From contig CM049306.1 in assembly GCA_026874595.1 (NCBI GenBank), positions 82,424,142 to 82,488,141 of the forward strand: DNA of 64,000 bases, in the 5' to 3' direction. How positions within the stretch are numbered: the first letter of the stretch is position 1; every line of letters starts with the position of its first letter. Of the stretch, positions 1 through 64,000 are shown one piece after another. Both the position numbers and the translations under genes were made by a program. The notes under the pieces are model-generated. The model was not told the DNA's origin and did not search any database. It worked only from the letters and a program-made list of their open reading frames with translations. The DNA is from Sipunculus nudus (Eukaryota > Annelida > Sipuncula > Golfingiida > Sipunculidae).

Positions 1-2318
1 TTTGACGGAAAATGGACGGTCTATTAGGTCCTTTGAAGCGTGCTTTGTGAGGATAACCTATTTGGCAGAGATGGCGGGAGTCCATCTGTCAAGTCAAAAG
101 TGTCATGGGACTTTACACTTCATTGGATATGAATAGAGCCATGTTTATAGCTGTCAAAGACAGGTTTTAAACTGCTCAAGTCTACCCGCTGAACAAGAAG
201 TATTCATCTGATGATCTGGACTTTTTGTTTTATTCTCCTGACCTTTCCGGCTATTGAATCATTAAAGAGATGGTTCATGTTCTGTAAACCAAATATTTTC
301 AGTTGATCTTATTTGTAACCCATGGTATCTGATGTATTAATCTCTATCAGAAGGTCACGATGTTTTAAAATAATGTGGAAGATACTAGAACTCCCTTCGC
401 AACTATGAAACAAGCGATTAATTTTCTAAGTAGAATCAGTACATAAACAGTATTCATCCATAATATATACAATGATGCTTAGAACAGTTCATCGTATATA
501 TCCTAAATTTTCAAGTAGACATAAGGATATTTGTATTTAGCGTTTAGACATTGACCGTGTGTGTACATATAATAAACAGTATTTGTAATCAGTGTATTTT
601 ATTACTAATATTAAGTTTCGAAATGGGTCTATTTTGGAGTTTTATTGTATAATGAGCAGGCGTACAAATTTTGTATCCAGTTGAGGGTTAAATGAAAAAA
701 GAGAGCGTAACACTGTTTATATTTTTAATACAATATTCCTTGTAATAGGAAAGTACGCTTTTGAAAATAGGATATTCAGGATTCCAATTAAACAACAAAC
801 CTGATAGACTCTTTGGTTTCGCCGTTTTCTCTTAAACAGATATATGCTTTAGGACAATCTGAATAGGTATACACGAGGTGCTGTCAGCTCATTGTAAAAC
901 AATTAAGGGAGGTAGTTTTCTTCCAGGCTCGAATGGTGAAGGTCATTAAAATTAAGTGCAGTCAGAATATGTTTGTCCCCATCAAGGTCATTATATTCCC
1001 CTTTGAGGCATCTATTATTACTTAATTTGAAGACACAAAACGAGAAGAACAGAGTTAAATACGACAGTCAGGAGCTCGTAATACGTGTAATTTCCTGATG
1101 TCGTAAATGCAGATGGCGATGACAAGAGGTCGGTAAAATTTCTGAATTATTGACACTGTTTACTGCAGAGTGATGTGTATCTGAAGACAAAAAAAAAAGA
1201 ATCAAATTGCTCTGAAACGGCAAAATTAAAAATATTATAAATTGGTAATTTCAATGCAGCCATAACTTTTAGTCATGCTTCCGCCTGTGGGGATCATGTA
1301 TAAACCCCATTTAGTTGCTAGTTTGTTTTTTCTGTTAGCAACTTTACTCAACATTTATGACGGGATTTTTATGACTTTTTTATGGGCTGTATATTTGTTT
1401 TGGCGGAGAGCGAGTACCTCATCTTTCTCCATAATTAGGGAAGGTCGTAGATATAAATGTCTGACAGTTTTTATACACAGAGGGCACCTTAATGAAGCCG
1501 ACTTTGATCTACAGGACAGAGCTGCATGACCTCTGATTTAAATATCGTGTTAATGATTCCTGACAAACATTTCTCTAGGCTCGGATTGACACATTTCTTA
1601 TATTTACATACAACACAAAAGTTTGATCAGGACGCTTGTAATATTCTTTCGTATATTTATACAAAATGTTGGCGGAGGAAGCTGTCTTGGACCAATTGTT
1701 TGTTAAAGAATGGCTTACGGCCACTGCATATTAGGAAATGGTTGTTAGGTTATCATTGAAACGTCTCCCTTAGTTTTGCATGTTGTCTGCAGCTTAGAAA
1801 AACAGCTTTATTTTGTTTGTGGTTCATTGAGATTAAGTACGGCAGGTGTCCGAAGTATGCTTAAATGATGCTATATTGAGTGTATACAAATACGGAGTCC
1901 TATGATTCAGATAGAAAAGACAAAAATACTGGTTTATATGCGTAGTTGCGGTTGATTTTGCTTTTTAACATCCAAACATTGTCCAGAGCCTGGCACCCTG
2001 ACACCATCCCTATGTGCCGGCTGTTTGGCCAATGTTCCTACCAGGTCACGGTTCACACCAAACAGACACACAAGAACCATACGGACTTGACCTCATTAAC
2101 AAGACTTATCCTATTGACTATATGGATGTAGCCTCGCATATCACACGCTCAGTCTCCTCGCGCTTCTCCCACCTGGCAACATCTGGTCATTTGATGCTGC
2201 ATCTGTTAGTCGTTGAAGTCCTACAGACAGATCAGGAAAATCTGTCTGACACCTGAGGCTTAACGGACTCGCAACATGTCTGTTAACATGGTATTAATTA
2301 TCTTAACAAAAAAAATCG
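1..2318. other. AT-rich unique DNA, no gene recognised
   Basis: No frame here resembles a known protein and no splice-bounded exon stands out. The part at about 1980-2260 is less AT-rich and stays open for 80 codons from 2014 on plus, but the translation has no recognisable domain. It could be regulatory DNA. Confidence 0.5.
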
Positions 2319-2357
2319 TATATATATATATGTGTGTGTGTATGTGTGTGTGTGTGT
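2319..2357. repeat. (TA)n(TG)n microsatellite
   Basis: An alternating TA run passes directly into a TG run. Simple sequence repeat, no coding role seen. Confidence 0.9.
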
Positions 2358-2654
2358 TCAGGCAGTTAATTGCTCTCTAAATGCTTTGCAGTGTTGAGGG
2401 ACATGGCGTTGCCACTACCCCATGGTGAGTTTGTCGAGTCGAGTCGATACGTTGTGAGTGTGCACATTTGTCTTTTATATTGTGTATTTTTATAGTATAA
2501 GTGTATTTTTATATCATATGTGTATACAACTAAAATGTTCAATGTGCCCAAGAAAATAAAATATCAGCATAATATACTGAATAGGCATCCTGGTAAAATA
2601 ATTTTTTGTAATAAATAATTAAAAAAAATAAATAAACAACAACAAACCTCTTTC

Positions 2655-2880
2655 CCCCGTTAAGTCCCAGTTTTGCACGTGTACCCCGACTAATGCTATT
2701 GTTCACCCGAGGACAATAGGATCAGTGTCAGTCTTTCCCTGATTCGCATGCACAAAGCATAATCTCGAAATCTCGTTAAGTCTCGGCTTTTCAAACCATG
2801 CTGTTAGCTTCATTCTCACAACATTCACCTGAGGATCGGGTCGCAACCCGTGAAACAGTCTGTTGTGAATTCACAGTGTT
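2655..2880 (+). repeat. Two diverged tandem units, Penelope-like or retrozyme-like remnant
   Basis: Two units start with the same CGTTAAGTC word, at 2658 and 2774, and both continue through a pyrimidine-rich stretch to a TTCACC word (2702 and 2824). The period is about 116-122 bp. The second unit holds a foldable hammerhead ribozyme core; the first keeps the TTCACC and GAGGA words but not the rest. Tandem terminal units with minimal hammerheads are known for Penelope-like retroelements and for small retrozymes. No reverse transcriptase remains nearby. The family name is an inference from the ribozyme and the tandem layout. Confidence 0.5.
2823..2870 (+). ncRNA. Hammerhead ribozyme-like motif (minimal type I)
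   Basis: The plus strand folds as a three-stem junction. Stem I pairs ATTCAC (2823-2828) with GTGAAT (2865-2870), six perfect pairs. The CTGAGGA core (2829-2835) fits CUGANGA. Stem II pairs CGGGT (2837-2841) with ACCCG (2846-2850) over a CGCA loop. GAA lies at 2852-2854. Stem III pairs ACA (2855-2857) with TGT (2861-2863) over a 3-nt loop. The base at the expected cleavage position is T (2864), an allowed H. The closing pair of stem II (2836 with 2851) is a T-T mismatch instead of the usual G-C, so activity may be weak. Very short stems III are typical of Penelope-associated hammerheads. Chance assembly of all core bases plus three stems is unlikely but not excluded. Confidence 0.6.
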
Positions 2881-2897
2881 GTTTTTCTCCAGTATTT

Positions 2898-2914
2898 TAT
2901 ATATAAATATATAA

Positions 2915-2952
<38 letters not shown>
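2898..2952. repeat. (TATAAATA)n/(TA)n tract
   Basis: A TATAAATA-like repeat leads into pure TA. It lies directly downstream of the hammerhead unit. Confidence 0.9.
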
Positions 2953-2955
<3 letters not shown>

Positions 2956-4171
2956 TCCATATACTGATAATTACTATGCCAACAGTGCAGCAGCAAATAA
3001 ATTGTAATATGATATAATCTAATATAATATATTATAATTATATAAAATAATATAACATATAATAGCGCAATAGTCAAGAGATAGGTATGTAAATGAAGGT
3101 TAATACTGTTTCGTAGGATTAGAAACACTTCTATATGGCAGAGCATTATGACCAGGATGAATTCGTACTAAATGAATAATGTAACACAGTCTTTCAGTAT
3201 AGAGAAATACGTTGAATACTGAACATTCACTTTTAATTTTAACACAAGCCTTCGCAGTTTAAGGCTCCTTGGACATGTGGCAAGTGGATATGTAGTTTCA
3301 TTAGAATAACAATGCATTATGCACATAATGCGTAATTCAGTGTGTTTAATCACTAATTTGACAACGAGGCCAAGAGGTTTAGATTTACCATTTTGTATCT
3401 GTAGTATTTGTTCTTTTTCTTTTCCGGGTATTATTTTGTTTAATACTCATAATTCAAATAATGAAATCCAAACATGTTTTTCTCTTAGCGATTTTCATGA
3501 GAAAATGACTGGACATTCACATTCCCTAAACATTTATATAAGTAATCCTTTAAAATATGAAAAACTATGAGGTTCCCTAAATATAACAAGTTGTAACTTG
3601 TGAAAAATTGAATTATAATTCAAAGACAGACTTTCTTTGATTAATTTCAGTCATCAGCCAAACCCAACCAAACTTAGCGATTAAGTGAAAAACATTGAAA
3701 ACTGCGTCTCTCGGTAATCAGATTTATTTAAATTAGTAAATCAGATTTCCAAAGGATTTATTATAAGCCATGGGCCGTGTTCTCTAAGTTTCAATCGATT
3801 TACAAAGACAACTTAATATGGACGCGGGTCATACTACTTAAATAAACCAATAAACACACAGATGCGGAAAACGAAATTTGACGTTCATCAGCAGTATTTT
3901 ACTCACCAAGCCTGATCTAATGGAACATCTTGCATTTCAATTTTATGACTTTTAGAGTCAACTCTCCACTGAAATTGGTTCTTTGTTGGATAAATATTGG
4001 ATTCTGTGAAATCAAATGCACAAAAGTTGGCTGTTTCCTAGCAGAAATTAAGTTAAATATTTACGTTTGAAATATCGAATATTGAAATCGCAGAAGCTGA
4101 CGTACTTTGTTAAGAATGTTCAAGCTGTCTGATTGATTTTTTTTTTATATTTTAAGCCAATCTATAGAATT
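2953..4171. other. AT-rich, no gene seen
   Basis: Short open frames exist on both strands but none has recognisable domains or flanking splice sites that keep a frame. I see nothing specific here. Confidence 0.5.
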
Positions 4172-4445
4172 TTAACCTGAAAAGTCACTGGTTTATCTGA
4201 TTCATTTTCTCAATTTTACCACAATTTGTAGGTAGTAAACTAAATATGTCACTGTTATATATTATTCATTTTCTTAACTCTATATAAAGGTAATGCAGTT
4301 AAATATGTCACGGTTAATTATGGTTTATTTGCTCAATGTTAACTCAATCCATATATTGTAAAGCTAAACCCGTCACTGTTATTTCTGTATAGGTAGAAAA
4401 GTCAAATATATCACTGGAATCTGTTTCATTTTCGCCATTTTAATT
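4172..4445 (+). repeat. Degenerate tandem repeat, about 60-70 bp units
   Basis: The phrase AAATATGTCACTGTTA, with variants, recurs at about 4176, 4242, 4301, 4366 and 4404, usually followed by a TTCATTTTCTCAATTTTA-like stretch. Five imperfect units are visible, one of them short. The units are diverged, so the array is old. Confidence 0.65.
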
Positions 4446-6928
4446 TAATCAATTGATAATAGAGTTATTTTCCCTTATATCTCTAATTCATATTATTCAC
4501 TTTATTTCAATTTTTAGGGGTTTTGAATCCATGGTATTTTGTCTTTGGCAGTCAAGCAAGATAAAAAAATGCTTAAAATGTAGAATTCAAACAAGAATAA
4601 GAAAAAACCCTGAAATGGTTGATATATTGCCAACCATCGTCCATGCGTTAAATGTAAATCCTTGCGCACGAAGTGCGCCACGAGGGTCTTTGCTGCTAGC
4701 GTTTCCGGAAACTGGAACCCGTTACTAAGTTCGTTGGCGGCAACTAAGTGGGCTGCAGAGAAAGTCACAGACATGCAAGGAAAGCATGGAATAACTACAT
4801 GGATGGTCAGCCCCATGTATACACGTTGTAAGCTACCGTTCACAGGAAAATAATATGAAAATACCTAATGTAGCCGGCAATGATTGTTTTCCATATGTAG
4901 GGATACAGTGGAACTTGTCTGAAAGAAGATCTGTCTAATTATACCACCTGTCTGTAAATACTATCCTTGAGTGACCGAAAGCATTGTTGAGTGGAGCAAC
5001 ACTATGATTGTTTGGATAATCAAGGTCAACTTTGCTACTAGAGGTATAAGGGCAGATGATATACTTTGAAATTTGACGGTCGAGCGACTGATATCACATA
5101 ATTATTTTATTTCTTTTTTACATATGGAGGTTAGGGATTTCATGCCAAGGAAACCTGGAATCCCGTGAGTATAAGATTTAATTATTGATACTCGATAGAT
5201 TATCATTAAAGGTGTTGGTCTACGCGGTTACACGCTGCATCCTTGCTACTACATCCCTAACGTGGACATTACTTCTTATAGTTTGCGGAGTGTCGTAACT
5301 ATAATGTCCAGACCACTGAATGCGGTGGGTTATTGTATTGTGCAATAATATCTTAACCTGAGATGTTATTGGTCTGACCGTTCTTGCTCCTGTGAAACCC
5401 AGCCAACCATGCTAAGGCAGTTGTGCAAACGCATGGTTATGTTGAAGGAGCTTTAGAACGAATGTATAGCGTAACCACCACGTGTTGCCATATGGTTCCA
5501 CCGTCCATTTTTTTTTTGTTTCGGTCGCCTTTTCTGAACCGATCTGGCGAATTTCGAAGTTGGAGTCAAAACTTGGTGAAAAGGTTCTTATGGAAATATC
5601 AAGAGTTTTTTTCCCGAAAAAAAAGTCCCAAGAGGCCATCTTTGAACACACCCAGCTTACATGTTGCCAGCTGTATTGGCTGATTAAACAAACCCTGCAC
5701 GGTTACGTCTTAATTGGGACCGGCGAAGTTCCAACCAAGAACGGCCGAATTTGGAAATGCTGCCCACTTCCAGACATCGGGAATTCGGGCCACGCTATCA
5801 GGATTATAATAAAACATGGATACCAGGGAAGTGGATATAATCTAGAGTACTTGCTATGCTTTACATCAATGTGAAGTAAATAGTGAAGAATTTTACTGCA
5901 TATGAACATTTGTGGAAGAATGCATATGTATCGAGGCCATCAGCTGGAAAGTTAATTACGGGAATGAAAGGCATGGAAGGAAGGGCAGAAGGACATTAAT
6001 TTCACGCTACTTTCTGGTGATGTTAACCTATAATTAGAAATTTAATAGAGTGAGTTTCGTCTTTTTGTTTCGTTTTAAATTGTCAGACCAAATGTCTCAC
6101 GGTTGTATAATTCTCCAAAAACGAAAATAATAAAGAATGTTAATGTGAAATTAAATTACAAACCTTTCAAGAAATAAATTAAGTGTGCCTGACTAAAATC
6201 CTATCCATGATTTGAAATAAGATAGAGCTGAGAGGAACCATCGTGTCCGCAGCAAGATAAACCAATCCTTACATCATTCACATAGTCTCCTTTCGTTACA
6301 TTTTCCTGTATAAAATGTAAGACAATGCAAGACCAGCTAGTTGGACCTTCGAACACAATAGTTGCGTTCTCACAACAGTAACAGCTGATTAATAAGATAT
6401 CCTAAAACAATGCTACAAGACATTTTGTCAGGCGGGCTTGATTATGATTAAAGACATCAGATTATATACCCATAGAAGTACAAGATTACCACGATTTCAG
6501 TATTAAACCTCGACCTGAGTTCAGGAGTATCAGCTCATTATATGACAAAAGAATCCCTCAGCTAATTATCATCCATATCATTAACTAAAATAATATAAAC
6601 CAACTTTTTACACCTAACATGTGGGTATATATGTAAATGTATATTAACATAAGAAGACCCAAATAAATCTTATCTGAGGCAGCTGTTGATAAAAAAATCA
6701 TTTTTGTGATAGAAAATGGTTAGCGTTTTCATGGGGTACGTCATTTGAACCTGCTCACTGCAGATTAATATAAAATCGGCAAACGTGGACCTAATTAAAC
6801 CGACATTATTTAATAAAATATGTTTTCAGTAGTATTGTGGTATTTTATCGGTGAAGCCAGGGTTATGCTAACAATTATTAGTTGCGGGGGTGTTTATGAT
6901 CGGTTAGCCGCATGATATAAGAAGATGT
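4446..6928. other. Unique DNA, no gene recognised
   Basis: Two less AT-rich parts stand out, at about 4640-4850 and 5400-5880. Both stay open in more than one frame and on both strands, which argues against a single coding frame. No known domain is visible. Confidence 0.45.
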
Positions 6929-6936
6929 ATTATATA

Positions 6937-6968
<32 letters not shown>
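6929..6968. repeat. (TA)n microsatellite
   Basis: An almost pure TA run with one interruption near 6955. Confidence 0.9.
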
Positions 6969-7607
6969 ACGTAGGAAAAGTCTTACTTGTGAAGGTGATG
7001 GTCACAGAATTAGGATAATTAAAGAAATATCTGAACAGGGAATGAACAGTTGTTGCCTGTGTTGAAAACCTGTTCCGGGGGCTTTGCGGATATTTATAGC
7101 AAACAAAGGACGATAGGCCAGGCATCTGTATTATGGGGCAGTATCAAGACAATAAAAACAACCACAGAATCGCGTTAGTGTAAGATTAACAATTTGATGA
7201 ATACTGATAACCAAACCACTCTTATTTCTACTCACGGTTCCTTGCAGTAATAAAAGTTCAGATGCCGTTGAATTTTATCACTAGTTCGGAAGAAGAAATG
7301 CATTTAACATGGTAATAACTGTCATAATATTTTGCAAACTCATTTTCAAATGATGTTCTGAAAGCGAGATCATAATCTTAAAAACGTTTAACTAATTTGA
7401 AGTCTGCCGCCAGCGTTGTAAAGGGATATGAATCAGACGTTGCTTTCCTCTTATATGTGCAGGATACTTTAAAACTAGCTTTTGTATTTGTATTTTTTTA
7501 TAGCTTTTTGCGACTTCAGCCTTGGGGAAATTACACTGTAATTCTGCCAGTCAGACTAGCCTGCCTGTCTGCCCCCGCATATGAATAAAGAAACTTTATA
7601 CTTTGAA

Positions 7608-7618
7608 GTCTCTCTCTC

Positions 7619-7651
<33 letters not shown>

Positions 7652-7652
7652 A
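7608..7652. repeat. (CT)n(TA)n(TG)n compound microsatellite
   Basis: Three dinucleotide tracts lie end to end. Confidence 0.9.
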
Positions 7653-10359
7653 ATGTGTATTTCTTTACTTAAGCCTCACTGCGCTTTATTTCTTTTTAAA
7701 TTTTAAGTCAAAATCATGCGCGATAGCATAATCCTGTATTTTCCATATATTTTGCTGGACGAAAATTGGTCAGAAAATGTCAGCAGAGTTGTAATCCGGC
7801 CTGGGGCTGTTGGCGGGAGTGCCTTGGCCATTAAACGTAAGCGGAGCACAGCTTAGAGACCGGCATCAGTGAGACACTCATGCCACGTATGAAGCGACGC
7901 TCTACTCATCGTGTGAGGGGATTGTAGAAAATGCCGACATGTTTTAGGGTTAATTGAAGGATTAGTTTTCAATGCATATACAAATATCATTGATGGAACG
8001 GCTCGCCGAGGTCCTTGGTAACTTCTGCCGTCGTTGGTGTGCTCAGATGATATAAAACAAAGTTTTCGCGGTTTGACCGGTAATGGCCATATTTGACTTT
8101 CCACCAATCTGGGACGTGTTTTGCGAACTCATTTCTAGAGTTCCCCCCTAGCTGAAGCTGCATGACTAATTTCTGTAAACTTGCGAACTTTTCCTGATAC
8201 ATAATATAATAAAAACGACAAAACGTTGCCGTTTGGCCGAGAATTCGACCTGTATAATATTTCAATGACAAAACTACATATCCCTTTCGGACCTCTGTGA
8301 TTTGTATAAAATATATACATATAATAAATCTACATTTTTCCCTTCAAAACTCGGTTCTCGGTTTGCCATGATATGGCGACATTTGTATGCTATTGTCTCC
8401 AGTGCATGGATATTATAAATATAAAGGCATGTAACCACCATCAATTAGGCCACTTCAAACAAACGTTCTGCTGAGTATAGGTTTAGCTTTATTTCTGAGA
8501 AAGTTATCGCCATACAAAATGGTTGAATTAATATAAACCTTAAGAAATGATGTAAGACATGCTTCAATTCTAGAAAGGATTAATATGAGCAACGCAAAAT
8601 TAAGTCATTTACTATGATTCCTTAATAATTTAAATAAGGCCGTCGCAAGAGCGCAAATAGCTACACTACCGAAGACTCCTTGTTCATTCACAAATTCCAT
8701 AGAACAGTTTATGTTAAAGATGTATTTTGCCAGTTCTGAATATTGCTCTTAAGTGGCGTGGTCTTCACGTTTTGACAGCGTTTTATCTCGCGATGTAAAA
8801 TTGTTTGTAAACGTCTGATTAAATCGCATGCGAACGAAGAAAATCGCACACAAACACACGTGAACGCGGACATCTCGTGCAATTGTAGATACGTGCAAAG
8901 AAAACACGGCAAAGCTAACGTTTATGCCAGAAACATATAGAAACGTTAGGAGACGCACAAAAATAGTAAATATAGACACTACTGCAAAAGGGTTTGTTTT
9001 TTATGCCAATAAGAAAGCCGTTTCAACTGTACTTAAGTTCTTAATATATCTTGATTTGACTCTCACAATCAAGGTTACAGTATTTGCAGATTAATACAGG
9101 TGACAAATAGTCCCAAAACCTGTTTGGTTTGCTGTATCAATTTATGAAGATTTTTTTATATCGACCTAAGATCCATTGATTCTGGTAAGAGTCATCGAAA
9201 GTTGTATTGATCGATCGATACATCGACATATCGCAGGCGTCACCAATGTTTGAAACCTCATCTTCAGATATGAAAAAGAGAGAACGTTTCACCATGATTA
9301 ACGTAGGTTAAAGGACCAAGATTTTTTTTACATCCATAACTGTGATTAGAATACCATAAGCGAACCAAGAAATTAAAATTAATTTGAACATTCTCGCCCG
9401 AAAACAGAGCAGAAATAATATTAAACCTGAACAAAATCCGAATCTTAGAAATTAAGATCTATTAGTGACGAACGGTGATATTAATCATTCTTGACAACAA
9501 TGGGAACATGGGAATTCAGATTAATGCTTTTGCCGAGAATTAAGAAGGCGGTTACAGAACTAGAAGGTCTCCTTTGCCTATGAAGAACCCTTAGCTAGAC
9601 GACTTAACCTATGAATTGATGAAAAGGGATAAGAAATATTCCTAAAAGGAAAACGGATCCTGTGAATTAGTAACATTCGATGAGGAATACGATTCAATTA
9701 ATGCTTACCGTAATTGATTAAAGGAATTGAGGTACACGACTCGCAGTAATTGAGTTAGTAGCAATTAGAGCGCACGGGAATTGTTTATAAAAGAACTGAC
9801 ACACGTTATTCTGGTTTATTTGAAATATTACCCATGTATCATACACTGAAAAGAATTTATTATTTATTAAGAAAACTGTTTAGAAAATTCAAATGATACA
9901 GGTAATTACGATATTCTACTCTTAATCGTAAAGTGTATGGAATATTTAAACAAAAAATATAATGAACAATAACACCACATTACATAAAAGATATAAAAAT
10001 ATTAAGCTCATCTCATTCATTTCGCCGCTGAAACTCTAGTTGACCTATAGAAGAATTAAAAATATGCGTATTGCGCGCTAGGTTTGTAACACTTCCGCCA
10101 GAGGTCGTTAATTCGAAACAAACCTCTACCTATTAGGGATTATGGGACTGATTGCCTCAACCAATCAAAATTTTTCCCAACTCAAGAAGAGCCTTCTGTT
10201 AACATTGCAAATACACACGCACAAGTAACTCCTATGCAGTTCTTAACGCAAATTCAGTTCGTGTATTTTCCCTTAAACATTTTCTATTCCAGTATATCTT
10301 TATCAACTACATCTACTACTTCACTTCTAATAGTAAGGTGGCGTAACGGAATTATCGTA
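7653..10359. other. Unique DNA, no gene recognised
   Basis: The part at about 7790-8140 is GC-richer than its surroundings and might be a regulatory element. The rest is AT-rich. No coding exon with supporting splice sites was found. Confidence 0.45.
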
Positions 10360-11625
10360 ATTTGGTATGAAGTATCTACAGGTCATTCATCATCATAATT
10401 CTGGAGGGGGTGCCCACCCGAACTCGGTTTCTGATTCTTTCAGCATGCCCGAGTCCAAAATAACAGGATTTTACGTAAAATTTCTCAAGTTTACAACAAT
10501 AAACGGAATGTTGTTAACCCAATTGACTCTAAAACTCATTTTAAATTAATCAATTTACATAATAAGAACACCTGTATAAAATAGCTTGAACAGTTATCGC
10601 AGAAATTATGACGAAAACCATGTTAAAGTATAATTGTAGGTCGCAAGAGGTCAAAAGGTCACGGCATTCATTGATGTGAAACTGTATCCTGTGTGTTTAA
10701 ATGCCCTCATGTTCTGAAGTCAAAATATTGGAGAAGTTAAGAAATATATCATTTCAATAAAAAATTAAAATTGCATAATGGTTAGGATTATAAAGATTCA
10801 CACCCATATAATTAAAATATATAGGGAATATACTAGTATAAATATATACACTTTTCCAGTAAAACCATCCCTTTCGAAAACTATATCTGAAGTTGTATTG
10901 ACGAAGAACCCAGGTGATTGAAACATTTATTTTAATTGTCCACACCTTTGATAATTAATTTTCTGGGCACAAATACATCTCGATTATAAAATATGGTAAA
11001 TGCTATAATGAAAATGTGTCATGAAGCAATATTTGTTAACACATACCTAAAATAATGTATATCTGGAAAGAAAAGGGCTACAAGCAAATCCATGGACGTA
11101 TTGTGTCTTATATATGGATTTATATAATACGCTAATGGGCGGTTCTTGAACATCCGTTGGGTATTATATATGTTTGGAATAATAACATTTCCAAGAAATT
11201 AATATATTGCAGTAGAATTATCGATGGTAGTAATTTAGATTAAGTTTCAATACGACCGAGCTTCCAGTGGCGTTTATTCATCTGTTGTTGTATTTTTATT
11301 GGTTGAGAGTGGATTATGGTTTGTGCATAAATTAAATAAAAAAACTAACATCGCTGAATATTTTATAAAACTACCTAATTCCTAATTTATTATGAAAATA
11401 TTTTACTGCTTATTTTACCAGGAAAAGACTTCTTCAGAGAATTCGGTATTTATTTACATAAAACATTTGTTCATACTCATTAGTCATTTTTTTTTTTTGC
11501 ACTGAAAAAAATGTCTGACTACATTTTCAATTTTGTTTATAATTATTTATGTAGGTAAAATGAATATGCTCATGATGTATTATGGTGACCGCCAAGTCAG
11601 CGTGAGTCTAAAGTTTTGTAGGTAA
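10360..11625 (+). repeat. Copy A of an old roughly 1-kb tandem duplication
   Basis: Several landmarks repeat in the same order in copy B: GAAGTATCtaCAGGTCA at 10368, GGTCAAAAGGTCACG at 10650, AAAATATTGG at 10722, TTGTTTATAATTAT near 11535 and TAAAGTTTTGTAG near 11610. Copy A has roughly 380 bp not present in copy B between about 10830 and 11500. There is no coding content. Divergence is high, so the duplication is old. Confidence 0.7.
10648..10661 (+). promoter_or_regulatory. DR2 nuclear-receptor-type half-site pair
   Basis: Two perfect AGGTCA half-sites (10648-10653 and 10656-10661) are separated by AA. This direct repeat with a two-base spacer is a known receptor-dimer layout. The matching spot in copy B (about 11936-11949) keeps the second half-site and changes one base of the first. 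Confidence 0.4.
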
Positions 11626-11704
11626 ATATCATATGTTCAAATGTCCGAATAGTCAGCTTACTCAACGGAATATTTGCTACATATCGAACAAAAACACCAA
11701 ATTT

Positions 11705-12013
11705 TGAAAGAAGTATCTTCAGGTCAGTACATTCAGCATGCTAGAGTCCATTATAGCAGGACAACAAAACGTTATCAGACCTTTACAACAAAGAAGGGAA
11801 CGCAGTAAAGTCTGTTGAATCTATATTTCATTTTCATTGAATCAATATAAATATTAAGAACACCTAAACTTATTTATTAACTATTGCAGTAAATATGACC
11901 ATAACCAGTTTAAAAGTTAAATGTAGCCAGCTTCTGGTCAAAAGGTCACGTCATCCGTTCATCCTTTAACTGGCCCCAGGCTTTAAAGTTAAAATATTGG
12001 AGCTCAGCTTTTA

Positions 12014-12082
<69 letters not shown>

Positions 12083-12605
12083 AATATATATATATTTATC
12101 TATTTATTTAAATATAAATCAATACTGCATAATTGTTTGGGTGATAAAGATCATACTATTATAGGTGCGATCTGGGCAGCTCAGTGTACAATTGAAATTT
12201 ACATTCGCAGTCTATATGGACAGGACCAAAATTTTACTGGAAGGGACCTGATTTTGATTAAGAATTTTATGTGTATCATATCTTACACTCGTCGTCTATT
12301 CCAACAAGACCATGTTTAAATGCTGTGTGTGTGTTATACAGGCAAGTGAGACAATTCTCAGCTGGGTGATTAATTCGTTTAAAATAAACATGTCTCTATA
12401 AAAATAAAAGTCAGTATTATTATCCATTTGCGTTGTTAGACCAAGTTTCATATTCTAAATTGTTTAGACATAGGAGGAAATGTCCGACTGAGTTAACTGT
12501 AATTGTTTATAATTATAAAGTTATGAAAGTGAATATGAATACGCTAAAGTTGTATTATAATGCTGAGACCGCCATTTTAGTGCAAGTCTAAAGTTTTGTA
12601 GAAGC
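11705..12605 (+). repeat. Copy B of the old tandem duplication
   Basis: It shares the landmark series listed for copy A: CAGGTCA near 11717, the GGTCAAAAGGTCACG block near 11938, AAAATATTGG at 11991, GCATAAT near 12127 and TAAAGTTTTGTAG near 12590. A long TA tract has expanded inside this copy only. Confidence 0.7.
12015..12098. repeat. Long (TA)n microsatellite
   Basis: About 80 bp of nearly pure TA, with a few interruptions towards the 3' end. Confidence 0.95.
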
Positions 12606-13639
12606 AAACACGATATATCTATCAGGAAAAGGGGGCTTTGTCTTAAGTTTACCTACACATTTTGTTGTTCACAGAGGTGTTTGTCAATGTTGGATTCCTA
12701 AACCTAAGAACCTTTAGGTTGAATTTTAAAGAGCGTTTGGAGATGCAGATAACACATACATTGGATTTGGAATATAAATGGTCAAATTTGTTATTCAGAC
12801 ATATACTTTCAAGCGTTCATTTATTTATAGACATCTTGTTTGCGATTAAATCATTTCATAAAGATATTTGATATTTTATACGGGAAATAGAATGGCCTGT
12901 GAAATTGATTAAACCACAGGCTTGCATATAATTTAGAAAAATCATCATGTATCTATGGTATGTTTACATTCCCAAAATAAAATAGAAAACAGGTCTGAAT
13001 AATGGGATGCAGGAATAAGAAAGGAATAAGAAAGGTTATTATTCTACAGGTCATGGTCTCTAGATGAAAAAATGAATAACTAAGTAAAACTATATTTATT
13101 AATCCATTGTATAGAAAACCAATATATAAACAAGAAAGTTTGCTTTACATAACAAAATGCAAGACAGATTTATTGTAAAAAGTACTACAATATACCAAGA
13201 CGACTAAAAGACGGGATATATTGAATCATCTGCAATTAAATCTGGAAAATTTAGAACGCATATTTTCCGGCTCATAAAGAACATGGCAGGATAATTGTAG
13301 ACTGAAAACATTTATATTTTGCTATGGCATTTAAGCGTATAACATGACCATGTGCGAAGTCTGGATCCCAAATTTAAGTCAACTACAAATACCGCCAAGA
13401 CAGTTATAAATAATTCCTAATAGACAATACTCTCAAACTCAGACAAAAAATACAAGGATTTATTAAACAAAAACTATGTCAATAAATGTTCATCTTCACT
13501 TAAACATTTTGTGTCACAATTTCATCACGGTTGATGACCGCCATTTTAAGATCTGTCATGAACACGTGAAATGTTGTTACACGAGTTATGTTGGCTTCTT
13601 GTGCACATTAAAAAATATAAACATAATAGACTGGAACGT
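12606..13639. other. AT-rich, no gene seen
   Basis: No recognisable coding or RNA feature. Open frames are short and very rich in A and T. Confidence 0.5.
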
Positions 13640-13960
13640 ATTTTTCTTTGTCTTTAGTTTGGTATATCATTTGCAATATTCTATCCAGATATAGCGGATC
13701 TACAATGATTTTTCCTTTCCCTGACCCTTCAGATTTTATGCTAAATTTTGTTATTTCGGTGAGCAAGGGCCAAATAGGTTTTAGGCGCTAAAACGAAACT
13801 AGTATGTACTTCAACTGGGGACCTCCTCTAAAATCAACTCCCTGGATGTACTCCATCAATCTACAAAGTTTGGTGCTTTTATCCGATCTTTAACTATATG
13901 GTCCAAATTTCATGCTAAGCTACCTGACTAAAAGCAAATCTTGATTTACACCCCTTTGCA
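13640..13960 (+). repeat. Dispersed repeat, copy 1
   Basis: A GGATCTA word followed by a TTTTTCCTT-CCCT stretch (about 13697-13727), an AGGTTTTAGGC-CTAAAAC phrase (about 13776-13795) and a GCTAAGC-ACCTGACT phrase (about 13914-13930) all recur in the same order about 1 kb downstream. Confidence 0.6.
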
Positions 13961-14639
13961 AATGTTACTACCCAAGTTGTATTCCAGATGTGCAAAAACA
14001 GCTAATATATCGCATCGTAACCTTTTGGGTTTAACAAAATGACCGGTTTATTGATAAAGCAGTCTGAAATATTTTATTTCTATGTTATATTTCAATTTGT
14101 AGTGAATTTTGAAACAGGTGATGCATAAGTGGTAATTTGTCATCATATTATAAGGAATGTGCTCGCACTCTTGTAACATGGAGGCTATATATGATAGTTA
14201 ATAAAATAATTCTAATGAAACTTCATTGTGCTGGCCCAGAATTTTGATGGTAATGATTTGCAGAGATCAGTTGCAATAAATAACACGAACAAAAAAAATA
14301 TTGATGTTAGGTTGATCTTGATCGGTAATATGGTTTATCGGTCTTATTTAGTTCAAACAACAGTGGCCGCTAAGGCGTCTATCAGTTATTATAAACATTT
14401 AATACCTTCCAAAAAACTGAATCATAAACTCAACAATAGTAAGCAAGAAAAATATTTGTACATTTTTCGTACATTCACTTAATTTCTTGGTTTAATGTTT
14501 GCATGTAGCTTTCCCAGTCCCAAATTCGAGAAAAGGTTTGGTCACGTAATCATTCTACATTTTTTGGGCTACAGGTGTATAATGTTAATAATAATAAGTA
14601 AAACAATGTTAATGGTAATGATAGAAAGAACACTTTTTT

Positions 14640-14855
14640 TTGCTTTCTTTCGGTAAATAATTTACTATAATTCATTAAACCGTACTGGATCTAATGTAAT
14701 TTTTCCTTCCCTACCCCTCTTCTTTTTCATGCGAAAAGAGGGTAGTGTGATAGGCAAGGCGCAGATGGTTTTCAGGCTCTAAAACTTATCTCGCAAAATC
14801 TGACGCTAAGCAACCTGACTGTAAGAATTCTTGAATGCTGAAGGAAGTTTTTCTT
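14640..14855 (+). repeat. Dispersed repeat, copy 2
   Basis: The same ordered phrases occur here: GGATCTA near 14687, a CTTCCCT stretch near 14705, TTTTCAGGCTCTAAAAC near 14769 and GCTAAGCAACCTGACT near 14806. The spacing is shorter than in copy 1. Confidence 0.6.
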
Positions 14856-17800
14856 CTTCTTTTTAATAGTTATTCTCAATCAAGTTATAAAACTTGATGG
14901 CAATTATACCTGTAACGTAAGGAGAGAAGTTGTTTTGAAATCCTTTCATTGAAAGAAGTATTCTTGTATGTTTTGGACAATATCAGTGTTATCCGTCAGT
15001 TTTTGACTGGAAGTCTGTTGTACGGGGTAAATGCGTTTTAACAATCTATATGAGTGGTGCATATTCCGTAAAGTCGTAATTCTTTTCTTATTTGCTGATC
15101 AAATCTACTGAACAAGAGCTTGATCTGAAACAACTTTCGCTGCTTAGCTGGATTTCGAATGAATAAAATGAAAGTACTCCTCTTTAAATACATTCTTGGG
15201 ACTACATAATGAATATGCTGTAGATCAAAGTAATAAAGCAGGTAGCTTTAACGATAAGTAGGTATCATTAACGGCACCCATCAGCATAAATCATATGCTG
15301 TAAATCATAATTCCAATTTATAAGATAACAAGTTTTAATATATTTTCAAGACTGCACTTTGTTATTCAGATATTTGAAATATAATAATGTATTGTCTACC
15401 CCAGTGCACTCTTATCATTATTTTATCGAGTGGTTTTCATCAAGTCCAACTGACGACAAACAAAATTAAATATGAAAGAACGTCCCTGAGATGGATATGA
15501 ATAACAACCTGGATTTTCTTATATTTTTCAAAGTACTCTTGGTGTTTTTCCGACTTCAGATGATGATTTATGTCATATAATATGTTGCAATTAAGAAATA
15601 CCATTGATAGAACGATACTATCCATTTCAACGTAAATGATGAATCAAACCTCCGGGGTGCGAACATTAGAGGAAAGAAGATATTTAAAAAAATAACCATA
15701 ACATTTAAGCCTAGTTAAAATGTAATATTCAACACATTCTCACTCTAAAGGCGATAAGGTATGGTGTAAATCTATCATTTTGCCTTTGATTTCAACTGGC
15801 CGAAATAAGTATTATTCTTGCTAAGCTAGCTTTTAGATTGTTTGAATACAGCGAGACTGTGGAGTCCTGTATCATTTGTTGATGGGTTCTCGTCAGTGAT
15901 GAATATGTTTGTAGCCGGGACAATGTGCGACCTATAAAAGATTGTTTACCATACCAGCACTCTCCCTTGCACTCTCTATCCAGACTCTCCCGCTGTTGTT
16001 ATGAAGAACATGTAATAGAGGACTGTTTTATAACGTTGGTAGAGGCACTTTGACTAGGGGCGGCCTCCGTGTTATCTCGAACTAATAAGGACGCGGTGTA
16101 AAGACTTCAGACTACCCCCATTTCAAGTTACCCCCCCCCCCCCCCTTTCTTCTCGGGGGTGATCTCAAATCGATATTAGATTTCAGTTTACTCCCGCATT
16201 GTTTAGATTAGCCTCAATGATTAAAATAAGTGTCAGATTCTTATTTTACAAACTATGATATATTTTTTTTCAGTAAATCCCGTGCAAGGTACGAGATTTA
16301 AATGCTTGAATCAATGTGTGAAAATAAGATTGTTGCAAATAGTAATTATATTGTTAATTATATTATATTAATGTGCATGTCTTTAACAAAGTGCATGATG
16401 CATTACTTGCAAACATAAGTTATATAAAAATAAGACATATTAACACGAGTTTGAGAATCTGGAACAAAGAATTATCATGATAATAAATAATTAAACATCA
16501 AACTTGGACCTGAAATCGTCCTCAGTTTACCTCTCGATAAACTGGGTTTATCTGGAATTTTTACATGTCTTCATGTTCATATTATTCCTACCTGCACGTG
16601 GATTTATATACATATGTAAAACACATAAGAATGACTGACACACAGTGGATAAAATACTCTAAGTGGTATGGATTTAATATTTTGAATATAATCGTTATCA
16701 ATGCAAAAATACCTCACTTCACAACATACATTTATAGAAGTGAAGTGACATATATCGTACTGCCACTAAAACATATATGAAAAAAAAGGTATATTTCAAT
16801 GTACCAGCTTCAGTAGATTTAGAAAAATCTCGAAATAGGCACCAGGAACGGCCAAAGTGGTTATGTTAGCCGGATTCTATTATTAGCCGATAGTGACAGT
16901 TTATTTATGTTTGCTATGTGGTCCTCGATAGCAACTGGTCATTGCTTGATGATCCCGTTATTGGCCATAGTCGCATGTCAGAGCCAACTGTTTGATAACA
17001 GAGCGACACATTTGATCGGAATATATTTTAACTTTAATTAAGATAGCTTGGACAGCAATATGAAACCAAGGAGTCATAAAATCCTAATAACCTATGTAAC
17101 CTCTTTTACCCTTCAGTATTGCTTTGGTCCATGTGTGTAAGATTTCATAATTAATATAACTGCGGAAATTACGAACACGAATAAAGAACCAGCTTATCAC
17201 AGAGGCGATAAAAAATCGATCATGACCACTCATTAAAAATGAACAGAAGCTATTACAATCTGAAGGAAGCCACTTAAAAGAACATGAGGGCCATGAAAAA
17301 GAGGCTCGGTCTCCTCGTAGTGCATGCTTGGAAGAGGAGATGCCAGCCTTATCGCGTTTGACTACCTTGGTCTTTTCTGTATTGGCCATATCTTTAAATT
17401 GACGCCGGGTGATGGATTAAGTAGGGTTAATACAATAATAAATCACAGCTGACAGTCCCGGCCACCCAATCCGATGCTATCATCGGATGACTATTGATGC
17501 AAGACCGGTCTAAGGAATCATTTTCAACTTGAATTCAGAAAGTTGGCGACAGAGGCTCGAGGAAACTGGAGGATAATTCAACTATACTCTCTTCCATTCT
17601 GGCCTCGCCTGCATTACCATAGAGTCCATTCATCCGTATTATCAGTATGCGCTCAGTTCCTTTCAAAGAGCCTTTGACACCTTGTTTCAAGTTATTAAGT
17701 GCAGTAAAGAATTTGCGTTTGATCATAAGCGGGGAGTAATGTAGCCTGGTTTCCGACTCCCTTTTTTTAGTTGCCGTTTGTGAAGCATCCAGCCATGCAG

Positions 17801-18130
17801 TCTGTCTACTCCTGACCGATCAGACTCGTCATCCTCGCAATATGTAAACAATCTTTTGTCCTGTAAATGTTTAGCACCCAAATATTTAACTACAAAGCAG
17901 CTTGTGACGAGTAAGTCGGAGAAGAACTGAAAAGACATGTCCTTGTTTAACCAGGAGGGAATCAATACAGGGAGGGGGTCTCCCTTTTTTTTTAACCCGC
18001 CGCAAACTTTTTTTATGGTTTTAAAACTATTGTGGTCTATACAGCCCTTCATTTCATCGGACCTGTGGACCTTTAAAAGGTTTATTCATTAGTATTTTTG
18101 AGTTTAACACCCCCCTCCCTTTCGAAAATC
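14856..18130. other. No gene recognised; includes C15 run and minus-strand open frames
   Basis: A run of 15 C lies at 16131-16145. Three consecutive minus-strand frames are open at 17723-18052, 17535-17726 and 17084-17389, but no domain is visible and the first of them runs into a transposon end. They may be decayed transposon DNA. Confidence 0.45.
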
Positions 18131-18144
18131 TGGATCCGCCCCTG
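18131..18144 (-). mobile_element. hAT-like terminal inverted repeat (one end)
   Basis: Read inward on the minus strand this begins CAGGGGCGGATCCA, the form of many invertebrate hAT MITE ends, followed inside by a G-rich stretch. The adjacent 8 bp, GGAACAAC, could be the target duplication, but I found no partner end carrying it. Confidence 0.5.
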
Positions 18145-18724
18145 GGAACAACCATTTAAGAGAAAGAGGACACCATTAGTCTACGACTAAATGAAGTGTT
18201 TCTTCCTTAAGTTACTTTCGAATATATCGATATATCAGCATGACTGGTTGTTCGCTTGTTATTATTTTTTGCCCCCCCCCCCTAAAAAAAAGGTTCAATT
18301 TAAATTTAAAAAACTGGAATCGACTAAACTGCCAAACAAACAATGTTTCGAAAAAAAAGTCCAATCCAAAGTTAATAAAAGCAAAATGGCTACCGAGTTT
18401 GTAAATTTTCTATTTGGGTGTGTATATGTATAATATTTATTATACCAAATAAAAAAAACAAACAAAAAAGTTTAATTATTGCAACAAAAGAGGTCTTACA
18501 AAAAAACAATGTTCTAACCATGTCTTAAGGTAACATGAATCTCTGACATTTCCATCGTTATATTTTTTATTAGTTAATATAGGCTGTTATGTACAATTTA
18601 CTTATTAAAACCGGAACTCTTCATTTATAAATGAAACACGATATCACAGGAACTTTTTTTAAATTTTCACGACAATTCACGCCCAGAATGTCAGATTCTC
18701 ATTTTTATCTCCAAATATTCGCAA
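18145..18724. other. AT-rich, short C run, no gene
   Basis: Contains a C-run followed by an A-run at about 18272-18291 and several A-rich tracts. Nothing else is seen. Confidence 0.5.
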
Positions 18725-19239
18725 TGTATTTGCGTAGGTCGCAAACCCCTCTCAAAGTTGTGTCGCAGTTCTCGCACTTCCTGACTCGCGGAAACTGACT
18801 TGAGAATAGTTCGAGACATGTTTGACACTGGTATGGGACAACAGCGACGCCTCTGCGAATATTTTGCGAGACATTTTGATTTACGAATGTTTCGTACATG
18901 TTCAAAATTTGTTCGACAAGTTAAGCCTGTATCTCACTGGGCTGCGACAGCTTTGCGACAAATTGCGAATGCATTCGCGAGAGATTCTCTAAAATGTCAT
19001 AGAACATTCACGGCGGTTCTCAATTTCTTCGCGTGATTCGCAAAGTGTGCTTACTTGTCGCACAATTTTTGATCATGTTAAAAAATTCGCTAAACAATCT
19101 CTCTCGCAAAATAGGCGTCGCTGGTGTCTCAAACCCGTCTCAAACATGTATCGAACTATTCTCAAGTCAGTTTCCGCGAGTCAGGAAGTGCGAGAACTGC
19201 GAGACAACTCATTGGGCTGCGACAGCTTTGCGACAAAGT
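18725..19239. mobile_element. Foldback element with about 200-bp inverted arms
   Basis: Arm 1 (about 18725-18927) and arm 2 (about 19045-19239) are imperfect reverse complements. The best block pairs 18763-18857 with about 19108-19208. Both arms are studded with TCGCA and TGCGA words. The spacer holds TGGGCTGCGACAGCTTTGCG at 18938, which recurs as the outer end of arm 2 at 19212. There is no coding frame worth naming. This is a non-autonomous foldback or MITE-type DNA transposon; the superfamily is not clear from sequence alone. Confidence 0.7.
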
Positions 19240-19705
19240 CTGATCATTATTTTCAAATGGATCGAATTCTGGTCAAGGTAGGGTAGACTGGTACACTTCT
19301 CCGTATGATGCAACTCGTGAGTGAAGAACCAGTCTTCAAGCTCTTTTTGAGAAAATTCTCCGTTTAATGTGTGCTTTACACTCAGTAGGCTAGACGAGCG
19401 TAGTTCTTATTAGAGTCTAAGAACCCTCGAGCGCAATCAGCGTAAAGGAGAGTCGGTGAATAATAATGAACAACTTAGAAGGGGACACCGGAGGTGCCAT
19501 TTGGTGATTTACGACGTGTGGATGGATTTTGACAATGTGTTGTGTGAGCACACTTAACCCTGTTGGGATTTATTGGTCGTAAAACACGTCATAACTTTCC
19601 TGAATTGTCCTTAAGCTCACTCGCAATTCATATTTAGCTGCATTCAAGAGCTGTAAGTCAGTTACCGACAGAAGATGGAGTGTAGAACCATAGGATAATG
19701 GCTGT

Positions 19706-19942
19706 ATGTATGGAAGTAGCTCCATATCCTATAGTGACAGGCCCAGTGTAGTGACTTGCCGAGATAGACTCTACATCCCAAGGGGATCAATTCTCTACAT
19801 GCAAAGGAGGCTGCGTCGCGGTATATCGCTTCAACATAAGGTTTATGATGACCACTTCGTGTGGCAAATTGTGTTTCAGGGAGACTGTTCAGATCATGCT
19901 TTAGATGATGCCCATGTTGGAGGAGTTCGATTTTGTTTTTGA
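19706..19942 (+). pseudogene. MAM-domain-like fragment
   Basis: A 78-codon frame. It begins MYGSSS, like the HMYGS segment inside MAM domains, and ends with VWQIVFQG, then SDHALDDAHVGG and a cysteine. That ending matches the VFEG...DIALDD...C close of MAM domains. MAM domains lie in extracellular adhesion and protease proteins. Only a partial domain is visible, an in-frame stop lies 15 bases upstream of the ATG, and no flanking exon was identified. It could be a stray exon remnant, a piece of a real gene, or chance. The match rests on remembered family motifs, without a search. Confidence 0.3.
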
Positions 19943-20640
19943 TACCGATTAACATTTCACAATCGACTTTTCCATCAAATTTGCGAAACCTGACAAAAAA
20001 AATGACAGTGAATGTACGGGTACATTATATCGGCACCTGTCGAGTATAACTTTAATTTATTTATTCGGGTCCGTTATGAATCCATAATAATCGTACGGCT
20101 CATAGAACCCAATTACAGCAGGCCATAGTTATGTGCAGTGCGCATGCGCCTGGAAAGTTCTATTAAGGTAGTAAATAACATGCATTATGCTGTTATGATA
20201 ACACATGATCAAACAACAATAAAGGAAATTTTTCGAGAAGGAATGACTCACTTGATGAAAAAAAACAAAGTTGTATGAAAAATATATATATATATTTATA
20301 TAAAGTATAACCCCTTTATTAAGAACAATTACCGCCATGCAAATGTGTTCGTATTATCGAGGTGCCTCGGTTAGAAAAGGCCGGGGACAAAGGTAGGTTG
20401 GCAGTCAAGCAGGTGACCAGGTAATAATATACTTTACGGCATCCTTTTAGAGGTATATTATTTTATATTTCAGTAGGCGACAGCATTCTGGATATTGAGG
20501 TTAAAATGTTCAATCAGCCGTTAAGTCGACTGAACATCTGTCACAATATGCATGTACATTACCTGTCAGGGGGAATGCTTGCATAGTTAAAATAACCAGT
20601 TGTCTGTGAGTTTGTACCTCACACACAAACTATTATCTGC
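19943..20640. other. No gene; short TA tract
   Basis: Contains a short TA tract at about 20282-20300 and the palindrome described separately. Nothing else is recognised. Confidence 0.5.
20139..20149. promoter_or_regulatory. NRF1-type palindrome
   Basis: TGCGCATGCGC matches the core of the NRF1 site, which is common in CpG promoters of animals. No transcript start can be seen beside it. Confidence 0.35.
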
Positions 20641-20764
20641 GCAACCTTTTTGAAGGGTTTCGGACTAATTTTTGCGGCCTAGACCCCCCCTTTCCATACC
20701 TAGGGATCTTTTCAGTCCTCCTGGGCTGGACCCCTCCGTTTACTTAATCCTAGATCCGCCACTA
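20641..20764 (-). mobile_element. hAT-like MITE end
   Basis: Read inward on minus from 20764 it begins TAGTGGCGGATCTAGGA, a common variant of the hAT MITE terminus, followed by a GGAGGGGTCC stretch and a run of G. The far end is not obvious, so this is a partial copy. Confidence 0.5.
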
Positions 20765-23142
20765 AACTGAATAGGTTCGGAGTATGTTCTCTCGTGCTGT
20801 AAATCCTAAAAGACAAGCCCTTGACAAACACCCAGGTAGGCACTATTACCAATATGTTTACGTTGGTCTGCATAACTAGGTATATTGTCACTGTCAAAGT
20901 TAGAGTGAACAGGTTAAGTTTAGGATCCTGAAGAACCCTTCGTGTTGCCCCAGCACACACGGAGGGTATGCCGTGAGATTTGGTGTAGGCAAAGGCCGGT
21001 CGACATTCTCAAAGCTAATTGGATTGCGGCAGTCATTTGGCTTGTCCGTCAGCTAAAGGCAGTTGGAATGGACCACTAATGGACGTGGAACTAGACTAGT
21101 AATGTGATCTACGCTTTTGAGGGCTGCAACGGAAAAGACACGGCAATCAACAATGAGTCTCTGATAATCCCTTCGGAAATTCCTCCGTATATGTTGCTCC
21201 GTGAGAAAAAAATGTAACATTTCCAAGATTAAAAAGGCCCAAGGCAAAATCATATGTAGCTTAACTCCGACGCCGGTTCTGCCGAGCAGACAGACAACTC
21301 TGCTTGGTATCAGCGCCAAGGCAAATGGTCCTGTACAGACAAAGCAGAAAACAGGTCTTTGTGCTACCAGCGGTGCTGCAGGCAATAGCAAACCTGTAAC
21401 GTATGGTCTTTGATGATTTCTGTGTAAAGTCTCTCAGTCAAAGCGTAAGATCCTCTTTCGCTTTCGCCACCACAGACAAACCCATACACGCGCGTGCGTG
21501 TATCACAAGTGTTTGTGTATGTCAATATAACGGCTTATATGAGAATTGTCCTTCTATGTGGATGTTGCTGATATCTCAATAATGAGATATAAAAATGCAT
21601 AATGAGTTTCTGTCTTGTTCTTCTATAAGTTAAATAATTAAAATCACCTTCGGTCTCTCATGAAGAAACAATGCGATCACAAACATGTTTATGACAAAAT
21701 TCTATTGAAATCCAGCCCCATTTGTGGATAAAATATACATTGTTTTCGAAGGTTTCTACCAAAATAATTTAGACAATATACGCAAAAGCTGTGCTAAATA
21801 CAGGCAATCATTTAGGTCACGTCAGCTAAAGGCTTTTGGGAGGGGAAACCCGTTTTTGGAAAACAAGTCATTATCGCAAACAAATGAGTTTCATGCCTGC
21901 CACATGAGGGTGTCGTGTGAGTAGAAACACCATGACGTTCTGTCGTCTGCTCAGCATTCCCGCCAGCAGCTTGGACTCTGCTTACAATTCACGCGCTCCA
22001 GCGACACCGGAGCGGCAGACGGCCATACCATTATTTAATTCTTATTTAATTTGTGGCAATGTGACATATATCACCTACACAAGTATCTGCCGGGGATATG
22101 TTGGTTGGAACATTACAGCCTATTTGTAATAAAAACCATGCACTGCTAATATTTTATATTTCAAATGAAGAGAAATATTTTTATCTGTACTTTGACTTCT
22201 TTTTTTATAAAAGAATAAAGGCACCTACTTCTAAAAGGATATAAATTCATTTTGGGTTTGATGCATGGGGAAAATTAATCTGTTATTGATATAATACTTC
22301 TGAAGAAATCTGGAGGGCTTTGAGAAATAATGTTTGATTAAATAACGCACCGTGGTGTCAATTGTAAATAAACACAAAGGATTCTATTTCCACTTGTACT
22401 TTGTTTCTTCTTTTTCTGAATGTCAGAAAGTTGTCTCTGAAAGTACCGAACATACGCTAAAGTTTTATCATAGATATATGTGAAAGGTTTTGTTTTACCG
22501 ATGCTCCAACTGGTGTGGTTTGCTTCCGTGTATTCGAAACAAGTTCAGGTTTTGGGATGGAGTCAATTCAACGAGAAGTCAGACAATTTCACGCGCTTAA
22601 AAGTTCGTGGTTTCCATTTATGTTTGGAGGGTCATGAATTTGTGAGTTTTAAGTTTTAACATTATGTCAGACCAGCAGAAAAGCAACACACGGATCGCAT
22701 CTTTGGAAATATTTGTGACACTTTTTGTATAAATGTGCTGTACATCTTGCGAATTATATAAAATGTAGTAATTATGTTATTTCATTTGAATGTCATTTGC
22801 ATTTCAAAATTGTTATTCAAAACAAGCTGGTTATCAATAGACATACAGATCGTTATTGTTTTATTTGAGAAAATTTACAAGTAAGAGTATTTGAGAATGT
22901 TTGCTTTTTGTAATTCTGTAAATGTGATTCTTTTGTCTTTCCATTAGCGTGACCTGAGAATTTGTACGACAACTATTTGAAGATTTTCTTGTAAAACTTT
23001 TAAAATATATAAATCTTTGATAAGAGCATCGTTGAAATGTCTTTACCGATGAATGTTAAGTTGCTGTTCCGTTATTAACTCGGTTGGCGGTCGAGGTGCT
23101 GCTTTTTCGGAGCTTTCATCCACGAACTGTTGTTAGTATTTT
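20765..23142. other. Unique DNA, no gene recognised
   Basis: Frames at 21053-21391 on minus and 21201-21413 on plus overlap and show no domain. The part at about 21940-22040 is GC-richer and might be regulatory. Confidence 0.45.
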
Positions 23143-24028
23143 TACGGAACCTAATAACAACAGATCACGTAGTCGTGACGAGCATATATTTTGTTATGGA
23201 GATAAAAAAATCAGAGACTGTAACACTAGTCATCCTGAAATGTCTAGGGGAATGAATAAAGAAGTCAGTGGTCTTTAGTTAACAAATAATAAAAAAAAAT
23301 ATTCTTAAAACAACCCTAACATTACAATACACTAAATCAATACAACTACACAGTATTACAATAGTATAACAGTAAATCAATACAATTTCACAGTATAATA
23401 AATAAAGAGTACAGTACCAGAATCCGGATCCTAGGCTTTTCTGGATACCACCACTGTCACAGCTCAACAAGTCCTTTAAAGCATATAATTCAGATGAACA
23501 GTACACATAAATCTTCTCAAAGAATGATAGTCCAATGCAATCCCGAAAACAATCTATTGTAATCCAAAAGTGAAGTTCTGGTAATAGTCCCAAAAGGCAA
23601 AGTGAAGACTGTAATCCGTTACAAATTTCAAAGAATATCTATAAATCCTCCAATGATCGGAAAGGTCCACAAACTGAAACACATTCTTCATTGTCCGCTG
23701 GAATATTTCTCTCTCTCTCTCTCTCTCTCTGGGCTCTAAATGCAGCCCTTAATTAATAGTTTCTCATCCGAAAGCCTAGAAACTTCTTTTCACGAACAAT
23801 CCAAAGAACACAACAATATATAATACTCATGCGCCCAAAGAACAATGCAAGGCACGCGCTCATAGAGCGCGAACAGCCCAGAAAATTCCAGATTAACACG
23901 AGCGGTTCACCAGGTACGGATTACACCGAGCGCTGTGTCTCTACACGACATAGCAATTGACGCACAGGGCTTGAGCCTAACACGAAACAGAATGTCAACA
24001 GCCCACAATAAAAGAGACACCTGTAACA
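23143..24028 (-). mobile_element. Old solo LTR, probably Ty3/gypsy type
   Basis: Read on minus it starts TGTTACAG and aligns along its length with the LTR at 29992-30830. Shared blocks include AATATTCCAGCGGACA, GTGACAGTGGTGGTATCC and TTTATTCATTCCCCTAGAC. A CT tract lies inside at about 23709-23732. A 4-bp ATAC lies at both edges and may be the target duplication, which fits a solo LTR left by recombination. No internal gag or pol region is attached. Divergence from the sister copy is high, so it is old and not functional as an element. Confidence 0.6.
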
Positions 24029-24068
24029 GTATATATTTACATTAGATAAGGCCAAAAAATAAATGGTT

Positions 24069-24311
24069 TGGTTCTCAGGCACCGCCCGCGTCAATTTTAA
24101 CCCCCACGTCAAACATTTTTATTTGATTGTTATCTTTCAAGAAGATAAATTATACAATTTATGTAGTGCTTTTACCTGTTCAGCATAAAACAATTGTTAT
24201 TTTCATGCTTTTCCCTGACCATATGACATTTTTATCGAAACATACAAAAAAGGTTAAAAATTAAATATCGCCCGCCCGCAGTGATTTCTGAAAAAAAGTG
24301 CCTGAGAACCA
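24069..24311. mobile_element. MITE with GGTTCTCAGGCAC ends
   Basis: TGGTTCTCAGGCAC at 24069-24082 has its exact reverse complement at 24298-24311, giving a 243-bp element. Just inside each end is a CGCCCG word. There is no coding frame. It lies 40 bp from the LTR edge. This is a small non-autonomous DNA transposon; I do not assign a superfamily. Confidence 0.65.
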
Positions 24312-25494
24312 TACCTGTTTGTTGTTTGCCCTTACAGGCCCGCTTCTTTCTAGGCAAGAAGTATTCATTAATTTTCCTGCAACCAACGCGAAATGACGAA
24401 AACTGTTCAGCGTTTCAAGAAAATAAATTGTATGAAGTCAGACTTGATTTTTTTGCTTGTCATGAAATATTGATAATTAAGAGTTCTCAACGAATGAGTG
24501 AAAGGGTTTATGCATAACATTAGGCTGCTGTTCACATCTGATTTGAAATGATTACATATAACTTGGACGGCAAAGTACCACAATGACGCTATTATCTATT
24601 GTTTTACTAGTTGTGTTTTACTAGGTAAACAGGAAATTCGGAATTATAGAAATGTATTATATATAATGTAATAAATACAATTTATTTTAATGTATCCCAT
24701 GTTGATACATTAAAATACTCAACAATATCAAGTAAGTCCTCTGTTTTACTTCTGGTTATATCATCATTTTTTCTTATATATTTAAGGAAAATATATAGAC
24801 ACTTTCTGTGTGTTAGGTAACCCTCAAAATAATATTTATAGTGGCAACTGCTTTTCAGAAGCGTTTAATGTACATGTTTGTATATTCTGTGTATGTTTCG
24901 ACCATGTCTCTTTTATTAAAAGAGGTAAACTTTAAAAGTATTATCAAATGAACCATGGATTTCGTAACTTTTTTTCTAAACAAGTGCAAGTAAAATCGAT
25001 TGCCGCGGTCGACTTGATTAAAACATAAAAGCATAATCGCATAACAGACACCAGCAAAAAAGCCAGCCATCAGAGACGGTCTGGATTTCTTTGTGTGTTC
25101 AAAGGGCTTTTTCTGCATCCAGAGGTGTATGACACAAATAATCGACTGTGTCAACACGGGCTGAGCCACCACCGATTTATGTTGTAAGGTAACTACGTCC
25201 CGTCACCCCAGCCTGATATAGAAACAGGTATGAGTGATATAGGTGACATAGTCATGTCTCAAGATTACTGCTGTGTTAGACATAAGGAAAGAAAACTCAT
25301 CCGAACCTCCATTGTATATAATACAAATGTATAACGTAAACATAGCATGGCTTGTTCCTGATATTATATGGGGGTAAGTGCCTTGTATTATTACTATGTG
25401 TGAAGTTTAGTAGAATAATCTTTTTTTCTTAACTTTTTGTCAGGAAGCATAAGAAGTATATAAGTATTAGGAGTGCCAAGAGTCAAACAAATAC
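24312..25494. other. AT-rich, no gene seen
   Basis: No recognisable coding, RNA or repeat feature beyond short A/T runs. Confidence 0.5.
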
Positions 25495-25735
25495 GCACGC
25501 CCTCAAGCACAAGGTTGTCCAGTTTCCAGGCCACGCATTTGCTAGTTTATATTTTAATAATTAATAGACCAATGTTTTGACACGACTCTTATTATGCAGC
25601 ATTTATGGTTCAGAGAAAGAAGCGCATTGTGAGAAATCCAAACCAAAACAATTCATGGTCTCCATGCACCGATTCGCTGCCTTTTCCTTTTAAAGGTATT
25701 CTGTCTAAAATAAACCCAAGAGAAAACAGCCTGAA
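25495..25735 (+). repeat. Direct repeat copy 1 (partner 26590-26770)
   Basis: Shares with the partner, in order, CACAAGGTT, ACGCATTTGCT, GAAATCCAAA, CATGGTCTCC, GCACCGATTCGCTGCC, AAAGGTATTCTGTCTAAAAT and GAGAAAAC. This copy has about 75 bp extra between 25566 and 25631. It is unlike any coding region I know. Confidence 0.75.
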
Positions 25736-26589
25736 TCGTACATGATCTCACTTAGGCGGTGTATCGTTAGCTACAGATCGATGGCCCGGGTTTTGGGTCA
25801 CGCACCATGTCTGACAGTCAGGTTATGATCAAACGCTCAGCAAGCCAGCTCGCCATGTGCTAGAGGAAGTAAATATCCGAAGGTTACACGCAGGCATGGA
25901 CAAACCTACTTCCCGTTGGCGCTGGGCGTGTGTTACCCCATACACAGTTCAAAAGGCACCGTCCGACCTACGCCATAAGTCGATAAGAAACCCGTAATTA
26001 AAATGTAAGTAGAAACCATGGGGTCGCCGATTGCGACATCAATACTGGTTATATATTATCGTATACTTTATTGTTATATTATATAATTATGTATCATATT
26101 CATAATACTTAGGTTTCAATAGTAACCACTTTGTGGCTAAAAAAGGTGTGCAATATAGATGAAATATTCTCTGTCTGTCTGTCTTTCTTACTCTGTATAT
26201 GTATATTTAGTTGATGAAATATTAATATGATGAAAAAGAACAGGAACTGTATCGGTTTCATATACAAGTCGTAGAAACATCTAAAATGAAAATGAAGCAG
26301 GCTCTTGCAACCTTTTGAGCCAATTCCCTTTTGTGAATTGTTCACTTTTGGATCTCTTTTGAACCGAAGCCACATACTGAATGTTTAATAACACCTACTC
26401 CCTGGGGAAATACCTTGGTCATTTTTTTATAAATTGATAACGCAAACAGTCAATATTAATTTCATTTTACAAACATATCTTCTGAGACAAATCTTCTTAG
26501 TTAGTAAGAGAAATTTAAAAAAAGAATATGAGATAATCATGCAAACTTTATGTTATTTTACATGTGCCCTTTATTTGAATCTTTAATAA

Positions 26590-26770
26590 CGTTCACCCCT
26601 GACTCACGCACAAGGTTTACAAGCTTCTAGACAACGCATTTGCTTGTTTTTATTTTAACAGTTAAAAGAAATCCAAATCAAAACAATCCATGGTCTCCGT
26701 GCACCGATTCGCTGCCCATTCCTATTAAAGGTATTCTGTCTAAAATAAACCAAAGAGAAAACGGCCTAGT
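26590..26770 (+). repeat. Direct repeat copy 2 (partner 25495-25735)
   Basis: The same ordered blocks as copy 1 lie about 1.1 kb downstream. Most substitutions are single bases. Downstream at 26880-26925 a TCGAGTCC word and its reverse complement GGACTCGA form a small hairpin. Confidence 0.75.
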
Positions 26771-27714
26771 AGTTTATCCATGTGCACAAGAGTTTTCTTT
26801 TCTAGTTGACGCCAGATGGGCTCGGCCTGATTTCTTTAACAATACCTCCGAGTCCGAGTACACTGCCAAGTGCAGTACCGTCGAGTCCAAGTTCCTGTCA
26901 AAGTCTTAAACAGTGGACTCGAGTCCTACGTCACCGGTCTATCTGATGTCACAATTTTGCCTAAGAATTTGTGTCCATCGTTTCGGTGTGACCTATGACC
27001 TTTCCCTTATCGTTGCCACCATCTTTGGGTGACATTTATAGTATATAGCGGGTGACAATCACACATACAGCATGAGTGGTAGGGTGCATTGGCCTGTAAG
27101 TTTGTTCGTCCATAGGTCTTGCTGGTCTTCAATAGATATTTTTATTTCTTAAGTTAGAGTATACTGACGAAACTTACTGTCATTTTGAGCAGTGTCCATC
27201 CGTGCTTTATCTCGTATATGTGAGACTGGTGGATACGCGTGGTCTCTGTAGAGTGCCCAAGCTGAAAATGCATTGGATGTTGTTCAAACAAGCCAATTTA
27301 AGAACAGAAGTAGATTGTGTGTACAAGGTGCGCGTTAGCAAAATTTCACATATTTAGGCTTTGGCAGTAAACTCTTTAGGCTCTCCATTTTTGGCTCCCG
27401 TGTCCGTAGAACGTTGTATTTTACGGGTATGGTTTCAATCCTAACGTTGTACCTTCAGAAAGCTCACTGCCGAGTCACCTTGGAGAAAGTGTCCTTCTCC
27501 AGTCCGTATCAGCTGCTGTAGTGACCCACTTATATCTGTACGGTTGACAGACGACAGAGAGCCGTGTTTATTCTTGATATTGGGTCTAGGCCTGTGAGGT
27601 CGATCCTGCTAACCCTTGTGACTTATCAGGACTATGCCGTCTCAGCGTTTTATGCCTCGTATCTGTTGCCTGCACTGGGGTCATCAAAGTAATCAAGTGT
27701 AGCTCTATCTTTGT
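26771..27714. other. Unique DNA, no gene recognised
   Basis: Moderate GC, no domain-bearing frame. The part at about 26940-27060 could be regulatory, but nothing specific is seen. Confidence 0.45.
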
Positions 27715-27831
27715 TCGCGCGAAACTAAGTCTAGAAAACGGTTTTAGCTCCCGCTGCAAAACTAAACCTGGGATAGGGTTGCGTCTCTCGCTGCGAAACT
27801 AAACTTAAATTATGGTTTTGCTCAGGTCATG
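27715..27831 (+). repeat. 37-bp minisatellite, three units
   Basis: AAACTAA recurs at 27722, 27759 and 27796, an exact 37-bp period. Each time it is preceded by GCGCG or GCTGC and followed by a GGTTTTAGCTC- or GGGTTGCGTCTC-like stretch. Confidence 0.75.
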
Positions 27832-28740
27832 TGTCCGTGCTCTATATCCCAAATTTGTGCTGTCCTATCTTAATAAAACACAAGCTCCTGTGGCCTATGT
27901 CTTTCTTACAGGAGCGGACTGAATGACTTATTCAACTATTTGGCTGTGAAGTGCTGGGGATAATCCTGCGCGGCCCGGCAAAGTTAGGTCTTCTAAGGCT
28001 CAATCTTGGCATCAACGTTTATCGGACCCGGGTTCATTTTTTTAGTTAGCGTCAGAATACTCAGTCTTGCAATTCGTCAAAAGTTGCAATTAATAGACAT
28101 TTTGCCATGATATTTCACGTATCGAGGAATTTTTTATGATGCCTTACAGTATGGATGTCTGGAAGGATCAATTTTCAGGAGCTAAGAGTGGAAAGAATGA
28201 AAGTTTTAAAACTTAAAGTTCAGCTTCAGCAAGGTATGTTTCACGTAGCTATATACATTCGAAATTAAACAATACATCCTGTCAATGGGTAAATAAGAGT
28301 GTTTAGACCGGTTGATCGGAGGCACCGAGTTATTAAACTATTACAGTTGATTTTAAGATGCCGTGAGTGAGTTATAAAATTTTGAATGAAAATATGGCTC
28401 AGTGTGGGCTGATATCCGACTGCAGGTGGGCCGTAAACGTTAATTTTTTTTTTCAATAATTTTATCAGTCATTAATTTTTAAGGATCAAAATGTTGCTTT
28501 CTGTATTTTTTTTTTGTACGGCTTGCTTCTGCCGTCCGCTCCTCCCGCTTATTAAATAATGATTTCAACCCATAACTATAGCTGACTGAAATTATTATAT
28601 CTTTTAACAGATTAGAGCATGCCTTGTACCACACGGAGTCAAACAACAGACCGAGAAACCTAAGATCTTTTCGGGGGGGGGGGGGTAAAAATCAAAATTA
28701 TGGGAATCCATACATTTTCTAAACCCTAACAATGCATATA
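27832..28740. other. No gene; G13 run
   Basis: A run of 13 G lies at 28673-28685. No gene is recognised. Confidence 0.5.
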
Positions 28741-28917
28741 CAGTAGAACCTGCAAACGGAAGACACTGACGGAACCGGACATTTTGCCCACAACACAGAG
28801 GTGTCCTCAGTAAGGAGGTTATAGATTATTAGACCTACTTTCAAGGGACTGTATTTAAGTGGCCGTAAATATGGGGTGCCCTTAGAACAGAGGTGCCCTT
28901 AGGAGAGGTTCCTCTAT
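28741..28917. mobile_element. pogo/Tigger-like MITE
   Basis: The left end reads CAGTAGAACCTG after a TA. The right end, read inward on minus, gives AGAGGAACCTCTCC before TATA. The CAGTAGAACCT terminus and TA target fit the Tc1/mariner-pogo group. Internal AGAGGTGTCCTCAGTAAGGA and AGAGGTGCCC phrases are also typical of such MITEs. About 177 bp, no coding capacity. Confidence 0.6.
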
Positions 28918-29991
28918 ATATTTTCGAGAATTTTAAAGAATGTTTTTACTTGCGTGACGATGTGTCCCGATAGTTGTGATTTTCAATATCACATATTTTT
29001 CAATATGTTTGATGCCAATGTATTTACGTCACACTCTAGTTTCACCATCCTTCCCATTTCATTACCAGCTTGTCTTCATAACCACAAGCCTATATCCCTA
29101 GAGTGAAATATACCAGAAATTAAAATTACAAGTATGTATTTTTTACTTTTGGAACATCTCGAAACTCTCAGATGTAACATGTTGACAAAAGTTTTAGCGG
29201 CGCTCTTTTGTTGCTGGAATTCTTGCCTCGTGCAAGTTTCAATTTTAATGGCGTGTTTGCGCTGCTATATAATAGGCCAAGGTAGGCGCTAGTCCATATC
29301 TTGTAAAAAAAAATGTCTGTCAGTTCCTCTGTACCCTAAAAAATGGTGCATGACGATTGAGGATACTTACAATGATTATCCTGGTAGATTTATTTTACTA
29401 ATTTATGATTAAGATTGTCAAATCAGACATCGACAAAGCACGTATGGATTGCACAATGTTTTCCCCTGAACTATTTGTCTTCGTAAAAACATTATGGCAA
29501 TCATGGTAAACAAGAGAGTTTGCTTCTTCATACTTCAGCACTTAGTGACGATACCGTCACAAAACTCACACAGCTGCCATGTATCAAATTAATTGCCTGG
29601 AACGACTAACGCGTTTGTCTACAGATCATGCGATGAATAACTGATTTCCAGCACATAATATTATAGTGGTTATGTTTATTGTCTGAATCTTCAACTAATG
29701 CCTATGCATACTGCGGATCGTTAACTTGATGATAAGATAACGGACTTGACCATGAGGTATTACATGTGTCTTGTTGGTTAACCCCAGCCAGAACTCATAT
29801 ACCCATTGACAGAAGTTGATTGACGTTATGGGACCTCAAAGGGTCCGTCAAGTTCCTTTAGCTATTACGAGAATTTAGGCTGGTATTCGGGCAGTCACAA
29901 GCAGTATAAAAGCTCACATTGGCCTGTTATTAGACCTGAAACGAATATGTGTCAGTATCATAAATATGTGTCATTGTTCACCTCAGTATAG
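28918..29991. other. AT-rich, no gene seen
   Basis: Nothing recognisable on either strand. Confidence 0.5.
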
Positions 29992-30830
29992 TGTTTAAGG
30001 TGCCCTTTTATTGTGTGCAGCGGTCTTACAGATGATTGTTTCATTGTGCACAAGGATATGTGTTGTTGGCATTTTGTTTGTGTGCCACGCGTAGCTCGTG
30101 TTGTATAGCGTCCTCGCCTGGCTGGATGTTGCAGGCTCGGTTTAATCCGCATTGGTTGAACCCTAGATACACAACGTTCTTTGTTCTGGTATGTTCTTTG
30201 AACGTGTGTACTGTGTTAGATTCTTTAGAATGTTCGAGCAATTGAAGGTTCTCGGCTGGAGGTGAAAAGTTATAAATAGGGGGCTGTGTTTTAGAGCCGA
30301 GAGAGATGTGAGAGAATATTCCAGCGGACACAGAACTTTGTATGTCAGTTTGTGGGACCTATTCCGATAAGTGCGGCAATTATGGATTTTCTTCTGGATT
30401 TTTTTACGAATCTTATTTGGTCTTCTGTTTACTTTCTGGATATTTACAAGAGCTTTACATTAGACTGTATTTCTCCGAGAGAATTTGTGTAAACTTTTCA
30501 TCCGGCTTATACATTTTTATGGACTTATCGCTGTGACAGTGGTGGTATCCAGGTACTGTGCACTTTGTTTTTTTTTTTTACTCTGATTGTATTGATTTGC
30601 TGTTATACTGCTGTTATACTGTGTCATTGTATTGATTTAGTGTATTGTAATGTTAGGGTTAATTTTAGAATAAATTATGGTTATTTGTTAACAAAAAAAA
30701 TGATCTCTTTATTCATTCCCCTAGACATTTCACACTGCCTAGTGTTACAGAATCTGATTTTTGTATCTCCATTACAAAATATATGTTCATCACGCATACG
30801 TGATCTGTTGATATTAGGTTCTGTAACAAT
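29992..30830 (+). mobile_element. Old LTR, probably Ty3/gypsy type
   Basis: Starts TGTTTAAGG and ends TGTAACA, the usual TG...CA form. A TATA box, TATAAATA, lies at 30271-30278, mid-LTR as expected for its promoter. Directly after the end comes TGGCGACC, which resembles primer-binding-site starts of gypsy elements. No recognisable internal genes follow, so it is a broken remnant. It is the sister of the minus-strand LTR at 23143-24028. Confidence 0.6.
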
Positions 30831-32241
30831 GGCGACCACCTCAAAATAACGATAATTGTTTCACGGTCCCATTTCTTTTTGCTCTATATATTAGATCCCG
30901 CTTTGACGACCACCTCGAAAGTGCGACTACTTTATTAAGGTCACGTCGGTGGTTTACTGTTTATATTTATATATATTTAAAAAATTACTTATATAAAAAG
31001 GTACTAAAAACTTTACTCTATCTATAATATTCGAGACATCAGTAACGTTAATTGCAAGTAGCGTTATGTTGGAAGTTAGAGTGTGAAAATAAATCAATTT
31101 CTTTTTGATAACTCATTGGCATTACGTTTTGTTTTGCCTAAAAGGTGGAAAAGATATATTAGACTTACTATGCGGTTTCCACATATGAAAGAATTGTTAT
31201 TTATCATGTTTAACTTGGAATAAATTTGTTCGATGTAGCAACACTTCAACATTAATATGAAATATGGTAGAGAAATGATCTAGACAGAACAATCAGAAAT
31301 GACAATCCTAGAAAGTTCAGGATGGAGATTCAAAATGAGCATTCCGTGTTATCTATACGTATACATTAACATAAGCCGCATGTTAAGAATGTTACTCGGA
31401 AATGTAGATAATGATTTTTTTTGTTTATAGCAAATTCATTATACATGTATATTATTGAACCTGGTTGGCATTTATGGTTTTGATGAAGGAGACGTATACA
31501 AAACATATAATAAGTACATGGACCTTCTCATATCATATTTAGTGCTACCTTTAGATTATTATTAATTGATTTGTTCACCAGTGGCGTTAATATGTCTAAA
31601 CATTATATCACTTCCTATCTGATTTTATTGAATGCACAAACGCCACTGGATTTGTTTATCAGGTCATACCAAATAACCAAAACAAAAAAAAAAAAACAAA
31701 AACAAAAAAAAAAACCCAGCGAATCTAAAAACTTTAAAACCTGTAGACTGATGCATATTCCGCCGTTTCCGCCATGCCTGTCATTCAATATATTGGTGTA
31801 CCTTGTCATCGAGACTGCTTGTCCCTGTAGCATTTACATTGGCTATCACAGAACAGAGTTATTTATCATCTTCACTTTCGAATAATTTTAAACTAATGGG
31901 ACGGAAATGTCAGAAAAACTAACGGTTATGTTAACGTTTGAGCATTCAAGCACAGGCAGTGAACAATGGGTAACAGAATACAAAGTAGAAGAGTTGGGCC
32001 GTAATATAGCTTTGGCAGAAAATATAAGGCGTTTTGGGGATCTGATTTACAATGGGGCATAATGGGACTGCATGGGCCAAAATTTTTGGATGGTTTTATC
32101 ACAGAAAGGCTCACCCAACCAGAAGGCAGCCGAAAAAAGGATTATTGATATGTCTGTATTTGACCGGATAAGGCAGACTAAGGGAGAGAGTGATAGCCAG
32201 TGATCAATAAAGTAAGAGATCACGTGACTCGAGAGGACCGG
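30831..32241. other. No gene; A-rich run
   Basis: The short phrase CGACCACCTC recurs at 30834 and 30905, just downstream of the LTR. An A/C simple tract lies at 31681-31714. No gene is recognised. Confidence 0.5.
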
Positions 32242-32390
32242 GGGCGCGTCATATAGATTTTACGGCACCGCTTTGATAGATGAAGCGAAAACAGCAAATT
32301 TAATTCCAATAAAACGGCGCTGCATCATATAGATTTTACCGCTGGACCCTGACAGACGCAGCGAAAACAACAAATTTAATTCTGATAGGC
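32242..32390 (+). repeat. Tandem duplication, about 74-bp unit
   Basis: Unit 1 (32242-32314) and unit 2 (32315-32390) share CATATAGATTTTAC, GAAGCGAAAACA or GCAGCGAAAACA, and CAAATTTAATTC in the same order. Confidence 0.8.
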
Positions 32391-32928
32391 CATACATTCC
32401 TCCCGGAACAGAGCTGAACCGTCAAGTCTTTTTGCCTACCTATAGTACCTCTACGTGTATATAATAAGTTCTCCCTGAATGACCGGGAAAAAAACATCTC
32501 TAAGGAATCTTTATTCAAACGTCGTGCTCCTTTTTAAAGGAAAATTTGTTTTTGTAAGGAGATACTACAAACCCACTTCCGTATAGCAGGTTTCAACAAT
32601 ATAAGTTTTACGACGGTGGCGTAGGCAAATATTTTAGCTGGACACAGACGCTGTTTTCAATTAATAATTGCGCTAAGGGACCATTTCTAACAAATCTCAA
32701 ATGAAACCCATGACAGCTTAGATTAGAAGTAGCTTTTGGCTTAGCAAGCTATACCCAAATTCTATTAGCGCAAAAACTAAGGATTTTGATTAGCTTGTTA
32801 GACACTGGATGCAAATAGAAAATCAAATGTTATTTTTTTTCTCGAGAAATTATGATTTTATAATATTTACTTCTGACCAAAGAAAATTCCAACCAGAGTG
32901 AATTCCCATAGGAGTAACTACTTTAATC
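32391..32928. other. No gene seen
   Basis: AT-rich, with no recognisable element. Confidence 0.5.
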
Positions 32929-33030
32929 AGATAAGCCTCAGTGTTTACTGTTCTGACACGAATCTGATAAGTTTTGTTCCATAACAGGATTATCAGTTCC
33001 GTCCGAAGCACAAAACTAATAATCAGATAA
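32929..33030. promoter_or_regulatory. Cluster of four GATA motifs
   Basis: AGATAAG (32929), TGATAAG (32965), TTATCA (32990, reverse orientation) and AGATAA (33025) lie within 102 bp at intervals of 36, 25 and 35 bp. Such clusters occur in GATA-dependent enhancers, but the motif is short and the DNA is AT-rich, so this is only suggestive. Confidence 0.3.
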
Positions 33031-33274
33031 AAGACTCCTGTTTATAGTTTAAACACGCACTGCTGATATACAGTTCTAAATATATAATGCCGTATATAAT
33101 GAGATAGACGTAACTTTTCTATTAGATAATACAACAACCTGCGAGCTAATTTAAATTTGTGAAATAATATATTTCGGTATAATAAGTGATACGTGTAAGT
33201 TATAAACAAAACTTCAGTAAAAGAAACGCCCTTGACTAGCTAAGTATCAATTCACATATATTGGTTGTGGCGAT

Positions 33275-33285
33275 TGCGCATGCGC
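33275..33285. promoter_or_regulatory. NRF1-type palindrome
   Basis: TGCGCATGCGC sits in a wider near-palindrome that includes GGCGA and TCGCC arms at about 33269-33294. It lies about 300 bp from the minus-strand small ORF described next, downstream of that ORF in its own direction, so it is not its obvious promoter. Confidence 0.35.
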
Positions 33286-33587
33286 GATGTCGCCAAGTCG
33301 AAAGACATAGATAGTTTGCCTGTGAGGGTATTCAGATGGATGGATTTTCGCGGAGGGTGAGCCTGAAGTTTTATAGAGCCACATGAAAGTAACAGTTCAT
33401 TCAAGCTTTAAATAAGCGGCCGCGTTCCGCCATTCCGGTGTCACTTTGCCTGATATGGTCACTATAGCAACCGAATTAAGGTACATTGAAATCAATGCTG
33501 ATACGGTAATCTCTTGAGAAACAAAAGTCTAATAATTTGGAAACGCCAGGCTTGTGCGTCTTTCTCGCTCCCTGGCTCGTCTGGTCG

Positions 33588-33722
33588 TTATTTAATCTGG
33601 CTTGGGCTCCTAACAGAGTTGATAGACAGGCCGTCCTGAGCGGCAGAACCAACTGTCTCTTTTTGGGCTCCTAGGAAATGAATGGCACCGACAGCTGCGA
33701 TGCCCAGCATGATCCAGGTCAT
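33588..33722 (-). CDS. Possible 44-residue membrane micropeptide
   Basis: ATG at 33722-33720, stop TAA at 33590-33588. Residues 3-18 (WIMLGIAAVGAIHFLG) form one hydrophobic segment. The tail is polar, with QKETVGSAAQDG and a basic-serine end. Third positions are rich in G and C compared with the surroundings, as in real coding DNA. The frame stays open upstream to 33770, and a strong donor-like GTAAGT lies at 33757-33752 on minus, so the region might instead be exon and intron. I recognise no family. The island is GC-richer than its neighbours and could equally be regulatory DNA. Confidence 0.28.
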   Translation of the reverse strand: MTWIMLGIAAVGAIHFLGAQKETVGSAAQDGLSINSVRSPSQIK

Positions 33723-33770
33723 TATATTACACGGGCAAATGCTGTTCTCCAACTTACCTAATATCGCCAA

Positions 33771-34589
33771 CCTTTAAAAATATCCCAATTTTAAGCCCAG
33801 TTCCCAGCTTGGCATTACTCCAAAGCCATTTCCCAAAGAGTTTACAACATATGCTATTTTATAACAATGGTTTTCCATTCGCTACCTGCCTATGTGGAAT
33901 AAATTCCGCCAAGAGGACCACGTCTCATTGCCATGTCAGTAATTTGGATCGTCTTTGGCTGAAGCAGATGTAGATATAAATGTAATTTGACATCATGGAA
34001 GGTAGAGCGATTCCATTTAAATTAAGCGTTCCTGCATGTGACGGGGTTCAGCTTTCAAATATAAGCTTACTAGACATCCTCTTGGCGAGCTAATTAATAT
34101 TCATCTATAGATCCTATGCATAATTTCTCTAAACAAAGAATTCACCTTCCTCTCATTTCCGGGAGAACTGAATTATTTATCATCTTATCAAGTATGGCAA
34201 GTATAGTTTTTTCTTCTTCGAAATCGTATCTGCCAATATTTCGTTTTAAAACGGTGTGCTTACTCCTGTACACAATTGGGAAAAATGCATAGGGCGCGAT
34301 CATTGGTGCAAAACATACCACAGGCACTCGTTTCCAGCACTAAAATGGCCTAGAAACCGTAAAAACATTGAGTATGGGCGATATACCAATTATAAAAGAA
34401 CAAGGTAATGAACTCCACCGCTACACGGGCAAGACGACCTTTTTTCACAAGTCCGAATTCCGGAGTATTATCCGCTTCACAAGCATGATCGCGCGCCTTT
34501 TTGTTGAAAACTCCTTTATTAACATGATTAAACTTCCAAAAATAAAACTTCTCTATACTAACCACGAATTCCGGAACGTTTATTTAAAC
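33771..34589. other. No gene; one copy of a 60-bp repeat
   Basis: The stretch 34255-34313 is repeated at 37155-37217. Shared words are GCTTAC-CCTG, GGGAAAAA and GGGCGCGATCA, then TGGTGCAAAA. No gene is recognised. Confidence 0.5.
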
Positions 34590-34914
34590 TGCGACACCGT
34601 TCTTTGTCATGTATGCATTTACTAGTTACGGAAGTTGACGTCATCCCGGCTTAATATATGTTATGGTTATAGAACAGACGTTTATGTATACAAAACAAGT
34701 GACTAAATGGTCCTGGTTGTGTTTGGATTCCATGCTCACTGATTTTCAACTTCATTGACGATTTGACAGCTGTTTGAATAATGAGCCTAAAAGAGATGTA
34801 GAAAACGACTGGTACCATGCAGCCAGTCACAAACGGCAGCTCAGGGGGAAATCCATTCAGCCCGGGGTGACGTCAACTTCCGCAACAAGTAAATGCATGA
34901 CACAAGTCGACACA
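34590..34914. mobile_element. MITE with CRE palindromes in its inverted arms
   Basis: The arm at about 34590-34652 and the arm at about 34856-34914 are imperfect inverted repeats of about 60 bp. The best part pairs GCATTTACT-GTT-CGGAAG and its neighbours. Each arm carries a perfect cAMP-response element TGACGTCA (34636-34643 and 34868-34875). The interior is about 200 bp with no coding frame. I do not assign a superfamily because the outermost ends are unclear. Confidence 0.6.
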
Positions 34915-35689
34915 AATTAAGAAATTTGTATGTCATTATGAATACTGGAGTATCCTTGATGCAATCATGTGACTTTCTTGTGGACCGTGTGGGTTTTTGC
35001 TAGTGTGCTCTTTAAGTTCTTTCCCTCGAAATCATTCCCTTTCTCTCTCTTTCAGTGCTTTTAAGCAGCAGATTTGTCGTCCCATTTTTGTACTTTCTTC
35101 GGTCCTCTTTCGACTCGGGTATTTCTTTGTCTCGGTCGCTTTAGACTTTGAACTTCCCACACAGACCGGATCTTCCCAACTCCATGAACCCATGGAAACG
35201 CTCTATTATTCTTTAAGTCCGTGTAACGTTTTACCTTAAATCCGAATCCCCTTTACTCAAAGAAGCTTGGGAACATCGCCCCCGAAGGCATGCACATATG
35301 GCCTCCCCCGCACTTTCTGCTAGTTATACACTTGAAAGATAATGCACAGTTGAGGGAAATATACGTCACTTTTCTTTACATATTGCGGAAGCTTTATACA
35401 ATTATATGCCATTTCTTTGTGATGGCATGTAATCTTTATTTTTTTTAATTATATTTGAAATTGTTACACAGTACTTTTAGACATTACAGTGAATGTACTT
35501 TGGGATTCCAGCTCTTAAATTCAACCTCATACCGCCCTGTCGGTTCTTTTAAACCCTCTCAGAACATTTCAAAGGTAAATATGGTTGAGTTGAATTTTGA
35601 TGCTACTGGAATGTCCTGAAGAAAAGTGACCATATTGGAACTTCTCTTAAGGAATAACAAATGCTTCCTGTTGCATACTGTTAGAGCAG
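34915..35689. other. No gene recognised
   Basis: A splice-acceptor-like pyrimidine tract ends at 35055, but no downstream frame makes sense as a known protein. Confidence 0.45.
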
Positions 35690-36290
35690 TTAGTGGCCCT
35701 GTTACTGAAATGTGTAAATAGTAGCCCGTTGATTCAATAGTTAACACAGTAGCCCTTTAATATAATGGTTAACACGGTAGGCCTTCGATTGAATTGATAA
35801 CATGGCAGTCTATATGTACTCAGTCGTTAAACTTCTGATGATTCGATAAAGGCAGCGTTCTTGTGGTGAGTCGAAAAGACATTAGTAACCCGTATACTTA
35901 GGCGTAAATAAAATAAGTAGTCCTTACACTGGAGCGTAAATAAAGCGGTCCTAACACTGGACAATAAAAAAGAGTACTTAAGTCTTATAGTCCTTATATT
36001 GGGTACGTGAATAAAATAAGTTGTTCTATACTTGGGTGTAGAAATAACATTGCCTGAACTAAGTGGTAGAATATCACTGTCATGATTCGTAAAGACACAT
36101 CGCAGTTATCATACCTTACACTGAGACGTAAAATATGATTGATTATTTTACAAACGTACAATATAATTGATCCTTTTACATGGTCGTAAAAAAACAAATA
36201 TTAGTTTTGAAATCATTAAGTAGGAAAAAGATGTAGTAAGACTTGCATTAAGTGGTGAAAAATGGAAGTCCTTGCAATAAGATTAAGTGA
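35690..36290 (+). repeat. Degenerate array of about 29-bp units
   Basis: A variable unit of roughly 28-31 bp close to AGTAGTCCTTACACTGGG plus CGTAAATAAA recurs across about 600 bp. Clear hits are CCGTATACTTAGGCGTAAAT (35890), CCTTACACTGGAGCGTAAAT (35922), CCTAACACTGGACAATAAA (35951), GTCCTTATATTGGGTACGTG (35990), CCTTACACTGAGACGTAAAA (36114) and CCTTTTACATGGTCGTAAAA (36172). Upstream members end in GTTAACAC instead. Roughly 18-20 units, all different, suggest an old array with slow turnover. Confidence 0.6.
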
Positions 36291-39200
36291 ATGTTTCCAA
36301 TGAAAATCATTGTTTATTTTTTATGATACGTCGGTAGGGGGGATACTGCCGTTGGAAATATTTGCGTGACAAATAACTGCGTTTGAAAAGGGCAACTTAT
36401 CATTTTACTTTCTCCTGTGGCTGTCAAAATTAAAACCATCCATCTCTGAAAGAGCTGAGCAAAACAAAAATACTTTGTCGCAGCTCATTTGAATCAGCCA
36501 TATTGCACAGCCGTTCGTCAAACCTGAGGCCAAGCGTTATTGTCAACCCGATAAAGCTCGTATAGTTTTTATATCCTAATTTAATAATATTAGCAAATAA
36601 ACCAGCCATTTTGGACCGTATTTATCAGTAGATGGTCAATGCTGTCCTTCTATAGATCCACCTGCAAATTGTTGCCTTATTTATTGAACCGCTGTGCTTA
36701 GATAATTAGAACGCCGGACGCCTCGGCGTTGGTTACGCGCCACACTTACTTCAGGTTAATTTGAGGCCACCCAGCACAGATGCAGAGCGGGGATGATTAA
36801 AAAGTATGTGATAGGGGGCCTGGAGATAAGTGATTTATGGATACTCTTTATGCTTTATTATTAACCGAAGATGTGTCGCCATAAATTAAATTTTCTGAGC
36901 TATTTAAGGGAGGATTTGGTTTCTGTATATGGCCACATGAGGATTCTAGCGTTAAAAGGATGTATTCAAACCCGCTTTCATAAGAATTAAAAAAAATATT
37001 TTATCTTATGCTTGAATTTTTCTTTTTATAATTTATAAAAGGGACCTATTTACATACCAGATATGATAATCATACACTAAACGAAATATGGTGTTTTCTC
37101 ATTAAAATATTATGGTATATGTCAATACTTTATTCTTACTTTGTTATTTCGCCATTTGCTTACCCCTGCACAACAAGTGGGAAAAAATCGTACCGGGCGC
37201 GATCAGTGGTGCAAAATAGAATCATAGCGTGCCAACTGGCGGCTGTACCGCGCGACTTCAATAATCAAGATTTTCCAAATTTCCAGCCGGTGTTTATTTT
37301 GTTTTTCATCTTTCATGTTAATTCTTCATGTTGGCAGTCGCGCATGCGCAAGATTGGACTTCTGGTCATGTAGTCTTGGTATGATAAACAGGCACACGTA
37401 GACAGTGTTTATTAACACACATAACCATAACAACCTATAAAATGGTGAACTTTTGATAGTCAGATATAACAAAAGATAGCATATCATTAATTGGTAAATG
37501 AGAAATTTAGGTAATTTTTGGGAAATTGACATGTGGACAGTTAAGAAAAAAATAATACTGCTTCATTTAATTAGCATATGATTGAATAGAAAACAAACAT
37601 TTATGCTTATTAGGCGGATATGTAACGTGTGCTATGTAATGTACTGGAGTGATTTTATTGTGAAACTTTTGTGTTAAGAAAAAAAAATGTATTAATGGAG
37701 TTATTTCAAAGATTTATATACCTTTTTGCCTATTTTTGTCTGCTGTAATACTGTCTTGTAGAATGCTTTATATAAATATATTTAATATGTTTTTCCCGAA
37801 TGCCCATCAATAAATTTATTTCTTGAAGAATTCGACACATAGGAATTTTCCTTTATTTATTTTTCTTTTATTAATAAGCATCATGTAATCTACATGGAGA
37901 GTCTGATTGGAACCAGACGGTTTCTTTGTTCCGGAATCAAATAGAATATAACTGTCAGGACCTCTGTATAAAATAACTTGTCCCAGACGGAGTTGAATCA
38001 ACCATTTGTATGGTCGCTGCGTGTATTCATCATCGTTCAAACACTTCCGGTGTCACATCAAATAAAAGACTCCATATATTCTGTCAAAGATTTATTATAG
38101 AATCCGTGTTGGCACACTGCGTCACCGAAGGATTATTAATGGAGATATGATTCAAAGCGCGGGGCGACAGAAAGATGGTCTTGTCAGCGAAGTTAACTCT
38201 TTCTTAGGCCTCGCTTTGGTCGGGGATTCGCCTGCCTCGAATGAGTAAAAACAGCGCGGCATAATGATGAGGTGTTTGCAATATTGTGTTTGACCGTTTA
38301 TGTGTGCAACTGAAATTGCCTTCCACACTACAGAAACCAATCATATTAAATTCTCATATGTAGCGAGGAATGAGAAAAAATAAGTCAGATCAAATACGCC
38401 ACGGCTTGGGCGGATTCGTGCACCCGATGGATGAATATGATATGCCTCCGAACCACTGTTATTAGATTATTTAACACAAGTGTGATGGATTACAATGTTG
38501 CTTTGATGTACAAAAAAAGCGGCGAGAAGTCCACGCTTCTGGTCTCGAAGAAAATTAAATTCAAACATCTAGGAAATACACAGAAGCGTGCGGTAGACGC
38601 TCTGTTGAGACAATGGCGCCCCGAGCTCTCTCACTCCGTACGGAACTCGACTCCACAGGAGTTTATTTCCCCCTCTGGAAAAACAGTCAGCTTGAAAATA
38701 GTCCGGCTCTGTTCTCATAATCCCCGCAGAGCGTTTGTCAGACATGCTTATCTGAATCTGAGCTCCAGCTTGTTGTTCTGCGGGGATATATAGTTTGGAC
38801 AACTGGTCACCCTGGATTAAACGATAGTCTCAAGCTGTGCCGTATCATATGTTAATCATAGCACTGAGAATTGGTGCAGCATGCCAGAGTTCTTGCGTTT
38901 AAGAAATGTTAACAGCTGGGAACTTTTTTTAACACCACCCCGTACTGTTTGTACCATGTACCTTGTACCTATAAACAGGTGCCGTTTTACTTTAAATGAA
39001 AAATCCAGGTACTAAAAAAATGACGCCATTAGAAAAATATTATGTTTATTCATTTCATCGAATGACTTATTTAGGTCTAAAGTGAATGATTATTCTTATT
39101 CTTTTTATTATCATTAATATTATATAAAAACAAATTGAACATTAAAATCATAATATAAACATACGCATTGTACATATATACGTTTTGCATTTATATACCT
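36291..39200. other. No gene; candidate regulatory islands and one 60-bp repeat
   Basis: Stretches at about 36480-36910 and 38100-38830 are GC-richer and look like conserved non-coding DNA in composition, with homeodomain-type ATTA words. 37155-37217 repeats 34255-34313. An NRF1-type palindrome is at 37340-37350. No frame with a recognisable domain was found. Confidence 0.4.
37340..37350. promoter_or_regulatory. NRF1-type palindrome
   Basis: GCGCATGCGCA, with CGCGATCA and CGCGCG-like words about 140 bp upstream. The third such palindrome in the window. No start site is evident. Confidence 0.3.
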
Positions 39201-39216
39201 GTGTTACAAACAATGC

Positions 39217-39345
39217 CACAGACAAGAAATAATATCCACTAAGAAACCTAGTCGTTGTGTTGGTGTACAATTTTAAAATTCCATAGATAATATTTCTTAC
39301 AGAAGTATATAACGAACAGGAGAATCTAACGAAAGCTACAACAGT
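39217..39345 (+). repeat. Direct repeat copy 1 (partner 40031-40147)
   Basis: Shares CCACAGACAAGAA, TAATATC-ACTAA, AACCTAGTC, ATAGATAATATT, GTATATAACGA and TCTAACGAAA with the copy 814 bp downstream. Confidence 0.75.
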
Positions 39346-39355
39346 TTTAAAAACG

Positions 39356-39358
<3 letters not shown>

Positions 39359-39411
<53 letters not shown>
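39359..39411. repeat. (TA)n microsatellite
   Basis: About 52 bp of pure TA. Confidence 0.95.
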
Positions 39412-39413
<2 letters not shown>

Positions 39414-39535
39414 CAAATCTCAAATTTCTTTTCTTTGAATATACAATTTAATTATGATTTTAGAAGTAAAATGCATGGTTCTAACCTCTGTACAATATAT
39501 TTGAATGCTGCTACTTTATGATAATTAATTACTAG

Positions 39536-39800
39536 TTGCCCTTGGCCAGCAATCAAAGGCCAGCTGCGCGTGTCATTAGGGTGGACCATATCGAAGGCTC
39601 ATCAAAGCGGCAGTACACCTTGGTGATACCATTTGCCAATATTTTCGGATCAATACGTCCATGGCCTCGGGTAAAAGCAGCGCGTTTCACCTTAAATACC
39701 GGCATGGGGCACAGGCCTAACGGAAGAAAAAGATCAATTGACGATAAATTAGGGGTTCCTGCGGAGACACCTGCAAAGTGTAGAGGTAGAGCCACTTGAT
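39536..39800. other. GC-richer island open on both strands
   Basis: Open for about 80 codons on both strands, unusual in this AT-rich window. A good acceptor-like sequence precedes a possible minus exon at about 39770, but I found no frame that resembles a known protein. Duplicated flanks enclose it. It could be a conserved non-coding element or an unrecognised exon. Confidence 0.3.
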
Positions 39801-40030
39801 TAAAAGAAGTGAAATCCCTCAGCGCAGATCATATTTAGAAGAGATCACTAAAGCAAATATTCCATTTAATGGAAAACAAAACTTTAACATATGTACATGT
39901 ACAAAACATAGTTTTGCCATTTTGAAATGGTTCATTATGAGTTTTTATTTGTCGACTTCATATGGAGTGAAATGCGCAATATGTATTAAAATACGTAAAT
40001 TTAATAGAAAATGCGTGTGTTTAAAAAAAG

Positions 40031-40147
40031 CCACAGACAAGAATAATATCTACTAATTGAAGGAACCTAGTCATGGTGTAGGTTAAGAATTTCTAATTCA
40101 ATAGATAATATTACGTGTATAACGACAGATGAGTCTAACGAAATATA
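40031..40147 (+). repeat. Direct repeat copy 2 (partner 39217-39345)
   Basis: Same ordered words as copy 1, with single-base differences and small indels. Confidence 0.75.
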
Positions 40148-41139
40148 CTAAAGTCTGAAACATGTCCGTAACACCGTGAAACTTAAATTATTTGATGTTA
40201 TTGAAAAAGACCGAGTAATATTTTTGACCAAAATTCATAGAGGACATTTCACTTCTCACTGTCCTGAACAGTGTTATACAGATGAATATTGCCAAGACAA
40301 AGCAAATATTTTTTCTTGCGAATTCTCTGTCTCTGTGGTCGACCATTAAATATTGATACTGTAATTAAGGTTTACACAAAATGTACGTGTCCCAAAAGCC
40401 TGTTAATCTTGCCGTAAAGATTGCAGATAAGCACTTCAGTAACCCAAGCGCCCAGGTAACTATCAAGGAAGAATAATTGAATGTGTAGCGGTTCCTTTGA
40501 ATTGCCTTCATGCGCCTTCTTGGTATTTTTTTCTGTTTATAAATGTTTTCTGTCGACAGAGGAACAGAAATACACAGTTCTTAATAAACAAATTGCGAAT
40601 AACAATCAAGTGAATAAAAATGTTCAAGGGTATTTATCATTTTACTTTCAGCAAAGCACAAGTGAAATTCAGTCAAGGTTGCTAGTTGAATATTGTGCTC
40701 GAATACAACAAAACTTTCTATAAGTCAAATGTTCGAAACGCATGAAAGAAAGATGAAGTGATAACAATTAAGGTGAATTATTTATTTTCCCAAATTAACG
40801 GGTATCAAAATATCCCGCTGAGAAGAGAATATAAAAGATTTATTGGGTCAAAGACTCATATGGCAAACCCTGCATGGGATATATAGATCATGCAAATCCT
40901 GATCTCTAATGAAAAGCCAGAGAGAAAATTTCTCAGTGCCTCCTACCGGCTGATGTATGCTAAGTAGGCCAACCATCTGGACATGCTTGATCTGCTAAGC
41001 TGTACCGACAATAAACATGGCTAACACACCGGGGCCGCATTATGTTAAAACTGGCGGTACCAGCTGTCGAAGTGTATCAACTAAAACAGGCGTGCATGTT
41101 CAAGGCTGATCAAGGCTGACAGGGGCATGATTGACTTAC
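40148..41139. other. No gene seen
   Basis: AT-rich with a GC-richer part from about 40960. No recognised feature. Confidence 0.45.
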
Positions 41140-41204
41140 CGTCGCTGGATATACAAGAGAGCCAGCAATAATGAGAAGCCAGCGGTCCCTATCCCACTAA
41201 CCAT
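41140..41204 (-). CDS. Possible first coding exon with signal peptide
   Basis: On minus, an ATG (41204-41202) with G at -3 and +4 starts MVSGIGTAGFSLLLALLYIQ, shaped like a secretory signal peptide. After 65 nt the frame meets a perfect donor, CGACG followed by GTAAGTCA (intron from 41139 downward). No confident second exon was found at lower coordinates. The exon sits in a GC-richer island. Chance is possible because the frame is short. Confidence 0.22.
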
Positions 41205-42435
41205 GTCCAGTCTCTTGCCTGCTGGAAGCTTCACAATACAACCAACGCGGCAGCAAGGTGGACCCCGAGAAAGCGGCCATGGGCAGCCCTTCTATTATGA
41301 AAACCCGATCTGCGATTTCAACGAACCACGAAAATTGACTGTCAAATAGGGGCAACCTCTTTGCTTAGTTTGAGTGGGTTTCCTCTTGCCTTTATTGAAA
41401 ATATTTTCTTTAGGTATTTGACATTTATCCGGCTTTGAACTTTAATTTTCAAAGTCATTGCCCTGGAAAGAAGATCATTTCGCCTAGGAAATAATGTTCA
41501 TTTTTCAGCGAAACCTTTTTTTTATTTGCAATGCAAACTACCAGTTCAAGGCAATATTAAAATAGGAGGCCTATAAAGTTACAAAGTTGAATTTAGAAAC
41601 AATTCAGGAGAGCTTAATTGAATATGTTTTACAGGATTCCTGATGATTAAATGGTGAGTTTTGCAGACAGTTACATTATCACAGTAACACTTCCATCTGT
41701 CCTATTCATAAGCACGTCTTTAACACGTGAAGAACTCTCAGCAACTTCATAACAAGAGACTTCGGGATTAAAGAACTCAGAGTAGCACTGATTGTCAGGT
41801 AAAGAACGCCAACATTATCATGATCAGAACTGCTGGATTAATTACCAAAGAGTAACTCTGATATGTTGGTGATACAGGGCCATGTTTAATTTAGTAAGTT
41901 AATGCGAGATCAGTTTCAAAGCAGATGGATGAATACTGCCTTCTGTAGTGTAAAGAATCATAATTTATGGAGTCCTTATGTCAAGTTACACGCATGGTAG
42001 AATATATCGCTATTGAAACTTATCCTACAATTTAACTAACCGTCAGAAACCTCTCTTTCCCCGAGGAAATAGATCTGTGAAAGGAACAGCAGTTATCTAT
42101 AAATCTGTAGATATACATATAACTAAATAACTCAAATGAAAAGAGGTTTCCTTAATTTCATGTTCCATTCGATTTAATACATGCCAGGTTGCTGACACTT
42201 CTTTTCACATATGAAATTTTAAAGATTGTTTTTCTACTCTTGCGATATTCCAACTACTGACACAAGAAACATCGTTATTCCATGAACTTAGCGTCATGTC
42301 ACAATATTAATGCGATATTCTCTAGTCTTTCGTGCCATTGACGTTGATCTGGTATATGACTGTTTCTTCTGTAAAGATCCTAACATACTCTGATTTATAT
42401 AAATATTAATCCTAAGGCACTAATCTCTATACTTT
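41205..42435. other. No gene seen
   Basis: The part at 41205-41350 belongs to the GC-richer island around the possible exon. The rest is AT-rich without recognised features. Confidence 0.45.
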
Positions 42436-42590
42436 TATGACAGAGCTTTATAAGGCCCTTCCGTTATAATTTCCGTGAGACCGGACGCAGCGACCTCTAA
42501 AAGAATTTGCTAAAATAAATCTGTATGATTTGGACAGAGTAATTTCTGTGCGACCTGGTGCAGTGATCCCTGAGAGTTTATGACAGTATA
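42436..42590 (+). repeat. Tandem duplication, 73-bp unit
   Basis: TAATTTCCGTGAGACC at 42467 recurs as TAATTTCTGTGCGACC at 42540. A GCAG-GA-CC word follows both, and TTATGACAG occurs near the start of the first unit and the end of the second. Confidence 0.7.
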
Positions 42591-43190
42591 CCATCTACAA
42601 GGTCGTGATATAATTATAAAACTGTGCTCTGAAGCTGTGGCCAACTTTAAGTTTATTATTTCTTACGATTTCTTCGTAAAAAAATGTGACACAATTATCT
42701 TCAGAGCTCCCTGATGCAATTCACTTATAAATGGCGCCGATATGATGATTTCATAAATGATCTGTACTACGATTTTATTTTCCTCCAATTACAGGATATA
42801 TTTATATATGTATATATATATATAAGTTGAAAGGGAAATCTTCTTTAAATTATATTTACAATTGTTTGAACATTCGTCTTTACAATAAGTATATATCATA
42901 AAATTCATCAATACGTTTATCACACTTTTTCATTTCGCAGACCAACGGAAAATACCAGCAGTCACATCATTCCATAATAACCCCACATTCTATAACCAGG
43001 ATCGCTTTACTAATCAGCTTACCTGAATCAGGTATTTGTATAGCGTTTATCTTTGCTTTGTTTGTTGGCCGAGATTTTTTTTTATCATTCTAGGGTCTGG
43101 AGAAAATTTATGGCGTCCGGTATGTCTGTGGCTGACGTTTTCTTACTTTCTTCTCGTATCTCTCTCTGGTCTCTCTCTCTGGTCTCTCTC

Positions 43191-43194
<4 letters not shown>
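42591..43194. other. No gene; CT-rich end
   Basis: A short TA tract lies at about 42797-42824. A CTCTCTCTGGT motif repeats three times at about 43157-43194, just before the next TA tract. One exon-like open stretch is discussed under rejected items. Confidence 0.45.

Positions 43195-43244
<50 letters not shown>
43195..43244. repeat. (TA)n microsatellite, left of MITE
   Basis: Pure TA, broken by the MITE and resuming on its other side. Confidence 0.95.
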
Positions 43245-43247
<3 letters not shown>

Positions 43248-43408
43248 CGTTGTGTCGAAGTCGAAGGGACCCTAAGAAAACTTCGACACATCCGTGGTTC
43301 GCGTTTTATTTGGTAAAAATTTAACTAGAGTTTTCCGGAATAACGTGTCTGTAACTTCGACATAAGCGGGATATTCGACTTAAGCGAGTTCGACTCAACG
43401 AGGTTTCA

Positions 43409-43411
<3 letters not shown>
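43245..43411. mobile_element. pogo-like MITE inside (TA)n
   Basis: The right end, read inward on minus, is CAGTGAAACCTCGTTGAGTC. The left end matches it from CCTCGTTGTGTCGAAGTC, with its first bases replaced by TA repeat. The CAGTGAAACCTC terminus is typical of Tc1/mariner-pogo MITEs, which insert at TA. 167 bp with no coding capacity. Confidence 0.7.

Positions 43412-43461
<50 letters not shown>
43412..43461. repeat. (TA)n microsatellite, right of MITE
   Basis: Pure TA, almost the same length as the tract on the left side of the MITE. Confidence 0.95.
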
Positions 43462-43462
<1 letters not shown>

Positions 43463-43544
43463 GGAGTCTGACATAAAAAGCGTCAGTTAAAAAAATTCTT
43501 CTCTGTCTACTAGACCGCGTGGCATATTTGTTTACCTTCTTCCA

Positions 43545-43599
43545 GGGAGCCCCTCCACCGCCCCCCCCCCTCCTTCCTTAGATCATGCGTCCGCCCTTG
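43545..43599 (-). mobile_element. hAT-like MITE end
   Basis: Read inward on minus from 43599 it begins CAAGGGCGGACGCATGATC, followed by a G-run. This is the third hAT-like terminus in the window. The far end was not identified. Confidence 0.4.
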
Positions 43600-46500
43600 T
43601 AATGAAAGGCGTTGTCCACGACTGTCAGTGATCTTGCTTGAGTATAACTTTCCCTTGGGCAAGGCCATGTATTTGAATAATACAAACCAGAGCCTCTTAT
43701 TCACATAATCGGATATTCTGATGTTTATCATTTGATTGCACGTTGCTACTGCTGATGATACTCAACACTCATAACCTTATCTAATGACATCTATAATTCT
43801 ACAGGACGGGGTCCTCGGTGACTTTCCTCTAGTGCTTATTCATTATCGTTCCTGTATTTCGTTATAATTTTACCTATTCTCATGTATCTGTATACCAGTA
43901 TTATCCAGTATCATAATCCTCTTTAATATCTCACAGTCGATGCAACATTTGAATAATGGGAGACTGTTCGGAGCATTAAGATCGTACGTCAGGACATTTT
44001 TACATTTATCATCTTTTCTTTAAGTCATTGTTTCGCTACGAAATTGAAAAAAAAAAATACTTTGCTAGAACAATTGAGCTTGGTTTACGGAATGGAATGG
44101 AACAAGACAAGATGCTGTAGTTGAATGTAATAAGCAAGATAAGATAATTAGAGGTTCTGGAGTCCTTATCAAGATGCTAAAACTCACCAATAAGACTAAT
44201 TTGACACGATAATATCTGTCGGTTTCCAGAAAGAAACCAGCCTGTGTTCAGAGATAACGACGCAGAGATAGATGAACCCGCGCCGTGTTGCTAATTAGCA
44301 CGACTGTCCTTCAAACATCTTATCACTGGTATGCGCGTATTTTCCCATAAAATGTAAACAGTGTCTTAGAAATCTCCACAATACTTTTATGATGGGTAAT
44401 TTCGTAATTACGAGATGGGATAAAAAACCGTCACACCAGTTCAATACATAACAAGAGATGGTGGAGGGGCATCGTTTTCTGAAATCTGATTGGTTACTTA
44501 ATTACAAATGGCCGCCATGTTTTTTTTCTAGTGATTTATCAGCGCGAGATTATGTTCGTATTGATTGGCGTAGAACAAAGGAAAAGGAACCGTAAATAAA
44601 TGGCCACCTTCCAGAAGTGACATCACACACTGCGCTGAAAGGTCAAGGCCGTGCTCGAAGACCGGCATCATTCCCTCGGGTCTTTTTAATGGCACGTGTC
44701 AATGTCATCATTTTCACATCAGATTTTGTTAGCAGACATGAAATTACGGGGGTGTCTGGGGAAAACGTGCACAGAATAGCAAACATCCAGTTCCAATCCA
44801 TTATAGTGGTGTCTGCCGTACTTGTCGTCAACAAGCATTTCATTTAGTTATGATGGTTTTATTTCAAACCATGCTAAGGCTTGGCACTTACAAGTTTTGT
44901 TTATTAATTAGTCCTTTTATATATCTAATAACTGCAAATACTGATTAAATATATAAAAATTGTGTATGTGGGAAGAGGAAAGTAAGATTATTAAAAAGTC
45001 AAATATAGAAGAATTTTAAAAGTAAAAGTCGCCAGCACAATTGAATTAATCAGAGAGAATACTAATTCGTCATTTTTGGGAAACGCGTACATTTTTCGAT
45101 ACATGAATTTTTACAGCTTTTTTTGGCGTGCAGGAACTTAAAAAGGTAGTCGCAGTTTAAAATACAAAAAAAATATAAAATTTGATTATCGTGCTTTTAA
45201 CGATTAACCAGTCTTGGTTTTGTTTGCAGGTTTCACTGAAATCACTCTTACTTGTTTAGTTCATCAGATATTGGTTTTGAATGTAAATCCATAATGAGTT
45301 ATACCACTTTATAATTATCATCATGGCAAGTAGCATGAAGGGTTCTCACATACAAATTGATAAATGCATTAGTTACAAATTTTAACAGAGGTTTTAATGA
45401 AGATTCTCACAATATTATCTTGAAGATAATTTATTTAAAACCTTTATAAGTCTTATATTAATATATATATATATATACGCTGAGCAGAATCTGGCTTGGG
45501 TCCCAATCGAGACCTTGAGTACTTTCTCTTGAAACTGCTCTACTTAAAATCACTGCCTGATTCTCAGCTGCAGTTTAAAGGCCTACAAGGGATCTTTTTA
45601 TTAAAATACCTGATATTACTAACGCTGTTAATTCCACTGTGCGGCTTTTTTCTAAAAATATAAATACGAATTATGATTGTTTTGGTTTTCCTAAGATTAC
45701 ACGTGTCCTTATGTTTTTCGTGTTTTAATGATTTTATCCCAGCATGTCTTAAAGACAACCACGCAAAAGTGCCCTTTATTTGCAACATAACGTTAATCCT
45801 CTGTAATTTTAAAATATTGTATTTTTTATTTGGTCTTATTATTTTTAACATCTCTTCTTCATTTTCCCTTCATTCGCTGCTCATCGGATCGTCTTCTATG
45901 AACCTCACCCTTTTATAAAGATATCACTCTTGTATGACTACCGTTTTCATATGTAAAAAACTAATAAAAACATTTGTCATTTTCAGAATTTACTCATTAA
46001 ATTAATGAAAGATGCTTATTGATTTTATCTATTCTCTTCACTTATACATATTTTTTTTGTTTTTTGTTGAATCGCTTATTTTATTTAAATCAATAATATT
46101 AATTACTCCAACTTCATTAACGAATCCGAAATCCTGTAGTATATTAGAAAAAAAATCATGTCTGTTAGAATATACTAAGCAGTTTTTATCTCATCTTAAT
46201 CAAACCTTAGCGATAAAGATAAATTGGAAGAGATATAGATACATATCCTCCGTAAGGTCCACAGGGCATATAATATCAGTTTTGAAAGAGTAGTGACACG
46301 TAAACAAATTGTTGGAGGAAACGATGGCTCCTTGCTCTCGGTACGTAGCCTAATTAGACGATAATTAATTATGTTTCTTTTCAACGTCAACTGTCACAGC
46401 AGTTGTTCCATTGTACCATTAGCAGGAACAAAACCATCATTACATCTGATTGAAACATAGTCATTAAAGATTGTAACCAAAATTAGACATGGTAGGCGGC

Positions 46501-48825
46501 GGGTTTTGCTCATTCACGAGGCCAGACATAGTGGGCTGTCAAAGGCAACCACCTGTAATTAGATATTCCTCTGTAATATTAATATGAGCTAATATTCAAT
46601 TTACCATACGTTTAAATAAATGCCGGGAACATTCAATATCCAGTTTTGTTTGTGAATAGAAACGGTTCTGCATCACTAAGTCTTAACTAGAACACCCCAA
46701 TCTTTGACAAACAATTCTTGAATTGACCTATCCACAATAGCCAAATTGCAGCGCCTTTTTAACCTTATTATTATGATGAGCCCCAAAAACGCTCTACACT
46801 GAAGGTCTTCCATGCCTATGGTAGCGAAAGTGTTTACTTAATAATAACACCACAAGGCTCGGTGGCGTATGACGTCGCATTGCCTGACGTCATCAACTGG
46901 TATCGCTGTTCTCAATTGTTGAATATATCGCAGTGATTTGTGAATTGTCTTGCAATATTTTGGATTATTTGTCTCATACGAATTACGTGTCAGGTAGACA
47001 TTATTATTCACTTGTTAGTCGGAGGAATGGCTCCTGCAACCATCGCCTAGAACCTATTATACTGTCTCCTTTATATAAAAAAAATATCTCGGAAAACATG
47101 CCGACATGGGTACTGGTAAAGACTACACGTGTTCTTTTTAACGGGGCCTGTCAAATTATGTAAAATTTTGTTTTTGTCAGATGACTGACGCTTCACTTTG
47201 GTTAAGGTTACCTGATTGGTTGCACGTCAGTCCAGAAGCTTATGATTATTCATTGAATGAATCGATTAAGGTCACATAAAGTTCATGGATAAATCACTTG
47301 GAGGATGCTGCTTGTATTAAAAAGAAATAACCAATCTTTGTTGCATGCTTCAAAGGAAATCACTTGTTGAAGATGTACATAAGTCGAAAAACCGTTTTCC
47401 TGGGTTCCGTGATTGCCAGTAGAGCTTCGGACGCTTCAATATTTTTATGAATTAATCCAAGGCAAATATAGTATACAAATAATATATTTTTTACTCTGCG
47501 TTGCTTAATGTTAAGTAAACCAACAGAAGATTCGAAAACCAATAGGAAATCTAGGATTTGTCTATAACCAATTCATCAGTTAATCAGTAGGTTTCCAAGT
47601 TAAGATGACCTTTAAGTTTAATGACACAATAGCCTAACCATATCCTACAGTGTGTTTAGTATTGACTGTTCAAGCTGTCCCATTGCGATATGCACGTGGT
47701 CTTCACACCTCCATTTTGAAGTGTTTGCGTTTTTCATTTCTGCAAAGTAACTGCCTTCTTGTAACCACAGAAACCAGTCCGATAAGGCTTTTTTTTTGAG
47801 AGGCAATTTTACGGTTCAACAAGGCTGAAAACGTACTTCCCGCGTATCCTTATATCATAATCCCCGGCAGTTATAATGATTTCTATGTTCGTAAACCTCA
47901 AATTATTATAATTGCTGATTTTCAGCGATCCATCTTGTTGATAAACCTGGCGTTATGTTTGTCCAGCAGGCCTTTCATTGATATATTCCACCGTATTCTT
48001 TGTATTAGATCGATTGAATCTACGCCAATGATAGCCAATTGATGTACTATTCATTAAGGCCCAAAATAGAATTGTCTATCGAGCGATCATGGTTGGTTAT
48101 TCTAACTGCGCACAGAAAGTTTGCCTCCAGGGCTGCTACTTAGAACACTAGACCTGCGCTCTGACCAAGTTGTTCTACCAAAGGACCGGCACAGATCAAT
48201 GGAGCAATTGCCATTCTGCAACCGTAGTGAGTAAAAGTATTTGTTCTTACTGAATGTGTGAAACATTTTATGCTCAGCTGGTTGTTAAAGGCGATTTCTT
48301 TAGGACGCTTATTGTATGTTTGAGACAATCCAACTACATTTACAGACCATAAGATTCTTGGCAGCAAGATTCGGGGCAAGCTCTTGTTTCTTATGAGTAT
48401 ATATGTACGTCCTCCATTTAGAGCTCCGTATCAGTATTCTTTGTCCCCCTTCCTAGATTTCAAATACCAAAATGTTTTGATTTAAGATAAGAACTTAAGG
48501 TTCCATTTTTGTTTCAGCCTTGCACTACACTTTAATCATTTATTTTAGGTTCTTTTTATCACTGAGAACTAAACCACTGGTTCAAATTTACTCCATTTTG
48601 CGCTTGATGTATCAGTAAGGTACATGAATATATATTGTATATAATTCTGGATGAAATAAATATTTTATATCTAACATACCCCATAGAAGTATTACAATGC
48701 GACCTGGTAAAAGGCTTGGTAAACGAAAATAAAGAATTAATGATGTAACGATATAAATGTCACACGCGTGCCTTATTATTATTAATCTTATAATTCTGCT
48801 CCTGTTTCTTAGTTTGTTCTTCTCT
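43600..48825. other. No gene; several regulatory-like islands
   Basis: Stretches at about 44430-44850, 46440-46640, 46830-46920 and 47930-48400 have exon-like composition, but their open frames carry no recognisable domain. The stretch at 46870-46905 includes two GACGTC words. The remainder is AT-rich, with a short TA tract near 45456. Confidence 0.4.
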
Positions 48826-48962
48826 TATTCTTCTTCTTCTTCTACTACTACTGCTACTACTACTACTACTACTTATTATTATTATTATTATTATTATTAG
48901 TGGTAGTAGTGGTAAAAAAATTCTAATACTTTTTATCATTATTATTATTATTATTATTATTA
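48826..48962. repeat. Compound trinucleotide repeat
   Basis: TTC, TAC and TTA repeats follow each other, then an interrupted stretch and a second ATT repeat. Confidence 0.95.
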
Positions 48963-49749
48963 AAAACATGTATACGTCACCCTTTACTTCTTAAAACAAG
49001 TCATGTATGCACGTGTCGCATTCAAAACAAGCATTAAATCAAATACTCGACAGAATGTACAATCCTAATGTAATATTAATAGCCAGCATGGTATGAATCA
49101 GAGTCCATGGCCTGGATTTGAGTTAGCGACTGAGTAATGAGCCTTGTATTAAAGCCAACTGCCAATGACAGAGTTGTTAGGTGCCTTCTAGCTGTTCGGG
49201 ATGAAGCACTTTTGGCCATTCATCCTCGTACAATGAGCCTGGGGAGTCGGCGAATTAATCAAAATGGATGTTACACGCCGCGGTAGAGCCTCCACGACGG
49301 GAAGAGCAACTCTAACCACTATCGTCGTTTAAATAAGGGGTTAGAAATTGATGAAATCCCCATGTTGTTGTTAATATCCCCTCTCTGAAGTCTGTTCCAC
49401 TTGCTTAAAACGCCAAGGGAAGAATTGAGGACAGTACAGGATGGGAACCTTGGCTGACCAGGTTTAGACCAGACCGAAAAAAAAACCCACAGGGAACTGA
49501 TAACATTAATATTTAGTGTTACCATGGAGAACATAGTAATCTTCTTAACACATGTATGTATGTATGGATCTCTATTATGACCTATGACTGAAGGGTATAT
49601 ATTTCACCTTTGCTTTTCCTGAAGATTGATATCTCATTGTCGGCCATTTTCGTCTGACTTTGGCGTCTATGGTTATCCAATTCAACCAGAAGTAAACACT
49701 AACAGTCAGGTTAATTAATGGACTGCAATGGCATATAAATTCCTCCAAA
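48963..49749. other. No gene seen
   Basis: The part at 49080-49320 is GC-richer. No recognised coding feature. Confidence 0.45.
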
Positions 49750-50005
49750 TACAAATATGTATGTCTATTAGTTCAAAATCACTCGGAACACCTCGGCCGT
49801 TTCCGTTGGATTCTAGCCTCGTATATATGCAACTTGCTTTTATTACTACTACATATATCTTTTGGTTCAAAATCACTCGGAACACCTCGGCCGAATGCGT
49901 TGCCATTTAGCCTCGTATGTAAACGAATTCTCCCACTACTAATACATATGTCTCTTGGTTAAATAAAATTAGGAACACCTCGGCCAAATTTATTACGTTC
50001 TTCGA
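49750..50005 (+). repeat. 94-bp minisatellite, about 2.7 units
   Basis: GTTCAAAATCACTCGGAACA with CCTCGGCCG following lies at 49771 and 49865. A diverged form with GGAACACCTCGGCC is at 49958. Periods are 94 and 93 bp. TAGCCTCGTAT also repeats at the same spacing. Confidence 0.8.
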
Positions 50006-50047
50006 GTGTACAAAGGGGTCCGCCATGGGAGGTTTTCCGGCAAGGCG

Positions 50048-50064
50048 AGGTCAAGGTGAGGTCA
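50048..50064 (+). promoter_or_regulatory. DR5 nuclear-receptor-type element
   Basis: Two perfect AGGTCA half-sites (50048-50053 and 50059-50064) with a five-base spacer AGGTG. This is the classic layout of a retinoic-acid-type response element. The overlapping TCAAGGT also fits an ERR or FTZ-F1 monomer site. No function can be shown from sequence alone. Confidence 0.45.
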
Positions 50065-51540
50065 TCTTCACGACAGGAAGTCTGCCCCTAGAGGGCAATG
50101 CGTGAGGCTTTAATGATAAACGGAACTTTCAAGTTAACATTTTCAGAAACATAACAAGCCCATATTATACACACTAACAATGCAAATCAATGTGTCCGTA
50201 TTTGTAAAAACTATGATATTTTCTTTGACGAGTCAGCAGAAATGGCATCCCGGTGAATACCCGGCGAACGGACACCATGTTTCGGTGTACCATTGGGTTT
50301 GTACCATGGCTCCAGATTGTGTTTGTAACAGACCACTGTTGTGATGAATCAAATTTTAAGTCAGGCAAACGTATTCGAATTCACATAATAGTATCATATA
50401 ACATTTAGTTTAAGTAAGTTTGGACAGTAGATTATACAAAACCAGCTCTATCTCCTAATGGAAACCATTTCTGATTATTCGGCATTATGAACTGGAACTG
50501 CAGAATCCGCTTTTGTGCAAGCGTTGCTTCGTCTACAAACACTATTGTCAACCTAACATTCAGTCTCGTGTTTGAAAAGAAATTCTAGACCTCGGGAAAA
50601 AATTACGTATCGTGACCTCTTGACCTATAACGAGAACTTAATACGGCTCAACATATACTGCCTGCAGCGGGTAATATTGGATGTGTACTCAGTCTTTCGT
50701 CAAAGCTCAATACTTAATATAACATAAACAAGTGCTAATATGCTTGTTTGACATGTGGCCACTTTGCACTGGAAATACCGCAGACTACAAGTTTTGAATT
50801 GGTTTCTTCGCTGCAATTTTCTATTTCGATGCATTTCTTAAATATTGTATCTTCTGAAATATTGAGTCCAAGTATTATAATCGGCAGTAGTACTCTTAAG
50901 AATCGTGATTATTTAATATATTGTGTTAAAAGAATCCTCAAACAGCCGAGCGGGAGTAATTTCGAGCACCTGTGATAGGAACAGTGATGGCCTACCTATC
51001 AAAGCAGGTGTCTATGCTCATATATGCTTATATATATTACTGTGGTACCTTATACCAACGAGTACTTGATCGAGTAATAACGGTTCAGATAATTGAGCCC
51101 AAAATCTGCTGACCGTCCTGATCAGCCCTTCACAGCTCTTAATTATTGGACAATTTTGTCATTGCTTGGACACATGAAAAGCAAAACAGAATCAAGCTAC
51201 TTAATATAACGAATAATAATGATAATAATAATAACAAAAGGGATGATTCGGCAGAAAATATGGCAGATTACTTTTCCATTTTGTCAAGTTATCTAATAAT
51301 TATATGATTTATACGTTTAATTACCACACTTCTTATGAACGAACCTGCTTCAGCATAAATGACATACCATCCACAGTCACTACACAAAATAGTGGGAGAA
51401 TCGATCGTCCCGTAACTGCATCATGGTAATACGTTAGGGAAGAACGGACCGACTACTAATGGCATTCGCCTTCCGAGGAGTATTACCAAGGTTTGATTTA
51501 GCAATACAGTTATAGCCAAGTAAGCCATTTCGCAGCAGAT
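50065..51540. other. No gene recognised
   Basis: Mixed composition; a minus-strand frame at 50174-50368 has no domain. The region 51380-51540 is GC-richer and leads into the half-site array. Confidence 0.45.
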
Positions 51541-51567
51541 AGGTCAGAGGTCACGGGTCAAAGGTCT
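51541..51567 (+). promoter_or_regulatory. Four-half-site DR1 array
   Basis: Four half-sites follow each other with exactly one base between them: AGGTCA (51541), AGGTCA (51548), GGGTCA (51555) and AGGTCT (51562). The strict 7-bp period makes three overlapping DR1 elements, the preferred layout of HNF4, RXR and COUP-TF type receptors. It sits in a GC-richer island (about 51400-51960) with AATTACC and ATCGAT-type words, so an enhancer is plausible. Confidence 0.5.
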
Positions 51568-54306
51568 TCTGGTCCATGCAGTTCTCAGATACAGTTCATG
51601 AAGGGCAGGGGACATTGAACAGCTGAAACGCGCCGTCACCAAATAGAAGTCTTAATAGGTGTCTTGCCGCCACTTTTGCTGTATCATTTGTGTAGCTTAA
51701 TTACCAAACCTGCAGCCTTGCAGCTCGGGAAGATGGAATTCTGGAACTTCAAAGCCGGATAATGGCTGTACTTATCGACATGCAAGAAAGCGGGCGTGGG
51801 ATTTGCCGTGGCGCTAGGGTCAGAACGCCTATGCATGCGCTAGTAGCGACTAATCGATAGGGTTTTTACTTGCCAGATCAGTTGCCATCATGGCGTAATA
51901 AACTTATGTTCCGGCCTTCTCGTTCAAAGCATGCTCTCTTCCTTTGACGACTAAAAACCACAAAAGCCTGCAGGGTTGGATCATGCAGGGTACTCTAAGG
52001 GTAGATGACATGTAGACAGATGAGGAGCACTTAGGCAGTTGGGTGAGTCTTAATAGTCGCCCCTTGGTATGCGTTTATATGAGAGTTAAAGCTTAATCCG
52101 TTAATCATTCAATTCATAAAAAAAAGAGAAAAACGTCTTAAGACAAATAACTTCCTCCAGATCTGTCTGAGTAATGCTCCCCTAGTACGGGGGTCCATGT
52201 GGTTGACATTTAAAGACACAATGCTTGACCTCGCCTTCACCCCACCTCGTCGACTAGGCCCCGCAGATTGGAGTGTATATTATATATGGCTCGGGAGAGG
52301 CGGAATTGGAGTGTGTATTATATATGGCTTGTGGAAGATCCTGTATTGCGCGTTTCTTTGGTAATAACTCATAGCCTGTCAAACGGAAGGTTTATGTTTC
52401 CTTGTATGATATTCATATTGAGAGCCGTTTCCCCAATGTTCTATGGAAAATATCAACTGAAAATATATGTGGTCTATGATTTATTGTTTATACTCCAAAA
52501 ATCCTTATGTGGGTCCAAACATCGTATTACTCATCGGTGAGCCGCGGAACCGTCAGAATCTGTAGATTCTGGCGGCAAAAGCTATGATTGAGAGTGCTGC
52601 CTGAGTTGAATGCGTTTGGCCTCCGGCAGAATTCTGGCTTGAAAGTTGTTAATCTATATGCATACAGCCGTTGTGTTGTGTTCTGTATAATTTAGTGCAA
52701 AAATGTTGACAGAGAAGCAATTTCCTTTTTTTATCACTGCTGAATCAGTTGGTTGTTAATGCCCCAAAGACTTTACATACTTCCAAAGCAAAATGCTTGT
52801 AAAGGGAATCCTTAAGATTTGATGCTCACATGAACAAAGGCTGCTGTTAACTGCTATTTGATAAGTCGCCATACAAAAAGGATTAAATATATATTTTGAC
52901 AATAAAGAAGCATAGCTTCATAAATATCAGCTATACCCATCACGTGCATGTTTTTTTCATCTTATTTAGTTCATATGCTCCAGTAAACGTTTTATCTGGA
53001 ATATTAGTCATGACAGTTCAACCTTAACGCTATTTTCATAACTTGGTGTGGCAACAGGATAAGTGGCTTTGGTATAATACGTCGTCATCTGCAACGGCTT
53101 TTTCCTCGTTTTTAAGTGTGTTTGATGAGCCATGACGTAGCTGATCCCGAGGTGCTGCTGTTGGTGTATAAACAACATATTACTTGCGTCCCTTACACAG
53201 ATATACCACACGCGTGCATTATTTTGAGCACCTGAACCTTAAGGAGATTGGGCAAAGGGATTATATTTTAGATCTCAAGCGTTTCGTGACAGTTTCTTAT
53301 GTTAATATATCTTCACCCAACAAGATTTATGTTCTATAAGTTTACTTTCTATTCAGCTTTCAAATCTAATATTTCAAAAAGGTACTAAAATTACAGGTTG
53401 GGTGACACAAAAAAACGAGGACTCTTTTTCTTCTTTTTATTAATTAGTCTGGAGAACCGCGAGGTAAATGTTGAGACATATGCAAGGAAAGATTATATGG
53501 CACGTCCCAGCTAGAGACGAAGAGCAAGTTTATAAGAAATCTAAATGATATAAAACATATGGAAAACATGAAGAGCAAAGTGCGAGTCTCATAATTCCAA
53601 ATGTGGTCGCAGGTGGTCTAACCGTGAAAGCATTTACTATCTGTAATATCCCTACTGGAAATTCCTGTTTGAAATTAGATATGATACTAATTGTCAAGTA
53701 CACCGAGGTTTATATTACAGTGACATCATTATTGTTTGAGAACATTTCGTAAAATGAGTCTTATTTATGTCTTTGAGAAACCCGAACATTATTTCAAAAG
53801 TCTGTTGGTCATCTAGTAATTTTTTATATCAATATGGAAAATTGCATACGTAAGTTGTGCGACACATGATTTATATGCTCAGTAAGTTAAGGGTAGCTGA
53901 GGTAGATAGAATTTCAAAAGAGATGCCATATTCTTAAAATTATATATAACGAATCCTATAATAAACTGTGAACGATAAGTTTGTTCGTATGTATCCTGCG
54001 TTAGACCGGTCAGGTGATAACGGAAAGTATCGTGCAGAGTTGTTATTCATTAGTTTTTATTGTAAAATATCCTGCCAAAGAGAATTTGGAATGATTTAGA
54101 TTTCATTACAATAACCCTGTATGACTTAGACATTAACATTTTTATTCGATAAGTAGTAACATCATTAAAAGGATCAGGTTGAAAAGTAATGTTTACTGTT
54201 CCATCGATACGAGTTACCCAAAAAAGGAGTTGTATAAAACAAAGTGCGATAAGCCATGGTAACTACTAAGAAACTACGTAAAGTTAGATAAGTGGGAAAT
54301 CATTTA
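51568..54306. other. No gene; regulatory-like island and a small tandem duplication
   Basis: 51568-51960 continues the GC-richer island. At 52267-52340 a 38-bp unit starting ATTGGAGTGT is duplicated in tandem. The rest is AT-rich with no recognised gene. Confidence 0.45.
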
Positions 54307-54445
54307 AACAGAAATGTACATCATTCCAATTTGACAGAAATATACACCATTCCAGTTTGGCAGATATATACATCATTCCAATTTGACAGAAATATACACC
54401 ATTCCAATTGGCAGATATACATCATTCCAATTTGACAGATTTTGT
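54307..54445 (+). repeat. 26-bp minisatellite, five units
   Basis: ATTCCA recurs at 54323, 54349, 54375, 54401 and 54424. Units are GACAGAAATATACACC-like, 26 bp long except the last step of 23. TACATC and TACACC versions alternate from unit to unit, suggesting a two-unit higher-order repeat. Confidence 0.85.
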
Positions 54446-55787
54446 GACATTGGTTTTCTCTCTCTTTCCGTATACTCAAACAATTGTGTTGATTAATACT
54501 GTATTTTTACTGATATTGATATTCTTCTGAAATTTATATCCTTTCATGTATTTTTATCCTCTACTGGTATCCTATATCAGGCTATTGAAAGGGGTTGACA
54601 TGTGACCAATATAAGTGGTTGTAAGCCATTTTTTAATGCAGGCCAGTAATATGATTTTTACTTGGTATGCCGCCTTCAGTAATGATACATTGCCATGTAA
54701 CATATTGAAACCCCTTAATTAAAAAAAAAAATATTGATTTTGAATTTGTATCCACTCTAATTATCAGTTGCAGTCCTATGTACCGGCACAGGGGATATTC
54801 GATGTAAACTAGATGTCACCTCTACATGATAATATCTAAAATATTACGCGTATTAGAATTATATAAAGAGAACTATAAGAAATAATGTATTACACCATAC
54901 TGGTGTAAAATCGAAAGCTCAAGGCACCGCAGGTACGCCCAGTCATGGAGACTTCAACCGTTTAATTTACACAATGTTACATAATATGTAAAGTAATCCG
55001 TCACATTGGAGCTGTAGATAAGTGGGAATAATGCCTTCTGAATAATACATCATTTCATTTTAGCACATCTAGTGCCGTTAATTAGGTTTTTTTCGATACA
55101 GCAACACGTACAACACACGTCACCGTATCACACAGAGTATATATATATATATATATATATATATACTGTTGTAGAACAAAAGAAATGACAAAAACATTAG
55201 CATTCTGTATTCTGCAGTCCTTCTAAGATCGTTTGTGCGTTTTATCTTTTGAAAGCACGCTGTCCAAGATACAGTCGGAATTGGCCAATAGAAGTCATTA
55301 TAAGTGGTAACGTGACCAAAGCATGCAAGGGAATTTTCTCTGAAAATCTATAACCCAAAGTGGGAATACAAAGATCAAAGGAAACGTAATCAAATTTCTT
55401 CTTTATTACGATGACCCTAGATATCCTTGTAGCCGTAAACATGCCCAGAGTGTCTGCTTTATAGTTATGTGTCATTTTTTTGTGATTGGCAAAGCACTTG
55501 GGCCCGGTGGGAATGAATAACAGCTCTGTGGCTAATGTATAGATAATAAATCTTTAATCATAGACTTGTCACACTCCTCCTGGAAAACCACAAATACATT
55601 CGTCAAATAGATGCAGCAAAAGGGCGCGGAGAGCCAGTCTTTGCAACATAACATCTTCGACTGAGTCTATTTATATGCGTTAACCTAAAAGGTTCCATTT
55701 TTAAATATTGAAATGGAATAACCAACACTTTGCATAATTTATAAAAGTTATCATCTCAACAAGTTTAAAGAAACCATAAAAGAAAGA

Positions 55788-55843
<56 letters not shown>

Positions 55844-56247
55844 ATATATATCACTTTGTTTAATTTAATTTTATTTGTTTCTAGGATTAAATTAAGTTGT
55901 ATTCTAACAGAAATGACCCGGATTATGGAGTCTATAGATTAAGTGATTTCATACGAAGTGATTTTGAACTTTTGTTTTTTCAACGTTTCTTTGTAATCAT
56001 GTTTGTATTAAACGACGAATATACGCAAGTTGATACAGAGGTTATAGTTGTGTTATATACACTCTGGTTGTCACACTACTTGGGTATGTATTACTTACGC
56101 GCCCCTTTTATGAATTCTGCTTTAAACTGACGTGAAACACGCTGCCTTGAATGTCGCCGTGACAAAGCCGTTGCTTAATTTCGTCAGTATATTCTGTTAC
56201 TGTGAGTGCAGATTGTCACTTGAACGATTCTGTAAATTACACATCAG
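54446..56247. other. No gene; two (TA)n tracts and one TCF/LEF site
   Basis: (TA)n lies at 55138-55165 and 55790-55851. The TCF/LEF site is listed separately. A minus frame at 55242-55475 has no recognised domain. Confidence 0.5.
55372..55381 (+). promoter_or_regulatory. TCF/LEF-type site
   Basis: AGATCAAAGG is a full consensus match for TCF/LEF. It lies in a slightly GC-richer stretch about 870 bp upstream of the CCAAT box of the candidate gene at 56.25 kb. The motif is short, so a single site carries little weight. Confidence 0.3.
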
Positions 56248-56276
56248 CCAATCAAAAGTCTGCTTTCGCTATAAAG
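56248..56276 (+). promoter_or_regulatory. CCAAT and TATA boxes of candidate gene
   Basis: CCAATCA at 56248-56254 and TATAAAG at 56270-56276 sit about 150-175 bp upstream of the ATG at 56423. A start near 56300 would follow, just past a GCCATCTTT word typical of YY1 sites. The order and spacing fit an RNA polymerase II core promoter. Confidence 0.4.
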
Positions 56277-56371
56277 AATGGAAACTTTACTGCCATCTTT
56301 TTTTCTAGATGTAGCCGAAGGTTTCGACATTTCTTAGCAGCGCGAGCTTTAGACGAGTGTTTCGGAAGCTG

Positions 56372-56409
56372 AAATGCTCCTTTGAAGGAACTCCTGAGAA
56401 GGAGCATTT
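56372..56409 (+). promoter_or_regulatory. 5' leader hairpin with three-codon upstream ORF
   Basis: AAATGCTCCTT (56372-56382) and AAGGAGCATTT (56399-56409) are perfect 11-bp inverted repeats around a 16-nt loop. The left arm contains the only upstream ATG in the leader (56374), which opens ATG-CTC-CTT-TGA. The hairpin ends 13 bases before the main ATG and could modulate scanning. Confidence 0.4.
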
Positions 56410-56422
56410 GATCTTTTCAAAC

Positions 56423-56586
56423 ATGGCGGCTGATCAAAGTGAATATACCTTTCCCTTTCAGAATTGCAAATTCACATTAATTCTATATGAGAAAGTTTTT
56501 GAAAGGATTTTATTTGTCAATGGTATCCTTGCTATGTCCCTTGTTATATCTAGATATCACATGTCACTAGTGCAGAAATATTTCAG
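56423..56586 (+). CDS. First coding exon of small membrane-protein candidate
   Basis: The ATG has A at -3 and G at +4 (ACATGGCGGC). The 54 complete codons begin MAADQSEYTFPF. A hydrophobic stretch (ILFVNGILAMSLVI, about residues 29-42) lies between charged flanks, so one membrane segment is likely. The exon ends TTTCAG, then GTAATATG, a good donor in phase 2. It joins in frame to either downstream candidate exon (56787-56815 or 60681-60721). I do not recognise the family. Chance is possible, but promoter motifs, start context, donor and phase agreement point the same way. Confidence 0.42.
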
Positions 56587-56786
56587 GTAATATGAGTGTT
56601 ATATTTTTTAAATCATTTTATGGCATACTTATGGCATAAACGTATTGGTATACAAGTCAAAAGTTTTAATTTACAAATAATAAATCAATTGTAATACAAT
56701 AATTACGTTTATGGTATATTGTTAGGTTGTGTTAGTTATAATGTTCTATGCAAAGTTTTTTTCTTGTATTTTTTTCTTCTCTGCAG

Positions 56787-56815
56787 TTTGAAAAAGGCGA
56801 ACAACCATTATAAGG
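56787..56815 (+). CDS. Optional second exon (29 nt) of the candidate gene
   Basis: A long pyrimidine tract ending CTTCTCTGCAG precedes 56787, a strong acceptor after a 200-bp intron. The exon continues the frame as SLKKANNHYK. The donor, GTATAAAT at 56816, is only fair. If it is not used, the frame runs on and stops about 20 codons later, giving a short alternative end. If it is used, the phase fits the exon at 60681 and yields GTIPDGLLKKYALM. Confidence 0.3.
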
Positions 56816-57649
56816 GTATAAATAAACGAAGGGGTTGTATTAATATACATTTATATATTCATTGAATTGGTTAATGTACAATTAATAAAACTCAGGATTT
56901 GAGGTAACGTATTATTTTCTATAGTTAAGCTCTGTGTATACTTGAAATATAAAAAAAATATAAAAAATAGTGTATACGTTTGGGTAAGTATAATGTTTCT
57001 TCATATTGGGACAATAATGACAAGTAATTGACCTCCAGATGTCGCTTTTCGTTAAAAAAAACTCCTTGGTGCCATTTGTTATAAAGCCGAGAGGCAACTA
57101 TGCATTAGCTGTTTTTTTTATTCAATACCACCTACTTCCCCCTACTTATCTGGATTTTTTTTTCCTATGGACCTGCCCATTAGTAAACCCTGTGTTATTT
57201 GTGATAAATCTTTAAAAATTATGTATTAGAATAAGGGCTGGTTCTGAACATTTCTTAATTAAATATCGTGCCTTAAATTCAGGCCATATATACAGGATAT
57301 CATATTCGGTATCATATTTTATCTCTTAAGTTCCAAGGCGCCTGTCGGTCTCCTAGACCTGATAACCTTTAACTCTATCTATGATATACTCCCATAAGAA
57401 ATGTGATTATCTTGTCGACCTTTCACACCTTTTGAAATGTAGTTCCTAAAACAACATTTACGATTGGGTTTGGATTACATCTCTGATATTTTTATTTTCT
57501 CAGCGAACATATGGTATCAATGCGGAAGGAATCTATTGGACATAACATATAACCTTAAGCAACCCAATACTGTCTGTCTTATGTACTGTTTATCTTATCT
57601 CCTCTTTTTTTTGCCTACTGTCTATCTTACTTACTGTTTGTCTTCTCTC

Positions 57650-57650
57650 T

Positions 57651-57737
<87 letters not shown>

Positions 57738-57741
57738 ATAT
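57650..57741. repeat. (CT)n(TA)n compound microsatellite
   Basis: About 35 bp of CT followed by about 57 bp of TA with one interruption. It lies in the presumed first or second intron of the candidate gene. Confidence 0.95.
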
Positions 57742-58258
57742 GAATTTGTGAGTGCACCCATGATAGTTATGCTTCCACTATACACACAGGTGCTATAAGG
57801 AGCATAATGTGTTGGCGAAAGTATAACAACAATAAGATAATCTTTCCTTTATGTCTTACATTCCTCGCGCAGTTATAAGTGTAATACGCCAGAACGCATT
57901 ACGAAGTAGTACTCAAAGGCTAAAATATGTGCTGCAGGCCGACATTTACATGTTATTCTTCTAAATTAGATTAATCTATACACAAATTGTTTAGCAGCAT
58001 TATTGATGTCAGTGTTATTAATATATTTACGCATCTGTTGTATACAAACACCTTTATTTTCCCTCGGAAGCGTCACTGAATATAACTTGGTCACTTAGCA
58101 GATTAATTTCATAATGGTATCCAGGAAATAATCAGGGCAGTTCTAATGGATCGGAGAGCAACTATATAGCAAGGAAACTCTAAAATTAGATCTGAACTGT
58201 CATCTTCACGAGGGTGATACAGATATTACTCATTAAATACCATGAGTTCGTACTGTTG

Positions 58259-58260
<2 letters not shown>

Positions 58261-58300
<40 letters not shown>
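58261..58300. repeat. (TA)n microsatellite
   Basis: A TA tract with a leading interruption. Confidence 0.9.
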
Positions 58301-58302
<2 letters not shown>

Positions 58303-58801
58303 GTAATAATTTCTTCTCCTGCCCAAGGTGGCAGCTGTCCGGAGCATCCTTAATTTGTTTAAATTACATTAAGAACAAAGGTATCATATGCTTTCTGGCA
58401 GTGTATGATATCTTAGCTCTTATAAAAAGCGTACCGTGGATTCTGGGATTACCGCGTAACCGTACGAATCCTCGTAGGGGTCCCTGAATTATTCGTGCAA
58501 GAAGGTCTTCTGGTAGTACAGTTAAGGTAATATATGGTAGTGTTTATAAAAAAAAACTGTTAAACACATCTAGGTTTATCATTAACAATAATAAACAAAT
58601 CTAGGTTATCATTATTAAATATTTATAAATATTCAGATACATTGTATAATAAAACATAAAAAGATTGTGAACCTTTGTAATTATTTAAAAAACGATACTT
58701 TAAGATGAGTTGCATTTATAACACTTTATGACCATGTTCTTACGAGTTAAATAATGTAACACGAGATGCACATGAACCCTAAAACAATTAAGAAAGAAGC
58801 G

Positions 58802-59134
58802 TTACAAAAGAGCTTCATCTGTCCCACCTGTTCCCATCTCTGCTTTTAATCTCTTTTTTGGGGGGGTCAACCCACCACATCGTCGAAGTTCAACCTCAGA
58901 GAAGTAAGGGTGCCCTTCTGATTTCAAATGTTGCATCAGCTGTTGTATCAGATTCAAACAGCACCGGTTGGGCCTACATCCTGATAGATAAACCCTAGGT
59001 GCATCCCCGTGTTGATACACACACCGAACATGGCTTGAGGGCAGAGCATTTTGTTTCAGATCAAGATGATGCTTTGTTGTAGAGAATATCAGATGTACTG
59101 AGCCTGAGAGATTATTAGTATTTATGATTGCCTC
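58802..59134 (-). other. Stop-free minus-strand frame, antisense within presumed intron
   Basis: About 110 codons without a stop end at TAA (58804-58802). The last part reads LTPPKKRLKAEMGTGGTDEA. Upstream on minus an acceptor-like AATCTCTCAG lies at about 59103-59112. At 59213 on minus a perfect donor GTAAGTATG follows a short ATG frame, MQYKGFIAFAGEA, but its phase does not match this frame at that acceptor. I recognise no family. It may be a decayed transposon gene piece. Confidence 0.25.
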
Positions 59135-59469
59135 TTATATATGTAAAATGAAACGTAATCCTTTACCTAGATAGACTTCTATAAAACCGGGATTTCTTTA
59201 GTTTCTCATACTTACGGCCTCTCCAGCGAATGCGATGAATCCTTTATATTGCATAATACTAAGTCACGCGATCGTTGATAGTCCAGGCGATACTTTATTG
59301 CTGGAATTTCAGTGCGATACACTATAGATGAAGAAATAAAAACAATGACTAAATGACATACGCTTCATCAGCGGATAAATGCAGTATTGCCGACGTCACA
59401 AGAAATACCCATAAGCCCTAGTCAAAAACATTGCACAACACATATACGACAGGTCTAAAATTGGGAAAA

Positions 59470-60385
59470 TTCCAAGGGTAGTCGCGGGTGTGTCGTACGA
59501 GATTCAGGTGTTTTGCGACGGAAAAAAACTGTCGTATACCCTTGTCAATTTTTTTTGCAGTGTCCTAGGTTATTCTTTATATCAGGCCGATCTCGTAGGT
59601 CTGCTGTACGGTGCCTTACGATTGTGTTACGATAAACCTAAGACTTTCATACGATATTTTGGTTACCTGAGGCCCTACGACAGCCCAACGATTGCCGCAC
59701 GTTGTACCTATGACGGACCTACCAATGTTCCACCGTTGTAGGTTATTCCTGCGACCGCCTTGGATTTGTCTTAGGACTATAATTCCATCTTACGACTGTC
59801 CTAAGAAGAGCGTACGATTATACTTAGACCATCCATAAGAAAGTTACGCTCGTCAAGCAGCTTCAGGTTGCTGTGGTCAAGACCTCAGCCCTGTGCGCTC
59901 CTTAAGCACGTTCTCTGAGCCAACAGACGCGATGCCACACCAAGCCAAGCAGAGAGCCGCGAGAGGCCGCCACTGTACATCCCGAGTCGGTGACCTTTTT
60001 AGGAAAGCTACAGCATCCACAGCCGCAAAGCCAGAAGCAACCTACCTTCCCTCTACCGATCCCAGCCATGCCATTCTAGAGCCGAACCCGATCTTGTGAA
60101 CGACAGTGTTTCGAGACGCATCGCCTTTATACTTGCGGTTTCGGTCATTGGACCGTATAACCAGTTTCCCAGTTATGCAGCAAGTTTTTTCGTCATCAGC
60201 ATATTATACTTAGACAGCCCTTACCATTTTTCCCATGATCGTCGTACAACATATATAATTATATGTGAACTTTTCCAGGATATTATAAAAAAAAACTCTC
60301 CACAACCTACGACGGTTCCGTCTGTCGTAGCCCTGCTGAAATCGTACGACAGTCAAAATCGTAGGTTGTTTGTGACTTTATAGGG
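59470..60385. mobile_element. Element rich in TCGTACGA/CCTACGA subterminal words
   Basis: Both ends carry a TGTCGTACGA word pointing inward (59490 on plus; about 60340 on minus), followed by a similar TTCAG then GCGAC or ACGAC. Between them, on either strand, words such as CGTACGA, CGTAGG, CCTACGA and CTTACGA recur many times. The middle (about 59880-60100) is GC-rich and lacks these words. This looks like a non-autonomous DNA transposon with subterminal transposase-binding words. It lies in the presumed intron of the candidate gene. The ends are approximate. Confidence 0.5.
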
Positions 60386-60680
60386 TTAAATAGTTCAGCC
60401 ATGTGGTGACAGGTAGCGCTGGCTACCGCCTCGTTGTCCCCTTTACCCGACGATATGGACAAATGGACCGATCTCTTACACGAGTACCCAGCCTAATTTT
60501 GTTTCGGGAATGGCAAAGTGACTACTGGTAGTTCAGGGATGGCCATTAATTCAAATAACATATATTTTTGTTAGCTGGCCTGTTATAAAGTTAGGCAAAC
60601 TAATCTATACCAATATTGATCAGAGGCCAGAATAACGTATATTTGAGCAAATTATTGACTTCTTTATCTTTTATTTTCAG

Positions 60681-60721
60681 GGACAATACCAGATGGGTTA
60701 TTGAAAAAATACGCATTAATG
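60681..60721 (+). CDS. Internal exon (41 nt) of the candidate gene
   Basis: An acceptor, CTTTATCTTTTATTTTCAG, ends at 60680, and a perfect donor, GTAAGTAT, begins at 60722. This is the best splice pair I saw in the window. Joined to exon 1 (phase 2) it reads RDNTRWVIEKIRIN. Joined through the optional 29-nt exon (phase 1) it reads GTIPDGLLKKYALM. Both are open. Which one is used cannot be decided from sequence. Confidence 0.42.
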
Positions 60722-60873
60722 GTAAGTATATTTCATACTTGATTAAACCAGTTACACAACAAGGTTTCGATAATTAATGAAAAAAATGATAATTATCAAA
60801 GGCAGAAAAATTCTGACCCGAAACGAGACTGAGCATCAACACTAAATCAAGATTTAACTATTTTTTCTGTCAG

Positions 60874-60890
60874 GAAATGCCGTCTAGTTG
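60874..60890 (+). CDS. Possible terminal coding exon of the candidate gene
   Basis: An acceptor, ACTATTTTTTCTGTCAG, ends at 60873 after a 152-bp intron. The frame then stops within five codons in both models (GNAV then TAG at 60885-60887, or EMPSS then TGA at 60889-60891). The full protein would be about 72 or 83 residues. A longer gene with further exons beyond the window is also possible. Confidence 0.28.
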
Positions 60891-61055
60891 ACTGATCAAA
60901 CACATCGATCACTCCTGTATCACTGTCCCTTTTAACAAAGAATCAATTTGATTATTCAGCCGTTACGAACTATGTAATATTATACAGTCACGATCACGGA
61001 TATTGTGTTTTTACGATTTCAAAGCAGGGACTAAATTGTTTCAATCTATGGATGT

Positions 61056-61061
61056 AATAAA
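61056..61061 (+). terminator. Poly(A) signal for the candidate gene
   Basis: AATAAA lies about 170 bp after the predicted stop. It is the first such signal after the terminal exon. In AT-rich DNA it may be coincidental. Confidence 0.3.
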
Positions 61062-64000
61062 ACTTCCTGATTGGATGAAACGAAAAGCCAAGAAAAAAAA
61101 GGGTCACATGCTGAGACCACAATTGAGGTTATTTTAGAAAATACGGACTCTGCTGTGTTATACTTGTGCCCGGTTAACCCTGTCAACGGGATAATCACAC
61201 GCTCATGAAAGTAGTGCAGCAGTGGCTGTGTTCCAGCTGGAGTCCATGCCTGAGCGAGGCTGGACTGATACTCAGTGATAAATCATGCAGGCCTGTACCC
61301 GCAGAATGCAAAGCGGAAAAGTAGAATATTCCAAATAAATATATAGGCTTGCCATGCTTGTGTGTAATTCAGGTTGCAGGATGTTTAACACGCATATGTT
61401 ATTGTGCCTATCAGTACTTTCATAGGGCGCCGGTTGGTGATTGGCTGGCCAGAGTATGATAGTTAGAAGTTTTATTTACACTCTGACTACCAGTACCAGT
61501 TGCAAGGGCGTCAGGATCTAATACAACTGGCCGGGTCTGTCCGCCAGCTGTCTCGCTTCAGCGCAGACTGCCCTGTTTGAGTCCACAGGGCTGTCAGCGT
61601 GTAATATTGTACTTCTCTTAGTTTGAAATGACTGCATGCTTGAAGCGGAATACCTCGGCCACTGGGAATTCTACAAGGTAACCGTTTGTTTTCTTTATCA
61701 ACCTCGGCGCGTGTATTGGTCAACACAGGCAATCCGTGGCATGTGCTCCTAGTGCAGATGATCTTCTTGTATCGATTGCTTCGGCTACTCATGTTGACTT
61801 ATTGGATTTAGAACAATGTGCTCTCTGATTAGATCATTTGCTCACTGTATGTTTGTACCATTTGACTACAATCTATTTTTGTTTAATTTTAAATTCCACG
61901 AAAGGCCACTCATATAAATCTTTATATTATTTTTAATTTCGAAATCGTGCAGTTATTCTGAACCCTACAGGTAACTGGTTTGTCTTTTGGTACATATGGA
62001 TGAAATCATAACCCAGCTATAGAAGACATGTAATTATCAAGAATCAAGTAGTGACGTAGTTATGTCAATTATGTTAAAACATTTTAATCCAAAATCACCC
62101 AGTCCACAGCAATATCTGGTATGGCAAACACAAATGAAGCGTTTTAAAAATATTTTTATTTAAATTAAACTGCGCTGCTGTGCCTTCTTTGCGAGGAAAT
62201 ATTTGAATGCTGTTTTTATCGTGAGAGAGCTGAATTGTGCGTTTGACGGTGATGCCATAATTGAACCGGATATCAAATACCTCTCACACATAAAAGAATA
62301 ATACTTCTCCATATTAAAGTTGGTTTACATTTTAGACCAGCCCAAAGCGACAAATCCTTTGGGGAAACAAGAGTTCTATAAATAACCCGTTTCCATTAGA
62401 TCTGAATGGTCAGTAAGCCAGTTAGGGATATAACGGAGTTCCGGCCCTTGGTTCCAATTCTTCTCTGGCGAATCGCTCTTAATCAGTTCGGAATAAAAAA
62501 CCTTCTTCATGTCAATTGCGCATGGATATCGGTATTCATGTCTAATTTACCATCGGGCGGTAAAAAAAAATCTCGGGTATTACTCAATGGAATCGTCCGC
62601 ACACGGACGACCTTTGAAAAATGACAAGCTCTGGACAAGCTCTGCAGAACTTTAATCAAACCCACACGTTTTTATCAGTTGAGTTTGGAAGGACGGGTTC
62701 TGTGGGGTGTTTGTCTCAGTGTGTTGTCAGTCGTGAACTGGCGGGTAACTTAATCAAATACGGCACAGTCATAATGAAAACAGACATTGGTCTGCACCGG
62801 ATCAATTCTTTACCATAATCAGTGCTGCTCATTTCCAAATAGAGTGATAAGTGGAGGTTTTTATGGATAATTAGTTTTTGGTTCTTTCAGCGGTTTCGTG
62901 TTATTGGTTATATAGGGGTATGGTATTTTCCCGTTCTATGATGCGGCAATCAGTTATCCTTCCGAAAGAGGCTTTCTTTTGTCAACCACTAAGTATACAA
63001 AATTAGGGTAGGTAATATATAACAGATATTATGTCCCGCTGATGTTGAACGTTCCATTACACAGCCTCACAAAGAAAAAAGCAAACGATAAGAACTGTCG
63101 GGTATAGCCGGCCAAAAACATAATACACTTATAAACGTCATTTGTATCCCAAAACCATTCCTAGTTTTGTTCATCTCTTAAAAAAGTCTGGTAGTTTATG
63201 CTATTGCCAAATGGAATGGCTCTCCTATGAAATATGTTATTCTATGCTGTCCTGTTATCAGCGCTTTAATCGACCAACAACAGATTGGCCACCGCCAGTT
63301 AAAGGTTGACTGCTTTCTCCCCGTGCGTCACTTCACTGAAATGGAGTATCTCGTTTGTAATTGTAAAAGAAAAACCGTTTCGCCGCTCGTACATTATTTT
63401 GATATATAAGAACATTGGTAAGCCTTTGTAACATAAATCCTGTTTGTAGGACTCTTGTAAGCAAAATTTATCTTTTTATTGTTTTTTTTTATTCTGTTAT
63501 CTACATGCACCTCATATTTTGGGTTTATTTCCAGTTTTGTTAATTTACTAAACACTGAGGCATGTAAAGAAATATGAAAATATGAACAAAATAGTGTCAT
63601 TTATACGAATAAAACAGGTTTTTAGCCCCGCATCTAAAAGAAAAATCAAACTTTTTTTGGACAGAGAGTATAGTTACAAAAAAATGAGTTAATGTCTTGA
63701 AATAAACCTGGCTTCAGAATGGAGATGTAGTTAAAGTAACTAATGCTGTATTTAATTCTAGTAATGTACAACGGAACTTTTTAAAGTGTGCTGAAGAAGG
63801 ATATTGAAGTAATTTGGGTCATTTATCAATCGACGGGAGCCGCAAAGAGTATCGGGATATCCCTAGGTAGAAAATATATAAACATCACAATTTGTTGGCA
63901 GGATCTAGATCTGTCCGTCTGTTCATTCCTTAATGGAAACGTAAACGCATTAGATCAGCCCCGCAAAAACAACCTGTTTTTCCTGGAGTGGATATTGCCA
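61062..64000. other. No gene recognised
   Basis: A GC-richer part at about 61130-61320 and 61490-61800 is open on minus for 93 codons without a recognisable domain. The rest is AT-rich. If the candidate gene is longer than proposed, this would be its intron. Confidence 0.4.

Follow-up and report, generated by a model that had tools for sequence, protein, structure and literature searches.

The feature that we describe here, at positions 2823–2870 on the forward strand of a 64,000-nucleotide stretch of the Sipunculus nudus genome (the window), is very probably a hammerhead ribozyme belonging to a Penelope-like retrotransposon, of which an old copy that lacks its 5' part survives here. Minimal hammerheads of type I were reportedly described from such elements by Cervera and de la Pena in 2014. 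Hammerheads in such elements are already known, including from passages of PMC11167929, PMC6155905 and PMC7761336, and the window's is a further member.

All named residues of the hammerhead core were found together with three stems, in a type I layout with stem I open, in agreement with the claim of an earlier note on this DNA. Stem I pairs ATTCAC (2823–2828) with GTGAAT (2865–2870) over 6 bp. Its 5' strand is followed by the CUGAGGA core segment (2829–2835), in which N7 is G in the window copy and the family majority reads CUGAUGA, and then by the stem II hairpin (2836–2851), which has a U·U at positions 10.1/11.1 (T2836, T2851) at its base and 5 bp above it (2837–2841/2846–2850), the fifth being closed by A2846, an A seen there in 1 of the 37 copies aligned. 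The GAA core segment (2852–2854) leads into stem III (2855–2863), which consists of 3 bp (ACA/UGU) and a 3-nt loop and is opened by A2855–U2863. By the general hammerhead rule, the predicted cut would presumably fall between U2864 (H17) and G2865. The T-T mismatch at the base of stem II, singled out in the earlier note as an oddity, is indeed present but is the common family state, with U·U and hence no Watson-Crick pair at 10.1–11.1 in 35 of the 37 copies. This pair can vary in nature, as passages of PMC2837043 on cave cricket hammerheads describe compensatory changes at G10.1 and C11.1; U-U appears in those passages in stem III only.

We then estimated how often such a motif would arise by chance. 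A lenient descriptor matched the window once only when both strands were scanned, and the expected numbers per 64-kb window were 0.033 for this descriptor and 0.001 for one with the observed stem lengths (104 lenient and 3 strict matches when 200 Mb were simulated by an order-2 Markov model of the window's composition; thresholds chosen post hoc). These rates leave some room for a chance resemblance, in which a coincidental core in repeated DNA would be shared by the copies through ancestry, a reading that we consider improbable in view of the family-level evidence given below.

The genome holding the window comprises 1.43 Gb in 153 contigs. Positions 2640–2900 were found at no fewer than 41 places, the window itself included, when 40 of 2,780 candidates were scored; 39 of the others were full or near-full matches at 84–88%, and one was a 96-bp piece. 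The pattern CTGANGAN{10,20}GAAACAGNCTGTT occurred exactly at 2,077 genomic places, and its reversed control at none. Neither by pattern nor by blast was the unit found in viral contigs, genome contigs or phages. The family alignment comprised 37 loci, including the window's own, a non-random sample drawn from the best-scoring places. The aligned loci begin at different points but share their 3' region, and blastn of window positions 1301–4400 against the 36 other copies gave a shared part that begins variably (from 2354) and stops between about 2888 and about 2968. Using blastn and alignment to an array unit at locus L158, where it aligns as unit positions 2521–2960, we placed the window copy at 2363–2952 (forward strand), its 3' end being formed by a target-like (TA)n tract at 2898–2952 that was delimited by Tandem Repeats Finder and by the ends of the family. 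None of the 30 stop-to-stop open reading frames (ORFs) of the window had a Pfam match at the curated cutoff, and ARAGORN, run with the bacterial code, reported no tRNA in it. In all likelihood, the window copy is a functionless relic. Two other copies, L182 and L238, lack stem III entirely, with GAAAA joined straight to the 3' strand of stem I.

The hammerhead had also been described as lying in the second unit of a diverged 116–122-bp tandem pair, which our analysis did not bear out. None of the 34 rows of Tandem Repeats Finder covered 2640–2890. With stiff gaps, the score of the two window units was equalled by 80 of 1000 shuffles; with looser gaps, only 0–3 of 1000 shuffles and 0–32 of 1500 other window pairs scored as high. 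When the same two units were taken from the 37-copy consensus, 889–999 of 1000 shuffles equalled the score, and since the units are thus alike in the window but not in the family, their likeness is a product of mutation within the window copy. A reading from sequence alone can detect such a relic yet misjudge its surroundings. The first unit of the supposed pair forms its own hairpin, and no hammerhead, in the array copy. Upstream of the hammerhead, a family-conserved hairpin at window positions 2693–2722, with a 10-bp stem in the array copy, is a possible protein-binding site.

The pair bears directly on whether the feature belongs to a metazoan non-LTR retrozyme, that is, a small non-coding tandem repeat yielding circular RNA. 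Metazoan retrozymes, as described in passages of PMC7229834, share with our family the type I hammerhead and the low GC content of animal repeats, and the tandem pair of the earlier note would have fitted them. The pair is, however, missing from the consensus, and the copies are part of an element whose unit is 2.9 kb long and carries a long ORF, whereas retrozymes measure 150–450 bp and are non-autonomous. We therefore dropped this reading, which calls for a small non-coding unit bounded by hammerheads and which we regard as very unlikely. Of the earlier interpretation, the type I hammerhead and the link to Penelope-like elements thus hold (2,077 places, arrays, an ORF resembling reverse transcriptase and GIY-YIG nuclease), and the link to retrozymes does not.

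The parent of the Penelope-like copy was found elsewhere in the genome as head-to-tail arrays of 2.92–2.93-kb units, each comprising a non-coding pseudo-LTR, the hammerhead and one 713-aa ORF. At L158, four copies of the hammerhead motif lie 2.92–2.93 kb apart with long ORFs between them, and the predicted cut falls 179 nt ahead of the putative ATG in the array unit. Read by eye, the 713-codon ORF of L158 contains FDIVDFYPS, YRDDG and, close to the C-terminus, HYIGCTEGDFKTRYNNH, the first two of which we take for motifs A and C of a reverse transcriptase and the last for a GIY-YIG nuclease. Searches of Pfam with this ORF gave no match of note and those of PDB sequences no convincing one, and its AlphaFold model was unusable (mean pLDDT 32), so the label Penelope-like rests on the motifs read by eye and on the anatomy of the element. 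No confirmed relatives of the ORF were found in viral and genome contigs. A genome search had been proposed for tandem copies near a Penelope-type reverse transcriptase; at least 63 places carry this ORF at 99–100% identity and without stops, 61 of them with 713 codons (63 scored out of 4,242 candidate places), and many lie 2.92–2.93 kb apart.

Insertions of the family have two common 3' ends, at about unit positions 2967 and 3029, which correspond to 35 and 97 nt beyond the predicted cut. At unit 3029, all eight of the ends listed are followed by a (TA)n tract; near unit 2967, most of those printed enter (TA)n as well, with a few less regular. This survey printed no end at 4 of the 37 loci, and L139 and L140 run on into another unit. 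Head-to-head inverted copies occur at L126, L133, L141, L145, L151 and L157, and each of these six pairs, the ones seen among the 37 loci, combines an arm that stops near 2967 with one that stops at 3029. A seventh pair, at L142 when viewed in the longer locus L161, agrees with this rule. The unequal arms look as if two DNA ends had been primed at different start sites. Together, tandem units with pseudo-LTRs, 5' truncation, inverted pairs, an optional 3' tail and a hammerhead in the pseudo-LTR region are all traits of Penelope-like elements.

We next considered the conservation of the motif across the 37 copies. All 11 fixed core bases are kept by 31 of them, and 23 keep the core, H17 and every one of the 13 pairs. 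At N7, 30 copies have T and 7 have G, and H17 is T in 20, A in 14, C in 2 and G in 1. The mean minor-letter share was 0.017 for the core, 0.039 for the whole hammerhead, 0.030 for the preceding 65 bases and 0.065 for 2640–2815; the core is least variable, yet its surroundings are quiet too. Four sites have three or more minor copies, namely N7, loop II, loop III and H17, all of which are places where a hammerhead tolerates change (P = 0.004 with 13 free of 48 positions, the free set having been named after the data were seen). That subfamily-level variation sits at N7, H17 and the loops speaks against a chance resemblance, which finds support, in turn, in the lack of covariation within the family: compensatory stem changes, which had been proposed as a check, were seen at none of the 13 pairs among 21 distinct rows. 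At three places listed for the pattern with 2,077 occurrences, the outer stem II pair is changed on both sides (C-G to U-A at two), but both sides of this pair are CpG sites, and we therefore give these double changes no weight.

A second repeat family carries the same layout. A canonical pattern, which imposed the core and, with G-C at 10.1/11.1, the greater part of stem II but left stems I and III free, matched 12 places (L253–L264) and its reversed control none; a narrower canonical pattern matched 1 place. In blastn, the 12 places align with each other but have no match to the first element better than E 0.03. Stem III has 3 bp in 11 of the 12, as it does in the window's family; among these 11, stem I reaches 5 bp at 7 places and falls short of that at 4, and stem II is broken at 2. 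In 4 of the 11, the sequence turns into (TA)n some 31 nt beyond the predicted cut. This genome thus shows the hammerhead layout close to a (TA)n end more than once, and its recurrence in a second, unalignable family, with stems I and III that the search pattern did not impose, further argues against chance, if with slightly less weight because the core and stem II were imposed. The second family, which may or may not share descent with the first, has other pairs, those of stem II having been imposed by the pattern.

Scoring with the Rfam covariance models, the check first suggested for the motif, reported no hammerhead for the window, even up to E 10, and none for an array copy of the family. 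The test is a weak one, for a textbook type I hammerhead in a viral contig, the single such case tried with a relaxed threshold, was reported at E 0.007 yet fell below the Rfam cutoff (19.9 bits, cutoff 34), and at the gathering threshold Rfam gave no hammerhead at 4 loci with pattern-matched hammerheads. A missed Rfam cutoff consequently says little, and we abandoned it as a disproof; the complete absence from the output is mild evidence against a hammerhead and counts on the side of chance. So do more stable alternative folds. Relative to the ensemble, the hammerhead fold costs 4.8–9.2 kcal/mol in the window copy, the value varying with the stretch that is folded, and 2.5–15.6 kcal/mol in the other copies (35 of 37 scored), compared with a median cost of 0.5 kcal/mol without flank for 111 type I matches from viral contigs chosen by a strict canonical pattern, only 2 of which reach the window value. 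These 111 are the members of a set of 120 viral-contig loci with the canonical core pattern (L001–L120) that also fit the full type I layout.

To gauge activity, we compared the predicted cut with a control point for the 5' ends of insertions that fall there. Ends at the cut were found at 59 places, 39 of them without a directly placed hammerhead upstream (27 with an inverted element, 3 with another element part and 9 with none), and ends at the control point at 29 places, 24 of them without a direct hammerhead (18, 0 and 6, respectively). No clear cleavage footprint emerged from these insertion 5' ends (39/59 vs 24/29), in a test that used unequally strict patterns and one control point and in which scoring counted a few (TA)n tracts as element and the places included some head-to-head arms or mosaics. 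For the Penelope-like hammerhead of PMC11167929, the passages concerned describe cutting only with added protein, and in vitro insertion without need for cleavage. Given the footprint, the fold cost and this analogy, the hammerhead of the window's family may or may not be active.

These results bear on a reading that overlaps with our own, namely that the family descends from a true hammerhead whose ribozyme is inactive throughout, the region being kept for, e.g., protein binding or the start of reverse transcription. We consider this a serious possibility, if somewhat less probable than its converse. The U·U at 10.1/11.1, the 3-bp stem III, the fold penalty of at least 2.5 kcal/mol, the lack of a clear excess of 5' ends at the cut and the protein-dependent cutting and cleavage-free insertion in PMC11167929 would all be expected of an inactive ribozyme. 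Conversely, variation is lowest in the 11 core bases, and H17, though the most variable hammerhead site, is G in one of the 37 copies and A, C or U in the other 36, as cutting would demand.

Under the preferred reading of a Penelope-like hammerhead, we infer the following course of events from what was observed, namely a repeat family in arrays, with a conserved motif, two 3' ends and (TA)n junctions. The array would be transcribed into a long RNA, from which the hammerhead may excise units alone, as a dimer or aided by the element protein. The protein would nick (TA)n DNA, and reverse transcription would start at either of two points, 35 or 97 nt beyond the cut, with the consequence that insertions would finish in (TA)n and be mostly 5'-truncated. 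A more specific version, which we offer as an unlikely conjecture, is that a hammerhead with U·U and a 3-bp stem III might work only as a dimer across array units or with the element protein, which would couple cutting to the choice between the reverse-transcription start sites 35 and 97 nt downstream.

Several published systems show parts of this arrangement. Minimal hammerheads of Penelope-like elements, as described in passages of PMC7761336 and PMC6155905, are likewise of type I with a very short stem III, a pseudo-LTR and tandem arrays; the window's family has U·U at 10.1/11.1 as its norm and may differ from them in this. According to passages of PMC11167929, the Poseidon element PAc of Anolis also has tandem units and a hammerhead near the junction of pLTR and ORF, as well as two internal start sites for reverse transcription, which our two 3' ends match, and an AT-rich target, compared with the (TA)n tracts targeted here; its ORF, however, begins at stem II, whereas the predicted cut in our array unit precedes the putative ATG. 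The Penelope families of Adineta vaga, according to passages of PMC3846280, share pLTRs, inverted pLTR pairs and an optional tail on one arm, which the unequal 3' ends of our inverted arms resemble; they are of low copy number, in contrast to the many near-identical ORFs in long arrays here, and the word hammerhead is absent from the main text of that paper. What hammerheads do in Penelope-like elements is, in the words of a review (PMC7761336), a "mystery". The Sipunculus nudus genome holds array units, two hammerhead families differing at the base of stem II and insertions with two 3' ends, and because near-identical units, two families and many insertions occur together, the role of cleavage should be testable within one species. 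Long runs of near-identical ORFs, many about 2.92–2.93 kb apart, were seen in this assembly (G000) at C12:49443089–49506965 and at C17:42720302–42859899, the latter run, as listed, extending over about 140 kb.
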